Shown piece by piece: positions 1 through 19,305 of a DNA stretch of 19,305 nt; positions within the stretch are counted from its first letter, which is position 1; every line of letters starts with the position of its first letter. Under the pieces are notes generated by a model. The model did not search any database and was not told where the DNA came from. It was given only the letters and a program-made list of their open reading frames with translations. A program made the translations under genes and the position numbers. Source of the DNA: JAYKJB01 sp035284745 [NCBI: Candidatus Sericytochromatia bacterium] (lineage in GTDB: Bacteria; Cyanobacteriota; Sericytochromatia; S15B-MN24); NCBI GenBank assembly GCA_035284745.1, contig JAYKIL010000016.1:1-19305 (forward strand). The letters run 5' to 3'.

Positions 1-293
1 TCACCCGAGGCAAACCCCAAAGGCTCCCCCGGAGACCCAAAACCCAGGCCGCCATCTCCAAAGGCGGGCGCACCGGCCGAGAAATCGGGAAATGACGGAT
101 AAGCATCCGGTTCACCGAGTGATGCAAACGGGGAGCCTGCGGCATCCGGGGGTGCTTGATACAGCGCTAAAAGGTCGTCCAAACTCGCATCTGCACCAGG
201 TAGGCCGGCATTTTCGTCTGAGCCAACCCCCCACAGTTCATCTGTCGGTGCGCCGGTTCCATGCTCCGGGCCCTGTTCTAATGGGAACTCCAA
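1..293 (-). CDS. Hypothetical acidic, Pro/Gly-rich protein (N-terminal part, runs off the left edge)
   Basis: I do not recognise this protein. On the minus strand one frame stays open from an in-frame stop near 332 to the window edge. I place the start at a TTG at 293-291 because GGAGG (303-299) lies 5 nt upstream; the frame has no ATG. About 97 residues are visible: MEFPLEQGPEHGTGAPTDEL, then an acidic segment containing DDLLALYQAPPD, then a Gly/Pro/Phe-rich stretch. No signal peptide or membrane segment is seen. It lies about 110 nt downstream of lepA on the same strand and could be co-transcribed. The low-complexity composition suggests a disordered region, but the codon pattern looks coding. 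The competing plus-strand frame (92-370) has no ribosome site or recognisable sequence. The start is inferred. Confidence 0.5.
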   Translation of the reverse strand, partial: MEFPLEQGPEHGTGAPTDELWGVGSDENAGLPGADASLDDLLALYQAPPDAAGSPFASLGEPDAYPSFPDFSAGAPAFGDGGLGFGSPGEPLGFASG

Positions 294-402
294 GCCAGCC
301 TCCAGTATCGCCGCTGCTTCGTTTGACCGTCACAAGGGTGGGAACACCCCGCCCCATTAAACCATCATAAGTTATGTTAGCAAGGCCACGAAGTGATGTC
401 GG

Positions 403-2214
403 TCAATCTTCACCAATGCGCAAAACGGCCATGAAAGCTTCTTGGGGAACTTCCACCCGACCCACCTGCTTCATCCTCTTTTTACCCTCTTTCTGTTTCT
501 CAAGCAACTTTCGTTTTCTCGAAATATCACCGCCATAACATTTCGCCAAAACGTTCTTACGCATCGCACTGATGGTCTCTCGCGCGATAATTTTAGAGCC
601 TATCGCTGCTTGAATGGGCACCTCAAATTGCTGCCGTGGAATGAGTTCACGTAACTTTTCAGCCAATTGCCGCCCCACATACGCCGCCTTGTCTCGATGC
701 ACAATGGTAGACAAGGCATCAACGGCCTCTCCCGCCAACAGGACGTCCAACTTTACCAATTGACTTTGACGCATTCCAACCAATTCATAATCTAAACTGG
801 CATACCCCCGGGTTCGGCTTTTCAACTGGTCAAAATAGTCAGTAATCAGTTCTGCCAACGGGAGTTCATAAGTCAACAGCGAGCGGGTTTTATCGATATA
901 CTCCATATTCTTGAAGATTCCACGACGGCTTTGCGTTAACTCCATAATTGCGCCCACGTAATCAGCAGGTGTAATCACCGAAAGTTTCACATAAGGTTCT
1001 TCTGTTATTTGAATTTGTCCTGGATTCGGCCAATTTACGGGGTTATCCACCATCACCACTTCATCGTTGGTCTTGGTGACGCGATATTCAACCGAGGGTG
1101 CCGTCGTGATGAGGGACAAATTATATTCACGCTCAAGCCGCTCTTGAATAATTTCCATATGAAGCAGGCCTAGAAAACCACAGCGAAACCCAAACCCCAG
1201 CGCCACAGAAGTTTCAGGCTGCCAGTGCAAACTGGCATCGTTTAAAGACAGTTTTTCAAGAGCCTCCCGCATTTCAGGATATTCATCTGCTGAAGTCGGA
1301 TACAAACCGCAAAAAACCATCGGGATGGCTTGTTTATAACCAGGCCACGCTTCCGCCGCCGGAGATTCCACGCGCGTAATTGTATCCCCCACGCGCGCAT
1401 CGCCCATGCTCTTGATACTCGCCGCTAAATAGCCGACTTCACCCACTCCCAGCGACTGTACGGGCGTTTGTTTCGGTCGCATGACGCCCAGTTCCGTCAC
1501 CTCATATTCTTTACCGGTGGCCATAAAACGAACTTTGTCTCCGACGCGCAAAGTTCCGTTCATGACCCGGAAAAAGATCACCACCCCCCGATAACTGTCA
1601 TAAAAAGAGTCAAATATTAACGCCTGAAGGGGTTTGTTCTCTTCACCCCTGGGTGGCGGGACGTGCTGAACAACAGCCTCCAAAATATCAGCAATCCCAA
1701 TTCCTTCCTTGGCTGAAGCCAAAACAGCCATATCAGGATCCAGGCCAATGACATCAGCGACTTCAGCCTTCACGCGCTCAGGCTCTGCCGAAGGAAGGTC
1801 AATCTTATTGATGACTGGCACAATTTCTAAGTTGTTATCAACCGCCAAATACACATTTGCAAGCGTCTGAGCTTCTACGCCCTGGGTGGCATCAACCACC
1901 AGAAGAGCGCCTTCACAGGCTGCCAAACTACGAGAGACTTCGTAGTTAAAATCAACGTGCCCTGGCGTGTCGATCAAATTCAGGACGTAATGCTCGCCAT
2001 CTTGCGCCTTGTAGTCCAATCGTACGGCCTGGGCCTTAATGGTGATTCCACGCTCACGCTCGATATCCATCGAATCCAATAATTGCGCTTCCATTTCACG
2101 CGCTGACACGGTTCCTGTGTATTCCAACAAGCGATCCGCCAAGGTGGACTTTCCGTGATCGATATGAGCAATAATCGAAAAATTTCGAATGCGGGTTGGA
2201 TCGAGCGAAGGCAT
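403..2214 (-). CDS. lepA: Elongation factor 4 (LepA), ribosome-associated translational GTPase
   Basis: LepA/EF4 is a cytoplasmic translational GTPase that binds the ribosome and affects initiation and elongation under stress. The 603-residue length is normal for the family. G1 is AHIDHGKS (residues 16-23), G3 is DTPGH (82-86) and G4 is NKID (136-139), followed by EF-G-like domains II, III and V. The family-specific C-terminal domain ends with [20 protein letters not shown] and a [15 protein letters not shown] tail, which separates LepA from EF-G and TypA. The ATG start gives the canonical N-terminus ([15 protein letters not shown]), although no strong Shine-Dalgarno is visible. It follows recF by 75 nt on the same strand, so it may belong to the dnaN-recF transcript. 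gyrB is the more usual neighbour of recF at an origin. Confidence 0.98.
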
Positions 2215-2289
2215 AAAGATAAATTCGATTCCAAAATGGTGAGTGTACAGCCACCCACCGAAATAGACGGCTCGCCATTATATCAGGCT

Positions 2290-3402
2290 TTAAGGTCGAG
2301 ACTGGACTTGACCTTTACAAACTGTAAACAGGGCCGCTGAGTGCAACCATTCTGCAGAAAAATCACTGAGGTGAGTGGTTGTCACAAGGGTTTGCACCTC
2401 TTCACCCATGGCTTCCAACAAAGCATTTTGTCGCCGGATATCGAGTTCCGCCAATACATCATCAAGCAACAATAAGGGGGCTTCAGACGTTACTTCTTTT
2501 ATATAGTCCAATTCAGCCAACTTTAAGGCCAATACTACGGTCCTTTGCTGTCCCTGTGAACCAAAAAATTTGGCGGGTCGACCGTCCAAAAGAAGTTCAA
2601 AATCATCTCGGTGAGGACCGTTCAATGTCTGACCCCTCGAAATTTCTTGACGTCTGCTCTGCTGAATGGTTTGGCGCAATGCCTCTTCGTCATTCTCTTG
2701 ATGACCCAGCAGCGACCAGGCCGGCAGATACCGCAGTTCAATCTGCTCCGAATCCTTCGCGATGGCCGCGTGCCGCGCTTTAACAAAAGGCACCAATGAT
2801 GAAATCAATGCCTCACGCCTGCGCCAAATAGCCAGTGCCAAAGGAATGAACTGCTCATCGTAGACCTCTAAGACGTCTTGACTGCCACGTCCTTCCTGGA
2901 TCGCCCGTAAAAGATGATTCCGTTGCCCCATGACACGTTGATAATCTTGTAAATATTGGTGGAAAGCCCCGGAAACCTGAACCAAAATGGTGTCGATGAA
3001 TTCTCTCCGTTCAGCCGGTCCCCCTTTGACCAGCATCAAATCTTCGGCCCGGAAAAGAACCACCAAAAGCTTACCCAACACATCAACCAGGCGTTTCTGC
3101 GCCAAACCATTCAAACGACATGCGCGACGACCGCGCGTGCGCAACATCATGTCCAGCCCCAGTTCCCCCACTTCACGATGGATCCGAGCCCTTATAATGG
3201 CGTGCTCGGCACCCCAGCGGACCAAGTCTTGGTCTTTACTGACCGTCGCGCTTTTCCCCGTCGCAAGGAGGCCGATGGCCTCCAGAATGTTGGTTTTTCC
3301 TTGGGCATTGTCTCCAAGCAAAACCACTTTTCGGTGGGACAATTCCAAATGAAGTGATTGATAATTGCGATAGTCGGTCAGTTCAAGGTGATGCAGAAAC
3401 AT
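2290..3402 (-). CDS. recF: DNA replication and repair protein RecF
   Basis: RecF is a cytoplasmic SMC-like ATPase that works with RecO and RecR to load RecA at single-strand gaps. The protein has 370 residues, the usual length. It opens with the family N-terminus LHHLELTDYRNYQSL. The Walker A motif GDNAQGKT is at 30-37, the ABC-type signature GSQGQQR at 281-287, and Walker B with D-loop LLLLDDVLAELD at about 310-321. The ATG start lies 23 nt downstream of the dnaN stop. No strong Shine-Dalgarno is seen, so translation may rely on coupling or readthrough from dnaN. The dnaA-dnaN-recF order is the conserved bacterial origin arrangement and supports the call. Confidence 0.98.
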   Translation of the reverse strand: MFLHHLELTDYRNYQSLHLELSHRKVVLLGDNAQGKTNILEAIGLLATGKSATVSKDQDLVRWGAEHAIIRARIHREVGELGLDMMLRTRGRRACRLNGLAQKRLVDVLGKLLVVLFRAEDLMLVKGGPAERREFIDTILVQVSGAFHQYLQDYQRVMGQRNHLLRAIQEGRGSQDVLEVYDEQFIPLALAIWRRREALISSLVPFVKARHAAIAKDSEQIELRYLPAWSLLGHQENDEEALRQTIQQSRRQEISRGQTLNGPHRDDFELLLDGRPAKFFGSQGQQRTVVLALKLAELDYIKEVTSEAPLLLLDDVLAELDIRRQNALLEAMGEEVQTLVTTTHLSDFSAEWLHSAALFTVCKGQVQSRP

Positions 3403-3425
3403 AGCTGGGCATCACACACAGGAAC

Positions 3426-4574
3426 CTAACCCCGATTCACCGGCATCAACAAACAAATTTGCGTGTCAGCCTCTAATGGCCGCAGCAAAACAGGCAGCAG
3501 CGGGGCATTCATACTGAGGCGCACCGTTTCTGCATCCATATGCTTCAGCGCATCAATGACATAGTTGGCATTGAAAGAAATAACCAACGGCTCTCCCGCG
3601 TAGGAAATCGGCAAAACTTCATCAGACTCGCCCATTTCAGAGGCTGCTGCCAACAATTTCAGTTCACCCGCGTTGAATTCAAGCTTGATGGTATGCGCCT
3701 CGCGATCAACCGCCATCACGCTCACGCGTTCAACGGCCGCAAGGAAGCTTGCTCTGTCGATGACAGCTTCCCGCTCAAAACTGGTTGGAATAATCTGACG
3801 ATAATTGGGATAGGTCCCATCTACCAAACGACTGGTCATGTAGCGATCGGGAAGTTGAAAAAGAACTTGGTTGTGTGCAGCGCGAATGGACATTGGCGCC
3901 GCTCCAACCAAAGACAGCTGTCGCGAAAGCTCATCAAGTGTTCGCTTGGGAATCACCAGCGCCAATTTGGCATCAGAATCGGCCAAGGGGGTTTGCTGCC
4001 ACGCCAGGCGAAATCCATCGGTGGCGGCTAACTCAAGTTTGCCTTCACTCAACTCCGTCAAAATACCCGAGATAACGGCTTTGTCCTCACCTGCCGCCGC
4101 ATACAGCGTTTGCTTTACGCAGCGGACCAATTCGGTTGAGACGAGCCCCACAGGAGGCGCATCTTCACTGGGTATCGGCAGTTCGGGGAATTCCTGCGCC
4201 GGCATTCCGCGCAACGTAAATTTGGCCCGCTGACAGCGCAAAGTAAGCGCGGATAAATCATCTCCCGTACGCATGTCCACATCCGCCGCAGGCAGTTTTG
4301 AAACAATGTCTGCCAACGTTTTCGCAGACAGAGCAATGGCCCCTGATTCACGAACATCTGCCTTAATTCGGATTTCGAGCCCAATTTCTAAGTCGGTTGC
4401 ACACAGGGTAATCCCTCCCCGGGCAGATTCTCCACCCGCATCCCACACTGCAAGTTCAGGGTCGGCCACTAATTTGAGGTGGGACAAAATAGGCAAAGGC
4501 CCTCGCGCTGAAACAGCACGGGAAACGGCTTGAATTCCTTTGGCGAGTTGTTCTCGGGACACTACGATGTGCAT
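3426..4574 (-). CDS. dnaN: DNA polymerase III beta subunit (sliding clamp)
   Basis: DnaN forms the dimeric ring that tethers DNA polymerase III to DNA and recruits other replication and repair proteins. The 382-residue protein begins MHIVVSREQLAKGIQAVSRA, continues with the typical LPILSHL stretch and has the CATDLEIGL strand of domain 1. It ends with the characteristic LLMPV C-terminus. Domain 1 carries a modestly longer loop (ELAVWDAGGESARGG) between the first long strand and the ATDLEI motif. The gene reads away from the origin and is followed 23 nt later by recF. A weak promoter candidate lies at 4624-4652, and an 11-bp inverted repeat lies just upstream of that. The dnaA transcript may also read through the origin into it. 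Confidence 0.98.
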   Translation of the reverse strand: MHIVVSREQLAKGIQAVSRAVSARGPLPILSHLKLVADPELAVWDAGGESARGGITLCATDLEIGLEIRIKADVRESGAIALSAKTLADIVSKLPAADVDMRTGDDLSALTLRCQRAKFTLRGMPAQEFPELPIPSEDAPPVGLVSTELVRCVKQTLYAAAGEDKAVISGILTELSEGKLELAATDGFRLAWQQTPLADSDAKLALVIPKRTLDELSRQLSLVGAAPMSIRAAHNQVLFQLPDRYMTSRLVDGTYPNYRQIIPTSFEREAVIDRASFLAAVERVSVMAVDREAHTIKLEFNAGELKLLAAASEMGESDEVLPISYAGEPLVISFNANYVIDALKHMDAETVRLSMNAPLLPVLLRPLEADTQICLLMPVNRG

Positions 4575-4623
4575 AAGTTTTTAAGCCTGTTTGGTATGGT
4601 CATCAAGACACGGGAGTTGGCAC

Positions 4624-4652
4624 AGCATACCACCGCAAGGAATCGCCGTAAA
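4624..4652 (-). promoter_or_regulatory. Candidate dnaN promoter
   Basis: On the minus strand TTTACG (4652-4647) and TATGCT (4629-4624) are separated by exactly 17 nt and lie about 50 nt upstream of the dnaN start. Each hexamer matches 4 of 6 positions of the sigma70-type consensus, so this is only a candidate. Confidence 0.3.
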
Positions 4653-4679
4653 TCATTCTGTATTCTGGATCTTGCGGAT

Positions 4680-4726
4680 TTGGGACAACCATTGGGTTTG
4701 CTCCATCCATCCCCAGGTTGTCCCAA
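4680..4726. repeat. 11-bp perfect inverted repeat upstream of dnaN
   Basis: TTGGGACAACC (4680-4690) is the exact reverse complement of GGTTGTCCCAA (4716-4726), with 25 bp between the arms. It lies about 105-150 bp upstream of the dnaN start and directly beside the leftmost DnaA-box doublet. It could be a dimeric repressor site or an RNA hairpin in a transcript reading from dnaA. No T tract follows on either strand, so a terminator is unlikely. Confidence 0.6.
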
Positions 4727-4750
4727 GGTTTTCCACCATGGCATGCCGAC

Positions 4751-4771
4751 TTATCCACCAAGTTATTCACA
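4751..4771 (+). promoter_or_regulatory. DnaA-box doublet 1
   Basis: TTATCCACC (4751-4759) and TTATTCACA (4763-4771), both one mismatch from TTATCCACA, lie in the same orientation with a 3-nt spacer. They sit on the dnaN side of the AT-rich tract. Confidence 0.8.
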
Positions 4772-4785
4772 ACGGTCTTTTTGCT

Positions 4786-4839
4786 TGTTTAAATTAAACG
4801 CTCATTAAAAAAAGACCTAATAAATTAAATTTTTTTATG
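4786..4839. other. AT-rich DNA unwinding element (candidate DUE)
   Basis: This is a strongly A/T-dominated tract with runs of A and T, including TAAATTAAATTTTTTTATGA near its right end. It lies directly beside three TAG trinucleotides and is bracketed by DnaA boxes. Such a tract is where DnaA normally opens the duplex. The role is inferred from composition and position. Confidence 0.7.
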
Positions 4840-4841
4840 AG

Positions 4842-4863
4842 TAGTAGTAGGGCCTGTGGAAAA
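4842..4863 (+). promoter_or_regulatory. DnaA-trio element, GC clamp and flanking DnaA box
   Basis: Three consecutive TAG trinucleotides (4842-4850; 3'-GAT-5' when read away from the box) are followed by GGCC (4851-4854) and an inverted DnaA box TGTGGAAAA (4855-4863, one mismatch). This order (AT-rich tract, trios, GC-rich spacer, DnaA box) and polarity match the basal unwinding system described for Bacillus subtilis oriC, where DnaA spreads from the box onto the trio strand. Confidence 0.75.
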
Positions 4864-4907
4864 CGTTGAAAACTGTTTCTATTACGCATGAAAGCAGGAT
4901 TTTTTCC

Positions 4908-4916
4908 TGTGGATAA
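4908..4916 (-). promoter_or_regulatory. Perfect DnaA box (inverted)
   Basis: TGTGGATAA on the plus strand is TTATCCACA on the minus strand, a perfect consensus box in the same orientation as the trio-proximal box at 4855-4863. A degenerate copy, TCTTGATAA, follows at 4919-4927. Confidence 0.85.
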
Positions 4917-4999
4917 TTTCTTGATAATTTAAGATCTTTTCCCGAAGTGGTTTGTGTGACTCAGGCTTTCCCCACGTTGTCCACGCCTAAAAAGCGCAG

Positions 5000-5020
5000 T
5001 TATCCACCAAGTTATCCACA
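5000..5020 (+). promoter_or_regulatory. DnaA-box doublet 2
   Basis: TTATCCACC (5000-5008) and perfect TTATCCACA (5012-5020) have the same orientation and a 3-nt spacer, giving a 12-nt period. Confidence 0.88.
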
Positions 5021-5189
5021 TTTGTGTTCACGGCGGCTGGTATTTTTAAAAATCATTCTCTCTAGTCAGTGATGGCAGGGGTTTCAGGGTTTTTCAGGTG
5101 TTTTTTAACAGGTGGAAAGGTGATCAGGGTTACAAATTTTGAAGATTTTATGCGGGGCTTCCCCCTGTTTTCCACGCCTTTTTGACCAG

Positions 5190-5210
5190 TTATCCACTGA
5201 GTTATCCACA
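5190..5210 (+). promoter_or_regulatory. DnaA-box doublet 3
   Basis: TTATCCACT (5190-5198) and perfect TTATCCACA (5202-5210) have the same 3-nt spacing as the other two doublets. They lie about 85 bp from the 3' end of dnaA. Confidence 0.88.
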
Positions 5211-5294
5211 ATCTGCGAAGAAGCAGATTGAGCCCGCGCGGTTCATTTTTTCCACGCGGGGTTCAATTTAACAATTATTAAAGAGTGGGTGGCC

Positions 5295-6719
5295 TTAACC
5301 TTTGAGGCGTTGCTGCAGAAATTGCAGATCCGATGCCAATTGGGTATCGCGGCCAAGCTGGGTTTTTATTTTTTCAATCGCGTGCATCACGGTGGTGTGA
5401 TCACGCCCTCCAAAGCGACTTCCAATGACATTGAGGCTTTGGTCTGTCAGTTCGCGTGCCAGGTACATGGCCATTTGTCTCGCCAGGCTGATCTCTTTGG
5501 TTCGCCGTGAACCAACCAGATCTGTCACTTCTAGGTGATAGTGAGCCGCCACCACTTCATTGATCGTGGGAATGCTAATTTGGCGTAGAGGGGCAATGGT
5601 TCCTAAAGCTTTTTGCGCCAGTTGAATGTTGAGCGTTTCATTCGACAAACTGGCATACGCCATCACTCGAATGAATGCGCCTTCGAGTTCGCGGACATTT
5701 TTAGGATAGGCCGTCGCAATATAGTTCAAGACGTCATCCGGCGCTTGAATGGCATCCATGTCAGCTTTTTTCTTGAGAATGGCGATGCGGGTTTCAAGAT
5801 CGGGTGTCTGAATGTCTGTAATGAGTCCCCATTCAAAGCGATTGCGCAAACGATCGGTGAGTGCTGCGATCTCTTTTGGGGGCCGATCCGAACTGATAAC
5901 AATCTGTTTGCCCGCTTCATGCAGTGCGTTGAATGTGTGAAAAAACTCTTCCTGGGTGGCTTCTTTGCCCTCCATAAACTGAATGTCGTCCACCAACAGG
6001 AGATCAATTTGCCGATAACGATTCTTGAAGTCCATCATTCGGTCTTCTTTAATCGCATTGATGAGTTCATTGGTGAATTTTTCACTGGAGAGATAGGCCA
6101 CTTTCATTTCAGGATGCTTTGAAAGTAAATGGTGCGCGATGGCATGCATGAGATGGGTTTTACCTAGCCCGACATCGCCATAAATGAACAACGGGTTGTA
6201 AGCCCTTGCAGGGCTCTCTGCAACCGCCATGGCGGCGGCATGGGCAAAGTGACTGTGGGAGCCGATGACAAAGGTGGAAAACGTATATTTGCTGTTGAGT
6301 ATTCCGACCGTGGGGCCCGCATTGACCGTTTTGGGAACGCGTGAAATGAGTTCGCCCGATGTGTTTGACAGGAGATCAGGGGGCTCAGGCCGCTGGGTTG
6401 TGTCATTCAGGGGGATGGTGAATTCGACGTCGTAATTTTTCCCATCAAGCTCTCGTAAGATGTTTTGAATCAAAAGGTCGTGTTGATGCTTGCGCATCTG
6501 ATCCCGCATAAACCGGTTTGGAACCTCGACCAGTGCTTGACCCGATTCCAGCGCAACCAACTTCGACGGTTCAAACATCGTTTTGTAACCAGGGGTTGGA
6601 CCCAGTTGAGCTTGAATGCGCAGCAAGGCTGCCTGCCACAGTTCTTCAACCGACATGTATGGAATCCGATATTCAAACAAAGACGTGCGCCGCACAGGTC
6701 GCGGTTCCGTCAGGGACAA
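5295..6719 (-). CDS. dnaA: Chromosomal replication initiator protein DnaA
   Basis: DnaA is the AAA+ initiator that binds DnaA boxes, opens the origin and recruits the helicase. Counted from the upstream start (474 aa), domain I begins at the VEELWQAALLRIQ helix (24-36). Walker A GDVGLGKTH is at 181-189, Walker B VDDIQF at 243-248, and the domain IV box-recognition signature GGRDHTTVMHAIEKI at 437-451. The start is uncertain. The long form begins at TTG (6719-6717). An ATG at residue 22 (6656-6654) gives 453 aa starting MSVEELWQ, closer to the usual family N-terminus. Neither has a strong Shine-Dalgarno. The gene is followed by oriC and dnaN and diverges from rpmH. Autoregulation by DnaA is common in the family, but no clear box is visible upstream. 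Confidence 0.98.
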   Translation of the reverse strand: MSLTEPRPVRRTSLFEYRIPYMSVEELWQAALLRIQAQLGPTPGYKTMFEPSKLVALESGQALVEVPNRFMRDQMRKHQHDLLIQNILRELDGKNYDVEFTIPLNDTTQRPEPPDLLSNTSGELISRVPKTVNAGPTVGILNSKYTFSTFVIGSHSHFAHAAAMAVAESPARAYNPLFIYGDVGLGKTHLMHAIAHHLLSKHPEMKVAYLSSEKFTNELINAIKEDRMMDFKNRYRQIDLLLVDDIQFMEGKEATQEEFFHTFNALHEAGKQIVISSDRPPKEIAALTDRLRNRFEWGLITDIQTPDLETRIAILKKKADMDAIQAPDDVLNYIATAYPKNVRELEGAFIRVMAYASLSNETLNIQLAQKALGTIAPLRQISIPTINEVVAAHYHLEVTDLVGSRRTKEISLARQMAMYLARELTDQSLNVIGSRFGGRDHTTVMHAIEKIKTQLGRDTQLASDLQFLQQRLKG

Positions 6720-6940
6720 TGAAAAGAAGACTCAGCGGCGGATTGATCGCAGCCAGATTGGTGTGGTAAACTCCTAATCTTAGCCGGATCATAAGCGGCA
6801 GTTTGCCGTCTTCCGCGCCAGTCTGTTCATCGTAGCAGCTTGCCCCGGGTCGATCCAGCGTACTGATCTTGAACCGATTTTAATCCCTGGCGCGTTGCCG
6901 TTTGCTGGCCTCCCGCCACGAAAGGCAGGTGAAATTCGCT
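6720..6940. other. Divergent dnaA/rpmH intergenic region
   Basis: This 221-bp gap should carry the promoters for dnaA (minus) and the rpmH operon (plus). An rpmH promoter candidate is listed separately. A short perfect hairpin, CGGCA-GTT-TGCCG, sits at 6796-6808. A degenerate DnaA-box-like TGTGGTAAA (6762-6770, two mismatches) overlaps the rpmH -10 candidate. I see no convincing dnaA promoter and no good DnaA box here. Confidence 0.6.
6743..6772 (+). promoter_or_regulatory. Candidate rpmH operon promoter
   Basis: TTGATC (6743-6748) and TAAACT (6767-6772) are separated by 18 nt. The -10 candidate is preceded by TGG (6764-6766), giving an extended -10 element. Each hexamer matches 4 of 6 consensus positions. 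The predicted leader to rpmH would be about 160 nt. Confidence 0.4.
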
Positions 6941-7075
6941 ATGAAGATGACTTTTCAGCCCAAAAAGCGCCAACGTAAAAAGGTGCACGGCTTCCGTTCG
7001 CGCATGGCCACCCCGGGTGGACGCAATGTGCTGCGTCGCCGTCGTGCTAAAGGCCGCAAGCGTTTGACCGTCTAA
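6941..7075 (+). CDS. rpmH: 50S ribosomal protein L34
   Basis: L34 is a small, very basic protein of the large ribosomal subunit. The 44-residue product starts [20 protein letters not shown] and contains the family core [20 protein letters not shown] followed by KGRKRLTV, a full-length match to L34. An AGGTG at 6927-6931 serves as a moderate ribosome-binding site 9 nt before the ATG. It is the first gene of the rpmH-rnpA-yidD-yidC-khpB cluster and diverges from dnaA, the classic bacterial arrangement. The rnpA start lies only 11-14 nt after its stop, so the two are co-transcribed. Confidence 0.98.
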
Positions 7076-7089
7076 ACAAAGTAACGGTG

Positions 7090-7491
7090 ATGTTGCCTGC
7101 CCTCGATCGGTTGCGCAAAAACAAGCTATTTAAGCAATGTTTTTCGCGGGGCCGTTCGTATGGCGGGCCTTATTTTTTATTAAAGGTGCAACGTTTACCA
7201 CACGCTCTGGTCGTGCGAGAAATAGGTTTTAGTGTCTCGCGAAAAGTGGGCTCTGCTGTTCAACGTAATCGAGTGAAGCGCCAGTTGCGCGCGATCGTGA
7301 GAGGGTTGCTTCACCGGTTGGTATTTGGTTACCGGGTGGTGATTGTTTTACGTCCTGCCTCCGCCGCGGCGAGCTACGCTGATTTGATGGCAGCATTTCT
7401 TCAACAGGCCGAGAGTGCGGGTTTGATGTTGCAAACGGTTCAGAAATCAAAAACGCCTGAACACTCAATCTCTTCGGTGGATGGTGTATAA
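7090..7491 (+). CDS. rnpA: Ribonuclease P protein component
   Basis: RnpA is the small basic protein cofactor of RNase P, which matures tRNA 5' ends with the catalytic RNA RnpB. The product has 133 residues from the ATG at 7090; a GTG at 7087 adds one residue and is equally possible. It carries the N-terminal [20 protein letters not shown] and the central [20 protein letters not shown], which contains the RNR motif that contacts the RNA. The C-terminus (after about residue 110) is not conserved. Only a weak ribosome-binding site is visible, so coupling to rpmH is likely. Its stop lies 10 nt before the preferred yidD start. Confidence 0.97.
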
Positions 7492-7501
7492 TGAGGCGCC
7501 C

Positions 7502-7723
7502 ATGAGCCGTTCTTGGGCCGTGAGTGTCGCTGTAAAGCTTATTCGCGGTTATCAGTTAATCAGCCGGCTGTGGCCTCGGGTGTGTAGATTTCATCCGACG
7601 TGCTCACAGTTTGCGAAAGAAGCGCTGGAACGGCACGGTTTTTTCCGGGGGTTGTGGTTGTCGATGGCCCGAATCAGCCGTTGTCATCCTTTTCATCCGG
7701 GTGGTATTGACCCTGTTCCGTGA
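7502..7723 (+). CDS. yidD: Membrane protein insertion efficiency factor YidD
   Basis: YidD is a small membrane-associated protein that assists YidC in inserting inner-membrane proteins. The 73-residue product has the family signature [18 protein letters not shown] with the conserved Cys, and ends in [13 protein letters not shown], equivalent to the usual CHPxxxGGxDPVP. I chose ATG 7502 because TGAGG (7492-7496) lies 5 nt upstream. An in-frame ATG at 7481, inside rnpA, would add MVYNEAP and lacks such a site. The gene sits between rnpA and yidC, its normal position. Confidence 0.95.
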
Positions 7724-7785
7724 TAAGTCAGTGGTGTGGGCGAACCCATCGCAAAGCCCCACGCTGATGAGGACTATAAACTTCC

Positions 7786-8616
7786 ATGTTCGATTATTTG
7801 GTCAACGGCGTAATGATGCCCGTTTTGGTGAAGTTTCATGACATCTCTGGCAGCTATGGTTTTGCCATAATTATGCTCACCGTGCTGGTGAGGTTGCTAA
7901 TTTTTCCCTTGTCGGCGAAGCAGTATCGCAGCATGAAAGAAATGCAAGAACTGCAGCCCATGCTGAAACAAATTCAAGCCAAATACAAAGACAACCCACA
8001 AGAACTCAATCAGGCCATGATGGCCTTTTATCAGGAGCATAAAGTGAATCCCTTTGGGGGTTGCTTACCGCTGTTGATACAAATGCCTTTTTTGATTGCG
8101 CTCTACAGTGTTTTGATTTCCGAGTCGTTTGCTCAGCGCGTGGGACATCAGGGTTGGTTATTCATTCATGACTTGACGCGCGTTGGGTTTTATCCGCTGT
8201 GGCATCCCCCCTTAGATCCTTATGTAGGGTTTTTTCACTACCTGACCGAAGGGGCTTTGTATTGGGACAACGTAGGGATGATTGCCCTTTTTGGAATTAC
8301 GACCTACGTCACCCAGTTGATGATGATGACCGATCCCAATGATCCGATGCAGCGTCAAATGCTGAATACGATGCCTCTGGTCATCACCGTCATGTTTTTG
8401 CTCATTCCGCTGCCGGCTGGCGTTTTGTTGTACACCGTATTTTCTAACTTCTTCACGATGGGACAATACCTGGTGTTGAAGAATAGATACGGTGTTGCGA
8501 AACCGGCAGGTGCGGTGGCCTCGGCAGCCACGATCGATATTCCCGCAACGCCGGTTAAAGCCAGAGATAGCCACGCGGTCTCTAAGAATAAGGAGAGAAA
8601 GAATGGAATTCACTGA
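7786..8616 (+). CDS. yidC: Membrane protein insertase YidC (short form)
   Basis: YidC/Oxa1/Alb3 insertases place membrane proteins in the bilayer, alone or with SecYEG. The 276-residue product has about five hydrophobic segments. The conserved hydrophilic-groove arginine is R36 in TM1 (LTVLVRLLIFPLSAKQYRSM). A coiled-coil hairpin is followed by the KVNPFGGCLPLLIQMP motif and two C-terminal membrane segments. It has no large periplasmic P1 domain and no lipobox, so it differs from both proteobacterial YidC and the lipoprotein SpoIIIJ type. The N-terminus is short, starting just before TM1. The C-terminal tail is basic (KARDSHAVSKNKERKNGIH). Its last 14 nt overlap khpB, which implies translational coupling. 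Confidence 0.96.
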   Translation: MFDYLVNGVMMPVLVKFHDISGSYGFAIIMLTVLVRLLIFPLSAKQYRSMKEMQELQPMLKQIQAKYKDNPQELNQAMMAFYQEHKVNPFGGCLPLLIQMPFLIALYSVLISESFAQRVGHQGWLFIHDLTRVGFYPLWHPPLDPYVGFFHYLTEGALYWDNVGMIALFGITTYVTQLMMMTDPNDPMQRQMLNTMPLVITVMFLLIPLPAGVLLYTVFSNFFTMGQYLVLKNRYGVAKPAGAVASAATIDIPATPVKARDSHAVSKNKERKNGIH

Positions 8617-9202
8617 AGAAGCGGTTGAAGTGTCTCAAGAAACCATTCTTGACGCCGCGCTTGATTTTTTGGCCGAATTGGTTGGCGCGATGGATCTCGC
8701 CGCTGACATTGCGATTGTGAGTGAGACAGACGAGCAGATCACCATCCGGATCGATTCTGATGAAGATGCGGGGGTTCTGATTGGACGCAAAGGCCAAACG
8801 TTACAATCCGTCCAATATCTACTGAACGTTCTTTTCGGCACACGGCTTGACCGTCGTATAAATGTTGATGTGGGAGATTATCGGGCGCGGCACGAAGAAA
8901 AATTGCTGGAAGACGCCCATGCCGCGGCTGAGCGGGTTTTGGAAAGCGGCAAACGGTTCGCCTTGGAACCCATGACCCCTGCGGATCGCCGGACGGTGCA
9001 CCACCTGATTTCTGAGCAATATCCTGATCTCCAAACGTATTCTACAGGCGAAGAACCGACACGCCGTATTGTCATTGAGCCCAAGGGGGCTACGGGTCCT
9101 CGCCCAGGAGAGATTGGTCGCTGGGGAGGCGGACGCAGCCGCGATCCTCGAAATTTCGATGGGCGCCGGGGCGGTGCCTACCATTCACGCCGTCCGCGAT
9201 AA
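8603..9202 (+). CDS. khpB: RNA-binding protein KhpB/Jag family (KH-R3H), lacking the Jag-N domain
   Basis: KhpB (Jag, EloR) proteins bind RNA and, in Gram-positive bacteria, influence cell elongation. The 199-residue product has a type II KH domain with the GVLIGRKGQTLQSVQYLLN loop (57-75). An R3H segment follows, with RRTVHHLI at 129-136. It ends in a Gly/Arg-rich tail (GGGRSR to RRPR). The extra N-terminal Jag-N domain common in Firmicutes is absent; the protein begins almost directly with the KH domain. Start ATG 8603 has a strong site, AAGGAG, with its GGAG 7 nt upstream, and overlaps the yidC end. A longer frame from 8492 is only the yidC shadow. It is the last gene before a strong palindromic terminator. 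Confidence 0.94.
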   Translation: MEFTEEAVEVSQETILDAALDFLAELVGAMDLAADIAIVSETDEQITIRIDSDEDAGVLIGRKGQTLQSVQYLLNVLFGTRLDRRINVDVGDYRARHEEKLLEDAHAAAERVLESGKRFALEPMTPADRRTVHHLISEQYPDLQTYSTGEEPTRRIVIEPKGATGPRPGEIGRWGGGRSRDPRNFDGRRGGAYHSRRPR

Positions 9203-9222
9203 ACACCACAATGTACGGCAAA

Positions 9223-9248
9223 CGACCCCTGCCTTAAGGCAGGGGTCG
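9223..9248 (+). terminator. Perfect 26-bp palindrome, terminator of the rpmH-khpB operon
   Basis: CGACCCCTGCCTT (9223-9235) is followed immediately by its exact reverse complement (9236-9248), a 13-bp GC-rich palindrome with no unpaired loop bases. It lies 20 nt after the khpB stop. The plus-strand flank CGCGCTTTATATA is only weakly T-rich, so termination may be partial. It could also act on the minus strand, where GTTTG follows. Confidence 0.75.
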
Positions 9249-9261
9249 CGCTTTATATACA

Positions 9262-9308
9262 CGTGCGATGGCACGAAAACTCATTGAGGGGAAAAGAACC
9301 CCGTTTTT
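9262..9308. terminator. Two short hairpins between khpB and the downstream convergent gene
   Basis: CGTGC-GATG-GCACG (9262-9275) is a 5-bp perfect hairpin. GGGG (9288-9291) and CCCC (9299-9302) form a 4-bp stem followed by GTTTTT on the plus strand. Together with the stronger palindrome at 9223 they separate two converging transcripts. The individual stems are short. Confidence 0.4.
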
Positions 9309-9316
9309 GATTCTAT

Positions 9317-10201
9317 TTACTGGGCGATGATGCGGTTCGCGAGCGCTTTCAAGGTTTGTCCTACGCCCTGGGTGGACTCCAAAACCTCCCGGTGCATCGC
9401 TTTGTAGGCTTGATCGTGTCGCGACCAAGCATTCTGCCAACGGGTGGTCAAACCTCCTTGCGCAACGAATGTCCGTGCCTTTTGTCCGGCCCTGTAGGTG
9501 GCCTCGGTGGCTCTGCGGGTGGCCCGGCCTGCTTCGTAGGCTGCTGTTCCTAAGAGCGTGATGTCCGCCGCCAGGACTCGAATGGCCTCGGGTGTTTTGG
9601 ACGGCGGGGCAGATACCTTGACCGGGGGCTTGGTTGCGATGGGTTTTGTGGCAATCGGTTTGGCCACTGGCGGGGTGATTGGCTTTACGGCAGGCCCCGT
9701 TTTGCCCACGGCTTCTTTTACTTTGCGGGTGACGCGTCCGGCTGCTGCGGCCTTGCCCAGTTGGGCCCGGGTGGCAGGGCGCAGGCCGTTGGTTAGGGCG
9801 GTGACAAGGTCGGCGCTGACTTTTTGATCCGCGAGCAGGGCGCTGATGTGGGCATTTGCAAGCTTAAGCGCTTCTGTTTGCTTGAGGCCTTTTTTCAGAC
9901 CTTGTTGAAAAACTAAGTCACCCGCAGTGAGGGCTTTTTGAGTGGCTACGGTGGAGAGACCGGCAGCCTTGGCTAGGGCCGCTGCTTTTTTGGTGAGTAC
10001 TGGAGGGGCCATCAGCGCTTTGGATGCAGCTTGTGTGACTGCGCGTTGAGTGGTTTTTTTGACGCTCTGCGTTGCAATGGAATCTGCTACAACCTTTATG
10101 GCCGTCTCGCCACCTTTTTTGACGGCTTGGCTGGTAGAGCGTTGTGCTTTTTGCGTCAGGGCCTGGCTGACTACAGCACTGGCTTTTCGAGCGATCGTCA
10201 T
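9317..10201 (-). CDS. Hypothetical Lys/Ala-rich protein with W-x3-WSRHD motif
   Basis: I do not recognise this 294-residue protein. ATG 10201 is preferred because TAAGGAG lies 10 nt upstream; a GTG at 10231 would add 10 residues without a site. The N-terminal half is rich in Ala, Lys, Thr and Gln (VVSQALTQKAQRSTSQAVKK), predicted helical and basic. A Pro/Lys linker (PIATKPIATKPPVK) follows at about 190-210. The C-terminal part contains AAYEAGRATRRATEATYRAG and RWQNAWSRHDQAYKAMHRE. No signal peptide or membrane segment is evident. The composition recalls histone-H1-like or nucleoid proteins, but that is analogy only. The C-terminal motif recurs in the plus-strand gene at 12292-12879. It lies downstream of the two minus-strand genes at 10344-11958, separated by 142 nt. 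Confidence 0.85.
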   Translation of the reverse strand: MTIARKASAVVSQALTQKAQRSTSQAVKKGGETAIKVVADSIATQSVKKTTQRAVTQAASKALMAPPVLTKKAAALAKAAGLSTVATQKALTAGDLVFQQGLKKGLKQTEALKLANAHISALLADQKVSADLVTALTNGLRPATRAQLGKAAAAGRVTRKVKEAVGKTGPAVKPITPPVAKPIATKPIATKPPVKVSAPPSKTPEAIRVLAADITLLGTAAYEAGRATRRATEATYRAGQKARTFVAQGGLTTRWQNAWSRHDQAYKAMHREVLESTQGVGQTLKALANRIIAQ

Positions 10202-10343
10202 TGATATAGTACTCCTTACACACCGACACACACAGGTCGTTCACCGTTGACCTGCACTGGTTATCAATGGCAAGGGTTCCGCCCGGGTTCCCATTGTGTG
10301 GGTTAAACGTTGTAATTACGTTAAGATGCTGTAATTAATAGAT
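10202..10343. other. Intergenic region with an 8-bp direct repeat
   Basis: This is the leader of the minus-strand gene at 9317-10201. TGTAATTA occurs twice (10311-10318 and 10330-10337) with a 19-bp period, about two helical turns, so it could be a regulator site. GGGTTCC is also repeated (10274-10280, 10285-10291) around GCCC. No clear promoter or terminator is seen. Confidence 0.4.
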
Positions 10344-10976
10344 TTATGGGGCCCCGATACCAGACGGGTCCAGTTTCAGATCGCTTGGATCGTCACCATT
10401 CCAAGGATATCCATTCCGCTGATTCGAACCATTGTGATTTTTTGTTTGCCCAGGCTGATCTCGGAGCCTTGTATTCTCGGCATCGCCGGCCACAAACAGG
10501 CTGTAAACGGCGCCTGAGATGACACCAAAAAAGGCCGCTTCAAGAACCCACTGCAGCCCGTCCCACCCGCTGGGTGTTTTAGGCCGTGGAAGAAAAAACC
10601 AGCTGGCAAAGGCCGAACCGAACGTGACCGGGTAAGTGAGAAGGCCAAGCCCGATGCCGCGAACCGGATCCCCCGCATAGATGTGCCCAGCTCCCACGGC
10701 GACCGGAAGGCCAAAGACCCCCCCAAAGGTTGCGATCGCGGGGTGGATAGTGGCCCCTAAGCCGATTGCCACGGGCAGGACGAAATAGGTGCTGCCCAAG
10801 GTGATGAGGCCAGCGTGGATTGAGGGCCCGGGGGTCTCTTCTTCGCTTCTATCCGCCGGCACAGCATGATTGTTTTTTGTCAGAACCGGGGTGTTTCCGG
10901 CAAAAACAGGCTGGGCGAGCATCGCGCACAAAAGGAGCGCCGAGCCAACTGTGCGCAATGGATGCACGGATACCAC
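10344..10976 (-). CDS. Hypothetical exported/membrane protein
   Basis: I do not recognise this protein. The reading frame is open from 11252, but its first part is the shadow of the preceding gene. I start at GTG 10976, giving 210 residues beginning with the KK-R...hydrophobic...A signal-like segment (VVSVHPLRTVGSALLLCAML, cleavage near QPVFA). An ATG at 11057, overlapping the previous gene by 29 nt, is an alternative. After the signal come a polar stretch (RSEEETPGP), hydrophobic Gly-rich segments (LPVAIGLGATIHPAIATFGG, GLGLLTYPVTFGSAFASWFF) and a final membrane segment (AAFFGVISGAVYSLFVAG), then a polar Asn/Asp-rich tail. GAGHIYAGDPVRGIGLG resembles the GxGxxYxGxxxxG element of small bacterial TM proteins. 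It probably shares a transcript with the peptidase-like gene upstream. Confidence 0.7.
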   Translation of the reverse strand: MVSVHPLRTVGSALLLCAMLAQPVFAGNTPVLTKNNHAVPADRSEEETPGPSIHAGLITLGSTYFVLPVAIGLGATIHPAIATFGGVFGLPVAVGAGHIYAGDPVRGIGLGLLTYPVTFGSAFASWFFLPRPKTPSGWDGLQWVLEAAFFGVISGAVYSLFVAGDAENTRLRDQPGQTKNHNGSNQRNGYPWNGDDPSDLKLDPSGIGAP

Positions 10977-11028
10977 TTTCTTAAGGAGACGAATGGGCCG
11001 AGCGCCAAATGCCTGTAGATGACAGTTT

Positions 11029-11958
11029 TCAGGCGGGAACGTAGACGCCCAGCACATAATTGTTGCCTGGTGGAAAATTACCGGCACCACCGTATCCCAT
11101 TTCGCCGCCGTTGGCAAACCAGCCTTTGCCGGTTGCCACCGCAATATCACCGGCGGTGGGATGGGCTGTGCCGGGGGTTCCTGCCCGCACGACCACGATG
11201 GCACCGGGTGGGGCGTCATATGGGTTGTCGATGTCCAAGCGTTTGAGCCCATACTTGCCGGGGTCGGGATTCACGAGTTCAGAAAAATTACGGGCTTCCA
11301 TACCCGATAAGCGGGCGTCCGGGAAGTTACCATATCGCACCCCTGAATATTCCAACCAATCCGCCACATGTTTGTAGCACATCCCGTCAGGCCCTTTGCC
11401 TTGGGAGCGCTGAACGGCCAATTGGGCTAAACTGGCCATTTGTGCTTCTTGTGAGTCACCCAGAGGGATGTTTGGGTTGTAGGTTTGACCGGGTTCAGGC
11501 TTGGGGCGCCAGGCTCTTTCTGCAACCCCTTGGGACATCATCGTCGTAAAGGTGTTGCGCTGTGCTTCGGGGACGAGTGCGGCAATGGCTTCTTTTTGAA
11601 ACGCTGGCATGTTCGCCATTTGATCTGGTGTGATGGCCCGGCCATTCGATGCCCACACAGGCACGCCGGACGGGTCTAATTTATAAAGCCGGCCTTGGGC
11701 GTCCGGCTTATGGCCGAAATTTAATTCCACCTTTGAGTCAGGTCCGCCCCAGGTCTTTCCCGTGTCGGGCGCGGGTCGGTTTGCCTCGAGGGTGATCGCC
11801 GTTGCAGGGCCTTGTGGTTTTAATCCGACTTGATCGGTGTTATTGGCTTGGGCTGTTGAGACAGGCGGCGCATGGGGCACATCAATCGGGGGGGTTCCCG
11901 TTGGCAAAGGGGGCAAGGAATTTAGGCCAAGTTGTGTGTTGTTGGTGGGGTTCACCAT
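11029..11958 (-). CDS. Putative papain-fold (CHAP/NlpC-P60-like) cysteine peptidase or amidase
   Basis: The start is ATG 11958, with AGGAGG 9 nt upstream; a TTG 47 codons earlier has no such support. The 309-residue protein opens with a Pro/Asn/Thr-rich tail (about 1-70) and has no signal peptide. A middle region (about 80-160) is unassigned. The C-terminal part looks like a papain-fold hydrolase: DGMCYKHVADWLEYSG with candidate nucleophile C194, then PPGAIVVVRAG and HPTAGDIAVATGKGWFANGG with candidate H266 and N283. The pattern of small residue, GxIVV, H, GDIAVA is typical of CHAP and NlpC/P60 domains, which usually cut peptidoglycan. This is motif reading, not a family match. The lack of a signal suggests non-classical export, a cytoplasmic role or an effector. 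The membrane protein gene follows directly. Confidence 0.8.
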   Translation of the reverse strand: MVNPTNNTQLGLNSLPPLPTGTPPIDVPHAPPVSTAQANNTDQVGLKPQGPATAITLEANRPAPDTGKTWGGPDSKVELNFGHKPDAQGRLYKLDPSGVPVWASNGRAITPDQMANMPAFQKEAIAALVPEAQRNTFTTMMSQGVAERAWRPKPEPGQTYNPNIPLGDSQEAQMASLAQLAVQRSQGKGPDGMCYKHVADWLEYSGVRYGNFPDARLSGMEARNFSELVNPDPGKYGLKRLDIDNPYDAPPGAIVVVRAGTPGTAHPTAGDIAVATGKGWFANGGEMGYGGAGNFPPGNNYVLGVYVPA

Positions 11959-12291
11959 GATGCGGATCCTCCTGCTCGGTACGTTGTTAGCATACCCATT
12001 CCTTGGGTTCTCGCGGGCGGGGTTGGCCTGATTGGCGTTCGCCCATTTAGAAACCTGCGAGAGGCATATGATTCCGTTCAGTTCCGCGGCAGTTCCCAAT
12101 GGGCTTGAGCAAGCTTATTTTTTGTTTAAGCCAGTGCTGGTGCCGCTTTCAACCGGTTAAATAAACCCAAATTATCATCCTGGCTTAAGAAGAAATTAAT
12201 AAAAAAACGTGTGTCTTGAAACTCTCAGGGAACTCGGGGTTGCGATAGCTTAGGTATCCCGGAAAAGTGTGTGTCCCGGAGGTTGTCTGCA
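11959..12291. other. 333-bp divergent intergenic region
   Basis: This region separates the minus-strand peptidase-like gene from the plus-strand gene at 12292 and must hold promoters for both, but I cannot pick convincing ones. It contains a 9-bp inverted repeat (12126-12134 and 12180-12188), a palindrome AACCGGTT (12151-12158), an A-rich run (12201-12207) and a possible 6-bp hairpin in the plus-strand leader (CGGGGT 12235-12240 with ATCCCG 12256-12261, including one G-U pair). TCCCGGA occurs twice (12257-12263, 12274-12280). No cobalamin-riboswitch core is recognisable. Confidence 0.6.
12126..12188. repeat. 9-bp inverted repeat in the divergent region
   Basis: TTAAGCCAG (12126-12134) and CTGGCTTAA (12180-12188) are exact reverse complements separated by 45 bp. 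Their position between divergent genes suggests a possible operator, though a repeat this short can arise by chance. Confidence 0.4.
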
Positions 12292-12879
12292 ATGGGTATC
12301 AGTGCAAAAATTGTTTCCCACGGTCAAAAAAGTTTGCGCCAGGTAGTGACCCAAGCATCTGGTTCACAAGCCACTGCGGCGGTGGTGCGCAAGGCGCCTT
12401 TGATGCTCCCTCCGGCGGCTTCTGTTCGCGAGGTGGGCCGAGGGGTTCGCTGGTTGGATCAGGGGTGGACACGTCATGAAAATATGATGCGTCGTCTTGC
12501 GCCTGCTGCTCAAAAAATTGGAGATGAGGCGGGTGTTTCGGCCGCGGGGTCCGCGTTGCAAAAGTTTCATCAACGGAACATTGCGCGACACAATGCTGCG
12601 GTAATGCAGGCGGGAAGGCGCCTCGAGACTTTTTCGAATGGCCCGATTGTGCGTGCGGCGAGTCGTGATCTTGGTCGAACGGCCCGAGCGTTGGACGGGC
12701 CTGTGAAGGCGACCGGGGGCGTGTTAGAGTTCATCTATTATTTTATGCCGTTTCGCCCCGTCTTTGATCGCCTATCCATTTTGAATAACATTGAAGACGT
12801 GTGGGAGCTTTTGAAAAAGGATCCAAACAGCGTGCGTCGCTGGGTGCGTGATCTCGGCCAAAAGTTGCCCACTTTTTAG
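12292..12879 (+). CDS. Hypothetical protein, possible relative of the gene at 9317-10201
   Basis: I do not recognise this 195-residue protein. ATG 12292 has a strong GGAGG (12278-12282) 9 nt upstream; the GTG at 12271 adds seven residues and lies before that site. The sequence is basic and helical (GQKSLRQVVTQASGSQATAA), then RWLDQGWTRHENMMRRLAP, a further RHNAAVMQAGRRLETF, and a hydrophobic aromatic segment (VLEFIYYFMPFRPVF). It ends in a polar helix (VWELLKKDPNSVRRWVRDLG). There is no signal peptide. The VTQA segment and the W-x4-WTRHE motif recur, slightly changed, in the Lys/Ala-rich protein encoded at 9317-10201. It ends 8 nt before bluB-cobT and so is probably the first gene of that transcript, but nothing in it points to cobalamin. 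Confidence 0.85.
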   Translation: MGISAKIVSHGQKSLRQVVTQASGSQATAAVVRKAPLMLPPAASVREVGRGVRWLDQGWTRHENMMRRLAPAAQKIGDEAGVSAAGSALQKFHQRNIARHNAAVMQAGRRLETFSNGPIVRAASRDLGRTARALDGPVKATGGVLEFIYYFMPFRPVFDRLSILNNIEDVWELLKKDPNSVRRWVRDLGQKLPTF

Positions 12880-12887
12880 GACACTTT

Positions 12888-14684
12888 ATGGCCGACTATA
12901 CTTTTAGTGCGCCCGAAAGAAAGGCTGTGTACAGGGCCATTCGCGAGCGCCGTGACGTGAGGGCTTTTCGGCCAGAGCCCATCCCAGAAGATGTTTTTTG
13001 GCGATTGCTTGAAGCGGCTCACCAGGCTCCCTCGGTGGGCCGGATGCAGCCGTGGAATTTCGTCAGAATTACCGATCCAGCCCTGAAGCAAGGTGTTTAC
13101 AACCATTTTCGCGATATCAATGATCGGGCCGCCACCTTACACGGGGGCGATCGGCAAGCAACTTATCAGGCGTTGAAATTACAGGGCATTTTGGATGCGC
13201 CGCTCAATCTTCTGGTGACCTGTGATCGCACCCGGGGAGGCCCTCATGTTCTGGGGCGCACGACGATGCCGGAGATGGATGCCTACAGTACGTGTCTGGC
13301 GGTTCAGAATTTGTGGCTTGCTGCCCGGGCAGAAGGTCTGGGGGTTGGTTGGATGAGCCTGATGGAGCCAGAGGTTATTCAGGCCTTTTTTGGCCTGCCG
13401 TCTGAGGTGATCCCCATTGCGTACTTGTGTTTGGGATTTCCGGTCGATTTGCCTCCTGATCCGCTGCTGGGGCGGGTGGGTTGGCGTGATGGCTTGGAAC
13501 TGGCAGATTTGATTTTTCAAGATCGATGGGGCGTGACGTGGCAAGGGCCTGAAGGCTACGACGCTTTGGTGGCGAAATCAACACCATCCGTCACGGCGGT
13601 GATGACGCCTCGCCAGGCGGTTCGGCTCGAAGAAAAGGCGCCTTCGCTGTCGGAAACCGCGGCGCAAGATAGTTTACGTGACCGTTTTGCGCGTTTGCCG
13701 ACCCCGCCGGGTGCCTTGGGGGCCCTGGAAAAGTGGTTGATGCGCCTCGCGCAGATTCAAAACTCTGCGCGACCCCGGCTTGAGCGCCCGTGGATTGTTG
13801 TTTTTGCGGGAGACCATGGGATTGCAAAAAGCCGGTTGGTGAGCGCTTACCAACCGGAGGCCACCGCGTTGATGGTCTACAGGTTTCTCAGCGGGGGTGG
13901 TGTGGTGAATTCCTTGGCCCGCGATTCGGGGGCAGGTCTGGTTGTCGCAGATTTGGGCGTTGATCATGACTTTGGTGATGCGACCGCTTTATTTTCTGCC
14001 AAAGTGCGTCGTGGCACCCGGGATATGACGGTTGAGCCGGCGATGACTGACACTGAATTTGAGGCAGCGCGGGCCAGTGGCTACGAACTGATTATGGGGC
14101 TTGAGCAGCCAGATATGCTGCTGTTGGGTGAGCTTGGCATAGGCAATACGACGGCGGCATCGGCCGTATTGGCAGGTTTTTTGGGATTGACACCTGACGA
14201 AGCGACGGGCGCGGGCAGCGGTATTGGACCGGCAGGGCTCACACGCAAGCAAATGGCGATTGGAGATGCGTTGCGCCTCCACGGTGAGCACGCTTTGGGG
14301 GATGCCAATGAAAGCTTGCGGCGCTTGGGGGGCTATGAAATCGTAGCCTTGGTCGGGGCGATGGAGGCCGCTGCTGTGCGTCAGCTGCCTGTGTTGCTTG
14401 ATGGCTTTATTGTTGGGGTTGCCGCATTGATGGCCGTGAAGCGTAATCCTGCGGTGCAGGCCATTCTGTTGGCCGCGACGCGTTCAGCAGAACCGGCCCA
14501 TGCCCGGGTGCTGATGGAACTTGGTTTGGACGCGATGTTGGATTGGGGGCTGCGCTTAGGCGAGGCCAGTGCGGCGGCTTTGGCCCTCGGGCCCCTGCAA
14601 GCGGGATGTCGCTTGTTGGCAGAAGTGGCAACCTATGAAGAGGCCAATGTCGATGAACCCCTCGCGAGCGGGGGCCGCCTGTGA
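12888..14684 (+). CDS. bluB-cobT: BluB-CobT fusion: DMB synthase / nicotinate-nucleotide-DMB phosphoribosyltransferase
   Basis: Two successive steps of cobalamin lower-ligand synthesis are on one 598-residue chain. Residues 1 to about 215 are BluB, which oxygen-dependently fragments reduced FMN to 5,6-dimethylbenzimidazole. It has RRDVRAFRP (21-29), APSVGRMQPWNF (47-58) and the nitroreductase-fold C-terminal half (SLMEPEVIQAFFGLP). A linker of about 40 residues follows. Residues 255-598 are CobT, which attaches the base to ribose phosphate from nicotinate mononucleotide. It has LPTPPGALGALEKW, AGDHG (307-311), GELGIGNTTAA (414-424) and LRLGEASAA, where E559 matches the catalytic glutamate. 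Both parts keep their key motifs, so both should be active. The ATG lies 8 nt after the upstream gene, with AGGA before it. Its stop overlaps the cobS GTG (GTGA). Confidence 0.96.
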   Translation: MADYTFSAPERKAVYRAIRERRDVRAFRPEPIPEDVFWRLLEAAHQAPSVGRMQPWNFVRITDPALKQGVYNHFRDINDRAATLHGGDRQATYQALKLQGILDAPLNLLVTCDRTRGGPHVLGRTTMPEMDAYSTCLAVQNLWLAARAEGLGVGWMSLMEPEVIQAFFGLPSEVIPIAYLCLGFPVDLPPDPLLGRVGWRDGLELADLIFQDRWGVTWQGPEGYDALVAKSTPSVTAVMTPRQAVRLEEKAPSLSETAAQDSLRDRFARLPTPPGALGALEKWLMRLAQIQNSARPRLERPWIVVFAGDHGIAKSRLVSAYQPEATALMVYRFLSGGGVVNSLARDSGAGLVVADLGVDHDFGDATALFSAKVRRGTRDMTVEPAMTDTEFEAARASGYELIMGLEQPDMLLLGELGIGNTTAASAVLAGFLGLTPDEATGAGSGIGPAGLTRKQMAIGDALRLHGEHALGDANESLRRLGGYEIVALVGAMEAAAVRQLPVLLDGFIVGVAALMAVKRNPAVQAILLAATRSAEPAHARVLMELGLDAMLDWGLRLGEASAAALALGPLQAGCRLLAEVATYEEANVDEPLASGGRL

Positions 14685-15505
14685 ATACCCTCGAAGAAAC
14701 TTCACAACCAACCCCGCGATCACCCAAGTTTGCGTTTCGACAGTGGCGGTTGGTCCGCGTGGCCTTTATTTTTCTCACGCGCGTCCCCGTCAAGGTGTCC
14801 GGTGATATTGCTCCTGCGGACATTGCGGCGGCGAGTCGTTATTATCCTTTGGTTGGGGCAGGGGTGGGCCTGGTCCTTGCGTATTTGTTGTTATTAGCGC
14901 TGCAGTTTTTCCCGCCCCTTTTGGCGGCCACTTTGGCGGCATTGGGAGCAGCGGTGCTGACGGGCGCCTTTCACGAAGATGCCTTGGGAGATGTGGCAGA
15001 CGCCTTTGGCGGCGGCTTTACGGTGGCGCGGAAGCTTGAAATTATGAAAGACTCTCGCTTGGGGACCTATGGCGTTTTGGCCCTGGTGGGTGCCTTCCTG
15101 GTTAGAATTCAGACGCTGGCTTTGTTGCCGACGGGTTTGTTGTTGGGTGCATTGGTGGCGGTGCACGCTGCCAGCCGGCTGGGCATTGTTTTCATGCTGT
15201 GGCGTTCTCCGCGCGCGCGCACAGAGGGTTTGGGAGCTGATACGGCGGGTCTGAGTTGGCGGGAGCCCCTGATTGCAACCTTGCTGGCCTTGGGGGCCGC
15301 ATTTTTTGGCGTAGGCTGGGAGTTGGGCTTGCTCGTTCTTGCTGCGGCGGCTCTGGCCTCATGGGGGGTGGCGGCATACGCCCGTGCGCAGGTAGGGGGG
15401 GTGACCGGTGATGTTCTAGGGGCTGCGCAGCAAGTGGCAGAACTGGTAGCGTTGCTCGTTTTAATCGCCTACTGGGGGCTTGATGGCGCGGGGTTCGCGC
15501 TTTGA
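14681..15505 (+). CDS. cobS: Adenosylcobinamide-GDP ribazoletransferase (cobalamin synthase)
   Basis: CobS is an integral membrane enzyme that joins GDP-cobinamide to alpha-ribazole (phosphate), completing the cobalamin nucleotide loop. The 274-residue protein has several hydrophobic helices and the family's metal-binding motif FHEDALGDVADAFGGG (about 97-112). RKLEIMKDSRLGTYG follows (117-131), and GGVTGDVLGAAQQVAEL lies near the C-terminus. The N-terminal extension of about 25 residues (TLEETSQPTPRSPKF) is longer than usual. The GTG start overlaps the bluB-cobT stop as GTGA, a typical coupling arrangement. Its own stop overlaps the cobC start as TTGA. It directly uses the product of CobT. 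Confidence 0.96.
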   Translation: MNTLEETSQPTPRSPKFAFRQWRLVRVAFIFLTRVPVKVSGDIAPADIAAASRYYPLVGAGVGLVLAYLLLLALQFFPPLLAATLAALGAAVLTGAFHEDALGDVADAFGGGFTVARKLEIMKDSRLGTYGVLALVGAFLVRIQTLALLPTGLLLGALVAVHAASRLGIVFMLWRSPRARTEGLGADTAGLSWREPLIATLLALGAAFFGVGWELGLLVLAAAALASWGVAAYARAQVGGVTGDVLGAAQQVAELVALLVLIAYWGLDGAGFAL

Positions 15506-16080
15506 ATCGTCGGATCTTTTTGGTGCGTCACGCGCCGATTGAAGTGGTTTCCCGCGGCTTGATTATTGGTCGCACGGATGTGCCCATTGAACCGTTGCCG
15601 GATGCTTTTGTGGGTCCCGCCCCGTGGCCGGCACATGCGCACTGGGTCGTTTCCTCTGCGTTGAGGGCTCAGCAGACGGCCCGTTGGTTGGGCGGTGGCA
15701 CCTGGCGTGACGATGCCGATTGGTGGGAGCAAGACCACGGACTGTGGGAAGGGAAGACCTGGGGCCATTTGTGGGACACAGAGCCTCTCGCGAGGGAATA
15801 TCTCGATCAGTTCACACGTGTTCGCCCTCCGAACGGCGAACACCTGGGGGATGTGCGTCGCCGCGCTGTGCGCGCCTTTTCACGCCTGCCAAAAGAAACC
15901 GATGCCGTGGTGGTGGCGCATGCGGGTTCGATACGCTGTGTTTTGGCGTGGGCTTTGCAATGGCCGACTCGCCGCGCGCCCTTTTTGGAGGTGGCGCCGT
16001 TGTCTTGCAGCGTGTTGCAAGAAAGTTCGGGGGGGTGGCGCCTGTTGCAACTGAATGTGCCGTTGGGAACTGCGCTTTAA
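15502..16080 (+). CDS. cobC: Alpha-ribazole phosphatase (histidine phosphatase family), CobC
   Basis: CobC removes the 5'-phosphate from alpha-ribazole phosphate or adenosylcobalamin phosphate in the last steps of nucleotide-loop assembly. The 192-residue product has the histidine phosphatase signature FLVRHAP with catalytic H10. SSALRAQQTARWL (R55) follows, then the acidic WWEQDHGLWEGKTW (E77), PPNGEHLGDVRRR and VVAHAGSIR with the second histidine H140. The family alone also includes phosphoglycerate mutases, but overlap with cobS makes CobC the best reading. The TTG start overlaps the cobS stop as TTGA, so translation is coupled. It converges with the lipoprotein gene; the two stops are only 4 nt apart. 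Confidence 0.9.
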   Translation: MNRRIFLVRHAPIEVVSRGLIIGRTDVPIEPLPDAFVGPAPWPAHAHWVVSSALRAQQTARWLGGGTWRDDADWWEQDHGLWEGKTWGHLWDTEPLAREYLDQFTRVRPPNGEHLGDVRRRAVRAFSRLPKETDAVVVAHAGSIRCVLAWALQWPTRRAPFLEVAPLSCSVLQESSGGWRLLQLNVPLGTAL

Positions 16081-16084
16081 GAGC

Positions 16085-19000
16085 CTAGGGTTGAAGCTGG
16101 AGTTCTTGTATTTGGCTTTTGACCAGGTCGATGTAGACCAAGCGGCCGTTGGGTGCAATCGCCAGGCTGGCGGGTCCTTGGGTGTCTCCGGGGCCTCCCG
16201 GGGCGCCAGAGCCTGCCAGGGTCTTGAGGTGGCCGTCGCTGGCTAGTTTGCGGATGCGACCCGGGATTTTGGGAAGATTGTCAAGGTTGATTCCTTGGAG
16301 TTCTTCGTGCGTCATCGATACTTTGCCTGCGCTGCCCAGTTCGGAGAGGTAAAGGGTGTCGTCTGGTGCCACGGCCAGTCCAGACGGAAGCAGTAAGGAC
16401 GCCTCCGTCGCCGGTATGTCTTGCTCGGTGGCCGCCTTGCCGTTTGCAACGGATACCAGTGTTTTTGCAAACCCGCTACCCGCGACGATGTGAACAATGT
16501 TCTCACGATCCAATTTGAGGACCTGGAGAGAACGGAGATCGGTAAAATACAGATTTCCTCGCTTGTCACAAGCCATGGCTGTAGGGCGATGGAGTCGCAC
16601 CTCCGTGCCCCGTTTTCCATCGCGTGTGTCATCGTCTGGATGGGCAGAATTTGAAGAACCCACCAGTCGGGTTAATGTGCCATTGGTTTCGATGCGCCAG
16701 ATACAGTCGGACATCGCCTCTTTACTTTCAAGGGTTGGGTGCTTCATGCTGGCAAAAATCACCCGGCCCTCGGGGTCCACTGTGACAGGTCCAATTTCCT
16801 CGAATCGCTGTTCGCGGGCGGGAACAAGGGTTTCAAGAGACGGCAAGATTCCCATTTTCGCACCCTCTAATTTGCCCGCCAGGGTTTCGATTTGGGCTTC
16901 TGCCGGGTTTGCGATGTTTCGAATGCGCCGGACGAGACGCGCCGTGGCTTCCATTATTACCAATTCATCGCCGGCGAATGCGATGTTTGAGGGGCCCATC
17001 AAGCGATCGGGAAGCGTGCCGTCTGTTGCTATGCCTGCCACACCGCCAGCTATGCGTTCGAGGCGATCGCCATTTAGGCGCCGAATACTGTGGGCGCCAT
17101 ATTCCGAGACGTAAATGTCCCCTTGTTTGTTCACAGCGAGACCCAGGGGGTTGTTCAGCGTCTCGCTCAGGGCGACGATATCTTGCGATCCGCGGTTGCC
17201 TGCGATGATAGTGACCTCTTTGGTTTCCGGATTGATGGCTCTCAGCAGCCCGTTATCGTAGTCTGTCACAATGACGCGGCCGTCCGGGGCGAGGGCGAGG
17301 CCCGTGGGGGTATTGAATCGTGCGCTTAAGGCTTGGACGCTCCCTTCATCCACGCCTGTTTGACCTTGGCCGGCGAAACGTTCCATGCGTCCGTCAGACC
17401 AGATGCGCTCGATGACGTGACGCTCCCGGGCTTCATCGGCCAGGGTCAGCAGGACTGTTTGGTCTGGCATCGCGAGCAAGGTGGCGATGTTGCTCATCTT
17501 CTCAGGAATTTGAACATTTAATTTTCGCCAGGCGCCCTGGTGGGGTTGAAAGTACAGCCCCCGAGAACCGTGAATGGCATAGACCCACAGGCCTTCTTGT
17601 GTTTCGGCAAAACCAATAAAACGCGTATCGAAGGCCTTGGGGTTGTCGTCCCAGGGCGTGGAATGTATTTGCAAGATTCTGCCCTGTGAATCCACTTTGA
17701 AAATACGTGGGGGTTCGAGGTCTGTGCCAAAACGCCCATCTGTGACCCATAGGTTGCCATCCAGAGCCGGGGTGGCGGGGCCAGGGCGATATAACGCGAC
17801 GGATGTACCCAGGGCCCCTGCTGTCAGGGTTCCCGTGCCTGTTCCAATCAGGGTCTGCATATTGGCGCCGTCAGTACTCACCCGTAAAACTGAGCGCCCA
17901 CGGTTTGGAACGAGGTAAAGCCAGCCGTTGGCTGCTGAGAAATGCTCGATGTCTGGCGCAAAGAGCCGCTGGTCTTCTTGGACGCAGGGGCCTAAAACAA
18001 ACCAACGGCGGCCATCGGGATCGATGCGGTAAACCATACCGCTGAATGCTTCACAGACGAACAGGGCGCCATCGGGTGTTGCCGCCACCGCTCGGGGAAG
18101 CCGGAGGGCGACGCGACGGGCGCTCAAGCCATCACGACACGAGTCGGTTCCCGCCAGGGGGGCGATGGTATAGCGGACGGTTTCTAGTTTTTCGGCCAAG
18201 CCGCTGTTGGCTTGGCTCTCGAGTGATTTTATTTCATTGGTGATGTCGACGCGGGTGAGTTTTTTGAAGTCTGGGGGCGTGGCTAAGGTATTTTTGATGC
18301 CTGTTAACGTGTCTTCGGCCAAGTGGTGAGGAAGACGGTTCAAGCGCTCTGCTTTGTCGACCTTGGCATCCAAGCCTGCTATCACATCGTTTTCAAGCCA
18401 GGTACACAGCATGCTGGACGCGGCGTTGATGGGGGTTGGATCAGGTCCCGGGTGGTCGGCTGTGCGCAGGCCTGCGAGACCGTAGATGTCGCTGCCCCGT
18501 TGGCCGATTGGCACGTAGAAAAAGAGGGCTGCGTTGGCTTTCAGATTACGAAAATAAACGTTGCCGTTGGCGTCTGTTTTGGCCACCAGCAGTTTTTTCG
18601 CGTCATCAACGATGAACCTTCCGTCGGCCGTCCTAAGATAAACAGAGATTCCTGCAAAGGGCTTTTCTGGGGAGGAAGCCTGCCGAAGTTTATAAGATGC
18701 GCCATCGAGCCCAATGAGGCTGGCGCCATCAAGGCCAATGAGGCTGGAGGGCACAGTGAGTTGTGCTTGTATGCTGGCGCCATCGAGCCCAATGAGGCTG
18801 GCGCCATCGAGCCCAATGAGGCTGGCGCCGTCGAGCCCAATGAGGCTGGCGCCGTCGAGCCCAATGAGGCTGGCGCCGTCGAGCCCAACCAGACTGGCCG
18901 TGTTGAGACCCGTGCGATTTTCTTGTGGTGATGGTTTGGAGCGCAAGATGCCCGGCTTGTCTTTGGGCGGGGCGAAAACGGGGGCTTGGGGTTGGCACGC

Positions 19001-19090
19001 AACCAGGCTGATGGCGAGGGCGAGAGCAGCAGAGATGTAAAGGGTTTTCAAAAATGGAAGGCCTCGAAATAAGCTTCGTATTAAAGTCAT
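16085..19090 (-). CDS. Large lipoprotein with octapeptide repeats and NHL-type beta-propeller repeats
   Basis: This is a 1001-residue predicted lipoprotein of unknown function. I start at ATG 19090, which gives a standard signal (MTLIRSLFRG, then AALALAISLVAC) with lipobox LVAC and C32 as the lipidated residue. A TTG at 19159 would add 23 residues that spoil the signal. Seven copies of (A/S)SL(I/V)GLDG occupy 65-104 and 115-130. A small Ig- or carboxypeptidase-regulatory-like domain follows (about 141-195: GISVYLRTADGRF, LVAKTDANGNVYFRNLKANA). From about 315 onward come repeated NHL/SMP-30-like blades such as GLALAPDGRVIVTDYDNGLL, GLAVNKQGDIYVSEYGAHSI and LAIAPNGRLVYIDLVKSQI. Such propellers usually bind ligands or proteins. 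The gene reads towards cobC and away from a divergent secreted-protein gene. Confidence 0.9.
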   Translation of the reverse strand: MTLIRSLFRGLPFLKTLYISAALALAISLVACQPQAPVFAPPKDKPGILRSKPSPQENRTGLNTASLVGLDGASLIGLDGASLIGLDGASLIGLDGASLIGLDGASIQAQLTVPSSLIGLDGASLIGLDGASYKLRQASSPEKPFAGISVYLRTADGRFIVDDAKKLLVAKTDANGNVYFRNLKANAALFFYVPIGQRGSDIYGLAGLRTADHPGPDPTPINAASSMLCTWLENDVIAGLDAKVDKAERLNRLPHHLAEDTLTGIKNTLATPPDFKKLTRVDITNEIKSLESQANSGLAEKLETVRYTIAPLAGTDSCRDGLSARRVALRLPRAVAATPDGALFVCEAFSGMVYRIDPDGRRWFVLGPCVQEDQRLFAPDIEHFSAANGWLYLVPNRGRSVLRVSTDGANMQTLIGTGTGTLTAGALGTSVALYRPGPATPALDGNLWVTDGRFGTDLEPPRIFKVDSQGRILQIHSTPWDDNPKAFDTRFIGFAETQEGLWVYAIHGSRGLYFQPHQGAWRKLNVQIPEKMSNIATLLAMPDQTVLLTLADEARERHVIERIWSDGRMERFAGQGQTGVDEGSVQALSARFNTPTGLALAPDGRVIVTDYDNGLLRAINPETKEVTIIAGNRGSQDIVALSETLNNPLGLAVNKQGDIYVSEYGAHSIRRLNGDRLERIAGGVAGIATDGTLPDRLMGPSNIAFAGDELVIMEATARLVRRIRNIANPAEAQIETLAGKLEGAKMGILPSLETLVPAREQRFEEIGPVTVDPEGRVIFASMKHPTLESKEAMSDCIWRIETNGTLTRLVGSSNSAHPDDDTRDGKRGTEVRLHRPTAMACDKRGNLYFTDLRSLQVLKLDRENIVHIVAGSGFAKTLVSVANGKAATEQDIPATEASLLLPSGLAVAPDDTLYLSELGSAGKVSMTHEELQGINLDNLPKIPGRIRKLASDGHLKTLAGSGAPGGPGDTQGPASLAIAPNGRLVYIDLVKSQIQELQLQP
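18701..18898 (-). repeat. 24-bp tandem repeats encoding SLIGLDGA octapeptides
   Basis: Five 24-bp units (18779-18898) and two more (18701-18748) are separated by a 30-bp non-repeat insert encoding ASIQAQLTVP. The copies differ at only a few bases, for example GCCATC versus GCCGTC on the plus strand. The unit length keeps the frame, so gain or loss of copies would alter protein length by eight residues without a frameshift. Confidence 0.95.
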
Positions 19091-19192
19091 ATACCCATCT
19101 TTGGATTTTGGATTTTGTGGGATCGCGCTTGCGGGTATAAGCGAGGAGACGAAAGACAATGGGTCTCCGGCCTTTTAGAAAGGGATGATTTT
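19091..19192. promoter_or_regulatory. Divergent promoter region between the lipoprotein and the right-end gene
   Basis: A good -10 hexamer, TATAAG (19136-19141, plus strand), lies about 50 nt before the right-end gene; its -35 is poor (TTTTGT at 19113-19118, 17-nt spacer). Just beside the lipoprotein start, TTTGGAT is tandemly repeated twice, then followed by TTTGTGG (about 19100-19120), a short imperfect direct repeat that could bind a regulator. Confidence 0.4.
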
Positions 19193-19305
19193 GTGCGTGC
19201 TTTAACTCTGGCGATTTTGATGACGGCGGCGTTGGGTGCTCCGGCCTGGGCGCAGGAGCCATTGACGCCCGAAGCCCCCAAGGATCGTCAAGCTTTGGGG
19301 GTGTC
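19193..19305 (+). CDS. Secreted or periplasmic protein, N-terminal fragment (runs off the right edge)
   Basis: Only the first 37 codons are present, so the function cannot be told. GTG 19193 has AGGGA (19181-19185) 7 nt upstream. The encoded MRALTLAILMTAALGAPAWA is a clean Sec signal peptide with a predicted AWA|QE cleavage site, followed by a Pro/Asp-containing mature start (EPLTPEAPKDRQALGV). No lipobox is seen. The gene diverges from the lipoprotein gene across a 102-bp region, so the two may share regulation. Confidence 0.75.
   Translation, partial: MRALTLAILMTAALGAPAWAQEPLTPEAPKDRQALGV

What the first reader, a model, noticed from the sequence alone, without database searches (positions are those of the whole stretch)
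4786..4863. Bacillus-type basal unwinding module (DnaA-trio) in the origin
The order is an AT-rich tract, TAG-TAG-TAG, GGCC, then an inverted DnaA box TGTGGAAAA, with the perfect box TGTGGATAA 44 nt further on. Polarity, spacing and location (dnaN side of the dnaA-dnaN gap) match the basal unwinding system of B. subtilis, where DnaA passes from boxes onto 3'-GAT-5' trios. If the organism is not a Firmicute, this adds a clear example of the module with its exact opening site.
Basis: partly seen in the sequence, partly recalled or inferred. Interest (0 to 1): 0.6.

Follow-up and report, generated by a model that had tools for sequence, protein, structure and literature searches.

The report
Origin-opening module of a cyanobacterial relative
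This is the short stretch of DNA where the chromosome of a non-photosynthetic relative of cyanobacteria very probably first opens for copying, built the same way as the well-studied one of Bacillus; it is a clear example of a widely known system rather than a new one.

Summary
On the minus strand (dnaA sense) the dnaA-dnaN gap reads TTTTCCACA-GGCC-CTA-CTA-CTA-CTC-ATA, followed by the least stable DNA of the 19.3-kb window. Polarity, spacing and place are those of the published basal unwinding system (BUS); the window's DnaA keeps 7 of 9 residues named for B. subtilis.

The window lies in Cyanobacteriota, in a class without photosystem I genes (Sericytochromatia inferred). The module lies upstream of dnaN in 13 of 18 genomes of that class. 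A leave-one-out profile ranks it first in the window (40.0 bits; best elsewhere -2.4). The profile also hits the dnaA-dnaN gap of Priestia megaterium.

Two things were missed. A degenerate co-oriented box (4864-4872) sits in the DnaA-box#6 position. The 'perfect box' is a distal box 44 bp from it, centre to centre, the shortest spacing that worked in B. subtilis; related origins use 43-46, 53-58 or 64-69, about whole turns apart.

BUS is already predicted in 85% of bacterial origins and tested with Synechococcus DnaA: a new member of a known kind. Unwinding itself is not shown.

The parts
4836..4850 (-). five DnaA-trios, 3'-GAT-GAT-GAT-GAG-TAT-5' on the + strand (CTA CTA CTA CTC ATA on the - strand)
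   Evidence: first CTA invariant in 14 of 14 aligned loci
4851..4854 (-). GC spacer GGCC between proximal box and trios
   Evidence: the aligned 4 nt hold 3-4 G/C in 11 of 14 rows
4855..4863 (-). proximal DnaA box TTTTCCACA (position I equate with B. subtilis box#7); TTTTCCACA is the published species-specific box of cyanobacteria
   Evidence: PMC4674748 passages
4864..4872 (-). degenerate co-oriented box TTTTCAACG in the position I equate with B. subtilis box#6 (3 mismatches to TTATCCACA); 0-2 mismatches in 10 of 13 relatives
4908..4916 (-). distal co-oriented perfect box TTATCCACA, 44 bp centre to centre from the box#6 position
   Evidence: PMC6669920 section 6
4771..4850 (.). predicted unwinding element: least stable 80 bp of the window
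4729..4771 (+). box triad C on the dnaN side (4729-4737, 4751-4759, 4763-4771), boxes facing the AT tract
4977..5020 (+). box triad B (4977-4985, 5000-5008, 5012-5020)
5168..5210 (+). box triad A (5168-5176, 5190-5198, 5202-5210)
5295..6719 (-). dnaA (ORF opens at a TTG; homology starts near residue 20-22, so the true start may be the ATG at 6656)
3426..4574 (-). dnaN

Best explanation
The 720-bp dnaA-dnaN gap is the chromosome origin, and 4836-4872 is its basal unwinding system. DnaA binds the co-oriented tandem boxes (4864-4872 weak, 4855-4863 good), helped by DnaA held at the distal box 4908-4916 and at the triads, probably through a DNA loop. Its AAA+ domains then assemble in the direction of the trios, capture the first two bases of each 3'-GAT-5' trio on the + strand, and so melt the AT-rich tract 4771-4850, where the first helicase would be loaded. 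Shown here: sequence, position, conservation, low computed duplex stability, and DnaA contact residues. Inferred from B. subtilis and other tested species: binding, loop, filament, melting and helicase loading.
For: Elements and polarity equal to the published BUS. Rare by chance. Upstream of dnaN in 13 of 18 class genomes, by a model built from these sites; rank 1 leave-one-out in 14 of 14 loci, and still rank 1 for the window after dropping G032 and G050 (34.9 bits, best elsewhere 0.5). In 97 dnaN-upstream regions outside the class, fetched without regard to the motif, 43 reach a module score of 2.5 on the dnaN-sense strand and 2 on the other. Same module in Priestia, and a weaker match in Paenibacillus. 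Least stable DNA of the window. DnaA aligned with 8btg: E183, N187, I190, K222, E223, E228 and R264 kept. The distal box lies at a spacing that works in B. subtilis.
Against: No DnaA-binding or melting data. Residues N196 and R202 of B. subtilis DnaA are D and K here. The box#6 position, the one box needed in B. subtilis, is degenerate in the window. 5 of 18 class genomes gave no hit: G013, G016, G044 and G056 lack a full dnaN in the search, and G035 has a dnaN with no module in the 1.3 kb upstream. Under the box/trio rule alone 5 of 15 regions fail: G022, G007, G019, G038 and G035; G059 is marginal at 0.045. 54 of 97 regions outside the class did not reach the score, and of the 43 that did only 11 have a TCCACA-type box, 28 a TTTTCTACA box and 4 neither. 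The cumulative GC-skew minimum is at 4448, about 400 bp away and shallow. The distal box is absent at up to 1 mismatch in the two nearest relatives, G032 and G050.
Confidence: 0.9

Rival explanations
1. The trios are one part of a two-sided opener: DnaA is also loaded from the facing box pair 4751-4771 on the dnaN side, onto the other strand, so the AT tract is opened and served from both ends.
For: A third copy of the box triad lies on the dnaN side with boxes facing the AT tract; among 14 loci only the window, G032 and G050 have boxes with at most 1 mismatch between trios and dnaN. G050 has a facing box TTATCCCCA 24 nt after the trio start, and its opposite strand scores 2.5 as a module. In other Cyanobacteriota inverted TAG runs face the CTA trios 30-41 nt after the trio start: 8 of 30 loci, about 1.0 expected from base shuffles.
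Against: No TAG array on that side in the window; the best opposite-strand score of the gap is 1.5, and comes from triad B rather than from the facing pair. In G032 the facing boxes are over 100 nt from the trios; most of those of G050 lie 800 nt or more away. 11 of 14 loci have no facing box.
Confidence: 0.1
2. The motif is only a box cluster next to an AT tract with a chance or low-complexity CTA run; opening depends on AT content and box-driven strain, not on the trios.
For: TAGTAGTAG alone is only mildly rare; the AT tract is the least stable DNA of the window.
Against: The first CTA and the A of the second trio are invariant in 14 of 14 rows; trio columns carry 1.47 bits on average against 0.73 in the AT tract and 0.36 on the left flank; the order box, short spacer, trios recurs in other Cyanobacteriota and in Priestia.
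Confidence: 0.06
3. The motif is a transcription signal of dnaA or dnaN (for example the hairpin at 4775-4817 as a terminator).
For: The 47-nt stretch 4773-4819 folds better than all but 1 of 200 shuffles on either strand.
Against: The hairpin lies outside the conserved block; in the class the module precedes dnaN also where dnaA is far away (G024, about 267 kb apart on one contig). No hairpin was folded in relatives.
Confidence: 0.03

Closest known systems
Basal unwinding system (BUS) of B. subtilis incC (PMC6669920, PMC10721633)
   Same: dnaA-dnaN gap; tandem co-oriented boxes, 3'-GAT-5' trios, distal box in helical phase; most DnaA contact residues
   Different: Here the box#6 position is the degenerate one and the trio-proximal box the better one; extra box triads, one beyond the AT tract; different phylum
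Predicted BUS of cyanobacteria, tested with Synechococcus elongatus DnaA (PMC8287927)
   Same: same phylum, same module
   Different: dnaA is directly followed by the origin and dnaN in the window; I did not see this class named in the sections read (supplements not seen)
Cyanobacterial oriC next to dnaN with TTTTCCACA boxes (Cyanothece 51142, PMC4674748)
   Same: box type, dnaN side, AT stretch
   Different: of that paper only passages were seen; a term search of its main text found neither 'spacing' nor 'helical'

Membership tests
Basal unwinding system (BUS) | DnaA box (at most 2 mismatches to TTATCCACA) with 0-16 nt to the trios | tested here: met
   TTTTCCACA, 1 mismatch, 4 nt
Basal unwinding system (BUS) | at least three consecutive 3'-NAN-5' trios, GAT the commonest, above all nearest the box | tested here: met
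   five, the first three GAT
Basal unwinding system (BUS) | co-oriented tandem boxes (the commonest arrangement, 57%) | tested here: met
   second box TTTTCAACG directly upstream, 3 mismatches; the published limit for the weaker box is 4
Basal unwinding system (BUS) | distal DnaA box at least 44 bp upstream of the box#6 position, in helical phase (B. subtilis) | tested here: met
   44 bp; not present in the nearest relatives G032 and G050
Basal unwinding system (BUS) | unstable DNA directly after the trios | tested here: met
   least stable stretch of the window
Basal unwinding system (BUS) | DnaA with trio-reading residues and arginine finger | tested here: met
   7 of the 9 residues named in the passages of PMC10721633 identical; N196D and R202K differ. 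That paper says none of the ISM residues is universally conserved
Basal unwinding system (BUS) | conserved in relatives | tested here: met
Basal unwinding system (BUS) | DnaA-dependent strand separation that needs boxes and trios | not testable with these tools
   bench assay
Basal unwinding system (BUS) | required for replication in vivo | not testable with these tools
   genetics needed
Firmicutes-type DnaD recognition element opposite the trios (PMC10201434, passages) | DnaD present, TnnT pairs | not tested
   no DnaD search made

The most novel reading that the evidence does not exclude
The opening site of this lineage is two-sided: DnaA is loaded onto one strand from the BUS and onto the other from facing boxes (window, G032, G050) or from facing inverted trios (several other Cyanobacteriota), which would let DnaA alone place both helicases without a DnaD-like partner.
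Probability: 0.08. Interest if true: 0.75.

Novelty: new member of a known kind. Interest (0 to 1): 0.35.

Why it matters
It extends the basal unwinding system, base by base, to a non-photosynthetic sister lineage of cyanobacteria in which dnaA, origin and dnaN are still together, and shows that inside this class the module stays beside dnaN when dnaA is elsewhere. It also turns the loop model of B. subtilis into a comparative prediction: where a co-oriented distal box is present, it lies about 44, 55 or 66 bp from the box#6 position, whole helical turns apart. Both can be tested with purified DnaA and short DNA.

Tried and rejected
Single-protein DnaA scan of genome contigs returned 80 distant, mostly actinobacterial loci at about 41-55% identity; it misled on taxonomy and was replaced by LepA identity. 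Second BUS elsewhere in the window: none (next hit 4.2 bits, E 1.1). RNA families: none at gathering score. Inverted TAG runs after the trios of the window: none. Upstream of dnaA (6720-7087) no box with at most 1 mismatch. Literature (listings only): 'DnaA-trio' with cyanobacteria terms gave 3 papers; terms for both strands, inverted and second helicase gave 1,576 papers of which 15 were listed, and I saw nothing on convergent trios there; Sericytochromatia with origin of replication gave 1 paper, off the subject. This is no proof that such work is absent.

Rows dropped: one search found hits in 34 of 194 genomes, 21 outside the class; loci of 17 of these 21 were fetched. One search used 16 of these 17 loci (without L172, which lacks the start pattern); one search used 15 of 17 (also without L174, at a contig end) plus L277. 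L177/L178 and L162/L163 are close pairs and not independent. Five of the 97 blind regions are shorter than 1 kb. The phase test was made after the distances had been seen.

Full report
What is there. The window carries lepA, recF, dnaN and dnaA on the minus strand, with rnpA, yidD, yidC and jag on the plus strand beyond dnaA. Between dnaN (3426-4574) and dnaA (5295-6719) lies a 720-bp gap. Read in dnaA sense, the core is TTTTCAACG (4864-4872), TTTTCCACA (4855-4863), GGCC (4851-4854), then CTA CTA CTA CTC ATA (4850 down to 4836), then AT-rich DNA.

Chance. The combined pattern with up to 3 mismatches occurs once in 19,305 bases, 0.01 expected. The bare TAG run is less impressive. Under a rule modelled on the published search program (box with at most 2 mismatches, spacer 0-16, at least 3 trios with a central A; the score for CTA is my own), 0 of 200 dinucleotide shuffles of the gap reach the observed score. 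The tract 4771-4850 is the least stable 80 bp of the window by nearest-neighbour energy, and overlapping stretches are so at 40 and 60 bp. The cumulative GC skew turns at 4448, consistent with an origin near here but not sharp.

Which organism. No genome is held for the window. In a 39-genome sample of that phylum 13 have photosystem I (PsaA/PsaB), G002 among them; in the 18-genome class of G032 none has. I infer a non-photosynthetic class of Cyanobacteriota, probably Sericytochromatia; that placement of the name comes from no call.

Conservation. Six relatives keep dnaA directly before dnaN on one contig, and all six carry the module on the dnaN side. For eight more the region upstream of dnaN was fetched: seven carry it, G035 does not. 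So 14 of 15 regions, the window included, have it, by eye and by aligned position; one search gives box, spacer and trios for each. The strict rule alone is less generous: 9 of 15 regions beat at least 99.5% of shuffles, G059 95.5%, and G022, G007, G019, G038 and G035 fail, because their boxes or trios diverge or are absent. A 60-column alignment has CTA of the first trio invariant in 14 of 14 rows; mean information is 1.47 bits in the trio columns, 1.22 in the proximal box, 0.90 in the upstream box, 0.73 in the AT tract and 0.36 in the left flank. Leave-one-out profiles rank the true site first in 14 of 14 loci; the window scores 40.0 against -2.4 for the best place elsewhere, and 34.9 against 0.5 with G032 and G050 also left out. 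The sequence model R1 finds it in 13 of 18 class genomes, once each except G027 (twice, see the items noticed) and G024 (a second hit at E = 0.047); these genomes supplied the model, so it is the near-uniqueness that counts. The five without a hit are G013, G016, G035, G044 and G056; all but G035 have no full dnaN in the search. The model thus recovered none of the class genomes that it was not built from.

Outside the class. R1 hits 34 of 194 genomes of the phylum sample at E 0.001, with stricter filters: 13 of the class and 21 outside. Loci of 17 of the 21 were fetched; 14 of the 17 hold dnaN, L162 (G185), L163 (G095) and L166 (G033) do not. These are real exceptions to 'next to dnaN': in G033 the module follows dnaA, and dnaN is elsewhere on the contig; in G095 module and dnaN are about 108 kb apart. 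A sample blind to the motif, 97 dnaN-upstream regions outside the class, has 43 at score 2.5 or more on the dnaN-sense strand and 2 on the opposite strand. Of the 43, 11 have a TCCACA-type box, 28 a TTTTCTACA box and 4 neither; several of the 43 look like chance matches in coding or AT-rich DNA. R1 also finds the dnaA-dnaN gap of Priestia megaterium (31.4 bits) and a site about 90 bp after dnaA in Paenibacillus (23.2 bits); both records are filed as plasmids. 'Bacillus-type' is therefore literal.

First, the tandem partner. In 10 of 13 relatives the upstream box, 12-13 nt from the trios, has 0-2 mismatches to TTATCCACA; in the window it has 3 and the proximal box 1. In B. subtilis the upstream box is the needed one (PMC8287927), so the window is a small variant. 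Second, the distal box. The box 4908-4916 is 44 bp, centre to centre, from the box#6 position. In B. subtilis a distal box had to be at least 44 bp away and then worked in helical phase, which led to the loop model (PMC6669920 section 6). In the class, 9 of 14 loci have a co-oriented distal box (at most 1 mismatch to TTATCCACA or TTTTCCACA) within 25-100 bp; the distances are 43, 44 or 46, then 55-58, then 66-69. Taking the nearest one per genome, the clustering at a period of 10.5-11 bp has P = 1e-4 against uniform positions; the test was post hoc and without correction for kinship. In 15 of 15 cyanobacterial loci outside the class that were measured one distance is 53-56, and in 14 of them another is 64-67. 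G032, G027, G022, G007 and G050 have none, so the window's nearest relatives do not share it; Priestia has none by this measure either. Third, the other boxes form three copies of one triad: 22-23 bp and then 12 bp between box starts. One copy lies on the dnaN side of the AT tract and faces it; of 14 loci only the window, G032 and G050 have boxes there.

Mechanism. The published model is that DnaA bound to the tandem boxes extends as an oligomer over the trios, captures two bases of each trio and so separates the strands (PMC10721633, passages). The nine residues named in those passages were read off the alignment of the window's DnaA with PDB 8btg: E183, N187, I190, K222, E223, E228 and R264 are kept, N196 is D and R202 is K. 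I193, which I recall as a further ISM residue, is also kept. Nothing here measures binding or melting.

Known or new. BUS was predicted in 1755 of 2070 species and its activity shown with DnaA of six further species, Synechococcus elongatus among them (PMC8287927: outline, the search-program section and the results section read; supplements not). PMC6669920 was read in outline and in sections 5, 6 and 12. Cyanobacterial origins next to dnaN with TTTTCCACA boxes are also in print (PMC4674748, passages), as is a DnaD element opposite the trios in B. subtilis (PMC10201434, passages). The finding is a well-supported new member of a known kind. The natural helical phasing of the distal box and the facing elements are additions that I did not see in the passages read; that is not a claim that nobody has described them.

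Noticed in passing
L112 (G027) 5887-6603 and 8150-8865: The whole origin gap is present twice, on both sides of dnaA, about 91% identical (64 differences in 717 columns). The module lies in a 61-bp identical block (chance of a run that long over the module about 0.013), but two longer identical runs, 89 and 71 bp, lie elsewhere, so this is weak evidence of selection. An assembly error is not excluded.
   Followed up: partly
L162, L163, L165, L166, L169, L171, L145, L120, 30-41 nt after the trio start: Inverted TAG runs face the CTA trios across the AT tract (8 of 30 loci, about 1.0 expected): convergent trios on opposite strands, or a simple inverted repeat.
   Followed up: partly
L142 (G050) 6171-6764: An ORF of 197 aa on the minus strand sits between the unwinding module and dnaN; it looks like an acyltransferase by eye, no family search made.
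   Followed up: no
L166 (G033) and L163 (G095): In these genomes outside the class the module is not beside dnaN: after dnaA in G033, about 108 kb from dnaN in G095.
   Followed up: no
window 4775-4817: Nested inverted repeat GGTCTTTTT...AAAAAGACC inside the AT tract; only 1 of 200 shuffles folds as well.
   Followed up: partly
28 of the 97 blind regions, for example L183, L189, L208, L214: The best-scoring module follows a diverged box TTTTCTACA, often with trios TTA TTA TTA CTA, so box and trios seem to have drifted in that lineage.
   Followed up: partly
window 12888-14684: BluB and CobT are fused in one reading frame, followed by CobS and a CobC-like phosphatase.
   Followed up: no
window 16085-19159: NHL-repeat protein with a run of ASLIGLDG repeats near its N-terminus.
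   Followed up: no
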